Source: Antedon mediterranea
Taxonomy: Eukaryota > Echinodermata > Crinoidea > Comatulida > Antedonidae
Assembly: GCF_964355755.1 (NCBI RefSeq)
Contig: NC_092671.1
Span: 997,001 to 1,061,000, forward strand
Reading direction: 5' to 3'
Length of the DNA stretch: 64,000 nucleotides
A model generated the notes under the pieces. It saw only the letters and a list, made by a program, of their open reading frames with translations. It had not been told where the DNA came from and did no database searches. This document shows, piece after piece, positions 1 to 64,000 of this stretch. Each line of letters begins with the position of its first letter. Position 1 is the stretch's first letter. Position numbers and translations under genes: made by a program.

Positions 1-106
1 TATAAAAGAATCATAGCAAACATATTATTTTTCCCGCTAACCATGATATACTGTATATGCCAATTTGTTTGCATTTTGTTTATAGGTTGTTACCATGGAT
101 ACCAAC

Positions 107-154
107 CTGACTTCCGACCGATTTCTTCATTTCTTTTGATTTGCTTTTAGAATC
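107..154 (-). CDS. MYO5: Myosin V loop-2 exon, probable alternative cassette
   Basis: This 48-nt, phase-0 exon encodes [16 protein letters not shown] and follows a cttcag acceptor; its donor is gttggt, weaker than consensus. Its last seven residues KKSVGSQ repeat those ending the preceding exon (977-1105), with most codons differing synonymously. Including it adds 16 mostly basic or polar residues to the actin-binding surface loop 2. Skipping it also leaves a normal KKSVGSQ junction. Confidence 0.6.
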
Positions 155-3100
155 CTGAAGCTGGAAACCACACAATTATTTAAGTAAAGTGACAAAATAT
201 TGTCACCATTCCAGAAATTAGTATTAGAACGAACTTAATTTCACTCTCTTTTTGAAATCAATTGAAAATGCTCAGTTTTAAGCTAAATACTAAGAATTCA
301 GGTCTACTCTCAGCCTCAAAGTAAACATATTTCTTAAATGAGAAACCAATTTTGTGAAGACCTACTATTACAAATCATTTTGTCTTTTAGTTACGTCATT
401 ATGCATTGAGATCAATTACTGCTCCAAAAATGTGGTTTTTTTTATTTTGCAGGAATACTTAATTATATGATTCTTTGCTAGCATACAAATACAATATGAC
501 AATGATAAAATGTAGGATAAAGGATACCAAATAAAATAAATTTAATATTTAAACAAAAATGAGAAAAGTATTATTAATAAAATGCATAACATTGGGAATT
601 GCAAATAAACAAATGGTTTTAAAAAATTATGAGAAATGAATGCATGTTAGCATATGAATACAATATGTAATCAATATAGTAATGAATGGCTGTCACTATA
701 TTGATGAATACTTGAATGTCTCATCTCTTAAGTACAGTCTTAAGTAAGATGCATATATGTTCTACCAACTTAATCTAAGACTTTTAGTATAATTTAGTCA
801 TTTGGTCATTAATTTACAGATTGTCTATGTTGGAGATTATCTGTATTGAGCAGGACGAATGTCTTTAATCCGATGAGCCGAGAGATTATCTGTATTGAGC
901 GGGACGAATGTCTTTAATCCGATGAGCCGAGAGATTATCTGTATTGAGCAGGACGAATGTCTTTATCGTCACTTACCTGGGAACCAACAGATTTTTTGAA
1001 TTGTTTCTGCGTCCTCACAGCTGGGGTCATTGGTTTTATTGCAGATCTCTTTGGGTCAACTGCTTTTGTGTTCTTGTCTCTAAATAAGTCTGCTACAAAC
1101 TCATACTACATAGAAAAATAAAAATCAATTTTCTAATTTATATATTGCTTTTAACAATTAGTAGATTGTCTCGAAGCAAATAAAAATTGAGATCAGAGAT
1201 GAAACAGAATGTAACAAATCCCACCCCATTTTTAAAATAAAATATTCTTTATTCATCATCTTAAAAAATGAAAACATAAACACAATAAAAAAGGAAATTT
1301 AGAGATAAAAAAAGAAACACATAAAAACTTATGATGAGCTTGATAAATATTGTCCTTCAAAACTACGAGAAATTATATATATTATATGTCTTACTCAGTT
1401 AAAAAAACAACTATCTTTACAAAAATCTTAATTTTACTGAGTAGAAAAAACACCAAAAAAATGGATTCAAAAATATTACTGTCCTTCTATCGTAATCCAA
1501 TGTATAATATTACCTGACTTGCACGGAGAATATTGAGATGTTCATCATTGACGTTGTCCCTATTCTTTTCCACAAAGCCTTCTGCTGTGTATTCAACCTT
1601 GTCAGCAAAATGATGCACAACGTACGAACTGTTAGACGTTCTAGGCTTCGTGAAATGCTTGGATTTGTTAACATGTTGAGAGTATAATTTCTGACACCAG
1701 TTGTCATCATTGCCTTTAGGTACCTGAAAATAAACAGATGTTTTTTTATGTGTTTGCTTATTTCAAATCTATTGATATAAGTTACAATCAATTTAGCCTT
1801 ATTTTAGTAGTTAAACCAACTCTAATTTAACTTCTCTTGTGTCCATTTTTTTGTCTTTTACGTATGATATTGATAAGCATTATTTACAATATAATTATTT
1901 TATTGGTTAAACCAACTCAAATGTAACTCTTGTATCCAGTTATGTGCTTTTAAGGCAATAACTAAAATATGCCATGTTTGTTGCTAAATCGTATTGATGT
2001 AATTGTTCTTAATTGAATAATTTATAATATAGCCATTTACTATGACAATTGTAATGTTAATTTTAGCACCAACATGATTAATTCAAATGTATTTTAGTGT
2101 AAAATTCAGATGAAATAATACAAGGGTTTCTCCAAAAGAGACAGAAAATTGTGTTTTGTCTATTTTTTTTTTAATTTACTCGTATGAGTATATAATTAAT
2201 TAAAATGTATTTTAGTATAAATTGTAATCTTTTTCAATGGCACCTACCATGCATTCCTCATCCAACAGATCCAGTATTCCCAGTTTGTTTTCAATAAGAT
2301 CTATACATGGCTGGTTGTCATAAAAATCAATCATGTTCCATTCTATTTTCTCACGGATATATTCCTCTTGCTCCAATTTGAAAACATGCTAAAAGGGATA
2401 TTGAAATAAAGGTAAAATAAATATCATGGTTTTAACTATACAAAGCAAAGTGAATTTCCATTTTAAATGGACCAATAAAATTTCTTGAGTGGTTGCATCT
2501 AAATGGAGGTACAACTAAAATAAGCAAAAAGCTAAAGAGCTTTCAGGTAACACTAATCCTTCCTCAGTACAATCACTATATTTGAAAACATTTGAAACAA
2601 ATATTAAAACTTAAAATGTTGAATATTAATTTAGACTCTATTTGGAATATCCTAATATAAAGATTAAGCAATATTATTTCAGAACTTATTAAATATGTTA
2701 TCGTTACCTGCGTAAATTGTTGCTGTAACTTCTCATTTGCATAATTTATGCAAAACTGCTCAAAGCTATTTATGGCAAACATTTCAAACCTACACACAAA
2801 TTTAAAAGAAAAAAACAAAATTTAATATGCAATTTTGAGAATGGAGACTAGCTGTAACACCACTACAAAAAGTATTAACTCATTTCTTTAACTTTATAAA
2901 TCTAGATAGAAAAGAACCTACCCATAAATATCAAGTACGCCAATAAAGTTGTGTGCTTTCGTTGTCGGTACAAGAGCTTTATTTACTTGTTTCACAATCC
3001 ACTTGAATAATTGAGCATAAATGTGTTTTGCTAATGCATCACGCCCATTTAATGCCTGCAACAAATATTACAACATATTGTTAGTAGTATAGCAGGAAAA

Positions 3101-6100
3101 TAGGCAGCTTTAGATTTGCCAATTAACAACCTAGGAGCAAGTTAGGTTATATCAATTGATGTGTCATTGGTCATCGCAAACCACCAAAACGGTCTTGAAG
3201 TGGGGACGAGGAAGCACATCCCAACTTTACAGTGACTGTGAATTGACATGACCTAGGTAGTCAGTTGTCGTAAATCAAAATTTCATAATGATGATGATGA
3301 TAAAGAAGACGAAAAGAATGTATGAAAAGAGGCATGCTTTACTGTACCTCAGCGTCTGAACAGAAAGAAAACATCAACAAATAACCGATGAGAAAAAAAC
3401 ATAGATAGACTTGAGAAGACGAAGCAGGAGGCAATATAAACCAATGCTAACCTGTTGGTAGGGTAACGGTTTGGTCAGCACTTCTCTAACCGTCACTATC
3501 TTACGATTCACTAACCACTTTCTCATCTGACCTTCTTCAATGCCAAGTAGTTTACACAACACCCCAATATTTTCATTGTCCCTCTGAAAAACACAAACAT
3601 TATTTTAAATTAAAAAATATTGCAATAAATGAAGACAAAATGTAAAAAATCTATCCTGAAGAAAGTATAGATGTTTACATGGCAGAAAATAACATAAAAC
3701 AACATGCATGTTGACATTCCTCACCTACCTCAACCAATTTACCTTCATAAAAATAATAAACTATTTTCCCTCAATCTATCCTAGCAAAACAACATATTAG
3801 TCGTTGGCAATCACAGCAAACAACTGCACATCAATTTATTTTTATTTATTAAAATAATATTTGACTTGATATGTATTGATGGTGATGAAGAAATAAAATA
3901 ATTTAAGTACACACTTAAGTATCAGATCACCTAGCTTATTTGTGAAGATAAAGACTGTACTAAAATTGTTGGGTGCACCTAAATCTATCTGGCAGACTGT
4001 AGGTGTTTTTATTTATGTTATTAATGTCATGCTTATGTGTATTGGTATGTTAAGCACACTGAGCTTCCGTTAAAATTCATTCTTAATTAGAATAAAATAT
4101 TTCCATGGTAACATCATTGTCGTACATAATCAATGAAAGGAAATTAAAATGCAGTGAATTCAATTTATAGAAAAGTTGAATTGAGATTCATAAAACAGAT
4201 TTAATATTTACATTAAGGTTTAATTCTGATTCATTACATTCAATATTAATGTCCAAAGCAAAGATAAAATGTGTAATATATGGATTAAACAATAGTACTG
4301 TAGCAACAACAAGCTATTTCAAATCAAAAATATTCCTGAAGAGACGTTGGTCACCTTTAATTCTTATCCTATAGAAATATATATGTTATATATATTATAG
4401 ACTTTTATATTAATTTTTAAATAACTAAGTTGCAAAGTAAAATGTTACTACTTCAATGTAATCTATTGAAAATGTTCTGTTTTTCACTTTAAAGCATAAT
4501 AAGCCAAATTCATTACATGTAAATCAAAAACATCAAATATCAAAACAAAAATGTTCTTTTTTAAAAATTGCAGATTGTACAATAAATTGTTTATAAAGGT
4601 CTCTGTGTAATGTTGCTGCGTAAACAAAACCTACAGCACTATTAGGTAGCTAAAGCCAAACATGAAGTGCTGATAATGTCATAGAATATTATAATTGAAA
4701 GTGTCAGATATTACTCTCATTAAACAATAATAAACAGTTGATTGATTGTGTGTTAATAAATACATTTCTTATGATGACAGTCTGTGAAAATGTGATGAAT
4801 TCCTCTTATACTAATGTGTAAATAAAGACTCAAACATTTAAAGGTTAAACTATCATCTTGTAATGTATTATGATTTGAAATAAATGTTGTGAATTTATGT
4901 AAAAAGATTGAAAAGAAAAAAGCTCAAACTAACCTAAGAAAATGTGGCTTAAAAATGCAAATTTTATAAATCTAAAAGGTGACCAAAAAGAATGTTTTTA
5001 TTGCTATCTACAAGCAAAGGAAAGGGTGATTAAAATGCAAGTAATTAGCGGGTGATTAGTGAACCACTTGCCTCCAAGAAACACCTTGTATCAGAATCCA
5101 GCTACAAATTAAAATGACATGTTTAGTTGACCTGGGTCATGATACAGAGGAAGGGCACATGCAATAAGCTTATATATTATCACTTGGGCTGGTACATTGT
5201 TACTTAGTCCATATATTCTTACCTATAGTCCATTTTTTAATTAGGCCATACATTCTTACCAGGGACGTACATTCTTATTTAATCTCTGCCTACACTATCA
5301 AACTTTATGTGACAAAAACATGTGCCGATATATGGACACAATGATGTCATATCACTAAAATATTTGGGCATATCCCACTTTGTTGTCAAACTGATAGTGT
5401 AGACAGAGCTTTAGGCCTACCATTACTCATTATCAGGGAGAATGTCACTCTGCTTTCTATCACATCCTTACTTTGTTTTTAGCATACACATTATATTCAT
5501 GCCATACATAGCTTACTATAGACATGCAAGTTTATTAAGTCTGCATGCTTAAGTATGGCCAACATGCTTTCTCCATAACATGCTTCAATGTGCATTCAAA
5601 GCATAAATATAAAGACATCTAGAATGAACAATGTGCTTTCAGCATTGCAATCAATGTATTAGGCCTTTTCTTATACATTAGAAATGACTATTTAGAGCAA
5701 TATTATAATACTGTTTCATATAATTGTGTTAATAGCACAATGATCATTTTATTCTCACCTCAATAGAGCTGTTATCACCTCGTTCAGGTTTCACTTCTAC
5801 ATTGCCGAAATGCAAAACAGCTGCTACTACACGAAATATGGACATCTGCGTTTCTTCACTTATTCCTTTAATATAATAATAAACAATTTTTAAATGTTAT
5901 ACTGAAGTGGCAATGGGTAATCAGTTATGCTGTATGATTTGATTTGATTTGGAAAATAATTATAAAATACATACAAAAGTAATAACATTAATTACTGACA
6001 TTAAAAATAATATACAGTACATTTAGGAAAGAATTTCAAGGATAGTCCATGAGCGTTTTAGCTTATTTCCATTGGGAACCTTTTTTAATCTAAAAACAAT

Positions 6101-9100
6101 ATATATTGTTTGAGATTTTACAAATCCATAATTTTCCAAATGTTGTCTAATTTCTAGTATTTTGCAATATAACTCCACTTTTGATTACATAAAATTCACA
6201 TATACAAAAAAAATCATATTTTTCTCTTCTGATAAATATTTTAGAATCAATAGTGACATTTGAGTAACTACAAATTCATCTGTTTGTATTTATAATTTGA
6301 TCTTAATCTTTAATTTGATATGGTTCACTAGTTACAGAATGATTTTGCAATCAAAACTAAATGTGCCATATTACATTGCAATGTGTGTCTGCTTGTAGAT
6401 CATAAGGAAATGGCTGATCATTACATATGTTTTAGATAATGACAATGAATAATAACTATGAATAGTTTTTATTCATAATAAATGTGTTCATAATAAATTG
6501 ATGTACACAATGTTTCTATTAAAAACTAGGATCACATCCGATATTTGACTAGTTTTGGAATTCCCTTATTAGAAAAACTTTTAGAATCCATTACTAAGTA
6601 CCAGATAAATTTTTGCATTACTGACTCAAAAAGAATTGAGAGACTTTAATTAGAAGGAGAGAAATAAAAGAAAAAAAGGAGAAAAGAAGAGAATGCTTGA
6701 TTTACCAACAAGTTGAAACGCATCTCTAGTTTCTTCTAAATCATCCCTATCATTGATGCCAACCACCTCTGGAGCTTCTCCCTGATTCGTATAAAAAAAT
6801 TCATCTGGATGCCCTATGAATAACAAACAGTTACAAACATTAATTTATACATAAATCATCTATTTTATATTTGTTAGTACTTGAAAATGATGTACAGTAT
6901 TCAATATACAGAATAAAAGTGTTTACTATTTAGAAACTGACTGAACAACATGTTTAACTAAGTTTTAAAACAGTTGAGTACAAGAAAAATCAAGAAAACG
7001 CTACATAATTAACATTTGATTATGTTATTAATAATATCAATCAATCAAATTCATAACACTCCATAATCCTATCTTTTTTTCATTCATCATTTAACACATC
7101 AATCTGTTAAAATAATATGCATTACTAAAATTATTAATTATTAAAAATAAATTAGTAAACCTATCTCCAGGATGTTTAAAATAATTACAAAGATAAATGT
7201 TTATGCCACCATTTGAAGAATTAATTTAATCACTTCCTACAGGATATTACCATCCTTTTTTTATTCCAAATAATTCCTATGAAATAAATTCAAAGAATTC
7301 GTACAATAAAAAGGAAGTTATGCTGTCAATCAGTTGCACCAAAAATGACAAACATTATATTATTTTACTTTTGGGAGTAACTTTATTCATGTTCTGTGTT
7401 TTGTAGTTGATTAGGTTACCCATACCAAAGAACCTATAAACACAAGAATCTCTCGGCCGTCCAAAAAATCAAAACTTCTAACATTTCAAAAGGCATTGTG
7501 GGCTAGAATGTGTGACCTTGTGACTCTGACACAATACAGAGAAATCTCTCAATACTGGACACCTTTGGGTTGACCAAATATGTCAGATTTTCCGGAAAGT
7601 CTGGTATTTGGAATGTGTTTTTAATGGTAAAAATGAATTTGGGACTATTTGAACCTTGAGAAAAGTTTGGTATTTGGAAATTTCTCGTTTTCAGAGAGTC
7701 CAATATTGGGAGATTCAACAGTACAATATTTTAAATGAAAACTGAGACAGGAGATTTTTGTGTTATAGGTTCCTTGCGGAGATTCTTGTGTTATATATTC
7801 CTTGCTCATACCTAATTGAAGCTCTTGTAATTCTGGTAAATCAGAGCTGGCGCATAATTGGTAGAATATATGGTAGTTCCTTTCCTCCGATGCTTGGAAC
7901 ACAACTCTTGTTTTCTCCAGTAAATACGTCCTCATGTGCGCTCCAATTATGTGATGTATTTTGTTAAAACTAATCTCAACGTACTTGCCGAACCTACTAC
8001 TGTTGTCGTTCCTTGTTGTCTTGGCGTTTCCAATTGACTACAATATAATAATTTTATTTAATTCAATTTGTTAATTTATCTATTTGAAATACTGTACAGT
8101 AGAATCCATATTAAGAGGACACTTTCAGGACCCAATAAATTATCCTAATATTAGGGGTGACCCCTAAATACAGGGTTGGCTGTAGTGTTAAAACATTGGC
8201 TATCGTTTATTTCCCTAAAAATTGTACTGAATAGGAGTGTCCCAACTGTAATGTATAAAAATACATACAATAACATTACTATACAAAGAAAAAGTAAACT
8301 GATTGCAAGATTTAAAAACAAAATGACTTGATACTTAAGATGACATTAAACGTAATGCTGCTGTGATTAAATTATTTCTACTTGTTTCAAATATATTAGA
8401 AGACAAAGATATTCCACTTCAATGCAATAATCACGCAGACAGTCCAGATACTATAAATCACGTTTTATAGATAGCAGTTTATGTTTAATTTCTAGAAATC
8501 CAAATCATTACTGTATATAGCATCTGAATCGTGTTTAACTAATGTAGTCATTATGTTGATTTTATGTTATTGTCATTGGTCATATGTAATCTTTAAATTA
8601 AGATATATTAAGGAGTATCACGTATGTTTTTGAATGTAATTTTTTTTTTAATATTTGAGATTAATTTCTTCTATTGATGCTCAGTATTTCTAGAATTCTG
8701 TAGCTTCACAAGCTAATCGCCTCAGCAGTCTCGGCGGGTACAGCAGTATAGAATACTGTAGCTTCACAAGCTAATCGCCTCAGCAGTCTCAGCGGGTACA
8801 GCAGTATAGAATACTGGCTATATAATAAAGGGTTTTCCCCCAATTAACAGAAGCAGAAGTTGAATATATTTATCATTTTCGCTGTTGTTAGTGAAAGCAA
8901 GCAAAACCATATTGAGGATAATTGCCCTAGGCTAGTTGTACTATGATGCAGTTCAAAAACAAACCTAATTCACATATTAAATTCTCGTTTACATACTGCA
9001 GTAAATAAACACTAAATTTACAAAACAATGTATACATTTCTGAGTACATAGGTAATTGTTCTTTTGATGAAAAGGTTTTATCTTGTCTTTTCTATGCCCA

Positions 9101-12100
9101 TTGATTTGATTCTAGCAATGATATTAAAATTATTCTGAAATAATTTAATTTAATTTTTACATAATTTTACCAACTACAAAGTTAAGCTTTGTCTACACTA
9201 AAAAAGAATGTGATGTGCCCAAATAAGGTGGTGATATGCTCAAATAAGATAGTGATATGACATCATCATGTCCATATATGGGCACATCACATATTTTTTC
9301 ACATAAAGTTTGATAGTGTAGACAGACACATAGGTATATTTGTTAGATAATTTGACTAACTCGTCTAAATTGTACTGAATACTCATTGAGCTCAAAGCTA
9401 ACTCTAGCCATCAGTGCAAGTTCAGTAATATAAATATTCTGGTTTTGTGTCCACTCGTAAAATAAACTTGGAGCTAATTAAATATTCAGTAAAATTATGT
9501 TAGTGTTGGGCAAAGAATCTCTCAATACATCAATCATACCTCCATGATAGGATTAGACGCCAATACTTTCTTTTCAACTTGCGTTTCTTCATATGATCCT
9601 CCGACTGTTGCAAAATATCGCATTGCATATTTTGCAGACACAGTTTTTCCAGCACCACTCTCCCCACTAACAATAATGGACTGGTCCTGTTCAAACCTGT
9701 GAAACACAAACAAGTGACATAATCATTAACTATAATAAAGTTTTAGTTGTAATATTTTAGACCGGTCGGATTATGCCCATAATGAATCTTAAAATCCTTT
9801 ACATGTTGATACAGTTATAGTACAGTCTTAACACTACATTTTAGGGCTGGCAGTCCAACTAGCAAGTTTAATATTCCAAATTCAATTTTAATACTGTACA
9901 GTAGTAGGAAATCAGGAAGAAATGTAGTACAAATTTGGAACCTTTTGATTTTTGGGGGGAAAGTTTCTGGCACAGGGAGTGTACTTATATACTTCTTGTA
10001 TAATGTGATACTCCCCTTTCCCAACACCCTGAATTAACATATGTACTACTCATGAGAATTATTGTATTGTACTATGTGAAATGTGGTAGTGATCAGTATG
10101 GAGGGCACAAAGTGACAAAAAAATGCTTTCCAGATTCATTTATTCTACAGTTTCTGGCACAAGGAGATATTTATTAGATGTTTATGTCAAAAGGACTTTA
10201 ATCAACCTGTTATAAATATCACGTGCAACATTGTTAGTGTTACATTACTAATTAAAAGTACCTGGATAATCGCTTAAATGCTTCTTCAGCGACAGCAAAT
10301 ATATGTGGGTCCATACCAGCCATATCCTGGCTATGGTACGCATTGATGACATCTTCGCCATATAGAGGGAGCTGTTCATACGGATTGATTGCGACAAGCA
10401 CAATACCTGAAAAAAAAAAATTGGATTAATCCAATTATCCAGTATTATTATCAGTAATTATGTTTTTACTCAATATTTTAATTATTTAATTTTATTATTT
10501 AAGGATATTTATAGAGGGTGACCCTTCCAGTTCCCTCACAGGGAAGCTGATATTCAGGACCCCTCTTTATTATCCAGGGACCCTTTATAATAACTAGGGA
10601 CCCTATTTATCTCCACAACTCTACATTAATTTGTCTCTAACTCCCTAGTTTGTCTCCTTCTTTCTCCCTGTTGTCTGACCTTTCTATGACCTTATAGTGC
10701 AAGTCACATAAACTTTAACCAATATAATGATTTACACTAGAATAAAACTAACTTGAAAACAAGAAAAGTACACAATACAAATTGATTAATTGCAACCAGT
10801 ATAAAGCATGAAAAATGTCTTTAAAAATTACATTCATTTAGGTAGACAAACAGTCTCTGTATATTAGTCATAAGCAAATGTTGTTTAATATTTGTGTCAT
10901 TATCCAACCATCAGAGGTGATACAACAGGTTAATGACAATTGCCATAAAATGCATGAATTCATAATGCACAGATTATAATGCTTTGCTTAGCTAAAAATA
11001 TTGCAGCAAAACATAAACATTTAAACAAATGGTTACTGTATATATCTTGTTTATAATCAATAAGAAAGAATTTAAAAAACCAAACTAAATTGAGGCCATT
11101 TTTAAACATATTATTATTAACAACAATGTAATTCTGTGCATTACAATTAGTTTTGTTTATAATACATTAAAATGAATCAAATCTGAGAGATAAAATCCAA
11201 TTCCACTGTCTATAACATTGATTATATGAAGTTCAAAGGATTAAATAAAACTTTATAAAGCTTTGTGACGCAAGATTATGGAATGTTTTTTAAGATTGTC
11301 TGAGTAAATGCGCTGCTAATAATATTTACTGTAAAATTCTTTTCATGTTAACATAAATGTATGACGATGATATCAATACATTTCAAATATGGAGATTCAA
11401 ATGTGATTTACATTATAGAAATATTACATACAACATGATTGTGTAGCGCAATTAGTAAAATAAGGATGGCATTCCTGTTTATGATGTTATAATCTATGTC
11501 GTTAATGTAATATATGTACAGTACAGTATACTAGTAATAGACATGAAATATAATAAATAATTCCATCCTCTGGATTTGATGATTGCTGATGAGCAGTTTA
11601 TCATTGACATCATTAATTCAAACTTGTTACATTTGTTTGTTTCATGAAATATTATCAATTAAAATTATTCATAGCATTTGTTGGTACTCTCTTCACAAGT
11701 GTGCAGCAACTTACAGGTGTTATACTGTAACATTCTTTTCATGTCAACAGGTATACAAGCACTGGTCTTAATGCTTAACTTGTACTATACTTGTTTCAGT
11801 GTATTTTACTTCTTCAGTTTACAGCTAGCTTTATAAATAGATGGTAGATTATTTAAGCTACGTTTACTATGAAAATATAATGTTTCAGAATAGACTAACT
11901 CATTCCCGAACCAGAACAAAAACGTACTGTAGGTGGGGTTCTCCTGCCACTGGAACAAATTCAGGCTTAATGTGAACAGAGCCTTAAAGCTTGAAAGACA
12001 ACCAAACCATATCCAGGCTTAATGTGAACAGAGCCTTAAAGCTTGAAAGACAACCAAACCAAATCCAGGCTTAATGTGAACAGAGCCTTAAAGCTCGAAA

Positions 12101-15100
12101 GACAACCAAACCATATCCAGGCTTAATGTGAACAGAGCCTTAAAGCTTGAAAGACAACCAAACCCTATCCAGGCTTAATGTGAACAGAGCCTTAAAGCTT
12201 GAAAGACAACCAAACCATGGTGCTATCAACCCAAAATGGATCAAGAAATGAAACAATTGGAATACTACATGTTGTTACTATAATAATTGACTTACCACAG
12301 TACGTATAGATTGCTCTATTTTGAATAAACCTCACGTTCAAGTTGTATAGTACTGCAGGTTCATGTAAATAACTAAGCGATGTTAAATCATTTTCACCGA
12401 TAAGTATTTCAGGGTTACGCAACGGGGGCATGGCATCTTTAGTTTTAATCTTGATGGTTCTTTCCTATGGAATAAATAATCATTTACATCTTTATATTAC
12501 TTTTAATAACAATAAAAACTCTCTAGATATTGAAGAGCTCCTATAAAATGCTTTTAATTTTGCCATTAATAAATATCCATGATTCTTTACGACCGTTACT
12601 GTTATATAATTTAATTATGATTTTGACTGAAGAGCTCTATAGTTTTTAAGGTATTATGTATGAAAAGTCTACTGTATCTTGTGCCTAAAAAACATGGATA
12701 AACCGACATAGGCCCTTTACCATATGAGGAGACATAAAAACTTACTTGTCCATCTTCCAGTTCAACTTCTACATTTTGCCCTTCTTTGTAGTCTTTAGTC
12801 AATGTGCCACCAATCCATACTTCTTCTGGGTCTCGTATCCACACCCGAGCACCCTAAAATAATCATAGCAAAACATTCAATTATTCTGACAAAACTATTA
12901 ACATATGTTATTGTTAAATAATAATAAAATAATTGCTTACATAGCGCTTTTCCCCGTTGATCAAAGCGCTTCACATAAAGAAGTTTAACAACAATTTAGA
13001 TACACTAATGTATTTAACAAAGTAACACAATCTGCTTATTACAGCTATAGCTAATTAGAGAGTTGTATGGCGTAATGGTAAGGGATCTGACTAGCATGTG
13101 AGATACATGGTTTGTCTCTGTGCTATTGCTTACTGTATACTGTATATTTGAGATAATGAGATAATCTCTCATTGCGTCATTCTTCGGATGGGAATTAAAG
13201 TTGTTGATCCCATGTATATACATTGCATATGCACGATGAACTTGACACACTATTAAAACAAGTAGAGAATTGTCTCACAGTGAACTAATCCATCTACTGT
13301 AGGACTTGTCCCTGATAGAACAGTGTTGTAATGAAGAGGTCTTTCAATACAAATGTAATCTTGTTCCAAATTTGATCATATAAACGTGTAAAAGAATTAA
13401 TTACAAGATATAGTACCAACCATTTTAACTTATTTAATGGTTGTCAAACGTGAACACTGAAATCCATTAATATTTATAGTGCCTTGGACATTATATTGTT
13501 TAATCTACAGTACCATTTAAAATGGTGTTAATATTATAATATAGATATCCTTCTATCATCAAGGATTCAATGACCTTTGTTTCTGTACTAAGAAACATAA
13601 CGTTTATCGGCTATTATTAATGTTTCAAGGCAGACAGGAGTAGGAGTTTTATTTCAGATTGAATTGAAAGAAAAACAACAGTAATGTTGCAATATAGAAA
13701 CCATTTTTCTGAGACTATTGATAGACTATTTCATACAGCTACTGTACAGTACATAGTACTGCAGTAGTGATTTGCACAACTAGAGTAGTAGTACAGACTA
13801 GTACATGAATTGGTTCTAAAATTGAGAACAAATCAGCATTTCACACTACATGATGGCTGGCAAACATGACTTCATTGCGCTAGATGTAAAAATACATATT
13901 TTTATTAAGAACATACAGTAGTCATTTTTCATTTAAAGGAGACATACACAAGAGACTGCATGAACTATGTACTCACTCTCTTAGGAATAGTCTTAAATGT
14001 TTCTGGTATCCTAATTTACATAATTCAATTTTCATATCATCTCTTGGGTCTTAATACTTTTTAATGTTTGTAGTACTGTAGACTGTTTATTTATAATCAG
14101 TATTAAAATTTACATAATTCAACTACATTATTTACTATTTTAATATACCAAACATTTGTGGTATGTCAAAAGGGTTTTTACAATAAAATCAGAAATCTTG
14201 TCTATCTAACACAATTACTATCACTATACAATCAGCAGTCATCCTATTTATATTCATTCAAATATATCACAATGGATACTGAAAGTAGGTATAGTTACTA
14301 TAATAGCTGAGGACTGGTTAAATGCTGTTTGCTATGCTAAAGCAAACCAGGCAAGCTAAATCACAGTATACAATCCAATAGTACTGTATCCAACAGAGAT
14401 AAAATGTTTTCCAAATAGCAGAGAGCCTGATGTATTTCTGATCCTAAACACAAGTTTATTAAATGTCAACTTGAGAATGTAGTGATAGGTTAAAATGTTC
14501 AATAATCCCAAGACTGCTATCAAATGCTGACACAGGTCTCCAGTACAAATGATAGGCTATTATTAATGATTGTACTCACTCCAACATAATATCAATCTGT
14601 GCTTTGTTGCGTCGGGCATGTGGACTCTTAGTCGAGAATCCTGGTGGCACCACTAATAACAATTAGTACAAATAATCTTGTATTAAAGAAGGAATGCAAG
14701 ATTTTTCTGAGTCGCAGTGGTGATGAATCCAGGAATTTGAAAAGACAAGGTTAGGGGGAGCGGGGTGCAAGTTGTGTACAAGTTGTGTGCAGGGATTAAA
14801 AATGGTAAAATAAAGTTCATTGGAAATGTATTGCCATTGTATCCACATACGTGTTTGCACTCATCATATGGCTCCAAGACCTAGGATTTTTTCTGTAATA
14901 GTTTCATGTAAAGCTAGTTCTCATTTAGAAACTACTATATGCTGGAATGATTGCTACAATACTGTTTAATAAAAGCATTGATAGACAAAAAACCTAGACA
15001 CAACTACACTCTTAATTTCTATTCAAGAAACTAAAAAAAAACAGCCTGCTCCCTTTCTTTGAAATCAAAAGATTATGGCTGGATTGCAAACTTACTTTAA

Positions 15101-18100
15101 CATAAATCTCTAAATCAATCGGCATGTAGTTAAAGCGATTCTGCCAATCAACAGCCATATTTCCAAATGTTGACTACACCGGTATAAAGTGATAACATGT
15201 CTTTGCTGATGCTTAAATCCAAAATGATTCACACACAAAAAATCACAAAGTTTTATGCATTCACTGAAATATTCATTGCTATTGTGTCCATTATTGTACA
15301 GCCAAAATGCAAAGTAAATATCGTAATTTTCCAAAAAAATCTTCTACCGTGACCCAATTATTACTTGCGACATAAAACACACTTTACACAAAACAACTTA
15401 AAAGTAGAATCAAAGCATTGAGTGAAAAATGCAGACTTTGAGAGGACCATATGGAGAAGTGCCGGGAATAATAGGAGTGTTCCTGCTGATGATACAACAG
15501 CCAATGAGAGCTATTAATAATCAGATGACTAAATTTAACGTGATTATATAAACGTTAGCATCGTGCCTTTATTTTGGTACTGACAACTGAGACGGGCCTA
15601 CCAGCTTAATTTCCATCACGTAAACAAGGTCCTTATGAATATTCATTTTTGTGGTGTTATTAGCACGAACAGATCTCACATTTCACAGACTGATAAAAAT
15701 GGTGGAAACACTTAGGAGATGAGGGTAGGTTTACATTGTAATTAGTAGTATACAGTAGATAACCACAATTTAGTATTACAGGTGTAGATAACCACAAGGT
15801 AGTATTAGAAGAGTCCTACTTTTTAATAATAGTATTTTGTACTCTAATAGTAGCTTTAATCATACTAGATACTACTAATAGGTTATTATTGGTGAGTGGT
15901 TTTCTTATTAACCCTGAAATTATGCTGTGAAACAACTTATGTATTTAAAAATGAGGTCACAATATTCATAATTACAGTATCTCTATTATTATAATAATAT
16001 TCTGTAGTTGCTTGTAGTTTGTGCTACACTAGGCAGGTAGAGTCACCCAACCAATTAAGGGTCTTCATTCTATTGTATCACAGCACTTAACCAACTGTAG
16101 TAGAACTAATTTTGTATTTAAAAATATACTTTGAGACAAGCCCTATTTTAGATCCTTATCTTATGATCTATGGTACATGCATTGTAAAACCATGATGAAT
16201 AAATGTTGAATAAATGAAAAAACTGAGTTGCACACTTATTTACAGGTACAGTATGCTTAGGACTGTTGGCACCAATTTGAGACCAGACATTTTTCTTAAT
16301 GAGGTGCTTAAGATTGAACACAAGAATCAATTGAAATACATTAGCATAATATCAGATACGCTGATGTGGCAGGTAGGCTAAGTACACAGATGGACAGTAG
16401 TTGCTAACTGTCTTATCTTACTCATAACAATACAAAATCAGATAAGAATGACTGTGTACACTTCTACCAGAGTGAACCCACATACAAACTGCATCCATGT
16501 TGATACATTGTTTGAGTTCATGTCATTACAATGTGTTGGCTACATATAGTATATGTTATATGTTTTGTCAAATAGAGAACACTGTAGTCATATCACAACA
16601 AATTATGAGTAAACAAAGGCCATCGCCTACTACAAGATGGTAGAAAGGAAGGGTGCGAAAAAAGGGTCCCTTCAACAAAGTAGCTCTTGACAAAAATTAA
16701 AAATGTCTGGTTTTGAAATTTATAGATACAATGTAAAATTGACAGCACTGCAGTGACCATAGTCCACTATGCACAGGTGTCTATCTTTATGCTAAATAGA
16801 CTTTTCATTTGAAACATATTTTATAAAACTTCCTTACTACCACCAGTATAAACTACATTTTCACGCTGCTGCTCTAGCCCGCTACGTCCCATTAGGACTA
16901 CTCAATCAGAAGCTAAAGCAAGCAGCAGTTATAGTTCTAAGGACAGACAGGTTTGTGAAAATGGAAACTCCACTATAATTTATTGATTCCAGCTGCTACA
17001 GTAGACCCAAAAAACGTCTGGGAAAGAGTCTATTAGGACCTGTCATGCTAAAATTACAAATCCCTAAGCATTTCTGGTATATTCACTGTCAGATATTCAT
17101 TGAATTATTATCGAAACAGTCCATTAAAGTTTGTGTTTGTAATAGGATACTTCACAATTGAAATATCTAGGGTGATGAAGTGACCCCAGCTTTGACCTTA
17201 GCAATAAAATTAACTAAAGTGACAGAAATTGAGTATTCACTTCTGTAACAAAAAAATAATATTTATTCACATATAAAAAAAGAAAAGAAACCCAAAAACC
17301 ATTGTCTGACAGACAATTTAAGTATTTGTTGCTTTAAATTACATTTTTTTCAGGTAAAATAACTATTATGTGACAATAAAATGATACATTCAAAAACATT
17401 TAAAATAAAAAATATTTATCAATAAGCGAGCAGCGTTTTTTGTAAGAAATATTTCTTGTTATACTGTACAACTAATAGTACAGTGGATTGTTACTCAATA
17501 AGCTAAAGTCCCCAAAGGTTTAACAATATCATAAATTATGTTTTAGGGAAATCAGAAAAGAACCACCTGAACGTGAATATGTTGGGTATTGGTTTAGAAA
17601 TTCATGGTAGAGCAGTATAACTAAAACTTTGACCTTTGACTTTGTCATTTCATAACACTCAGTTGTTTGCTTAATCAAGCATACAAATAAGGCGATAAGT
17701 TCATATCCTACAAATATTACAATTATTTATTATGATATCTCATACTCTCATTAGTACTGTATAAATTAAATCATGCTAAAAGCTTATTAATGCAGAATAA
17801 ACTTGCTAAAATTACCAAATTATTAAGTTAAAAGACTCAATTAGATTTTAAAGTCCAAGTACAATACTACAGTATAGTATAGTTTTGGATTTAATTTGTC
17901 GTTTTTAAACAATATCATTTAATTAATTAAAGTACAATATTTTAAAATTGTACTACGGTAAATTATATTTATATCTATAAACATACATTAAATTACATTT
18001 AAATCAATAACTTTCCCCAATATTGTTTATTATAATAATTTAACATCAATAATTGACATTTAATCAAGGATTCACAATATTGATTACATCGTGTTTCAGC

Positions 18101-21100
18101 CTATAGTAGCTGAGAGAATTTCAAGATATTGTACAGTAGTAATATATCATAGCTTATACAACATTAACCCACTCATTAACTAGATCATTATTTAATGTCA
18201 AGATAAACAAATTTGTAAATAGAACAAATGAGAAGAGAGAATATTTTTAATCTTTGTGATAATTATATTCAATAGAATAATCCAAATGAAAGTCATTGAA
18301 TAGTCTTTGTGATAATTATATTCAATAGAATAATCCAAATGAAAGTAATTGAATAGTCTTTTACTGGATGTATAGTTACCCACTTCTAAACTGCAAATGT
18401 GGACTATTTAAAATAAATATACACACCTACAGTGTCTGGCTCATTACCGTGAGAGAATGGCTAAGATTTTGGATTTGTTGTTATACACTAACATTTTTAA
18501 AATCATGCATTTATTTCGGATTACAAATCTAGCAATATTTTTATGATAATTTCATTTTCCATAATGTATGTTGTTAACATTCATGTAACCACAATACAAT
18601 TATAGGAAATACTACCTAATTCCTAACAATTCATCAAGTTTCACCTTTGGTCCAACCAAGCATTCAATTAGAATTCCAACGGCCTGACACACTGTGTTCA
18701 TATAGAATAGTCTAAACGCATGACTGGTGTAGAAAACAAAGAATAGTATTTACAGAATAGCGACTTTCATGAGAAACAACTTGTAGGTCTAATGATCAGA
18801 ACAAGGTCATTGCCTAATAAAGGTATGGTTCGTTATTACGCCTTAATAAATAGTGTCACTGAACAGACAAAATTATTAAATTAAATTAAAAATCAGGGTT
18901 CTTAAAATCTTTTTAAAATAACAAGTAGATCATACCGATTACTAATACTATACTGTACAGTACATACCATATTGCTTGTCCACAATAAATCAATATAAAC
19001 CAGTGGCGGAGGGGGCTTCGTGGTTCAAATGAACCACCCCAAATATTATACCATAGGCCTAGCTTGTACACCTACACCCCATACGACACAGTACACTGGT
19101 TGTAGACATATAACAGTATAATGTTTTATAATATCATATTCTAACTAAATCATACACTTGATGACACTAGAGAGAACAATTTGTGTTTCATAACAAAACA
19201 CCTTAAACGTTTTTTAAACATCCAATCAATAAATTATGTTCAAATGATATTGCTGTACAGTAGCTTGACAACATAAATCAGACTAATAAAAACACCAATT
19301 AAAACAAATGGATTCAGCACCATAATCTAACAATTAAATCAATCTAACGCCCTGGGTCTGAACAGGGCCTTAGTTTGAATATCAAATATTGACAAAGGTT
19401 ACATAATTTGAGATATCAGTGCTGTACCGCAGGGTTCATAGCCCTCAAGAGTTATGACCAGCATCCCCAGAAAACTGGCTAATTAACCATTCCTTAGTTT
19501 TTAACTGTTGTTCGTCTGGATTTAGCGGGGCTTTGTAGGCAGTCAAATTTGTAGGGTACACACCGGTCCTTCGTGATTGTGTAGTGACCTTTCACATAAA
19601 CAATAGATTTATTAGAATTCTATGCAAATCATACTATGTTCACGCAAAATTTAAATTGGTATGCGGTTCAGTTTCCATGAACGGCTGACTCAAAGATCTT
19701 CTGGTTTTCTGGTGCTAGCACCACGATCAAGCTGCTTACAAATTTTGTAAATGTACCCACAGAGGATCAGGCAAAGGCACAGTGTGTATTCCCAACTGAT
19801 CTATCACTCTGTATACTGTATGATGCTGGACCACCCTGTATCATCAATAATATTAATAATAATTGATCCTAAATAGGAGCTATCATATAAATATTGGCTT
19901 CTTTCATCAATACTTTGACATTCAAAACCAATAGTTTACTAATATCCAATATAAACTGCTGTTATACTAAAATAAATGATTGTTTTAATCGGTGTAGTAA
20001 TTAGACAATCTAGAATACAAAGTGGTTTGATTAATGCTTTCACTTTTCATCTCATTATTTTACAGCAGACATTCTATTAAAGATAAAAACAATTACCTAC
20101 ATAAACTGTATATTACTGTGAAGTGTGATGGATGTGATCTTTGTGTCATCAAAGATAAAAACAATTACCTACATACTGTATATTACTCTAATGGATGTGA
20201 TCTTTGTGTCATCAAAGAGAAAAACAATTACCTACATACTGTATATTACTCTGATGAATGTGATCTTTGTGTCATCAAAGATAAAAACAATTACCTACAT
20301 ACTGTATATTACTCTGATGGATGTGATCTTTGTGTCATCAAAGATAAAAACAATTACCTACATACTGTACTGTATATTACTCTGATGGATGTGATCTTTG
20401 TGTTCATGTTGGCTATACAAAATTATTCATTAAGATACATTCTGATATTAAACTTTTTTTCTTGCTTGTTATATTATACCATGGAGAAATCCTAACTTAT
20501 TTCTCCATGATTATACAGTAGTATTTTAAGATTTTAACATTTATATCGTGTTAAATTGTGTCATCACTTTATATTACTCGTGGTACAGTATTACAGAATG
20601 TTTGTATTTAGTGTACAGTATACATGTAATAGCTATTTCTGATAATTTCTACCAAGCAAATTATTGATAGATAAAGATAAATTGTGATATTAATTAAACT
20701 TTTTTTCTTGCTTGTTTCAATATTTATACTATACAGTTAGTATTTTAAGATTTTAAAATTTATGTCGTACATTGATTAATTGATTTAAAAAAAAGTATAT
20801 TATTATTATACAGGCGATTGGCATTTTGACCTCAAACAGGCTTTAGTTATTGACATTTCTGACTTAAAATATCTGATTTATATTGGTGTAGTCATTTTTA
20901 ATTCATTAATTAATTTCATGAACATACATTTGATACATGTCATTAAATGCGGAGAGAAACCTGAATTCACGATTTCTACAGGAAATTCAATTGCTTCGTT
21001 AGTAACATGGTGTATAGTTTCTGAACAGCTGCTGATCAGGTTCTAACAATGTTTTGGTTTGTCACGAGAAAGGAAATAAAAACACCTAAAAAAACACATT

Positions 21101-22872
21101 TTATAACACCTTATTACAATAATCAGTATTCATAAAAACTAATGAATAAGAAGTACAATCACTATTGTTTGTTAGTAAACAATGGTAGATTTCTGTAAAA
21201 AATTAGTAAAGAATGAATTATTCATAACACTTAGTAACCAATACATAAATCCTTGATTTGCCAAGCCTATTCAGAATTTTTCACCAATAGGAAAGTGGGA
21301 TTAGGGAGACAAAGGGTGGTCTCCATACATCAAAACCACACAAATCTTCTATCATGGTATTTTCTGTAGAAAATACAAGTACAATAAAAATTTCTATTTG
21401 GTGATAGACCAGTTATTGTGTCTAACAAGGAGTTTATCTGATACAAGTATTGTTAATACAAGGACTTTTAACCGAGGACTTATGCCGGCCGGTATAGTGG
21501 TTTCATAGGGCTTGTTCTTAACTTACAGTTTAGCAAGTATTTTATAACCATAAAGTTAAAAACAACATGATTATAAATGTTCAATTGGTTTTGGATTCAT
21601 GAATTAGTAATTCTTTTCGCAAATTTTTTTAAAAGAATTACAACTTCATTAAAAATAACTAACAAGTACAAATCTGTAACCCTGTGCTGTCAGGAACTGC
21701 AATATAGCATTTTTCATTCAAAAGCCAAAATACGAATTATGAACTTAATCTTTGCAATAATTTAATACTTTTACTATGACTTTATAGCGTTCTCTTTTCT
21801 TATAATAATATATTAATAATGATATTACAACAACAATGCAAGGAAACCACACCTTCAAATGATGACAAAAGGAGAGAAATAATAATAATCCATCATGATA
21901 TCAAATGAGTCACTATGTGTATAGTAGTACACATCACAATAACTGCTATTAAGACATTAAAATAAATATAAAGTATGTTGGGGATTAAATATTAACATTG
22001 GATGTCTGTCTTTTGACTATTAACTTTTGAATAAAATTTCAATATTTGTTTATGTGTGGGTACAGTATATCAATATTTTGATTCAACAATTTAAAATAAA
22101 GAAATTTTATTGAGTAAATATGGAAGAATTTTGTATACATGTACTTTGAAAAATCATCAATGTTTTGTTGCTTATGATTTAAAAAATACAGTTATTATAA
22201 ACTGCTATAAATACAAGATTTAACATATTAATTATTACATATGTAATACAAAATATGACATTATTATTTGTAATTTGATACTCTGTGCATAAGTACTCAT
22301 CTCAGAAATAAAAAGTTAGTAGGGCCTACTTAACTACACTAAAGTAGTAGTAGTTAGTAGGCCTAGGAATCCTAACTAACCTAGGCCAGGTTACAGGTGG
22401 TAGTGGTCGTAGTAGTAGTATGCCTAGGGAATTCTGCTGAGTGCTACTATTTATTTATTAGAAAGAAAATGGAACTGCCCACCCAGCTACTAGGAATCCA
22501 CCGCCGCTACTAGTACTAAACTAAGTACTACTATTATTACTAATACTAGCTACGACTGTCATCAGCAAAATTCGAGGACCACAATTTTAAAATTAAAACA
22601 AAATTCAAATCCTACAATACAAGTTACCTAGCTGAAAACACTGTACGTTTAGGTTGATATATTCCTAGGCCATGGTCAAGGATTTTACATGCTTCTATGC
22701 CCAATTTGTGTTAGGCACGGTGGTTGATCTGCTGCTTGGTGGGCGTAACCTAGGCCACAGGCTTCGACAGTCCCTTCAACAGTGGCCTAGCTATACTCAA
22801 TCGAAAAGGCGGAAGCAATTAAGAAACTTCCTCCCAATCACTCACCTTGCTGTAAAGTTCTTCTGTAGACAT
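107..22872 (-). CDS. MYO5: Unconventional myosin V heavy chain, motor domain (partial, continues off the left edge)
   Basis: Actin-based motor for cargo transport. Coding exons in transcript order: 22846-22872, 12746-12853, 12296-12464, 10262-10406, 9540-9696, 7812-8037, 6706-6813, 5759-5865, 3452-3583, 2922-3055, 2708-2789, 2248-2388, 1514-1723, 977-1105, 107-154. All are GT-AG and the frame stays open for 641 codons. Visible landmarks are the myosin V N-terminal module ([12 protein letters not shown]), the P-loop GESGAGKT, switch [17 protein letters not shown], switch II/relay start DIYGFE, the [12 protein letters not shown] helix and lysine-rich loop 2. The order and wording match animal myosin V rather than myosin II, VI or VII. 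The chosen start, MSTEELYSK, mirrors vertebrate myosin V first exons. Intron 1 is about 10 kb. The rest of the motor, the IQ motifs, coiled coil and cargo domain must lie left of base 1. Family call is near certain; exon 107-154 is less certain. Confidence 0.93.
833..965. repeat. 49-bp minisatellite, 2.7 copies, in a myosin V intron
   Basis: Three head-to-tail copies start at 833, 882 and 931 and are nearly identical (one A/G difference). The array stops about 12 bp from the donor of the 977-1105 exon. The unit contains GATGAG and GACGAA words but no complete ribozyme fold. Confidence 0.9.
5284..5413. mobile_element. MITE family A, copy 1
   Basis: The ends are inverted copies of a CTCTGTCTACACTATCAAACTTT-like terminus (left CTCTGCCTACACTATC, right GATAGTGTAGACAGAG). 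The interior shares 'atatatgg', 'gatgtcatatcac' and 'gggcatat' words with the copies at 9185 and 44064. It has no coding capacity and lies in the myosin V intron between exons 5759-5865 and 3452-3583. Confidence 0.75.
7538..7722. mobile_element. MITE family B, diverged copy
   Basis: The stretch beginning tctctcaatac and ending with cagagagtccaatattggg follows the same order of words as the better copy at 36961-37118 (accaaatatgtc, tctggtatt, gagaaaag, ttttcagagag). The inverted ends are worn. It sits in a myosin V intron just downstream of exon 7812-8037. Confidence 0.55.
8095..8255. mobile_element. MITE family C, copy 1
   Basis: It starts TACAGTAGAATCC followed by ATTAAGAGGACACTTT, and an inverted counterpart (aataggagtgtccc...ctgta) ends it. 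Partial relatives lie at about 25044-25115 and 36449-36533. It is non-coding, with TA-type ends as expected of Tc1/mariner-derived MITEs. Confidence 0.5.
8700..8816. repeat. 58-bp tandem duplication in a myosin V intron
   Basis: Two adjacent copies of a 58-bp unit (tgtagcttcacaagctaatc...) differ by one base (ctcggcggg versus ctcagcggg). Confidence 0.88.
9185..9330. mobile_element. MITE family A, copy 2
   Basis: This is the most complete copy. Left end AGCTTTGTCTACACTA and right end TAGTGTAGACAGAC are inverted repeats, with the shared interior 'catgtccatatatgggcaca' between them. It lies in the myosin V intron between exons 9540-9696 and 7812-8037. Confidence 0.75.
11961..12218. repeat. 52-bp minisatellite, 5 copies, in a myosin V intron
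   Basis: The unit (ccaggcttaatgtgaacaga...aaccaaaccat) repeats at exactly 52-bp spacing from 11961 to 12218 with few substitutions. It ends about 80 bp from exon 12296-12464, at that exon's donor side. Confidence 0.9.
13055..13250 (+). mobile_element. tRNA-derived SINE, worn
   Basis: A tRNA-like head has an A-box-like tGGCGTAATGGta and a B-box-like GGTTTGTCTC about 45 bp apart. It is followed by a body with ttcggatgggaattaaag...gatcccatgt, a module style common in marine invertebrate SINEs. It is non-coding and lies in myosin V intron 1. Only one clear copy was noticed in the window. Confidence 0.55.
15096..15158 (-). CDS. MYO5: Alternative first coding exon of the myosin V gene
   Basis: An ATG at 15158 opens 21 codons that end exactly at a strong donor (gtaagt) in phase 0, the phase needed by the next exon at 12853. 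The encoded start [12 protein letters not shown]... ends in LEIYVK, which resembles the EELYSK ending of the distal first exon at 22846-22872. Using it would replace the first 9 residues by 21 and imply a second promoter about 7.7 kb inside intron 1. It is inferred from sequence only; the alternative is a chance ORF in front of a cryptic donor. Confidence 0.55.
18251..18356. repeat. 53-bp tandem duplication
   Basis: Two adjacent copies of tctttgtgataattatattc... start at 18251 and 18304 and are nearly identical. Confidence 0.88.
20079..20405. repeat. 63-bp minisatellite, about 5 copies
   Basis: Copies start at 20079, 20151, 20214, 20277 and 20340. The first unit is longer and the last carries a short ctgta duplication. 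Because 63 is a multiple of three, it creates long repetitive reading frames (period 21 residues) that should not be taken as genes. Confidence 0.92.
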
Positions 22873-22966
22873 CCTTCCTGAATATCTTCAGTCTAGGATA
22901 GTGTCATGATATATTCGAATTGAGGAAAATCCAACTAAATGATAGTATAAAAACGATCAGTCAATG

Positions 22967-22971
22967 ATTGG
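22967..22971 (-). promoter_or_regulatory. CCAAT box upstream of the distal myosin V start
   Basis: CCAAT on the minus strand, about 95 bp upstream of the ATG at 22872. It is plausible as a promoter element for the distal first exon, but five bases are weak evidence. Confidence 0.3.
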
Positions 22972-23275
22972 CTTCTTTCATCCTTCCAATCTAGCAGCAG
23001 CTGATGAGTGAAAATCTCTCGGTGGTTGCGCCGTCGCAGCGCACCCAACTTTTTCGATACACAACAGCTGATTTGCTTCTTGCTTGCCAAATCCGCGAAA
23101 TTATTGAAATTTAATAAGTACTGTTATTTTTTTTATGTCATTATTTCTTGATTTGAGATCCAACTAAAATTGTCTAAATTTCATATAAATAATAATTAAT
23201 ACAGTATCAACCTTTTTTAAAACACCGGTTTTTGTAAAATCATCCCTTTTTTGGAATAATATGCAAGGATAGGAG

Positions 23276-23369
23276 GCGTTTTCTATGTAAAAGGCACCGC
23301 CACGATTGCAGAAAAAAATAGCGTTTTCTTCTATGTCAAAGGCACCGCCACGATTGCAGAAAAGAATAC
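23276..23369. repeat. About 53-bp tandem duplication near the myosin V promoter
   Basis: The block gcgttttct...aaaggcaccgccacgattgc...agaaaa occurs twice in a row with small indels. It is more GC-rich than its surroundings. Confidence 0.8.
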
Positions 23370-24794
23370 ATAAACTAAATACAGTAGTAAATACAGTACT
23401 TTCGATGAGCTATATTATATAGTGCAAAAAAGACAACCGATTTGCGTTTTCTGACAAGCAAAAAAAAATCATAAATATCGTAAAAGTTTTTAACGACACG
23501 TGGATAAATAAAAGGAATTCCCCAAACTATGATCTGAACATGCGCGCGTGTGCGTATAACTGCGCCGCGCGCAAACGCGAGGGAATTCTCTTAGGACGTC
23601 TACTACTACTAGAACTCTGAAATAGGTAGGAAGCAAGATCCAGTAGTCGGTGGAAGTATTGCTAAAATAAGTACACTGGGCTACTTATTTTATTTTATCT
23701 ATGGTGTAAGTATGCCAAGTGCCATCCATTTTAAGCTTGGAAACAATTGACCATAAATGTTTTTTCATGTAATTATTTTGGTAATCATTGTCTTTCATTG
23801 AAAATGCTATATCTTTCCTTTCCTATGACCTTTCCAATTCATGCAAACATCCTCCTATAAAGTTGCCATTATATCTGATCAACCAATGCACCCCTCACAT
23901 TTTTGTAATTGTTATTTTAGGTCAATCGGACTCAATTTGCATAGCAATACAAAATTCCTTTATTGTCCAAACAAAATGAAAACATTTTCTGTACTCATGA
24001 TCGACTGCCATTTAAACAAGATTGCTTTAAATACAACCTCTGATTCCAATCAGACAGAACGAGTACTAAGTTACAGCAGATGCAGGTTTCTGGTTATGAA
24101 GAATTCACTCATTCACAAAAATTAACCTTGGACATAAACCCACCTCTCTTGAATAAAAAAAAAGACTACTTGTAGCTTTTAGTGGATTTTAATATACAAA
24201 CATTACCATCACATGTACACAATGAGTTGCCCAATTAGTGGAAAGCAAATTACAAAACATAATACATTACATTACAAAATACAGTGTGCCTTTATTGTAT
24301 ACTTATACTCTGATCATACCAGAATACAATGCAAGTAATTTTAATTTCTTTGCACCTGTCATTTCACTGGAAATCTACATTTTTACACAATGTTCACATT
24401 TCTGAGTTGCTTGCCAAACTATTTTGTCACTTTATTATATAACCTTTGTAAATGAAATTGTATTTTATTTAACCTTATACAAAGTACATTCAAGATACTG
24501 GTCATCATATTTGCTCTTTTGTTGAAAAAAACATGTACACTTTTACCTATACAGATATTCGTATTAATATTATGTTTTACCAGAAACACTTCAGTGGCTA
24601 AAACTTTGTGAGTTACTTAATAAATATTTGAATGTGCAAAATGAATGAATATTCATGTGGTATCATTGAAAGATCGAACACACAGAACATTACAAGTAAC
24701 AAGTTATCTTTATAAGATTTCATGTATGACAAGTTAATATTTACAAGGTGAACTATTAAATACTGCCCTCTATCAGTTTATTAAATTCTCATTT

Positions 24795-27260
24795 TTATTT
24801 CATCCCAGATGAGCCATAGCCTCCACTTCCACGCACCGTTTCATCCAGCTCCTGCAAAAGGAAAACATGTTTGCTTAGTATAGCACGTTAGAGCAATACT
24901 TATATGTCATCGTCATATCTACAAATTGGCCTATTTATATTGGAGTAAATATGCACCATCTTAAAAAGACATGAAAATGGTGATATGACAATGATGACAT
25001 TTACAATATCGAATTATTATATTGAAAGTGACAGTGAAAAAATTACTCGCTCAAATAAAGAACTTTCCTCTTAATGGGGGTGTCCCAACAGAGGGGTTAT
25101 ACTGCAATTGTACTATCATTATATTGTATATGTTGAAAAATAATGATCATGTTAATTTAATGACAGTTCACCTTTAGTGACAGTAACAAATAAATGGGTA
25201 TTTCTTGTTGAACAAGTGTTTTTTCTATTTTCTTTTCTCAACTCAACTCACCGTACATTCTTCAAGTTCTGGCATATATATTCTTTCACAAATAAGCTGG
25301 GCAATTCTTGTCCCTTTGGTTACTAGAAAATAATAAAAATAAAATACAATCATAATATTGTTTTCTTTCTAAATGTAATGGAAGTGTGCAGATTAAAGTA
25401 TATTGTTATATTTTCTTTTTCTCTATACTCAAGTTTTGTTATGAAATGAAAGTAGTTTTACAAAAGTGTGTACTGTTACCTTGGTAATCAACATCTGAAA
25501 AATTGAACAAAATAACACCAATTTCTCCCCTGTAATCTTGATCTATAACACCAGCTAAAATATTTAAAAAAAAAATTATTATTTAAAAAGGTATTCATTT
25601 GCTGACAAGGTTGAGTATAATATGGAGCATCGAGCTAAATAAATGAAATGGATTTGTATTTGCAAGGTAAGCTACATTTGTAGTAGTGTACAGTTTTTTT
25701 TAAAAAGTACTACTAAATTACAATAAATTAACATACCACCAACATCAATGAAATGTTTATTTGCTAATCCAGACCGAGGAGCTACTCTTCCGTAGCAATT
25801 TTCTGGTAGCGCAACTTTAATTCCGGTGTCAACCTTGTTTTTTCCTTTAGCTGGTATAACAATGTCAACGGCACTGTGAAAACAAAAAGATTATGCAATA
25901 TGAAATTTTATATATTACGGTATATAAAAATATTCATTACACTTAAAAAAAGATAGTATTCAAATGTAAATTAAAACTACAATAAATATTTATTATTATT
26001 TTTAATAGATTAGGCATAAATTATTATTAATGAATATATAAAATAATGTTTATGTAATATAAAAATCTTAATCTTTTTTTTTTCTCGGACTGTTATGTCA
26101 TAAATTCATCATTTAAAAAATAAATACAAAATAGGGCCTAGGACTAATTTATGTCGCGGTTCGATTTTGTCTGCTACAGTATATTAGAATTGGTTGGTGG
26201 CATGCGTTGGAATGTAAACTTAATTTGCATACCATGATTCTCTTCCATTATAAGTTGTTTGTTTCCGTCAGTAAGACATTTTATTTTTAGAAAGTTATTA
26301 TGTATTAAGTCTAAGGAGTATTTAATTCTATATATCAATGTTACGATGATTCTGTGAACATGTTATACCATTATATTAAATCGTCGATTATAATGGTTGG
26401 AAGGTGCTTATGATGTACATGTACAAGTTAACATAGTTATTCGATTCAGGTATATTTAACGTTGATTTTAGTGTTAACTGTTAATAATATTATGTAATGA
26501 GATTGGTTTACCATATAGTGTTGGTTAATGTTTAAGTTCATTACAAAACAAGTGTGAAACGTTATATCAATGTTCTAATATCTATTAACTGTATTTCCAG
26601 TTCTTGTAAGAATAACATAGGTAAATATATGCACATACGGAAGGAGATCAATAATAAAGTTTTCTGTGGCAACAACCAACACAGTGTTTCTGAATAATTT
26701 CTGCGTCGGTTATCCTTCAAAGAGGCGGGCCTCATACACTTACTGTTTGGTTGAAGCTAACCTATAGGCTAGGCCCTAATCAATGACAATAATATCGGAT
26801 CATCCTCAAATCGAATCACGACATTTTTTTTAATGAAACATGTAACCATATAGGCCAAATACATAGTTCATAGGATGTATACAACAGGTCTGCTGGTGGT
26901 AGTCATTCTCCCTATATGTACGTACCTGTAAAGATCAAATCCTGCCGCTTTTGCTGACCCTCGTGTTGGGGCATGAGCACCGTCTCTACATTTCAAAAAC
27001 TTCAAAACAATTCTTTCTTTTGAAGCCGAATCTCCAGCAGCCGCACTATCATCAACATGTAGTCGTTTCATTGGGGAATTTGGAGCCATTTCTAACTTTC
27101 GGGATAGGATAATTATTTGCTTTCTTTCAACTTTCTTGACACTGTCAAATTGATGAAGTCCCCTCAATAATTGAGCTGGTGGCAAAAAGAACGAATTTGG
27201 CGCGAATTTATTGACCTGTACCGGAAGCAACGACAAGAATTTGCGTAAGGTCAAGAACAT
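24795..27260 (-). CDS. DUT: Deoxyuridine 5'-triphosphate nucleotidohydrolase (dUTPase)
   Basis: Hydrolyses dUTP to dUMP and pyrophosphate, keeping uracil out of DNA and supplying dTMP synthesis. Five exons: 26926-27260, 25737-25873, 25480-25554, 25252-25322, 24795-24851; 224 residues with phases consistent throughout. The family motifs are present in order: PTRGSAKAAGFDLYS (about 98-112), GRVAPRSGLA (140-149), GVIDQDYRGEIGV, GTRIAQLICERI and the C-terminal P-loop-like RGSGGYGSSG. The first 57 residues are basic, aliphatic and poor in acids, like a mitochondrial presequence. Met58 (ATG at 27089) would start a 167-residue nuclear-type form whose NSPMK matches the CDK consensus SPxK, as in the human nuclear isoform. 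It is head to head with KTI12. Recognition is firm; dual localisation is inference. Confidence 0.95.
27196..27206. promoter_or_regulatory. E2F-like site inside dUTPase exon 1
   Basis: TTTGGCGCGAA matches the E2F consensus TTTSGCGC. It lies between the two candidate start codons (27260 and 27089), about 107 bp upstream of the nuclear-form ATG, and overlaps codons of the longer form. dUTPase is a known S-phase/E2F-class gene in other animals; function here is untested. Confidence 0.35.
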
Positions 27261-27777
27261 GTCTACAAAAAAGTCTACATAAATTGTCTACAAACACGAT
27301 TTTCACAAATACTTTAACTTCTAAATAATACATAACTTAATCCTGGTAGTATTTAACAACACCAGAATGGGCTCCAACCAGCTCCAAGGCGAAGAATATA
27401 AGCGTCGCTTCATTCAGGAGTTAATTCACAGAATTTCCGATGAAATAAAAATAAAAGCGAGCGCCCTCTGGAATTTTGTACAGATATGGATTAATTGTAG
27501 AAAAGGCCAATTGGAAATGTATTGAAAAATATATTAATCCAATCATAAATAAATTTAAACGTCATCATTTGTATTAAATTCTAATTAAAATAACAGAATA
27601 GTGTACAACTTTGAGTATTAACATTATACACGCTGTCATAATAACAATAGGTAATCTTAGACAACTTTGGCGTTCCATAGGCTTACATGACGTCACCATA
27701 TCGCTAGGTACTTCCCCTTTTACACTTTTGATTTTGAAGTGTGACAAGTTGCATGTTGTAAACAGTTAGTATACAAA
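27261..27777. promoter_or_regulatory. Bidirectional promoter between dUTPase and KTI12
   Basis: Only 517 bp separate the divergent start codons of dUTPase (27260, minus) and KTI12 (27778, plus), so both 5' UTRs and promoters must lie here. A perfect CRE palindrome TGACGTCA is at 27688-27695, 83 bp upstream of the KTI12 ATG. No TATA box is evident. Confidence 0.6.
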
Positions 27778-30700
27778 ATGCCTTTGATAATTCTATGTGG
27801 TTATCCCAGCAGTGGGAAAACTAAACGATCAGAAGCTGTCAAAGTATACTTTGAAGAAAAACACTGCAAACGGGTAACAGTCATAAGTGATCATTCAATT
27901 GGGGTAAAACGAGACCTAGTTTATAGCGGTGAGTGTCAGAAAATTGATGAAAGGCTTTTGTTTTTAAACATTACATTTAAAACACTAACACTAACAGTAC
28001 TTTTAATAACAGAATTTCAAAAATAATGTGATGTAAAAATGTCAACAGTGTTATATAGCCTACTGCAGTAACATTTTAACATTATATGAAATTAATTTAT
28101 ATGAAATTAAAATTATAGAATATCAATTTGGCTTAATTAATTACAGAATTATAGACAATCTGTACTGCATGGCTTATTAATTACTCTACATTTATTTACA
28201 GATTCAAAAGAAGAAAAGGATACACGCGGGTCACTTAAATCTGGAGTGCAAAGGTAAGACTGGCTAAAGGAGAGTTATTCTAGATAATAAAGTTCAATTC
28301 AAATTTATTGTAAAATACATAAGAAGTAATTGAATTGGATTCATATATAATATGTAAAAACATTAAATAAAAAGTATGAATTATGATTTAGTTTAGTTTT
28401 TATAATACTTTATCATTTAAAAAGTTTGATAAATTATAATAAAAATAAGTACACCAAGTAAAATAATAATTACTGTATTATTACACAATACAAATATTTT
28501 GACACCAAAATTCAAATCTACATTAAAATATACAGTATTTAACACTTAATACATTTACCAATAGATAATTTTTTAGTTACATTAACATTTATTTTATTTT
28601 CAGAGCCATTTCAAAAGATGATGTTGTAATTGTTGATTCATTAAATTATATAAAAGGTATGGAACAAAAAAGATTATGAATTTAATTTTTAAATTCAACA
28701 TAATAAGGCCTACTTCATCATATTCATATATACATTCGTTACATTTTTTTTTTTTTCCATTTTAAAAAAGCAGTTTGTACACTTTTTTTTCGATTTCAAG
28801 AAAAATATATTGTATCTGGGAATTACTTTTTTTCACGTCAAAAAAATAAGTGTTATTGTTCATTATTACATTTCGAAAATTAGTCAAATTTTTAGGCCAG
28901 GCCTCCAATGTCTCCCTGACCTCCAAGCTGACCTGCTAGCTGAAGAAGACTCGGCCAGTCCGTCCCCACACAACCTCAAAATGGCCTACCTAGCTAGGCC
29001 TAGCTTTAACTATGCTAGCGCCTTTCTCTAGACAAATATTATGTTAAGGCCTACTCGTCGTATGTATATAAAACATCAAAACTATAATACCTAAGTTAAA
29101 AACGCATAGGCCTAGCTAGGCCAAACACAACGTAACGTTTTTTGACGTACGACGATGGCTGAATTTTATTACTGCCGCGGCTTGTGATACGTCGATCATA
29201 ACCAATAAACTTGCAAGGTGACTCAACAAGCCCGGTTAGCTCAGTCGGTAGAGCATGAGACTCTTAATCTCAGGGTCGTGGGTTCGAGCCCCACATTGGG
29301 CGCACTTTTTTTCCTTTACAAAAGAGAATGTTTTTTTTAGTCTGAATAATTTATTTTGTTTAAAGTGTATCTATCGTTAAATTTATGTTTTATTTTTACT
29401 TTTAACAAATATATTAGATTTTTTTTAATTTCAGGTTTTCGATACGAGTTATTTTGTGTCGCAAAGTCTTCTCAAACTCCTCATTGTATTGTAAGTTTGT
29501 ATTAATATTGGTAATGAATAATCCAATCTAGTGTGTGTATAAACTTAATCTTTAGAAATTTCTATAAATTATATTTGTAGATTCATTGTGAAGTCAACGC
29601 ACAAACAGCTAAAGAATGGAATGCGATAAGACCAGAAAATGAGCAGTATAGCAATGAAATGTATGGAGATTTTCACATATGCATATTATGCTATTTATTT
29701 TAATACCAAATCCAACTAGTAAAAAGCAGTTTTCTATTCTTTATTACCAGTTAAAACAAACTGTTTAAATATATTGTCCTAGAAAATTAGTTTTTTTAGT
29801 TTGAAAAAAAACTTTTAAGTGAATGGGTTTTTGGTTAAATTTAACTCTTATTTGTATTTTTATAAGCAAAATAATTTTTTTGGGCAAAATTGAATAATTT
29901 TATTCAAACTGTAAAATGTAATACAATTTTGTTTTCTGTTTAGCTTTGATGCTTTAGTAATGAGATTTGAAACACCAGATTCGAGGAACCGTTGGGACTC
30001 GCCATTATTCACAATATCACCAGACGATGACCTGCCGGGTCAACAAATTTATGATGCAGTGTTCTTAAGAAAAGCTCCTCCACCAAACATGTCCACAGTA
30101 TCTGTAAGTTGTTAGTTGGTTTTAATACGCAATGAATAGCAGAGGGTTAATATAGATAATTTTTTTGTTTTTTTAGAGAAAATCAGATATCAATGATAAT
30201 ATTAAACAAACTTTTATAGATATTGGTAATAAATTTAAGATTGTATACATTATAATTATAAATCAAAACTCCTTTCAAATAAGAATATCATTATTTACTA
30301 ATAATGGTAATTTGGAAACAATACAGATAATGTTAGACATAGCCACTGATAAACTTTATTCGTTAAAAATGGAATATCTTTTTGAAAATTGTCTTCCACG
30401 ATACATAATACATTTAAAATACTTATAAGACATTCTTGTTTACACAAGCAATTCCATTTTTATTATTACAGGACATTGTCAATTAATAATGTTATTTTCA
30501 TTTACAGCAACCACTGTCATCAACAAGCTTTTTGCACGAGTTGGACAAAATAACACAAGACATTGTAATGGTACGTGCAGTAGTCCGTTTGCAGGGCTGC
30601 CAGCGATGGGCCCCCAGCGATGGGCCCCCAGTTATTTATTAGTTAACTGTTTAATCTAGGGATTCAATTTTATATTACAGGCCTTGTTGAATGCACAGAA

Positions 30701-31130
30701 AACAAGTTTTCCTGGCGATGAAATCAGCTTACCAAAAGCTGCAGACAAAATATCCTTTTAACATACATAATACGTAACAAGTAGGCCTGTTTATAAATAC
30801 AGATTAATACAATTATGGAAAAGAAGTTCTGAGTTTGTACAGAAATGTCTTTTAGTTTTGTGAGGTCTGTGAATCAGTCATATATTCCCGAATTACAGTC
30901 AAACCGATGTTAAAGTATGAATTTCCTTTAAATAGGCATGTGCCTATTATATTTCAAATTGTTTTTCCTTACATGAATTCATTTACATTAAGTTATTACG
31001 ACACGTGACAGCATCTGAACTAAGAAGATGGCGTCAGCAGTTTATTTCTTACACAAAGCAACATCCAGTTGAAGATACAGGTGTCATACCAAATATGTTT
31101 GTACAGTATCTAAACAACAGTCTAGTATGA
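27778..31130 (+). CDS. KTI12: KTI12, Elongator-associated P-loop protein (tRNA wobble uridine modification)
   Basis: Partner of the Elongator complex, needed for mcm5/ncm5 modification of wobble uridines. Nine exons: 27778-27928, 28202-28253, 28604-28656, 29435-29490, 29581-29660, 29944-30103, 30508-30570, 30681-30749, 30987-31130; 275 residues. The P-loop is at residues 8-15 (GYPSSGKT). Then come DSLNYIKGFRYELFCVAK, the FETPDSRNRWDSPLF block, FLHELDKIT, and the C-terminal RRWRQQFISYTK and LNNSL segments, all typical of KTI12. Human KTI12 is intronless, whereas this gene has eight introns: seven GT-AG and the eighth of U12 AT-AC type. A tRNA-Lys gene lies in intron 3. Length is somewhat shorter than human because the acidic linker is reduced. 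Frame is continuous across all joins. Confidence 0.95.
29230..29302 (+). tRNA. tRNA-Lys (anticodon CTT)
   Basis: A 73-nt cloverleaf. The acceptor stem GCCCGGT pairs with ATTGGGC (two G-T pairs), with discriminator G. The D-arm carries TAGCTCAGTCGG (A box), the anticodon stem TGAGA/TCTCA encloses loop CTCTTAA (anticodon CTT), and the T-arm carries GGTTCGAGCC (B box). There is no intron. A run of seven T follows at 29305, a pol III terminator. It is encoded in KTI12 intron 3 in the same orientation as the host gene. Confidence 0.97.
30750..30986 (+). other. U12-type AT-AC intron of KTI12
   Basis: The intron begins ATATCCTTTT, the exact U12 AT-AC donor consensus, right after codon AAA, and ends catttAC before ATTAAG. 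A branch-site-like TTCCTTAC lies 15 nt from the 3' end. Reading through instead gives an early stop (TCC TTT TAA), while removing the 237-nt intron restores the conserved KTI12 C-terminus in frame. Confidence 0.85.
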
Positions 31131-33289
31131 ACTTAAGGGCCATGCTTAAAATAGACCGGCAGATATCAGGGAGCGTTTAGGTCCAGGTCACAACCTTGGA
31201 TTCTGTTATCACAGACATGAGCATTTGACCCTTATTAGGGAGTACCGTAAAGAGCTGAATGACAATTAGGGTGTAGGAATGCGAAATTAAGTAATCAGTC
31301 AAATTAAAATAGACCGGCAGATATCAGGGAGCGTTTAGGTCCAGGTCACAACCTTGGATTCTGTTATCACAGACATGAGCATTTGACCCTTATTAGGGAG
31401 TACCGTAAAGAGCTGAATGACAATTAGGGTGTAGGAATGCGAAATTAAGTAATCAGTCAAATGAAGTAACCATGTGACGATATGTATCTAAAAAACATGA
31501 CTAGTGGTTTATTTTTAGTAGATTCTACCACAGAAATGTATGTAAGGCATACTAACACAAACATAGATTCTGACAATATTTATTAAAATCATTATGTTAC
31601 AGTATGTTTTGTCCTTTCTGTGTTCTTAAATAAGTCAAACAAAAAAACACAGCTACAGTAAATGATTATGCTGATTCCTATACTTAACAATGAGAACAGG
31701 TTTGCTAACTATTAGAACCATGTAGAATTAAGTTTAGTATACAGTACCGCTGCTGTAAATGGTTCCATGGTTACTTCATAAAACAGGGCCCATGAAGTAA
31801 GGACATTTCATGACTTATGTTAAACTGAAATTGATTATCTCAACCAAGTGTGTCCTCAGGACCACCCCAATCATTGGATTGGCTATTGTTCTTCACTTAA
31901 ATTACTACTGTAAGCAAGCCACACAAATTGAATGTTAAGATGTATAGCATATACATTGAGAGAACATACAGTACTCATACATTTTGGAAGTTCTAAATAT
32001 TATACTATAAGTTAAACCAGATAACAAAGAGTATTGAATTAGAAAGATCATTATATGACCAAGAGGCTGTTATGCTTGATTACATTCTTGAATACATTAC
32101 CTTAATGACGTCTCTAGCCGGTTGCTGGCGGCCAGCATGTACTCTATAAAACACAACAGAATACAGCAAATTTGGTGTGTCTATACAAAGTATGGCTCAA
32201 GTTGAACTTTTATAATGAAATTAAACTTTTCGCATAATTTGCAAATATAACAAATGTTGGAAAATGAATTTGACCAAATTTAGAGGAAATTGTAACAAGT
32301 CAACAGAATACTGCCAGACAGTGTGTATCTCATTAAAAATAATTTTGAAAATCACCCTTTCAAATAAACCAGAAAAGAGAGAGATTTCACCAGCAAGATT
32401 TACCAGAATAAATTAATTCCTAAATTGGAACAGGAAAGTAAACAGAGAAATAGTCACAATATCAATCGTTTTTATAATTTTATAAAAGTTCAACTTTTTA
32501 ACTGATTGTATTTAAAATAAAATATCCTAAATACTATTGTAATTTATGTACAAACAAAAATATTTTTAAAAAGACAGAGATAATGAATCTATTGTATAGA
32601 CTTGCCTCAAATCTCTAGTTAATGTCGGTGTTTCGATTTTTGTATTTTAATAGTATTATATGTATGAAATGCCATATGTGCCAAATGTTTCATCTATTTA
32701 CCAATATTAAGTTGAAACACCGCCTACAACCTACATTACTTATTGTATTACAGTCATTGATAAAAGGTAATACTGTCTTTAGCATGCCTCAAGACAGCAT
32801 TATAGAAACCACTATACCAGTATACAACAATACAGTATAAACTAAAAATACATACTTTATTTTGAGTGAATGACAGATACTGGTGGTGATGGGTGCTCAC
32901 CTTGTGTCAATCATATTTACACACCTGTACTCATTGCATGGCAACCGTACGGACACCTGTGACAAAAAGAAAAAGACTCCAACCCATATCAAATTACATT
33001 GGAAAGGCCTTTTACAATGTATTCCATGCTTCAATGAACATATGTGGTGTTACTATAATTAAAATAATATCATTTATTTTACTATAAATGCAATGCAAAA
33101 AACAAACTGCACGTTTATAAAATAGATTATTAATGGAAAGTTATAAAAAAAAAACAAGAACTTTACAACCAGATACAAAAAAATAATCTCTCCTTACCAT
33201 TAATTCTTTAAAAATACCTGCTGGAATCATACTATAGATAGCGTTATGCTTGAAAAAGAAAAACATGACAAATAAAATTGTCTTATCAA
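31131..33289. other. Intergenic region between convergent KTI12 and PRPF3
   Basis: Contains the 3' flanks of both genes, facing tail to tail, and the 158-bp tandem duplication listed separately. Several short ORFs (around 32.6-33.1 kb) match nothing. No RNA gene was seen. Confidence 0.6.
31147..31462. repeat. Exact 158-bp tandem duplication
   Basis: The block beginning taaaatagaccggcagatat occurs at 31147 and again at 31305. I found no difference between the copies. It lies just downstream of the KTI12 stop codon. Confidence 0.93.
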
Positions 33290-36200
33290 TTACAGATCTT
33301 GAGAAGTCTCAATAAGCGCTTCATTATGCGCCAAGTCCCAGTAATGCTCCACGCTATGTTTCTTGAACACTTCACGCGCCATCGACTCGGTAGGACATTG
33401 TTTAAACTTGATGTCTCCAAAATTTCGCTCTGGCGTTGTTCCTTCCCACACCAGCACACATCTATTCACTTTTGCATGGTCCTCCTCATCTGAATCATCT
33501 TCTTGGACATCTAAAAATAGAAAAAAATTTGATTTACGGTTCTTTTCTATTTCACATCCAACATCAACTATGAATGAATGACATATAGTATTATGCTTAG
33601 TGGTGATATTTTAGACACGGGATTTGAATTCCGAGCCCTGGGTAACAAGCATGTCAACCACAAAGCCCTGGGTAACAAGCATGTCAACCTCAAAGCCCTG
33701 GGTAACAAGCATGTCAACCACAAAGCCCTGGGTAACAAGCATGTCAACCACAAAGCCCTGGGTAACAAGCATGTCAACCACAAAGCCCTGGGTAACAAGC
33801 ATGTCAACCACAAAGCCCTGGGTAACAAGCATGTCAACCACAAAGCCCTGGGTAACAAGCATGTCAACCACAAAGCCCTGGGTAACAAGCATGTCAACCA
33901 CAAAGCCCTGGGTAACAAGCATGTCAACCACAAAGCCCTGGGTAACAAGCATGTCAACCACAAAGCCCTGGGTAACAAGCATGTCAACCACAAAGCCCTG
34001 GGTAACAAGCATGTCAACCACAAAGCCCTGGATAACAAGCATGTCAACCACAAAGCCCTGGGTAACAAGCATGTCAACCACAAAGCCCTGGGTAACAAGC
34101 ATGTCAACCATTCCGAGCCCTGGGTAACAAGCATGTCAACCACAAAGCCTGGGTAACAAGCATGTCAACCACAAAGCCTGGGTAACAAGCATGTCAACCA
34201 CAAAGCCCTGGGTAACAAGCATGTCAACCACAAAGCCCTGGGTAACAAGCATGTCAACCACAAAGCCCTGGGTAACAAGCATGTCAACCACAAAGCCCTG
34301 GGTAACAAGCATGTCAACCACAAAGCCCTGGGTAACAAGCATGTCAACCACAAAGCCCTGGGTAACAAGCATGTCAACCACAAAGCCCTGGGTAACAAGC
34401 ATGTCAACCACAAAGCCCTGGGTAACAAGCATGTCAACCACAAAGCCCTGGGTAACAAGCATGTCAACCATTCCGAGCCCTGGGTAACAAGCATGTCAGC
34501 CACCAAATTTTAGAAACAGCACATGTTAAAATGAATGTACAAATTACATTACTAGATAAGGTAAGAGTTTAACAAAATATTTAGTCATTACTTAGATTTA
34601 ACTATACTTAAATCTAAGTACCAATTTAATATTTTTTTTAAAACCTGTTTATTTACTTACGTTTTCTTCGCTTATCTTGATCCCACTTAATACGATGCAT
34701 CATTAATCTTTTGAATTTCTTCTGTTGTTTTGGACCTAAATTAAGCACAAAATATTCCTTTTGAAAACAAGTATATTAATTGATGTACAAAACAGTTTTA
34801 TTACACCGATTTCTTTACTGTGAATAATAAACAGTGTTTACTGTATTTAGAAGACAAATTTAGTTTATACTAATATCAGAATCTTTGGCTAAAATTCAGA
34901 TGCAAAAAAAAAGACAACTAACCTCCTTCAACTACGACAACATTAGCCTCTTTAAACAAGATCACTAAACCTGTCATCAACAACTGTTTACAATTAGCTT
35001 CAACTTTGAACTTGTGTGATGGACCGCTGAGGTCACGCACTCTATATACTGCCACATTAACAGCTTCCGCGGTATCCTCTCGGATTTTGTTCAATTTCTT
35101 TTCGCGTTTCTGCTCGTCAGTCAACTTCCGCGCAGCATTTGCTTCTTCATGCAACCTATAAGAAAAAAAAAAAAATTATTATGAAATAGTTACTACAAAT
35201 TATGAGAGGTAAAAATGTCTATGAATGGCAAATGATTCCAAAACTTTGTAAAACCATTAAAAATAATCAAATCTGAGATTGCACCTCTGACGCTTGGCCA
35301 TCTGAGCTCTGACGTGAGCTTCAACCTTCGTGGGATCCTGTACAGCATCATTACCCAGTACTCTCATCAAGTTTGCCATTCGCACTGAAAACAACAACAA
35401 AAAACACATTTAAATCATTTATTTAAGGTTACAAATTTTGCATCAAATGTATCGCATGGGAGAGATAAGCTCATTGACAATGTATCTAGTGTGAAATGAA
35501 ACAAATTCATGCACAATCAATCGTGTATATATATATATCAATCTTTAGTCAAAAATAAAATATTTCTATATCCAACAGACCCCTCTCTATATACAACTCA
35601 CAAGGCACTGTAGAAGTTTAAAGTCAAACTAATTTGAGTAGCCATACCTTTAGGTTCAGGTGGTGGCTCTAGGCCTAACCTAACTTTCTCTTGTTTTTCC
35701 AAGTCAGCTTCTCTCCTTGACTGTCTACGCATTTTTTTTCTTTCTTTCTTTGTCAAGAAAATGGGTACTTCAACTGCTTTGTCTTTATCACCTGCAAATA
35801 AACATAAACAAGTTATTTATATATAGATTAAAATTGAATAAACAGATCAGGTCTCTGGAGAGGGGCGTCCTAGCCTGTTGCGATTTCAATTGTTGTACAT
35901 GCACATAAAATACAAGTTTTTTTGTTTGTTTGTTTTATTAGTTGACTAATTGAATGTACAGTAATCACATGGAAACAAACGGACAACTAAAACTAGATCC
36001 AAATAATTATAAATTATGTATTATATACACTCATCTTTGCCATCAAGCCAGTGTAAGAATCAACTTGAATCCTAACACTCATCTTTACCATCAAGCCAGT
36101 GTAAGAATCAACTTGAATCCTAACACTCATCTTTACCATCAAGCTAGTGTAAGAATCAACTTGAATCCTAACACTCATCTTTGCCATCAAGCCAGTGTAA

Positions 36201-39200
36201 GAATCAACTTGAATCCTAAATTTACTACTAAGTAATGCTTACTTGGTGGTTTAAGTTGAATTGGATGTTCAACAAGATGTGTAACGCCAACTATATACTC
36301 GTTCTTATCCTTGCCATCCAAACCAGCGTACGAATCAACTTTCAATATCACAGAATCCCACCACTCAACATCTGGTATCTCATTTTCCCTCTGGATCAAA
36401 AAAATGTGATATAAATAACATAAAAAAATGTTGCTCTACAAATGATATACAGCAGAACCTTTACACCTTTGGCACTGTAGATTCATGTTTCAATGTCCCC
36501 TTAGTAGGAGAGTCCCCTTAATAGGATTGTACTTACAAATGTTTTCTTGGGTTGAATGAGTGCCAACCGTGCAGCTGAGGATATTCCAGTCTTCTTTGCT
36601 GCTTGAGCAATCTCACTTTGAAGCTTCTCTAGCTGGGCCTACAAGAACAATATAAAAACAAATGAATAAAAGGATTGTTAGGGATGCATGATAACCCCTC
36701 TCATTACTATGCTCTGTGTGTGGTAATATTCAATCCAAAAAAAAATAAAAAGTGCACATTATTATGTATAATTATATACAGAGACAAATAATGTAATGTC
36801 ATTATTGCACTTAAAATAGTAGAAATAGGAAGTATTTAGGAACCAATAAAATAAATCACCATGTAAAATGTTGTCATCCAAATTAATTAAACTAGATTTT
36901 GGTTTGATTGATTTTGTTAATAAACAACATTTATAATTAAAAACATTAATAAATAATATATACAGTCAACTCTCTCAATACCACCTTTGGCTGGCCAAAT
37001 ATGTCTGGTTTTCTGGAAAATCTGGTATTCGGATTGTGTTTTCTTTGGTTAAAATTAATGTGAGAAAAGTCTGGTTTTGGGAGAGTTTCTGGTTTTCAGA
37101 GAGTTAGAGTTGACTGTACATATATTTTTATTTATAACAAAGACGGGATCATTCATTACCTTGGCTCTGACTCTTTGTGCCACCATCTGATATTTGCCTT
37201 TTTCGTGGAACTTAAATCCACGTCTGGGTCTTACTGCAGGTTGTAAGGTAACACGCTGATCAAAGAACTTGTGAGTATCATCCAACTGAATATCTGGCTT
37301 ATCTTGTACTGCTTTGAACTCTTCCCTTTTCTTCGCTCTGATATTAGCCTTACAAATAATATTTGAATGTTATGATCCAATAATTCTTAAAAGACATTAC
37401 AAAATGCATAGAGGAACCGAATACATTAACATTTTTATAATACTGTACAAGACAATTATGTATTACTTGCGAAACAAAATCAAATCTTCACATTTTTTGT
37501 GTTTTCTGTATTACTCAAGAACTGATTTTAACTAATACTGTAGTAGATTAATATTTGATGATCATTGAATGGCTCTTAGGTAATGGTCTTAAATTACTGC
37601 TAAAGTTAACAATGGTTTGATAATTTTGATTTTTATTACCTTTAACGTTGGCATTCTCTGAGTGAGTTGAATAGTGTTACCACTTGCATCAATGGTTCTA
37701 CCTTGATCATCCAAAATTAATGGCGTTGGCCTAATGAGATAAGTCACAATGATAAAGAAATTAACTATATTAATGTTGCATTATATATATTATATCATTT
37801 TTAAAATGTCAACTTAATGTCACTGGCTACCAAGTGTCTCTATGTAAGACAGTTACCTGAACCAGTACCCATAGTTATAATCTGCATTGTGTAATGGATA
37901 TGTATGTAAATAAATACATTAGGTATCTACTTGTTTATTGAATAAAATGTTGTTACAAACTTTGACAGATGCTTTCCGAGACCAGAGCTAGCCATTTGTG
38001 CTTGGATTCTAGCCTGGATTTCAGCAGCTCTCTTGGCCTTATCTAGGGCTTCTTTAGCTAGTAGTTGGCTCTGACTTTCTGGCATCAGGGTGGGTATTGC
38101 TGGCTTTCGCATCATGCTCTGAAAATAATGAAATATTGATGGTTTAATCTAATAATATTAAGTTAAAAGGGCAGTCAAAACCATTTAGATAATTGGAACT
38201 TGTTCCTCATTTATCTGCCACCCTCATATATGTTGTTTTTATAAATTTTTTTCATTTTATGTATTTTGGAGAAAATAAATATATTATTACTAAAATGTAG
38301 ATTTATTGAGGACCAAGACTGTAGGCTCCAAAATAATGTTTTTCTCAAAACAAACCAACTGCACTCCGATAAGCCTTCGTTTATGAAGAGCTTCTTGTGA
38401 ACGGTATAACTCTATTCAAACTATCAGTATCACCTTCATACAAAAATGATTAATAGTTTAAATAAAATATCTTAATACAATGTATGTTCTTAAAACTGTT
38501 GGTATATACTAACAAGTGCGTCTATCTGTTCTTTCCTTGCTGTGATTTGTTTGCGTGCTTGCACCATCATTTCTTTAATTTGTGCAGAGGTCAGTTGTCC
38601 AGGACTCGGAGTAGGCTCAGGTAGAGGGGCGTCTAAATCATCTGAGAAATGAGACGGTATTTTAGACTTCTTTGGTTTAGCAACTTCTTCACCTGAATCA
38701 TCTTCCTGCAAAAAAATGTCAACATAAACTGATTTTTTAAATAATGTTTTGAAATATAAATGAAGTAGCTAATTTTACAGTAAAATAGAGAAATAACACC
38801 AACTTCCAGAAGTATAATTTTTTTTTTTTAATATTTAGAATTAACCTTCTGTTTTTCATAAATATTCAAAATTAATTAACTTTATAAAGTAGTAGTAACT
38901 TTGTAATACTGTTTAATAAATTAATCTGCAATTATCTTTTTATAGACAGGTGAATTAGGGCAATTTGTTTTCATGTGAAAACTCTACGACTACGACAGCT
39001 GTATGATACATCATTACAGTCACCCCCTCAAAAACAGAAATAATATACCTTGAATGTTCTTTTACGTGGTTTGCTCGACTTTCTTGATGACTCAACTTCT
39101 CGGATCGTCTCAAACAGCAGTGACACAAACTTTGGCGCAGATTTTTCAAGTAATGGCTGAAGCATTTCTGAAATGACAAAAATACTTGACCACTTAAATG

Positions 39201-39704
39201 AGAATAATACTTGACCACTTAAATGAGAAAATACTTGACCACACAATTTCTTACCAAAATCAGATTTATATCTTTTATTCAATTTACAAATAATAATTGA
39301 TGCAGGGTGCATCATAAAATCTAAATGGTACGTCATATCATTGAACAATGGTGTGTCAATGTCTGTCACTTTACCACCCACCATATCATGAACATGGTCA
39401 CAATGCGTCAAAATGAGTGCGTCAGGGTAACCTAAAGGTAAGTCCATTTTTTATGCAGGAGTGCAGTGATCATGTTATTCATAAGGTATGATACACATTG
39501 GACAAATGACGCACCTCTCCCGGGGATAATAGTGCGTCATACGTTGAATTAATTACCTATGGTTTTGGACTCATCTAGGCCCTTTGACACACAGTTAAAT
39601 GCAGCCATAACCACAGTCGGCTCTGGAAACCCTAGAACACGTTTTACAGTTTTTTCCACCCATGGCTTGATGTCGTCCAACTCACGGCGGGATAATGATG
39701 ACAT
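33290..39704 (-). CDS. PRPF3: U4/U6 small nuclear ribonucleoprotein PRPF3 (Prp3)
   Basis: Component of the U4/U6.U5 tri-snRNP, binding the U4/U6 duplex in the nucleus. Thirteen coding exons: 39557-39704, 39049-39167, 38514-38705, 37961-38118, 37640-37730, 37160-37348, 36537-36638, 36243-36390, 35648-35791, 35285-35384, 34923-35155, 34661-34735, 33290-33510; 639 residues against 683 in human. The N-terminus has the PWI domain ([19 protein letters not shown]). Then come low-complexity linker, [14 protein letters not shown], the Prp3 core ([51 protein letters not shown]) and the C-terminal domain (VVVVEGGPK, KFKRLM, HRIKWD, HYWDLA). One donor (after 37961) is a weak gtttgt, chosen because only it keeps frame. 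A 5' UTR intron probably ends just before the ATG (ttttttaatag). Confidence 0.96.
33629..34502. repeat. 30-bp minisatellite, about 29 copies, in the last PRPF3 intron
   Basis: The unit caaagccctgggtaacaagc + atgtcaacca repeats almost without change. Three variant units starting ttccgag sit at 33629, 34111 and 34471, and two 29-bp units at 34143-34200. A 30-bp period leaves frames open on both strands, so the long periodic ORFs here are not genes. The left flank gggatttgaattccgag resembles a tRNA B box, which hints at origin in a SINE-like sequence. Confidence 0.95.
36029..36222. repeat. 48-bp minisatellite, 4 copies, apparently derived from the adjacent PRPF3 exon
   Basis: Copies start at 36029, 36077, 36125 and 36173, about 20 bp from the donor end of exon 36243-36390. 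The core ttgccatcaagccagtgtaa + gaatcaactt matches 27 of 31 positions of the exon's ttgccatccaaaccagcgta + cgaatcaactt. Confidence 0.9.
36449..36533. mobile_element. MITE family C fragment abutting a PRPF3 splice donor
   Basis: The stretch cagcagaacctttacacctt ... ccccttaataggattgta has the family C ends (CAGTAGAACC / AATCCTATTAAGGGGAC on the other strand). Its right end begins inside the donor region of exon 36537-36638: gtaag is followed directly by TACAATCCTATTAAGGGG. Confidence 0.5.
36961..37118. mobile_element. MITE family B, well-preserved copy
   Basis: Inverted ends TACAGTCAACTCT ... AGAGTTGACTGTA (13 bp exact), 158 bp long, TA at both borders, with no coding capacity. Lies in a PRPF3 intron, 41 bp from the exon at 37160. 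Its relative is at 7538-7722. Confidence 0.75.
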
Positions 39705-41594
39705 TTTCAAAGATTTTCTATTAAAAAAATAAACTGAAAGTTATTTATTTACTAAAATCATTCAAAATTAAGGTAAGGTAAAAGTAAAATAAAAATGCTA
39801 TTAATCTGAAAATCTTTTTAGTTTAGTTTTAGGGCTAAATCTTGCTATTTCATTCAACAACAAGTAACTGTAGGAATTACATAGATAATAGGTATTAAAC
39901 ATACACGGCTCACTAGAGCCTAGACGAATGCGGAAGGGCTAGGCCTATTTAGGTTGATGCGAGTAGGCCGTGTCTGAACTAGAGAGTATGCCTAAAAAGC
40001 CTAGCCACTCCTGCAGCTAGCTGCTTTCCACCTCTGTCTGTTGGTGGTGGGCCTACGTAAAATATTCAATATCCTAGATTACGATGACCTAGGCCTATAT
40101 AATATAAACCTAATATATCACAAGTAATTAAATTATACTCTATATCAAAGATAATCACAGAACAATATTATTTGATCATACATTTTCACTCAATCTTTGA
40201 AGAATTTTATTTAAAAAAACGCTAGGTCGTCGACGATCGACGCGACAAGGCAAAAACTGCCGTGTAGTAATATCGTATCCAATAGAAGTTCACTATCCCT
40301 TTATTATTACTTTCTTAACTGGATGCGATCTTTAGGAATTAATGAGTTGGATTGTTTGTGTGTTAAATTTACTTGCTGACGCGTTTCGTTTTCGTAAAAC
40401 ACGTTCTAGAGAGAATAAATGTTGTTCTCTTTATCTCTCAACACTTGACAATTCACATTAAAATTAGAGATAAGGGACTGATTACACAAGAAAATTATAA
40501 TATCTCTATGATATAGTATGTAGATACTTTATTTGGATGCTGGTAATAACGCATTGCAAATGTGAGAAAACTGTTCCCTACTCATATAATATTTTAGCAA
40601 TAATAATGCATACATATACAGAGCTGACACATTTTTGCTCAAGAACCATCTTCCTGTTTATTTACTTCCTTTTTCATACTTTTTTTCTGCTGACTTGGCC
40701 AATTTTATTTTATTTAAAAAATTAATATAATTTGTTTTTTTGTGCTTTGTTTTATTTTGTTTATCTTTATAAATTCTATTTATTTTAATTTAATTTGTAT
40801 TGTTACATGTTTATATCTCGTCATATTGTATTTTTATGAGGGTCATGATCAGCTTCGGGTGGCCGAACCACCCTCGTAAAATATTGTTGAAAAAAAACAA
40901 GAGAAGGTAGAAATAACGCGTCACCGTAAAACTGAGAGTTGGCTCAATGAACGCAAATCAAACGGTGAAACCAGGCAAAAATTAACCGACGGGAGAAGTG
41001 ATATTTCCCTTCCGACGAGTTCAAAGTACGGTAAAAATTCATGATAATTGAAATATTCTTTCTACAACATTCACGTAATTATTTATTACATCATAAACCA
41101 GGCCCGTGCGTTCCTAATTATGTATTTATTTAATCAAACAGTGTCTTCTTCTTATCTAAGCCTAGCCTATAGTATAGGCTAGTAGGCTGACCTGCTGAGT
41201 GAGGTCAGAATGGAAGAGGAGTGAGATGTGTTGGCGCGCGGGGGAGTTGAGAAAGGGCCTAGGCCTAGCTAATAAAAATAGAATACCGCTATACTACAGT
41301 AGTATTATTAACAATAGGAAACTAAAGTGTATATATTAGTATTACTTCCTGTGGCATAAAAAAATGATATAAAAAAGTATGGCATTAATTAACTTTAATT
41401 TAAATAATATTCATTCATTGAAAAAAAGAATGTGACTCTAATCTATGTCTTTATGTTAATATTGTACTGTGTAATTTGATAATACAAAATTCATAAAAAT
41501 ACTGTAGTAATTATTATATATATTATATTAAATTATTATATTTCCTCTATCTAGATTTTTCCCAAAGAAGAAGCTACTGAAAGAGGACTTCATT
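39705..41594. promoter_or_regulatory. Divergent intergenic region between PRPF3 and complexin
   Basis: Holds the 5' UTR and promoter of both genes. Near PRPF3 there is a likely 5' UTR acceptor. CpG-containing segments (cgtcgtcgacgatcgacgcg near 40230, gcgcgcgggg near 41235) are candidate promoter cores. A short spliced noncoding 5' exon for complexin is implied by the acceptor tctatctag at 41554. It could lie near 40900-41030, where a possible donor (acg|gtaaaaa) is seen. Nothing else is recognised. Confidence 0.4.
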
Positions 41595-42118
41595 ATGTCG
41601 GCAATGTTAGGAAAAGCTGTGGTGTCAAATAAACTAAATCAAATCACGAAAGGCCTCGGATTGGACGACAAAGAAGAGGAAGAAAATCAACCTTCAGCAG
41701 CCGATTTGAAAAAAATAAAAAAAGAAGAATTACAGAAAGAAGAAGAAAAGTAATTATGGAAACTTATTATAAAATTTGTAAAAATATTATATATAAATTT
41801 TTAAAATTCTATTACTACCCATAACCACAAAAACCAAACAAAACATGTATTAATTTAAAACATGTATTAATAGTATAATTTAAATTTGTACAATGGAGAG
41901 TTCTTTTGTTTATTTTGTTTTAAAGGAAGAAAAGAGAAGAAATTCAAGCAAAACGTCGAGCTGAAAGGGCTGGAAAACGAGATGAAATACGAGAAAAATA
42001 TGGATTAAAAGGAAAAGAATCAGAAACAAGTGTGAAAACCGCTAATGATACAAATGCACCAACAAAGAAAACTCAAGTAGAAGATAAAAAGTCATCTGAT
42101 AAATGTTATATTATGTGA
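41595..42118 (+). CDS. CPLX: Complexin with C-terminal CAAX box
   Basis: SNARE-complex-binding regulator of synaptic exocytosis. Two coding exons, 41595-41749 and 41926-42118, give 115 residues. The start MSAMLGKAVVSNKL resembles complexin 3/4-type N-termini. A charged accessory region (residues about 25-55) leads into the central helix RAERAGKRDEIREKYGLK (63-80), the SNARE-binding signature. The protein ends C112-Y-I-M, a farnesylation-type CAAX motif, as in vertebrate complexins 3/4 and some insect isoforms, so membrane anchoring is likely. The frame is open upstream of the ATG to the acceptor at 41554, so an extended start cannot be fully excluded. The C-terminal amphipathic region is very short. 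Confidence 0.88.
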
Positions 42119-43622
42119 TATTATTGTAAATAACATTATGTAATAATGTAAATAACATTATGTGATAATGTTATATTATGTGAAGTTAGGTGAATCTAAG
42201 GAAATGACTGAAGTTGGTAGAATACATTACAATAATGTTGTATAATGTAGATGAAAAAATAGCAAAATTGAATTTACATCATTCCAACTTTGGTTAGATA
42301 CTTATGTATACATACTGATACTGGTTCATGGGGTTAGCTTTAAGGTTAGTCTATTTGTGTGCATTACTTGTTCATTTTCCCAGATAAATCAGAAGTGCCT
42401 TGTGATTCAAAGTTTATTAATAAAAAGACGTCCTATGCAAATGAGCTGTCAATTCAAATACAAAATCAGAAAAGCCTCTATAATATATATAAGATATATC
42501 TAGTTTTCTAATTATTATATTCTACTAGTTTGGTATCTTCTAAAAATATCACTAAAATACTGTAATTGTTTTATAAGTCCTGGGTTTGAAAGGGATTTCA
42601 CTAACTATCCAAAAATACATAGAAACAGTAAATCAATTTGTCAAATTTGGTCAACATTATTTATTTTGGAATTATTAATAAATTGTTTTTGGAGGTATTT
42701 TAATTTATAGTTAGATAGGCATATTTACAGTATGCTGTAAAGAATAAGGTGTATTTACTAACAATCAGAATTGTTTAGGATATTTTGTTGGGATATTTTC
42801 AAATGGTTGCAATGTTAAGTGCTGGATGTAATAGACTTTGTATTACTTTATTGTTGAGTAAATACAGTAGTAATGTAACTACTGTACTAGTTTTACAGAT
42901 AATTTCTCATGATGCAAGCGGCTTTCACCCACCAAATATACTAACTAAATCTACATGTTTAAGCACATACTTAGTGCTATGGCTTAAGCTGCTTGATTAA
43001 CTTGATTTGTGTTATTTTTAATAAAATGTACATAAATAATTATATTTTATACCAATGAGGGATTTTATAGGTTATTTTTAAAGGTTAATTAAAACGAAAT
43101 GCCAAAAAAATATTATATGCAAATATATGGAAGAATTGGTATATAATGTATCTGAGTACTTCTATTTCTTTTATTTACATTTTATTTAATTTATTCATTT
43201 TACATCAATATAAACTTGAGTTACAATTACACACATGATTAAAGTCTCAAATTAAAAACTACTTTTAGGCCAATGCTGACAGAATCTTCACACCGCACAT
43301 TTGCAAAAATCAAATAAAAATAGTATATGTAGGGAGTTCTTGACTTCCTGATATTGCATGCTTGAGACCTTAATATTCCCATTTACATGTGCAGAAAATT
43401 CTGAATATTCGAGATTTGTCAACAAATCAATAGTGAGGAGACCCATAGGAGCGTTATAGAATCTACTAACATGTTTACATTAGTTTGCTCTCACTCTCTG
43501 GTTGTATAATACCTCTATAGTGATACTTTTAAAGGTCTCATACTGCAGGATGCTCAATTCTCTTATTTTCTCATTTTAGCAAACAAATTCCAAGTAAAAA
43601 TGTTCATCCATTTTTCATTTTA
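42119..43622. other. Complexin 3' UTR and intergenic spacer
   Basis: Directly after the complexin stop come short reiterations of taacattatgt/gataatgt (42118-42190), then AT-rich sequence with several AATAAA-like words. It faces the 3' end of the ISOC1-like gene tail to tail. No gene seen. Confidence 0.55.
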
Positions 43623-46259
43623 TTACAATCCTGATGTTGGAGCACTAACTTTGATCACTCCTTGTATCTCTTTGAAATGAGCATGATTCTTATCACCCAC
43701 AAGCTGCAACAAGACTGATTCACTAGTGGTTACAATTGCACCAGCCTGTCTTAACCTCTGTAAGGAATAACAGTAGTACAATTTAAATTATTTTTATGTT
43801 ATTGACTCATCGTACAGAATTGTCATATTAGAACACATAAAATACAAATAAAACACTAACAAAATAACATGGAACATTTGTTTGCTATGATGCTAATTGA
43901 AAGATAACCTTGAATACAAAAGTATGCTATGTTTGACATCAAACTGTTTGTAATGTGATTCCGTAAAAGATGATAACTGAAATCAAAAATACTTTATATT
44001 TCTGTACTGAAAACCTTACTTTACCAGGGTTTAATCACCATGCAAACCTTCATGAATTGTATAAAGCTCTGTCTACACTATCAAACTTATTTGTCACAAA
44101 AAGTGTGATAAACCCAAATATTGTAGTGATATGCCCAAATATGGTAGTGATATGACATCATGTCCATATATGGGCACATCATATTTGTTTTTATTTACCT
44201 CATAGGCAAACTGTCTATCCATCATGCTACGTGATGAGCAGGCATCAGCTACTACATGTACATCGTAGTCTTTACCTAGCAAGTCTAATGCAGTCTGTTG
44301 AATGCATACATGCGTCTGAAACAACAAACATACAGCGACTATATATCTATTTAGATTTAATTTTTATAACAGGGAAGAGTGAACTGTTTTATAACTTTGT
44401 ATTTCTTTCTCTAGCTTGATTTTGGCACATAAAAGTTAAAGACACCTTCCCTATGTTTTTTAGATCTATTTTAAGATCACAAATATATTTAATGTAAAAA
44501 TAATACTATATGGTCCTATTGTGATAACTTTTTTCGTCTTTAAATGGGTAAAAATGTTAAAAATAAGTCGATTCTAATAATTACAGCGACCCGCTATAAA
44601 TCCCAAAATGCATTGCGCACGAATTGATATTTCTGGTTTTTTTTCTGTAATTCACCTACTTTTCAATCGATCGTGAGGCCAAAACAAATGGAAGACTCCT
44701 AACTTTTCAGCAAAAATATCGGGTTTTCCCCAATTTTTATCAACGGAGTCTGGCAAAAATAGAAAGACAATTAATGCAGCAACTATACAACGTCAGGCTA
44801 GGTATATAGCTAGCGTACGATGTTCGTACGTTGCCGATGTTTACCAGCTAAGCCTACAAAACTAAGCCTAGCTAGGCTAGGCCTAAAGACCGTCCACAAG
44901 AGGTCAGTCGCCGCGAGCTACTTAGGTAGTGCATTGTTTCTCACTTTTTATCATAATTTACCATAAAACGTACATTTAAGACAAAGAATGACCTGGTTTA
45001 ATGTTTTTAAAGTAATAAATATGTATTATTTTTACAAAACGTCACAAATTGTAGGGAAGGTGTCTTTAATAATTATGCGGATTTTCTGACTCAAACATTA
45101 TAAATTATATGAATATATAATAAATGTCACGCTATTTTAAGGCAGTTTGCCTATTCATCAAATTCGTCACAATTTTGATTTTATACACGATTAAACATTT
45201 TTACACAATTTAAAAGATTTATAATATGATCATAATAATATAATTTTTACAATTACTGTATATTGTATTCTAAAAATTATTTGTAAAAAGTTCAATATTT
45301 TGCAAAATGCACAGAAAACCCAGGAAAATGTTGACAAAGTTTAACAAACTGAAGAGACGAGAAGCAGATGAATATTTACCTCAATTCCAAACAAGACAAT
45401 TGACTTGATATTGCGGCGTGTTTCAAGTTCTCTCTGCACCTCTGGAATAAGCATGGAGAAGACAGTCTTTGGGTAAACATCAACAGCTGACGTGACATCA
45501 AGATCCTCTACAGTTTTTCCTAAGCCATTAGGATACTAACAAATAAACAGTACTTATCAACAAGGAACCATGTCAAAAATAGTCTACTCCAGTGTAACTA
45601 CATTTTTTAACTTAAGTAAATAATGCAAATTAGCAAGCTTTTTTAATAATCATACACACTCTTTATTGTCGCAGTGACTGTAAAGTGTATTTTATAATAT
45701 ATAAATTTGAAAACATAATTTGAGATTATCTCACCTGCTCTGTAACAAACAGTGGAATGCTGAGAATTTTACTTGCACAAACCTAAAATTAATATACAGT
45801 AAACAATTATGTGCCTCGGGCCCATACATTCATGTCATGATATATAAATAAGGGCTTTATTTAGGCCTATTCTAGCTTTTCTTACTTACTTTTTAGTAGG
45901 CCTAGCTAGGCCCTCTATCTATATTTAGGCTAGTTGTAGGCCTACTACTACTACTAGAGAGGCTAGTAGTAGTAGTAGGCCTCCTGGGCCTAGTAGTAGG
46001 CCTAGGTAGGCTAGCTAGATAGTAGTAGGCCTACTAGTAGGCTACTACCTATTAGAGGCTAGTAGGCCCTCTAGTAGCCCTAGCTTTGTATTCTAGAACA
46101 GACAGATCCGAACAGACTTACCATTCTTTGTGCCACTTCTAGAATTTCAGCAAAAAATTTAATATGAGGTTTGAATTTTTCTTGCATATCACACAAGAAA
46201 AAAGCTGTGCTATCTGTCGACAAGTTTCGGCCCAACGTTCTTCTTGAAGTCGCCGCCAT
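43623..46259 (-). CDS. ISOC1: Isochorismatase domain-containing protein (ISOC1/2-like)
   Basis: Member of the cysteine hydrolase (isochorismatase-like) superfamily; the substrate in animals is unknown. Five exons: 46122-46259, 45735-45782, 45380-45535, 44199-44315, 43623-43757, all phase 0; 197 residues, the length of ISOC2. Wording is closest to ISOC1 ([37 protein letters not shown]). The likely catalytic triad is Asp24 (FLCDMQEKF), Lys85 (YPKTVFSML) and Cys118 (HVCIQQ), all present. The in-frame ATG at 46337 would add 26 basic residues; I prefer the ATG at 46259 because [11 protein letters not shown] matches family N-termini. Intron 3 holds a 626-bp TTAA element and the 44199 exon is flanked by a MITE. 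Confidence 0.94.
44064..44198. mobile_element. MITE family A, copy 3, right end missing, abutting an ISOC1 splice donor
   Basis: The left end AAGCTCTGTCTACACTATCAAAC is intact except for length, and the interior catgtccatatatgggcacatc matches the copy at 9185. The right inverted end is absent: similarity fades into the donor gtaaataaaa of exon 44199-44315. Confidence 0.7.
44440..45065. mobile_element. TTAA-flanked non-autonomous element (626 bp) in ISOC1 intron
   Basis: Exact 14-bp inverted ends AGACACCTTCCCTA ... TAGGGAAGGTGTCT, each bordered by TTAA (44436-44439 and 45066-45069), the target site of piggyBac-like transposases. The interior has no transposase ORF. It is more GC-rich in the middle, with AGGCCT and GCTAGG words. 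Confidence 0.8.
45890..46085. repeat. TAG/AGGCCT low-complexity block next to ISOC1 exon 1
   Basis: Dense mix of (TAG)n, AGGCCTA and GCTAGC words with overlapping inverted repeats, able to form many small hairpins. A similar block is at about 22318-22560. It lies in intron 1, about 40 bp from the exon 1 donor. Confidence 0.7.
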
Positions 46260-47841
46260 TGTTTCAATTCTCTTTCTTTTTTTAACCCTGGATGGATTGC
46301 TGAGTCTCAATGTCGTGTATTCGTAAACAAGTTTCACGATGTATAACGCGTTGCAATTTGACGCAACCCCACCCCCAGGAGCCAGACACTCCCCGCAGAC
46401 ACTACTAATATTTTATAAGAATCCTTCGTAATAAAAAAAAATGTATAGATTTGCAGATATTGATATTCATGGTTTGGTTGTGAGAAACGGAGAAAAACTG
46501 TAGGAAGACTTCATAATTAACAACAATTTAATTCTAAATATTAGGCCCATGAATGATTATTCTGATACAGTAGGCCTATACTAAGTACAATACCATTGAA
46601 CAAGGCCATAAACATGGCTGCAGTCGCGTGCACCATGGATAAATTTCTCCAGTGCGTGCACACATTTGAGTTAGTGTTTACCGACCGAACAACCGACAGA
46701 CCGACCGACCGTCCAACCGACCGACATAGTGAGTTGCGTTTGCACGCAACTAAAAAACAAGATTAGATTGAATAACTCTACATGGTAATTTCATAGTTTT
46801 TGTATACTTCCCTAAATATATATATACTGTATTTTCATTTTTACCAACAAATTCAAAATGTTTGTCAACCGCATTCCGAAATGTCGAGAATTTAAGGTGT
46901 GTGAAGAAAGTCACACTAATGAATGTGTTTACACATACAAATGTAAACAGCCGTGTAATACAATAACCTTAATTTTAGAATGATTAATGAACATTCTATG
47001 ATGTACTGCAATGAATGTCAACAACAGGTGGTTGTTCTGTAGTAGTCGTTATATGCTATATAGACTGTAGTAGAGGTACATACTTTTCGCATTTTTCCAA
47101 CAAAAAGTAAGTATTTTCCAAATTTGTATACGGAATCATTTGATAGATTACAGGATCATAAGGTCATCAATACAGAACGTGTGTTGAAGTTTGTTAACCA
47201 TTTAAATGACATTCTGCTTGTTTTTATTCAGTAGCCTTTTATTCTGTGTGAGTTGATTTATATTGTTTTGAATTCTGCCACTGAAAAGAAATATACTTAT
47301 TCAAACAGCATTCAGAGCCTGAAGTATTTTGAGAATACCAACTCGCAAAGTGTTCAAATCTCGAGTCGACATTAAAGTTTCCAAAGATAGTCCTCTATCA
47401 CATTAAAAACAGTTGAATCTGTTCAAAACATTAGCTGCGGTTGACGCCACAATAGTTGAAGTGTTTGTTAATTGAAAAAAGGAAGACATTCAATGAAACG
47501 TGATTTTAAAGAAGTTTTACTAAATGGTTTTATTGTTGAGGTTTGACTCAAAGTGAGTGCTTATCCTGATTGTTAGCTTAGCTGTTATTCTCTTCTTACA
47601 TATTTTTATCATGGAAACGGGAACTTTTATCTGTGATCTTTAGAAATATTTTATTTTCAGTTGTTTAAAATTGATTTTCAAAAATACGTAAAACGAAGAA
47701 TCGAGAGGAGAAATTATTTCATAATGGAGAAAGTGATGCAATGACAAACTGAGTGTTGAGTAAATTAATGAGCTTACGACCAGTTCATTGTTTTACTTTA
47801 TTTTGTGGAATTTGACGAAGTAAGAACTGAATTCAAACAAG
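46260..47841. other. Intergenic region upstream of ISOC1
   Basis: Contains the ISOC1 promoter (GC-rich near 46360-46400), an (ACCG)n stretch at about 46680-46726 and AT-rich sequence. No RNA gene or conserved coding segment was recognised. Confidence 0.5.
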
Positions 47842-48225
47842 ATGGTGTTTTTAAGAATAATGAGAGTTGTCGTTTTTCGCCATAAACCTACTCGAAACAT
47901 TTCTAAACTGATCCTTGTTTTACTTGTATTTGTTATTTTAATGTCACTGAAATTAGCTAATTTAGCAAATTTACCAATTCGAGATGTCACGTTAGAAAGT
48001 CAGGTGGCTTCAATAAGCCTGAAAACTGTTTATCAAAACGTTCAACGGACGCATGATATTAGAAAAGAGATGGAAGTGAGAAAAGTTGAAGAAAGGGAAC
48101 CGAAAGTCGAAGAAATGAACGCCAGACAAGAAAACAATGAGACTATTTTTGATGAAGAATATGAAATAATTGATTGTTTCGCCGATCCATCGTCTATATT
48201 TGAAGATGAATCTGGCAAAGTGTAA
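47842..48225 (+). CDS. Type II membrane-anchor ORF, 127 codons, possible 5' part of a broken kinase-like gene
   Basis: I do not recognise the protein by name. A short basic cytoplasmic tail (residues 1-20) is followed by one membrane span, about 22-41 (SKLILVLLVFVILMSLKLAN). Then comes a long charged, glutamate-rich stem ending near CFADPSSIFEDESGKV. This is the layout of Golgi or secretory-pathway enzymes with a signal anchor. The stop at 48223 is immediately followed by an open frame one base out (VKQEQVNEQFELSTKADKHF...) that continues to 48357, so the stop may be due to a frameshift. Fragments of a kinase-like C-lobe follow at 48959-49444. ATG 47842 has no clear upstream alternative. Could instead be a first exon whose donor I failed to identify. 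Confidence 0.4.
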   Translation: MVFLRIMRVVVFRHKPTRNISKLILVLLVFVILMSLKLANLANLPIRDVTLESQVASISLKTVYQNVQRTHDIRKEMEVRKVEEREPKVEEMNARQENNETIFDEEYEIIDCFADPSSIFEDESGKV

Positions 48226-48958
48226 AGCAAGAACAAGTAAATGAACAATTCGAATTAAGTACGAAAGCTGACAAACATTTTACCGCAGATATGGAAATGC
48301 AAAAATGGTTAAAAAAAACAAGTATTCTAGGACCTTGATTACTTGATATTTAAACTGTGCCAAGGAAAGGGAGATGATACATTTTTTGTTTAAAAGATTT
48401 TCCAGTAAGAGCCTACGTAACGGAACATTAAAATAAGTCTATGAAAATATAACAATGTGTGAGTTATTAACTATTATTGTTATATATTTGAAATCCCCTT
48501 CTGTTTGTTATACTTTCAATTATATGCAGATACTGCGATGTAATAGGTCTAATACAGCTACAATTATGTTAGGTCTATTATAGTCTGTCGGTCTATGTGT
48601 ACCTGTAATAAATACATTTTTCTGTTAAGTATATCTAAATATTGTGTGAACACTAAACTGAAGTTACAAGAGATGTTCACAGATGAAAGCAAAAATCGAA
48701 ATGATTATAGCAATAATACATGGTACTTTTAATTTATGTAATACTCACAACTTACTCTTTACATGACATCTGAACATTCCAAAACAAAATGTAAGTAGTA
48801 CCGTAATTGACGTCAGGTGTGCATACTAAATGCAGGGGTTTTGAATTGAAGCCTAAAATTCATATTATATTGTATTTATTTAATACTACTACATTATTTA
48901 TCTTATCTGAGTTCGATCCATAAAAACAATTTTATCTGAATATTACGTATACATTTAG

Positions 48959-49541
48959 TATAGACGAATTCGTAGCGAGCCTGAACAACTTTCTCCCGGT
49001 CGTTTACGGAATGTGTGGTCGAGGAATTGTAATTGGAAACATGGAACGCCCCTATACAACTTAATTACGTCATTGTGGATCACAAGAGCATATCTAGCCA
49101 TTCAGCTGTTAGATCTCATACACCGATTTATTCATTCAAGTTCATAGTATATTTAAATGTTGTCTTGTTATCTTTTGATTTTTGCTTGTATATAATATGT
49201 TATATTTTACGACTTTCAACCCTGTTAATGGTGACGTTTGGTCACTGTAGGGTGATGATGAAATAAAATAAAAAATAAAAAAATAGTGGGAATTTATAAA
49301 GATATACTTTGATGTTGACAGCTTCATTATTACATCTAATGGAAATGTTGTGATTGTGGATAAGAAGCCAGGACAGACGCTAGCTATAGAAAACTCAGAT
49401 ATATCTGAGATGAGTTTTCTAGATCTCACACCCTTATTATTACTTATTATTATGTTATTGTCCCTATTTTTAATTGTGTTTAACGTACTCAATTACTCCT
49501 TGTTCTTGTTTAAAGTCTTTTTTATACTAATCGGGAGTTGA
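48959..49541 (+). pseudogene. Frameshifted fragments of a divergent secretory kinase-like gene (FAM69/DIPK/PKDCC type)
   Basis: Behind an acceptor-like catttag, one frame reads IDEFVASLNNFLPVVYGMCG... up to MERP (49052). A frame one base away continues LYNLITSLWITRAYLAIQLL then DLIHRFIHSS, which looks like helix alpha-E of a kinase C-lobe. A second block (49287-49440) reads IYFDVDSFIITSNGNVVIVD, resembling the catalytic-loop and D-containing metal segment of these kinases, then drifts into a hydrophobic tail. The frame break falls in a CCCC run. Family naming rests on remembered patterns and is uncertain; the pieces may join the ORF at 47842. It could be an old pseudogene, a fast-evolving gene with introns I misread, or an assembly indel. 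Confidence 0.4.
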
Positions 49542-49902
49542 CTTCATGCTCTACCTGAAGGCCAGTTAAGACATTGTCACCGTGCTTGAGCCACGAATAA
49601 AAAGACAGATAAAATAATACCACCACATCATTCTTAATGTTAACATCTTTCAATCGCGTTGTAATATCATTTAATTAAAATTATTAGATACAAATAAAAA
49701 TGTTGCATTATATTATAGGATAGCCTTTTATTTTTAAATTATTTACTTTTTATTTATACTCTGTTCTTACATAATGAGCATACCACAATATTACACTCAC
49801 TGAAATATGAAAATTATATTTACAAATTAGACATACAAATAATTTGCAAATACCACATAAAAATAGGAACCAAAAATGATACCAGCAACAACAAATCTTC
49901 TT

Positions 49903-50775
49903 TCATCTGATCGGTATTGTTCTGATTCCTAATTCATCCCTAAACTGTTCAAAATCGTCTTCAAAGTGATGTTCGATGTAAACATTCAACAAACATGTTG
50001 ATTTCCTTGCTGCCTTGATCACCAATGGCAAATAGGTCTGCATTAATTTCACATTCTTACTGTAGTCAAGTCTTATAGGACCAAAAATGGCTCCTAACGT
50101 GCAGACAGGGAACCCAGTTTGTATCATCTCAAACCATTTTACCAAAACTTCACCAAGCATATTAGGTTGAAGCCCAAGAAGTAAATGATTGAAATCATGA
50201 AGTTCACGATATCTTTGGATAACATAAGCTAAATCAGCATCATCAACAAACCTAGTCATTGCTCTAGTATCTGCATTAATATTATTCTTATCCATAAACG
50301 TAATGTACTTTTTACCAAGTGTTTTATCAGGAAGACTCCGTAAAAAATCAAAATCAATTGTTTTGCTGTTTATCCTTGGTTTTTCTTTTAAAATAATCTG
50401 TCCTGTTGGATCATTCATCATTTGTCTGTGCATCTGTTGTAAGGCTCTGTAACCAGTTGCTTCACCTACCACAGCAACCATATCATGCCTGTAGGGATCG
50501 TACAGCGCCATCATAGATGATGCAATTGACAACAGAACATTCTGAGGCTTTGTAGTAGGAATATGATATGAATTGAACTCTTGGTACCAGTCTGATGTTT
50601 CACCAGTAAATACTTTTAAGCCATAGTGCCTCATAAATCCAAATTTACTGTGCTGAAACACATTTGACGCCGCAAATCTGATCCCCTTCAAAATTTGGCC
50701 TAGGCCTACTAGATTAGTAGTGTGCATGATCGTGTAGCCGATATAACTGTATTGTGTCCGCCACCACCAGTCCAC
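49903..50775 (-). CDS. COQ4: COQ4, ubiquinone biosynthesis protein, single exon
   Basis: Mitochondrial matrix-side component of the coenzyme Q synthesis complex, reported to bind zinc and act in C1 decarboxylation/hydroxylation of the ring. The 290-codon ORF carries the full family pattern: HIPTT (71-75), ALYDPYRHDMVAVVGE (90-104), PRINSKTIDFDFLRSLP, TRFVDDADLAYVIQRYRE and the metal motif H193-D-x-x-H197-x11-E209. LGAIFGPIRLD and a C-terminal ELGI follow. Human COQ4 is 265 residues. The ATG at 50775 gives an odd WWW-containing start. The in-frame Met17 (50727), followed by a basic amphipathic stretch, is an equally good start for a mitochondrial presequence. No intron interrupts it, unlike its neighbours. 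An AATAAA lies about 150 bp downstream, near 49750. Confidence 0.96.
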   Translation of the reverse strand: MDWWWRTQYSYIGYTIMHTTNLVGLGQILKGIRFAASNVFQHSKFGFMRHYGLKVFTGETSDWYQEFNSYHIPTTKPQNVLLSIASSMMALYDPYRHDMVAVVGEATGYRALQQMHRQMMNDPTGQIILKEKPRINSKTIDFDFLRSLPDKTLGKKYITFMDKNNINADTRAMTRFVDDADLAYVIQRYRELHDFNHLLLGLQPNMLGEVLVKWFEMIQTGFPVCTLGAIFGPIRLDYSKNVKLMQTYLPLVIKAARKSTCLLNVYIEHHFEDDFEQFRDELGIRTIPIR

Positions 50776-51239
50776 GATTATACCATCGAAGCGGCTAGCT
50801 AGCGATTCGCGACTCGCTTGTAAAACGTGTAAACGTCAAAAAAGCAATGGAGTAGCACGCCCTCAATGTGTTAGAAATGGGAAATACTTGAGAGACGGTT
50901 TATTTTAATTTGTTAGATTAATAGGGCCTATACTGTACTATATTTCATGTACTGTGTTTACTGTACATTCCTCCCTTATTACATTCAGGGCTCTGTTATG
51001 TGAAAATATTGTCACCCAGACGAGCCTATTTAGAGTATTTTTAAACTGATGTAGAAGGTTGTTAGATCTACGAAAGTTTAAAGTTACCTTCCGAGTTTCA
51101 CGACGCGCGCCACTCAACAACGCAGCTGTCGGGTAGAAAAGTCATTCTGTATCATATTTCATCTGAATAAGAGAGTTTGATTCGATATCGGTATAAATTC
51201 CAATAAACTAGAGGGTGGAGCTAATAATTTAGCTAAACA
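50776..51239. other. COQ4 upstream region
   Basis: Short GC-richer stretches directly upstream of COQ4 (gaagcggctagctagcgattcg near 50790) are probable promoter sequence. The remainder has no recognisable feature. Confidence 0.4.
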
Positions 51240-51251
51240 CGGTATAGCTCG

Positions 51252-51848
51252 GAGCCATATATAGAGAGAGTTACGGCATTGCGTTCACGGATTTTAGAAA
51301 GTCACGTGGTGTGCACGCCGGCCATGTTTGTGTCCAACTATGCCTATGTACTAGCGTATGGAGTCAAGTCATTTGCTTAAAAAATGTATAACATTCACAA
51401 GGCTTTAAATATCGAATTTAATATCAAAACAATCAATTTTTTTTAAAGTTTTTGTTAAGATAATAACGAAATCATAAAGTTACTGCGAACATGATTTTAA
51501 ACAACAAAATGTAAAAACAATGCATTACTATAGAGAATCGGTGTACAAACTAAACTCGCATGCATGGAGCGCACAAAGCCATTTATTGTAAAGAGTCGGA
51601 AATTGAATGGATTAAAGCTATTTTTGTTGTTTAAAATCATGTTCGCAGTAACTTTATAACTTCGTTATTATTCTAACAAAAACCTTCAAACAATTTGATG
51701 TTATACATTTTCAAAACAAAAGACTCAACTCCATACGCCACATATGCATAAGTTGGACACAAACACGGCTTCTAATCCATTCAATGTCGAAACTCTCTCT
51801 ATATAGAGATCGAAATGACGCTCTGAATATACCTCCTATATATGGCTC
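51252..51848. mobile_element. Foldback-type element with about 250-bp inverted arms
   Basis: The outer ends GAGCCATATATAG / CTATATATGGCTC are inverted. Inside, tttgtgtccaactatgcc pairs with gcataagttggacacaaac, and gttactgcgaacatgatttt + aaacaaca pairs with its reverse complement around 51630. The arms are diverged (about four-fifths identical by eye) around a loop at about 51520-51610. No ORF is present. Termini are approximate. Confidence 0.8.
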
Positions 51849-53263
51849 TGGTATTATAGCTATATGTAGTACGCCCTCAATGTCTTACTTCACGAACAAG
51901 CGTATCATATAGTACGAAATTGATCCTATAGGTAACATACACAGACGCGCGCATTTAAATGCTGAAGAAAATTGTTACGCGCGCGTAATTCTTGCCTGAC
52001 ATTACCAGAACTTATAATACTAGATATTCGTGTATATTATTATTCATATCTCATTCGCGATCATACATTTTCGTATGTGTGATGATACTTCAAGAAATGA
52101 GGTGCACATTTACTAAATTGTTACATTGTATTTGGTCATCTTACATTACATTACATTAGTGGAAATCATCATTTCCTTTTATTATCATTTGCATATACAG
52201 TAAAACAAAATATATACATAGAAATTATTCAAGAAAATATATACGTTTGAACGGAAGACATATGCTTAAGTTCGTTGAAGTAATGCCTGCTTTCATATGT
52301 GTATGTGTAGCAACAAAACAATCCTACAAGTCATGCTTCTATTGGCCTAGCCTTCAATGGTTGATCTTAGCATGTTATCAATGATCTTAGCTACTTATCC
52401 TAACTGCACACAAATGTGCGAGCTATGCGCTTACAGACCTAACAATGAATACCTATTCAAAGTTTGTACCGCAATTGATTTAATCAGCCATACAATAAGT
52501 TAATTCCACTTGATTTAATTCTTTGTATTTATTTTCTCGAAGACAAATTATACCTTGCCCCACAGGCCTTCTTTGTACTTGAATTCTACAACATTGTGCA
52601 CTTTCTATTGGGGAGGAAATAGGGATAAACTTTAATAATACGTTTTTAACTCTCTTTCTCAACAATTGAGCTGGACAAATTATTCGTTTTCAAAATCAGT
52701 TAGGCATACAGGTCTAAATTAATTAACCAGTGTACAAATTATGGGGTCCAGTGGTGATCGTCTTCATTTTTATTCACTAACAATTCTATAAACATTTGTA
52801 TCAAATAAGTATTCTTATTCTACAAAGCTTAATGTACCGATTTATTATCTAATTATAGTATGGGTTACCGAACTATTTTAACAATTATTATATGTTGTTC
52901 TAAAATTAGCTCTAAAACATCCCACGACTCTCATAATATACAATGATTTCTGTTGTATTTTACGAGCATGAATGAACAATGAAAATGTATATAGCATTTT
53001 ACGTAAGTTGTTTAGGCCACGACAACTATAAGTAGACGCTTATCTCCACTTTGCAGATCTGTATTGACGACGGATATTGAGGAGGAAACGGTGTATTCTT
53101 CTTCCACAAGCCCTTATCAGTTCTCCGTCCAGCTATCACGATACAGGCGGGGCAAGAGAATGATAAGGAATAATGGAAGATACTACTGCATCTGCTGCCT
53201 TTTCTGACTAATATCACATCTAAGTGCCTGAGTAGTAGGCTAATACGTCACTCGGGATATTAC

Positions 53264-53279
53264 CTGTTGTCACCCAAAT
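53264..53279 (-). other. Candidate 16-nt microexon of an unidentified minus-strand transcript
   Basis: On the minus strand, a long pyrimidine tract ending tctctcccatttccag precedes ATTTGGGTGACAACAG, followed by gtaata. The flanking sites are good. The transcript, if any, is unknown and no coding frame was recognised around it. Confidence 0.25.
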
Positions 53280-53985
53280 CTGGAAATGGGAGAGAAAAAG
53301 TAAATAAAAAGCACTGTGTGTTATACATTAAACCAGGAAAAATATGGTAAATAAAACGAATTTAAAGTTTGAGTATCTTAATTAATTCTTAATTTAGACT
53401 CAAAAATAATAATTATTATTAATATTAATTGTTTAATACATAGTAATCCTATCATTTTTTGTGATAAGGCCAAACACAGCTCATAGCCCTGTGTTAACGC
53501 AATGTGCCGACCTGGAAGTTGAAAGCAGAAGTTATCATTATTTTATGTTCATTATGATGGTGTTCACATTTTCATTCTCAATTGTCTACTAGTCAGTAAT
53601 TTACGGTTAGCACATAATGTAAGTTTAATTGGGTAATACGTATATATGAGCTTAGTGCATTAAATATTATCAATCTCATTACCATATCATAAATAAACAT
53701 GTGAATTTACCATATGGTAAAACGAATCTGACTTAATGATATACATAATTTTAACAGCAAACACTTAAAACGCAATGCCATTGTGGAGGAATATGTAGTC
53801 TAACACGTCATTATACCATAAAGGAACTAAATGCCATGTGTGAATAATATGTTGACAAAATCATATGAAAACGGTTTATGAATCACAGATTATATCTATT
53901 CAAATGAGCAAAATAACAGGAACAAAAGTATAAAAATACATGTGTAATTCAGTTATGTATATTTGATCAGTTGCTCTCTACTTAC

Positions 53986-54032
53986 CTTGAATTGAAATTA
54001 TCCTAGGCTTAGAATATTCTGCACACACTTAT
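53986..54032 (-). other. Candidate noncoding exon (47 nt), minus strand
   Basis: Acceptor atcatcttgcag and consensus donor AAG|gtaagtagag flank 47 nt with stops in all frames. It could belong with the candidate donor at 56168 (CACAG|gtaaga) and the microexon at 53264-53279 to a 5' UTR or long noncoding RNA. Confidence 0.25.
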
Positions 54033-56834
54033 CTGCAAGATGATAATATTAACAAGGCGTGGATACGGAAGCATCTCTTCCGGAAGTGCAGAGATCCGCT
54101 CCTTACAACTATTACTGTAGGCTGCCTACCAACTAGCTATATCACGATCCACTCACCTTCCTAACCTCACACACAATGCCTCGAATTAGTTCTCAGGGCA
54201 AATTTATATCAAGAGAAAAAAATACCCGCATTCCAAGACTACCGTCCGTAAAATTTCTTGTTTGCTTTTTGGAAGGAATGCTGGTACGGCGTTGTTTTTC
54301 AGTATACATCTAGTGTTGGGTTGTATTTGCTCGATTTCTCCTGTTGAAAATAAACCAAGCAAAAGTAACTATTAGAACTCGTTCCCAGGCAAAGTATACT
54401 TCTACTTCTTAAGACTCAAGTAGACTATATTGTATGAAATCATACGACCAGAAATCAATTGAGTAAACTCCTTATAAAACGATTAATACGCCTGGCGAGA
54501 CCTTGGTTTCGCTATCAAATCATTTATACTGTTGTTGTTCCTTTGTTGGTACGGTAGGGTTAGCAAGAATACAAAAATCAGTTTAAGACTAAGCTTTGTA
54601 CAAACATTTTATAAAACTACAATATATCTACAGGCTTACTTTGAACAATTTCAATGTATCGAAGCACAAAGTTATTTATATATACTTCTATGATTAAATA
54701 TTGTTATAACTCACAAACATACTTCCCTCATCCCCACCCCTGGCGCCACCACTGCTCTTTGGTCAGGAGGGTGCTGCAGAGGTAACGGCAGTCGGACTGG
54801 TTTGCCAGTGACCGCAAGTATAGTCACAAAACGTTTTGAAAATATCAACCATATGTATTACAGTATGTAATTAGTATTAGGCCTTTAAGAGATAATGCAA
54901 ACATTTTTACACACATGCTCTCTGATAGGAACGAAAAATAATGCAACGTAATAACAACTTACTACTGTACATTATGTTAAATCTTGGCAAACGACACGGT
55001 TAAAATATCCATGTAGTAAGTGAATTTTTTCATGGCATAAATATTTGATATTATTTGATATATATTGCTTATGCAACAACAACCATGCTTAATTACACGT
55101 CATAAATATTCACGTTAAACATAATGAATATTCATAAGTCATAATTAAACGCCTAAGATAAGATGACCCGTAGAATTATAATTCACTCAACATAAAATAT
55201 TATTGCATTCTAGAGAGGACAAACGCCTCGTCATGCCTTATTAATACTACAGTAGGTGTGTACTGCGATTGAATCCAATTTATATTATAGTGTACAAAAC
55301 AAAATCCTTCGTATACTTCGATAACAAATAATATCAAAGACCTATTCTTGTCTTGGTCTATAATAATATAACGGCGCTTAATTATTAATTACATAATATA
55401 AGAATTTGTTTATTCTTGAGATTTTTTATTGAACGTATGGAGTATACCATATAGGCTTCGTATAGCCTATGAGATAGTGTTCCATTAAATTTGAATGGTT
55501 GAATATCCATTAATTTCAGTCTCCATTCGTCAACAATTAAGTCGACTTAGGCTATAGCTCTTTCATAATGATTAATAATGTAAAACCGATAGAACAATAC
55601 AAAATATATTACTAATTTGCAAGGTTCAACTATAAATAAAAAGAAATATAATATTTAACATCTGCCCGGAAACGAACACAAAAGAACATTTTTGTTATCA
55701 ATACGGTGATTACTTGATGAGTTCTTTGTTATCTAATACCAGTACTTAATTGTACAGCGATACGTGGAGCTTATGATTGGAATTTGTGTAACATAGGCTT
55801 GAATGCGAATACACTGTTATATTAATAACAACACAACATATAGAAAATTATCATAAAATGGCTACATCAGAATTAAAATTTCCCTGCACATTACCACAAT
55901 ATAAACACAAATTCTTCTTTTCATAAAGCTGTTCATTTTCGGAATAAAACAATAGATCATGAGGATTGTTGGCCAGAAAATTGTGTACACTGTCACAGCA
56001 AATTAACCGGAGCAGATTGCCCGTAAATCAAAGCTTTGTCTTGCATTCAATATTACTATTCACACTGCCATCTTTTTTCTAAACGAATACGCAGATTCTG
56101 TTTTCAATATTGTAGGCCTAAACATTGAACATTATTATATAAATTTAGATATAAATGCAAGTCTTACCTGTGTATTAGCGAAAGGCAGAGTGCTCCCACA
56201 CGTGGCCGTGGCTGCTGCTGCCACAACCAAGTCCAAAGGCTAAAACGATTTTATCGTCGGAATATGGTTCACCACGAGTAGAAGCATTGTGTTGTAGCAT
56301 AATAAGTAGATTTGAATAATATAGCACAAACCAACATGCGCATGCGTAGTTTAGAGATTGTCACTGATATCAAAGCGGGAAATAGTTAAACACAATCGCT
56401 TATTGTTAGAGAGGCATGTGCTTTAATATTATGATGACAATTATTACGTGTGGTTCTCCATACACAAACGATAGCCACATAACATGCAATATCGTAGAAG
56501 TCACTCATTGACTCATTGTGGTCCATCCTTTTTTGAAGACGACTTACTACTACCCATAAAGTTGGGCAGTAACTAAAGAAAATGTCCAGATTAGTTGTTT
56601 TGTAAATCAAGATGATAATAAATCAAAAACAATTTTTATATTGCCAGATTCAAAGAAACGAACGAGATTTAAATAATAATGAAGTAAGGTCAAATATTCA
56701 AAAGTTTAATATTTGGAGTATGATGTCAGTAAAATAGAAAACTGAGGACAATGAAACGTCACCGGAGGTAACTTGTTTAACCATGCTTAAACAACAAAGT
56801 GACGTTGCACTTATTAAAGATGACATGCTTTTTC

Positions 56835-56980
56835 GCTTGGTTTTCACGTAGGCTTACACAAATACGACGTACGCGAAACGCAGGTGATTTGCCCAATCAC
56901 AAGCAAGCGCCTAGAAGTTTCTACCAGTCTCTTGTGATTGGTCAAAATATTTTAAGCTGCGCGTTGCATCCTGGAAACTA
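56835..56980. mobile_element. MITE family D (CCAAT/ATTGG palindromic), copy 1
   Basis: Starts GCTTGGTTTTC and ends with the inverted gcatcctggaaact. The interior has cccaatcacaagc and cttgtgattggtcaa, the family's inverted CCAAT-box core. Confidence 0.6.
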
Positions 56981-57312
56981 CAATCAGCAGACGATATGGA
57001 ATATCGTTTATACCTTTCACAGGAATGGTCCGTTTATACCTTTCATATTTTTAGACACACTGTCATTAACATATAATATAATTATTTACATTAGGGTACT
57101 CTATTGTAAAACACACACACCCAAACCTAAATTTAGGTGTGGATGATGACGTCAGATGTGTGAGACATAATGAGTACAAACATAATCATACAATAAACAC
57201 GTCAAGATCAAGAGCTTACGCATTATGCTAATGAAGCCAAATCTAGATTATCCTATTTAATCTATACAATCTGATTTTATATCGACATCATAATCGCCCA
57301 TCACGAAGTAGT

Positions 57313-57443
57313 AAGCTTGGTTTCAACGACGTTAGCGCACCGTAAGTAAGCAAGTAAATTTGACCAATCACGACGCGATGGATCATCCGAACTATCGTTT
57401 GTGATTGGTCGAGTAACTCGCGTTGCAAGTGGGAACCTAGCTT
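57313..57443. mobile_element. MITE family D, copy 2 (best preserved)
   Basis: Inverted ends AAGCTTGGTTTC / GGGAACCTAGCTT, with the core tgaccaatcacgacgcgatg and tcgtttgtgattggtcga around a short spacer. Confidence 0.7.
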
Positions 57444-60400
57444 AATTATTACAGTAAATAAACAGTCCCATGATTTCTTACATAGAAATATAGTAAGATC
57501 AAAAACGAAAGAAGTTAGTAAAGATCGTGTCTCTCCAATGAATTACCCAGCAAGACAGCCAGTCTATAAATGAGCAAGTGCAATCATAAATGTGTAGACA
57601 AAAATATTCACAAAATGTAGATATGTTTGATAAACCACATTTCTAATTCAGAAATATGAGCGAATTAAACGAATTGGCAATTATTGTAATATCTTGTACA
57701 TGGGGTTCGGCGTATGTCTTGCGTGACAGTGCTGCAGCCCAAAACTAAACTCACACTTAACATAATTAGGCCGCCGTGATACAACACTTTTATTTTATAA
57801 TATTGTATACAGTTAAATAAGAGTTGTGATTTGTTGATTGTTGACAAACGTGTTCCAACCCTTCAAAAACTCATTTTAACGATTATAGGCCTATATTTGT
57901 GTCATCATTCACATTATATGACCAAAATTATTTGTTTATTACATCAGGAAAGTGGAAAACGATCACGTATACATGCAACAACAAAAAAAGAGCTATTTTC
58001 TGTTAGTCCAACCAACCTTCTGAGGGTCCACCCACTTAACCTGTAGGCCTACATTTCCTGTTCCTATACAGTCTACAGTGACTCTATATAATTATAAGAT
58101 ACTCACTCATCATGTGCTCGAACTTAAGTATCACCAGAACAGAATTGAGGTCCACCATAAAAAGCTACACACGCTGAACAGTTTTGATGTTTACTTTTAA
58201 CTGAAGCCATCACCCACACCTTACAATCCCTAAAAGTTCTAAATAGTTGAACCTATAAACACATCGATAAAAGTGAATAAAAGGTATGACGTAAAATGAG
58301 TATTTCTTGTTAACAATTCAATCAATGTCCTCGAATCAGGAACGCATCATTCAATTATTCATTTACGAGGAGAATTAATGACAGAATTCTAGCAAGTCCT
58401 TCATTCACAATTCAATGTACTGATTACTGCTCATTACAACTATTCTGCATTAATGCAATTTAATCTATAATTAATAACTTTGCTGTTCCAAATCTGTTCG
58501 TGTTTTTTTTATGTACAATTGAGGCAAAACAATACCAGTTTGTTTGTCGTTCGAATTAACAAAAGCTATGTAACCTTCAAAAATAATAAAAGTGAGAGGA
58601 ATATGAATTACCCCACAATACATATGGAATGTAAATACTATATTATTCATCTTTGTTTGCAGCTGATGAATGAAAACATATTATATTCCAACAGTGTGCT
58701 TTATATCGTGATAGAGGACCATACAAGTGTGTGGGGTTTGAGGCCGTGTTGCACTCGTCCTGCCGGTTATATTGTGGTCAACACAGCAGAATAAATTGTT
58801 TTCGGTATAATTGTATAAATACAGAAGCTGCTACTTTTTAGTACCATTGCAGTTTCAAATACAATCATTTTAAATTAGATTTTAAACCTGACAATCCTCC
58901 ATGATTGATAAAAGAGGAAAATAAACCAACTTATAGTATTTTTTTAAAACATCACGAGATAGTTATTTCCAGCTAACTTGATTCAATGCCAATGGTTTAC
59001 TTAGAAGTAATAGTAAAAAGCATCCTCATTACACCCCACTGATAATAATGGTACCAGCATTTAGTACGCGCGCGCAAATTGCGTGCCTTTGTTGACGCTG
59101 ATGAAGATAAGTATGAACATTCTAGATTGCTGCTCTTTGAATTTTAGAAATGAAGAAGGGGTAAATAAAAGCTATTTTTACGATTGATATTAACATTATA
59201 GATTGCTCTGAACTCCTGGACAGGGGTAATGATGAAAAAGGTCTATTTTTACTATTATTGACGCATAAGTACAACAATATCGTGATTTCTACAAACATTG
59301 TGGTTTTAGCTTAATCCCATGAGAAAAAATATTACTAATTATTTCGGGAAAACATCATCATAAAACGATATATGTTACAGCAACGTCACACAGTCAAACC
59401 ACGTTAAATTGATTTCTGTGGTTGGGGTATTATTACCTCACTGTGTAATGTAAATAATTATATACTAATTTACTATACGTAAACGAGTATCACGACAGAT
59501 GGGGATATTTTAATACCTGCACTTTCACAAATGTTGTATTGCTAAAACTGCATGTATTCCATCCAATTTATTATCACAATCATACATAATAATAATTCGA
59601 TTTAAACATTTTGACTGATACAATAAATGATATTCTCAGAAATACATTTTGAAAACTTAAGTTACGATGTGAATAGTATTTTGATAAACAAATAAACCGA
59701 AAATTTACCTCTTTACACACATGATCCATCCTAAACTATTAGGGTTGTCACTGTTTTCGCCACTTTCGTCTTTTGTCATCGAATTCAAAAGCCGCACAGC
59801 CACCAAGCGTGAAAACAAATTGGATATAAACACCATATTTTTAAACTTTCACTATCTGAAAAAAAAATTCAAACGACTGGCATATTGCGTGTGTGGGCCA
59901 TTAACGCTTCTATCTGTACAGAATTATTACTTATTCGTTAATGTTTTTGCCGCCAAATGAAGCTGTCGTCTGCTGATTAAACTCCAGAAACAGTTGTTCC
60001 TTTTCTTGCAGCGATAAGCCGGCCACGATGAAAGTCAACGCATCAATAATGCGTTCTTACGCGTGTGTTATATCGCGCGTTCTCAACGCATATTTTTTCA
60101 CGCTTGGATGGACACAGCACAGATGGTAACACGCTTGCGGTAATTGTAAGCTGTAGATTCTCGTAAAAAGTTACTGGGACTATACCACTACGAAAACAGG
60201 TTGACCTTTTTTTGTAATGAACTGACTTGGATGCAGGCGACAGTTTTCTTTCAAGGTCCCTTACAGCTAAAATAAACGTGACAAAATTAACGAAAGAAAC
60301 AAGTTTTTCGATCTCTGCTTCGTGTAAACCCCTAAATGATGACACAGAAAACATAATAAAGAAGCAAATAGGCCTAAATTGATTATATTTTTGTCGTTGT

Positions 60401-61139
60401 TTTAGGTCTTATAACTAATCATCTCTCAGAAATTGTATTTAAATCTTTAAAAAAATGCATAATGACAGCCAACAAATAAAATAGGTCGTGCAAATATATT
60501 GAATACGTACTTACAGGAATACCATTATCGCAAAAACTCCACCGCAAACGTATTAATGAGTTTTCAGTCGTCAATAGCGCAAACACTAAATTTTTTCGCA
60601 ACAATATGTATCCAAATCATTAGCCATTTCTATATTCATTACGTATAGTAGGCCTATACAGTAGTAGGGCTGTGACCTGACTGTCCTGATATCTGGCCAG
60701 TGCGTCAATGTCCGTGATGTTCCATTAAACTTTGGCTTACGTCACACACATAAAAACATCCCATCACACGACGTCGTCGTTGAGTGTATGCTGCCGCTTG
60801 CCAACCTTTCGTAAACGGTTCATGTGAGGTGGTACTAACGGCACATTGTGGCGCAAACGTATAATTTTACCGACTTAGCGTAAATCATTTAAAGTGTGAT
60901 GTAAATTTTAGATAAAATATGAAGACATTACTTTAGCTTTGAATCAAAGCAAACAGAAGACAGAAATGAAACGATTGACTTTCTCAGTAGGAAATTGAGG
61001 ATTGTGATAAATGAGTGTAAAAACGGCGCCCTTGAACGGGCTAGTAAGACTGTCTGTGAACATGCACACCAATGTGAACTTTATTGCATAAAAGTGCAGT
61101 CATGCTTTTGAATAGTACAACATCGCCTTATATTGACGT
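57444..61139. other. Intergenic, no feature recognised
   Basis: AT-rich sequence with occasional CpG-rich spots (about 59065 cgcgcgcgcaaattgcgtg, 60055-60090). Short ORFs, the longest about 100 codons at 58480-58794 (plus) and 60043-60354 (minus), match nothing I know and have no domain signature. Confidence 0.5.
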
Positions 61140-61262
61140 CGTTCAAAGCTAGAACGGTGCAACGCAAGTAACTTGACCAATCACGACGCGCGCGAAAGAT
61201 CATCCGAACTGTCGCTTGTGATTGGTCAACTTATTTGCGTTGCACTTGCATCTTTGCGTCCT
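61140..61262. mobile_element. MITE family D, copy 3
   Basis: Contains gcaacgcaagtaacttgacc + aatcacgacgcg and the inverted cgcttgtgattggtcaactt + atttgcgttgcac. The arms pair over about 35 bp around gatcatccgaactg. Confidence 0.7.
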
Positions 61263-61883
61263 AATAATGGAACCAATCATAAGGCCTACTCCATTTAATG
61301 CATCCTTTTCCAAATTATTATACCAACAAATACAATTAATGTGTATCATTAAAAAAATCCCCCAAAAACGAAAGGGCGGTTGCAGAAAGAACTTGTTGTC
61401 ACAAGAACCTAATATCCTACTGTACACCTACAACATTTGGTATTTTTTCGGTACGTTAAAAGTGGACTCGAACCCTAAAATCTTGGCTATTACAATATCA
61501 AGACAATTAATAATGTGTCAGGCGTCATCACTGAATAAAAGAACATTCTGGTGAATGGGTGTAACTGTTTAATACTAGTTCAAGTTCGCACTAAATGAAT
61601 TAGGAGCCATATTTATTATTAAATTAAACTGTTGTATTAACTACTTCCTTTCGAAGATTTTGATCCCCGGATTGAGCGTAGCAAGTGGGAAAACCCACGT
61701 GACGTGTTGACGTCATACCTGGGAACGGGGTTCCGCGTCTGCTTGCACTTTTAAAAGGTCATATCAATGTTTGTAAGGGATGACTTTACACATGTATTTA
61801 TTTAAATGATAAAATATTTCAATTAGGCCCATTTATAATTTATGTCAGTTTGTTTGTTTCTTTCTGTTTTGTCTCTTTAAACC
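61263..61883. other. Intergenic with a CRE/E-box-like spot
   Basis: Near 61690-61720 the sequence has cccacgtgacgtgttgacgt + catacc, which includes CACGTG and TGACGTCA. It is followed by a GC-rich ggaacggggttccgcg palindrome. This could be part of another degenerate repeat or a promoter; no gene is attached. Confidence 0.3.
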
Positions 61884-61975
61884 AATGACAAGCGACAGTT
61901 TAACAAATCCATCGCTTGTGATTGGTCAAATAATTAGGTTGCGCTTACGTTCTTGCGTAACGGGAACCAAGCAAT
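61884..61975. mobile_element. MITE family D, copy 4 (left part lost)
   Basis: Carries the right half, catcgcttgtgattggtcaa ... ttgcgtaacgggaaccaagc, with a worn left half (aatgacaagcgacag). Confidence 0.6.
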
Positions 61976-63620
61976 ATATAGTCAATCTGTTTTTTGTGTT
62001 GTTGATACGTAACTATAACCTTTTATGTGAAAACGCTTTCAGTACCATAGTACTTATTTTATATGTTATGATATCGTTCTATGCTTAATGATATTTCCTG
62101 TTATATATAATATTACTTCGATGTCAATTATTTTACTAATTCAGCTAATTGAATTTCATCGAATCACGGATATAATATTTTATACAAAATCACATTTAAC
62201 ATAAATCTTAAAATTATTCACTTTTATTGCCAGAAAGAGTAACATAACGTAGTGTAGGGAATTCCTGTATGAAAAATTACAAATTAATTGTAAGAATTGT
62301 TGAGGAATGTTTAAAATGAATTTTGTTGCCAAAATGTGCGAACTGCAGCATATAAAAACAAAGATTGCTGACAGTGAGTGAATGAAGCAATCTGAATGAC
62401 TCATGGCGAGCAGCACTCTAAAACTAGTTGTAATTAGCATGATCACAGAGATGTTTTTAACGATTGCCTCCTCGTTGTCCCAGCTTACTACATGCAGCAG
62501 TTCTTTGTTTTAACGTGTTCCAAGTAAACATTGCATTTTACTCAATCTTCTGCTCTCAACAAATCGATATCTCAAGATATGAAATTTCGCTTTGATTCGG
62601 AATTAGCGAAGGGTTGGTGTAAGTTGACACACGGCCCTCAAGCAGTCTTGATGGCAAACTATAGATGGTTAATCTTTTAATGAATTAAAATATGTCGAGG
62701 AATTAATTATTTCACCGTTTCTCATCAACAAACTCTACTTAATTTGCACTTGGGTTGCGTTATTTTAATAATAATATGCATCTATCTATTTTAGCATAAT
62801 TTATATTAAGATAAAACACCTTCTCATTTACAGTCAGTAAAACATTGTTAGAGAGACATGATCATTGTAACCATAATAATTATAATTGTTTAAACACAAA
62901 ATGCATGGAATTCATTGATAATATCGATATCAATAAACATGATAGCAGCATGCCTTGTCATACTAATTATTTAAATGTGCGCTCACATTTTGTGAACGCC
63001 CACACGTAAATTAATGCGCGAGAATTGTACGTTTCCGATGTTGCGCATTGCGATAACATAACGCACCACGCGCACGCACACACACACACGAATACGTAAT
63101 TTTACGCATACAATATTTCTTGCATGAAACTACTGTATAATATCATGACGTGTTTTATTTTTGCAATATCGCATGAATTATGCAGATAATTTTATACCAT
63201 ATATTGGGCTTTTATCTGTCTACAGGGATTAGAGGAATTATGGAAAAGCCGTTACGTTCTTGTTTTCCATGGTTCACTGCGCACGAGATTCATCCGACGA
63301 GGTAGTGTTGTAGTTGATGATGGATGACGTAATTAAGTCGATAAAGATATGGATTAACGTTAGCACTCGTAGCTTATTTTGTATTTTGTACACACAGTTA
63401 CTGAAGTCTAACCTTAGCATTTTATGTGTAATAATGCTGAATACGTAAACATATATTTATATTATTAAAATTTACTAAATTCCTCAGAATTCCGATTACA
63501 AGTAACAAATAATTTATAGAATTCCAATTTTTTTCCAGATATATAAATTGACATAATCATTTCATTCAAACCACTCTGTAAATACTTTTGTACGGAATTT
63601 TGAAATTAAATAAATAGTGG
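61976..63620. other. Intergenic, no feature recognised
   Basis: AT-rich sequence. A short (CA)n run lies at about 63075-63087 within a CpG-containing patch (cgcaccacgcgcacgcac). No coding or RNA feature was seen. Confidence 0.5.
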
Positions 63621-63810
63621 AAATGCCACTTTATAAGCTTCCATTCACATGCATTCAAGCAATGAAATTCCACTTTAAGCTTTCATTCACATTAAAGCAA
63701 CGAAATCTGTAAATAGTAAATAGTGGAAATGCCACTTTAAGCTTCCATTAAAGCAACGAAATGCCACGTTAAGCTTCCATTCACATTAAACAACGAAATC
63801 TGTAAATCGA
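63620..63810. repeat. Imperfect short tandem repeats near the right edge
   Basis: The words gccactttaagcttccattc, acattaaagcaacgaaat and ctgtaaat recur about four times with spacing that varies through internal deletions. Confidence 0.7.
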
Positions 63811-64000
63811 ATTGGTTTCATGTGTCATGATGAACATCAGTGATTTATATTCATCAAAATGGCTGTTGTTCAGCAGTGAATACGTACGTATCGCTGTCAT
63901 TATTATTATCAGCATTATCTTGTAATCAATGATTATTATCTATTCACTATCAATTTGACTTTAAAACTCGCAAATTAAGGTAGTCGAAATGAGCTCTGGA

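Follow-up and report, generated by a model that had tools for sequence, protein, structure and literature searches.

A candidate optional exon in loop 2 of the Antedon mediterranea class V myosin gene carries a second copy of the loop's ending

By analyzing 64,000 nucleotides of the genome of the crinoid Antedon mediterranea (C2:997001-1061000, hereafter the window; genome of 354 Mb in 18 contigs), we identified a small exon, exon B, which appears to be a real coding exon and is most likely used optionally, as a cassette, by the single class V myosin gene. It follows exon A, which encodes the start and the body of loop 2, and both exons end in the same seven residues, KKSVGSQ. The exons, their reading frames, the quality of their splice sites and the exclusively synonymous divergence of the shared ending were determined computationally. 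We infer optional use of exon B from the fact that both KKSVGSQ copies have been kept, that the frame is open in either arrangement and that its splice sites are matched only by those of real exons.

The gene is located on the minus strand and runs beyond the left edge of the window. The adjoining 9 kb to the left (L009) were therefore added to the analysis. The original prediction had assigned the gene to class V myosins, and the broader evidence agrees. In a search against solved structures the top matches were myosin Va and Vc, above myosin X and class II. The neck, encoded by exons in L009, comprises six IQ-type repeats, of which 5 were recognized by pattern and the initial one (RMQKTVRGYLQRKR) by eye. 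In addition, a DIL globular tail domain (PF01843, E 2.6e-24) was found on the same strand approximately 16 kb downstream (C2:979664-979930), putatively as part of the same gene. Searching the joined protein against the genome revealed no second copy or retrocopy of the myosin V gene; other matches were exons of other myosins. The gene encodes a class V myosin heavy chain and is present in single copy.

As predicted, two successive exons on the minus strand end in KKSVGSQ at phase-0 donors (Table 1). Exon A translates to 43 residues and the segment 107-154 to 16, with a GT in phase 0 after each. Exon B lies inside loop 2, and the frame stays intact with or without it, as the A-F and A-B-F joins are both open and in phase 0. 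The predicted location at the end of loop 2 agrees with the class V loop-2 ending at the joint to exon F. The stretch from exon A to window position -1500 contained no further phase-0, KK-containing exon candidates besides A and B.

Table 1. Features of the loop-2 region of the myosin V gene (window positions unless otherwise indicated)
Feature	Position	Strand	Remarks
Exon preceding loop 2 in the myosin V gene, ending ILRASQ	1514..1723	-	donor CAG/gtaata
Exon A, loop 2 start and body, ending KKSVGSQ	977..1105	-	donor CAG/gtaagt, the best of the gene
Exon B, candidate cassette, 54 nt, 18 residues	107..160	-	starts and ends in phase 0; acceptor gtggtttccag; donor CAG/gttggt
Exon B, short form via alternative tandem acceptor, 48 nt	107..154	-	drops residues LQ
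First part of the intron separating exon B from exon F	1..106	-	exon F outside the window
Next exon F (FRDSLKILM...)	starts at -1380 = L009:7620, C2 ~995,620	-	phase 0
Three 49-bp tandem repeat copies	833..979	.	100/98/78% identity to reference copy; intron directly downstream of exon A donor

Splice sites were scored with matrices. Exons of the gene itself served to train the donor matrix, which is small, with exon B and the site under scoring excluded; exon B was kept out of the acceptor matrix as well. The exon B donor reached a score of 9.07 (4th of 21), and its pairing energy with U1 was -7.7 kcal/mol (10th of 22). By these rankings, and allowing for the small size of the matrix, the donor is not weak for this gene, and the original prediction's argument that a weak donor fits regulated use is not supported. 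At the opposite end, the acceptor at 160 outscored the one at 154 (8.60 vs 3.05), so exon B more likely begins at 160 and gains the residues LQ. The predicted exon and its donor end thus stand, but its start is better placed at 160 and its contribution becomes 18 residues (LQ plus the proposed 16). Across the 22.9 kb gene region, only 8 AG-GT pairs of 15-300 nt reached the joint scores of exon B: 7 real exons and exon B. The real exons are favored by this scoring, having contributed to the training, and the informative part of this result is that no false exons appeared.

The KKSVGSQ ending is encoded by AAA AAA TCT GTT GGT TCC CAG in one copy and by AAG AAA TCG GTC GGA AGT CAG in the other. 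Five of the seven codons differ between the two copies, through changes at 7 of the 21 bases that are all synonymous, and all four codons with at least four synonyms differ. In simulations without selection started from either copy, the peptide remained unchanged after 7 differing sites with a probability of approximately 2.5-5e-6, which bears out the claim that the protein rather than the DNA has been preserved. This argument, drawn from seven codons, suggests that each copy is joined to exon F in some transcripts. Were exon B always included, only its own copy would have to fit the joint and the copy in exon A would be free to drift, yet both have been kept.

The two exons may have arisen by duplication, as was proposed. 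Both do end in KKSVGSQ, but no trace of a duplication was seen at the DNA level, as neither exons A and B nor their flanking introns showed similarity above that of shuffled sequences. An old duplication and convergence on a constrained class V ending would therefore look alike. Vertebrate myosin Va has the same ending, KKTVGHQFR, where loop 2 meets the same downstream segment (the joint corresponding to loop 2/exon F reads KKTVGHQFRNSL), which identifies KKSVGSQ as the way in which loop 2 ends in class V. To leave the motor core unchanged, any insert at precisely this joint has to finish with its own copy of the anchor, so the repetition can be explained by constraint and copying is not needed.

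We delimited loop 2 from after LFR to VGSQ. It measures 34 residues with a net charge of +7 without exon B and 52 residues with a net charge of +10 with it. Inclusion brings 5 lysines and a net charge of +3, consistent with the predicted insertion into a lysine-rich loop. By the same delimitation, loop 2 of vertebrate myosin Va has 45 residues and a net charge of +5; its letters were entered by hand and agree with the structure-search alignments where they overlap. These values are in line with the published 44 residues and +5 (PMC3180451).

How exon B is used can be weighed from these observations. Since both of its splice sites are good, equal to those of the gene's other exons, constitutive inclusion is possible: all transcripts would read A-B-F, and loop 2 would simply be longer and contain KKSVGSQ twice, near in length to that of vertebrate myosin Va (52 and 45 residues by the same delimitation). 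We consider this unlikely, as it leaves unexplained the exact first KKSVGSQ in exon A, retained while all four codons with at least four synonyms changed, and exon A joined directly to exon F already makes a complete class V loop 2. The preservation of both ends would also be accounted for if exon B replaced the end of exon A, so that each transcript carried one KKSVGSQ. This would require an internal donor at 1018 (GCT/gtgagg). The site lies in phase 0, and its use would leave loop 2 with 38 residues and a net charge of +6. The donor is poor by both measures and was rejected: it scores 1.28 compared with 12.84 for the normal donor of exon A, its U1 pairing is worse than that of every real donor of the gene, and 28% of GTs in the gene region score equally well. 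We regard replacement as highly improbable.

It is barely credible, finally, that 107-160 goes unused, either as the remnant of a copied exon or as a chance occurrence in the intron. The lack of DNA similarity above shuffles in exons and flanks would suit such an origin, but KKSVGSQ is expected by chance only about 2e-6 times on one strand of 2.4 kb, the divergence is synonymous only, and both splice sites are intact and strong. Overall, a cassette exon is the reading that we favor.

Several other features were noticed in and around the locus. The last, divergent copy of the 49-bp tandem repeat overlaps the exon A donor. An interspersed element of approximately 125 bp (window 1231-1355), with at least 39 other genomic copies at 73-77% identity, is located in the intron that precedes exon A, and a downstream intron of the gene harbors a tandem array with a palindrome-like unit (accatagagatctctatggt ... 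ggtgttgttaacaactccc; L009 4600-4980). A TGCATG motif (Rbfox-type) is located at window position -18 (L009 ~8983), 124 nt downstream of the exon B donor; since about 0.09 such motifs are expected per 300 nt and the motif accompanies 3 of the 22 donors, it is statistically weak and only a lead. Elsewhere, C3 carries about 20-25 dispersed exon copies of another myosin head gene (~19.6-25.1 Mb). The two that were compared (L010 and L011) are nearly identical in protein, and these copies possibly represent a large tandem or segmental amplification.

If exon B is indeed a cassette, joining exon A to exon F would produce the short, 34-residue loop 2, and the A-B-F form would insert 18 residues, extending the loop to 52 residues and raising its net charge from +7 to +10. 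As exon B brings its own KKSVGSQ, the segment joining the motor core at exon F would be identical in both forms, and in the A-B-F form the first copy would sit within the flexible loop. In myosin V, loop-2 charge is reported to alter actin affinity and run length (PMC3180451), a dependence also stated in PMC3887004 with reference to Hodges 2007. From the added positive charge, stronger weak actin binding and longer processive runs would be expected. For exon B this direction is uncertain, since the loop-2 insert of nonmuscle myosin II lowers motor activity. That a class V transport motor switches the length and charge of loop 2, and hence its run length, by means of a cassette with its own conserved anchor copy seems to us plausible rather than probable. 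Engineered changes of loop-2 charge in myosin V alter actin affinity and run length, and a natural splice form, if true, would be a control used by animals themselves. The repeated anchor points to a simple rule by which an exon can be added where the joint is structurally fixed.

In vertebrate myosin Va and Vb, alternative tail exons A-F, located between the neck/coiled coil and the globular tail, choose cargo partners (PMC6981383). They share the class with exon B, which in contrast lies in the motor domain. No alternative exon in a class V motor domain is described in PMC6981383, and class V splicing was confined to the tail in the open-licence literature that we searched. Within the motor domain, mutually exclusive exons tune muscle myosin heavy chain, where the members of a pair are similar in length and reading frame and homologous throughout (PMC3228551). 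By these standards exons A and B were rejected as such a pair, being 129 and 54 nt long, alike only in their last seven residues and without DNA similarity above shuffles.

Two further parallels concern loop 2 itself. A basic loop-2 extension tethers the class IX myosin motor to actin and is needed for single-headed processivity (PMC3887004). Exon B would likewise add a basic extension, but the class IX one is long and class-specific, whereas exon B is small, a candidate optional exon, and carries the repeated anchor. In nonmuscle myosin II it is established that alternative splicing adds inserts to loop 2 (NM IIA2, IIB2 and IIC2); these comprise 21 or 33 residues, are tissue-specific and reduce motor activity (PMC10480317). 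As in these isoforms, exon B is a small in-frame exon in motor loop 2, its splicing here being predicted. The nonmuscle inserts differ in belonging to class II and in lowering activity and, unlike exon B, the NM IIA2 insert (EMQSTQRAYFYRRFPILHLES) has neither a lysine-rich composition nor a KKSVGSQ-like ending.
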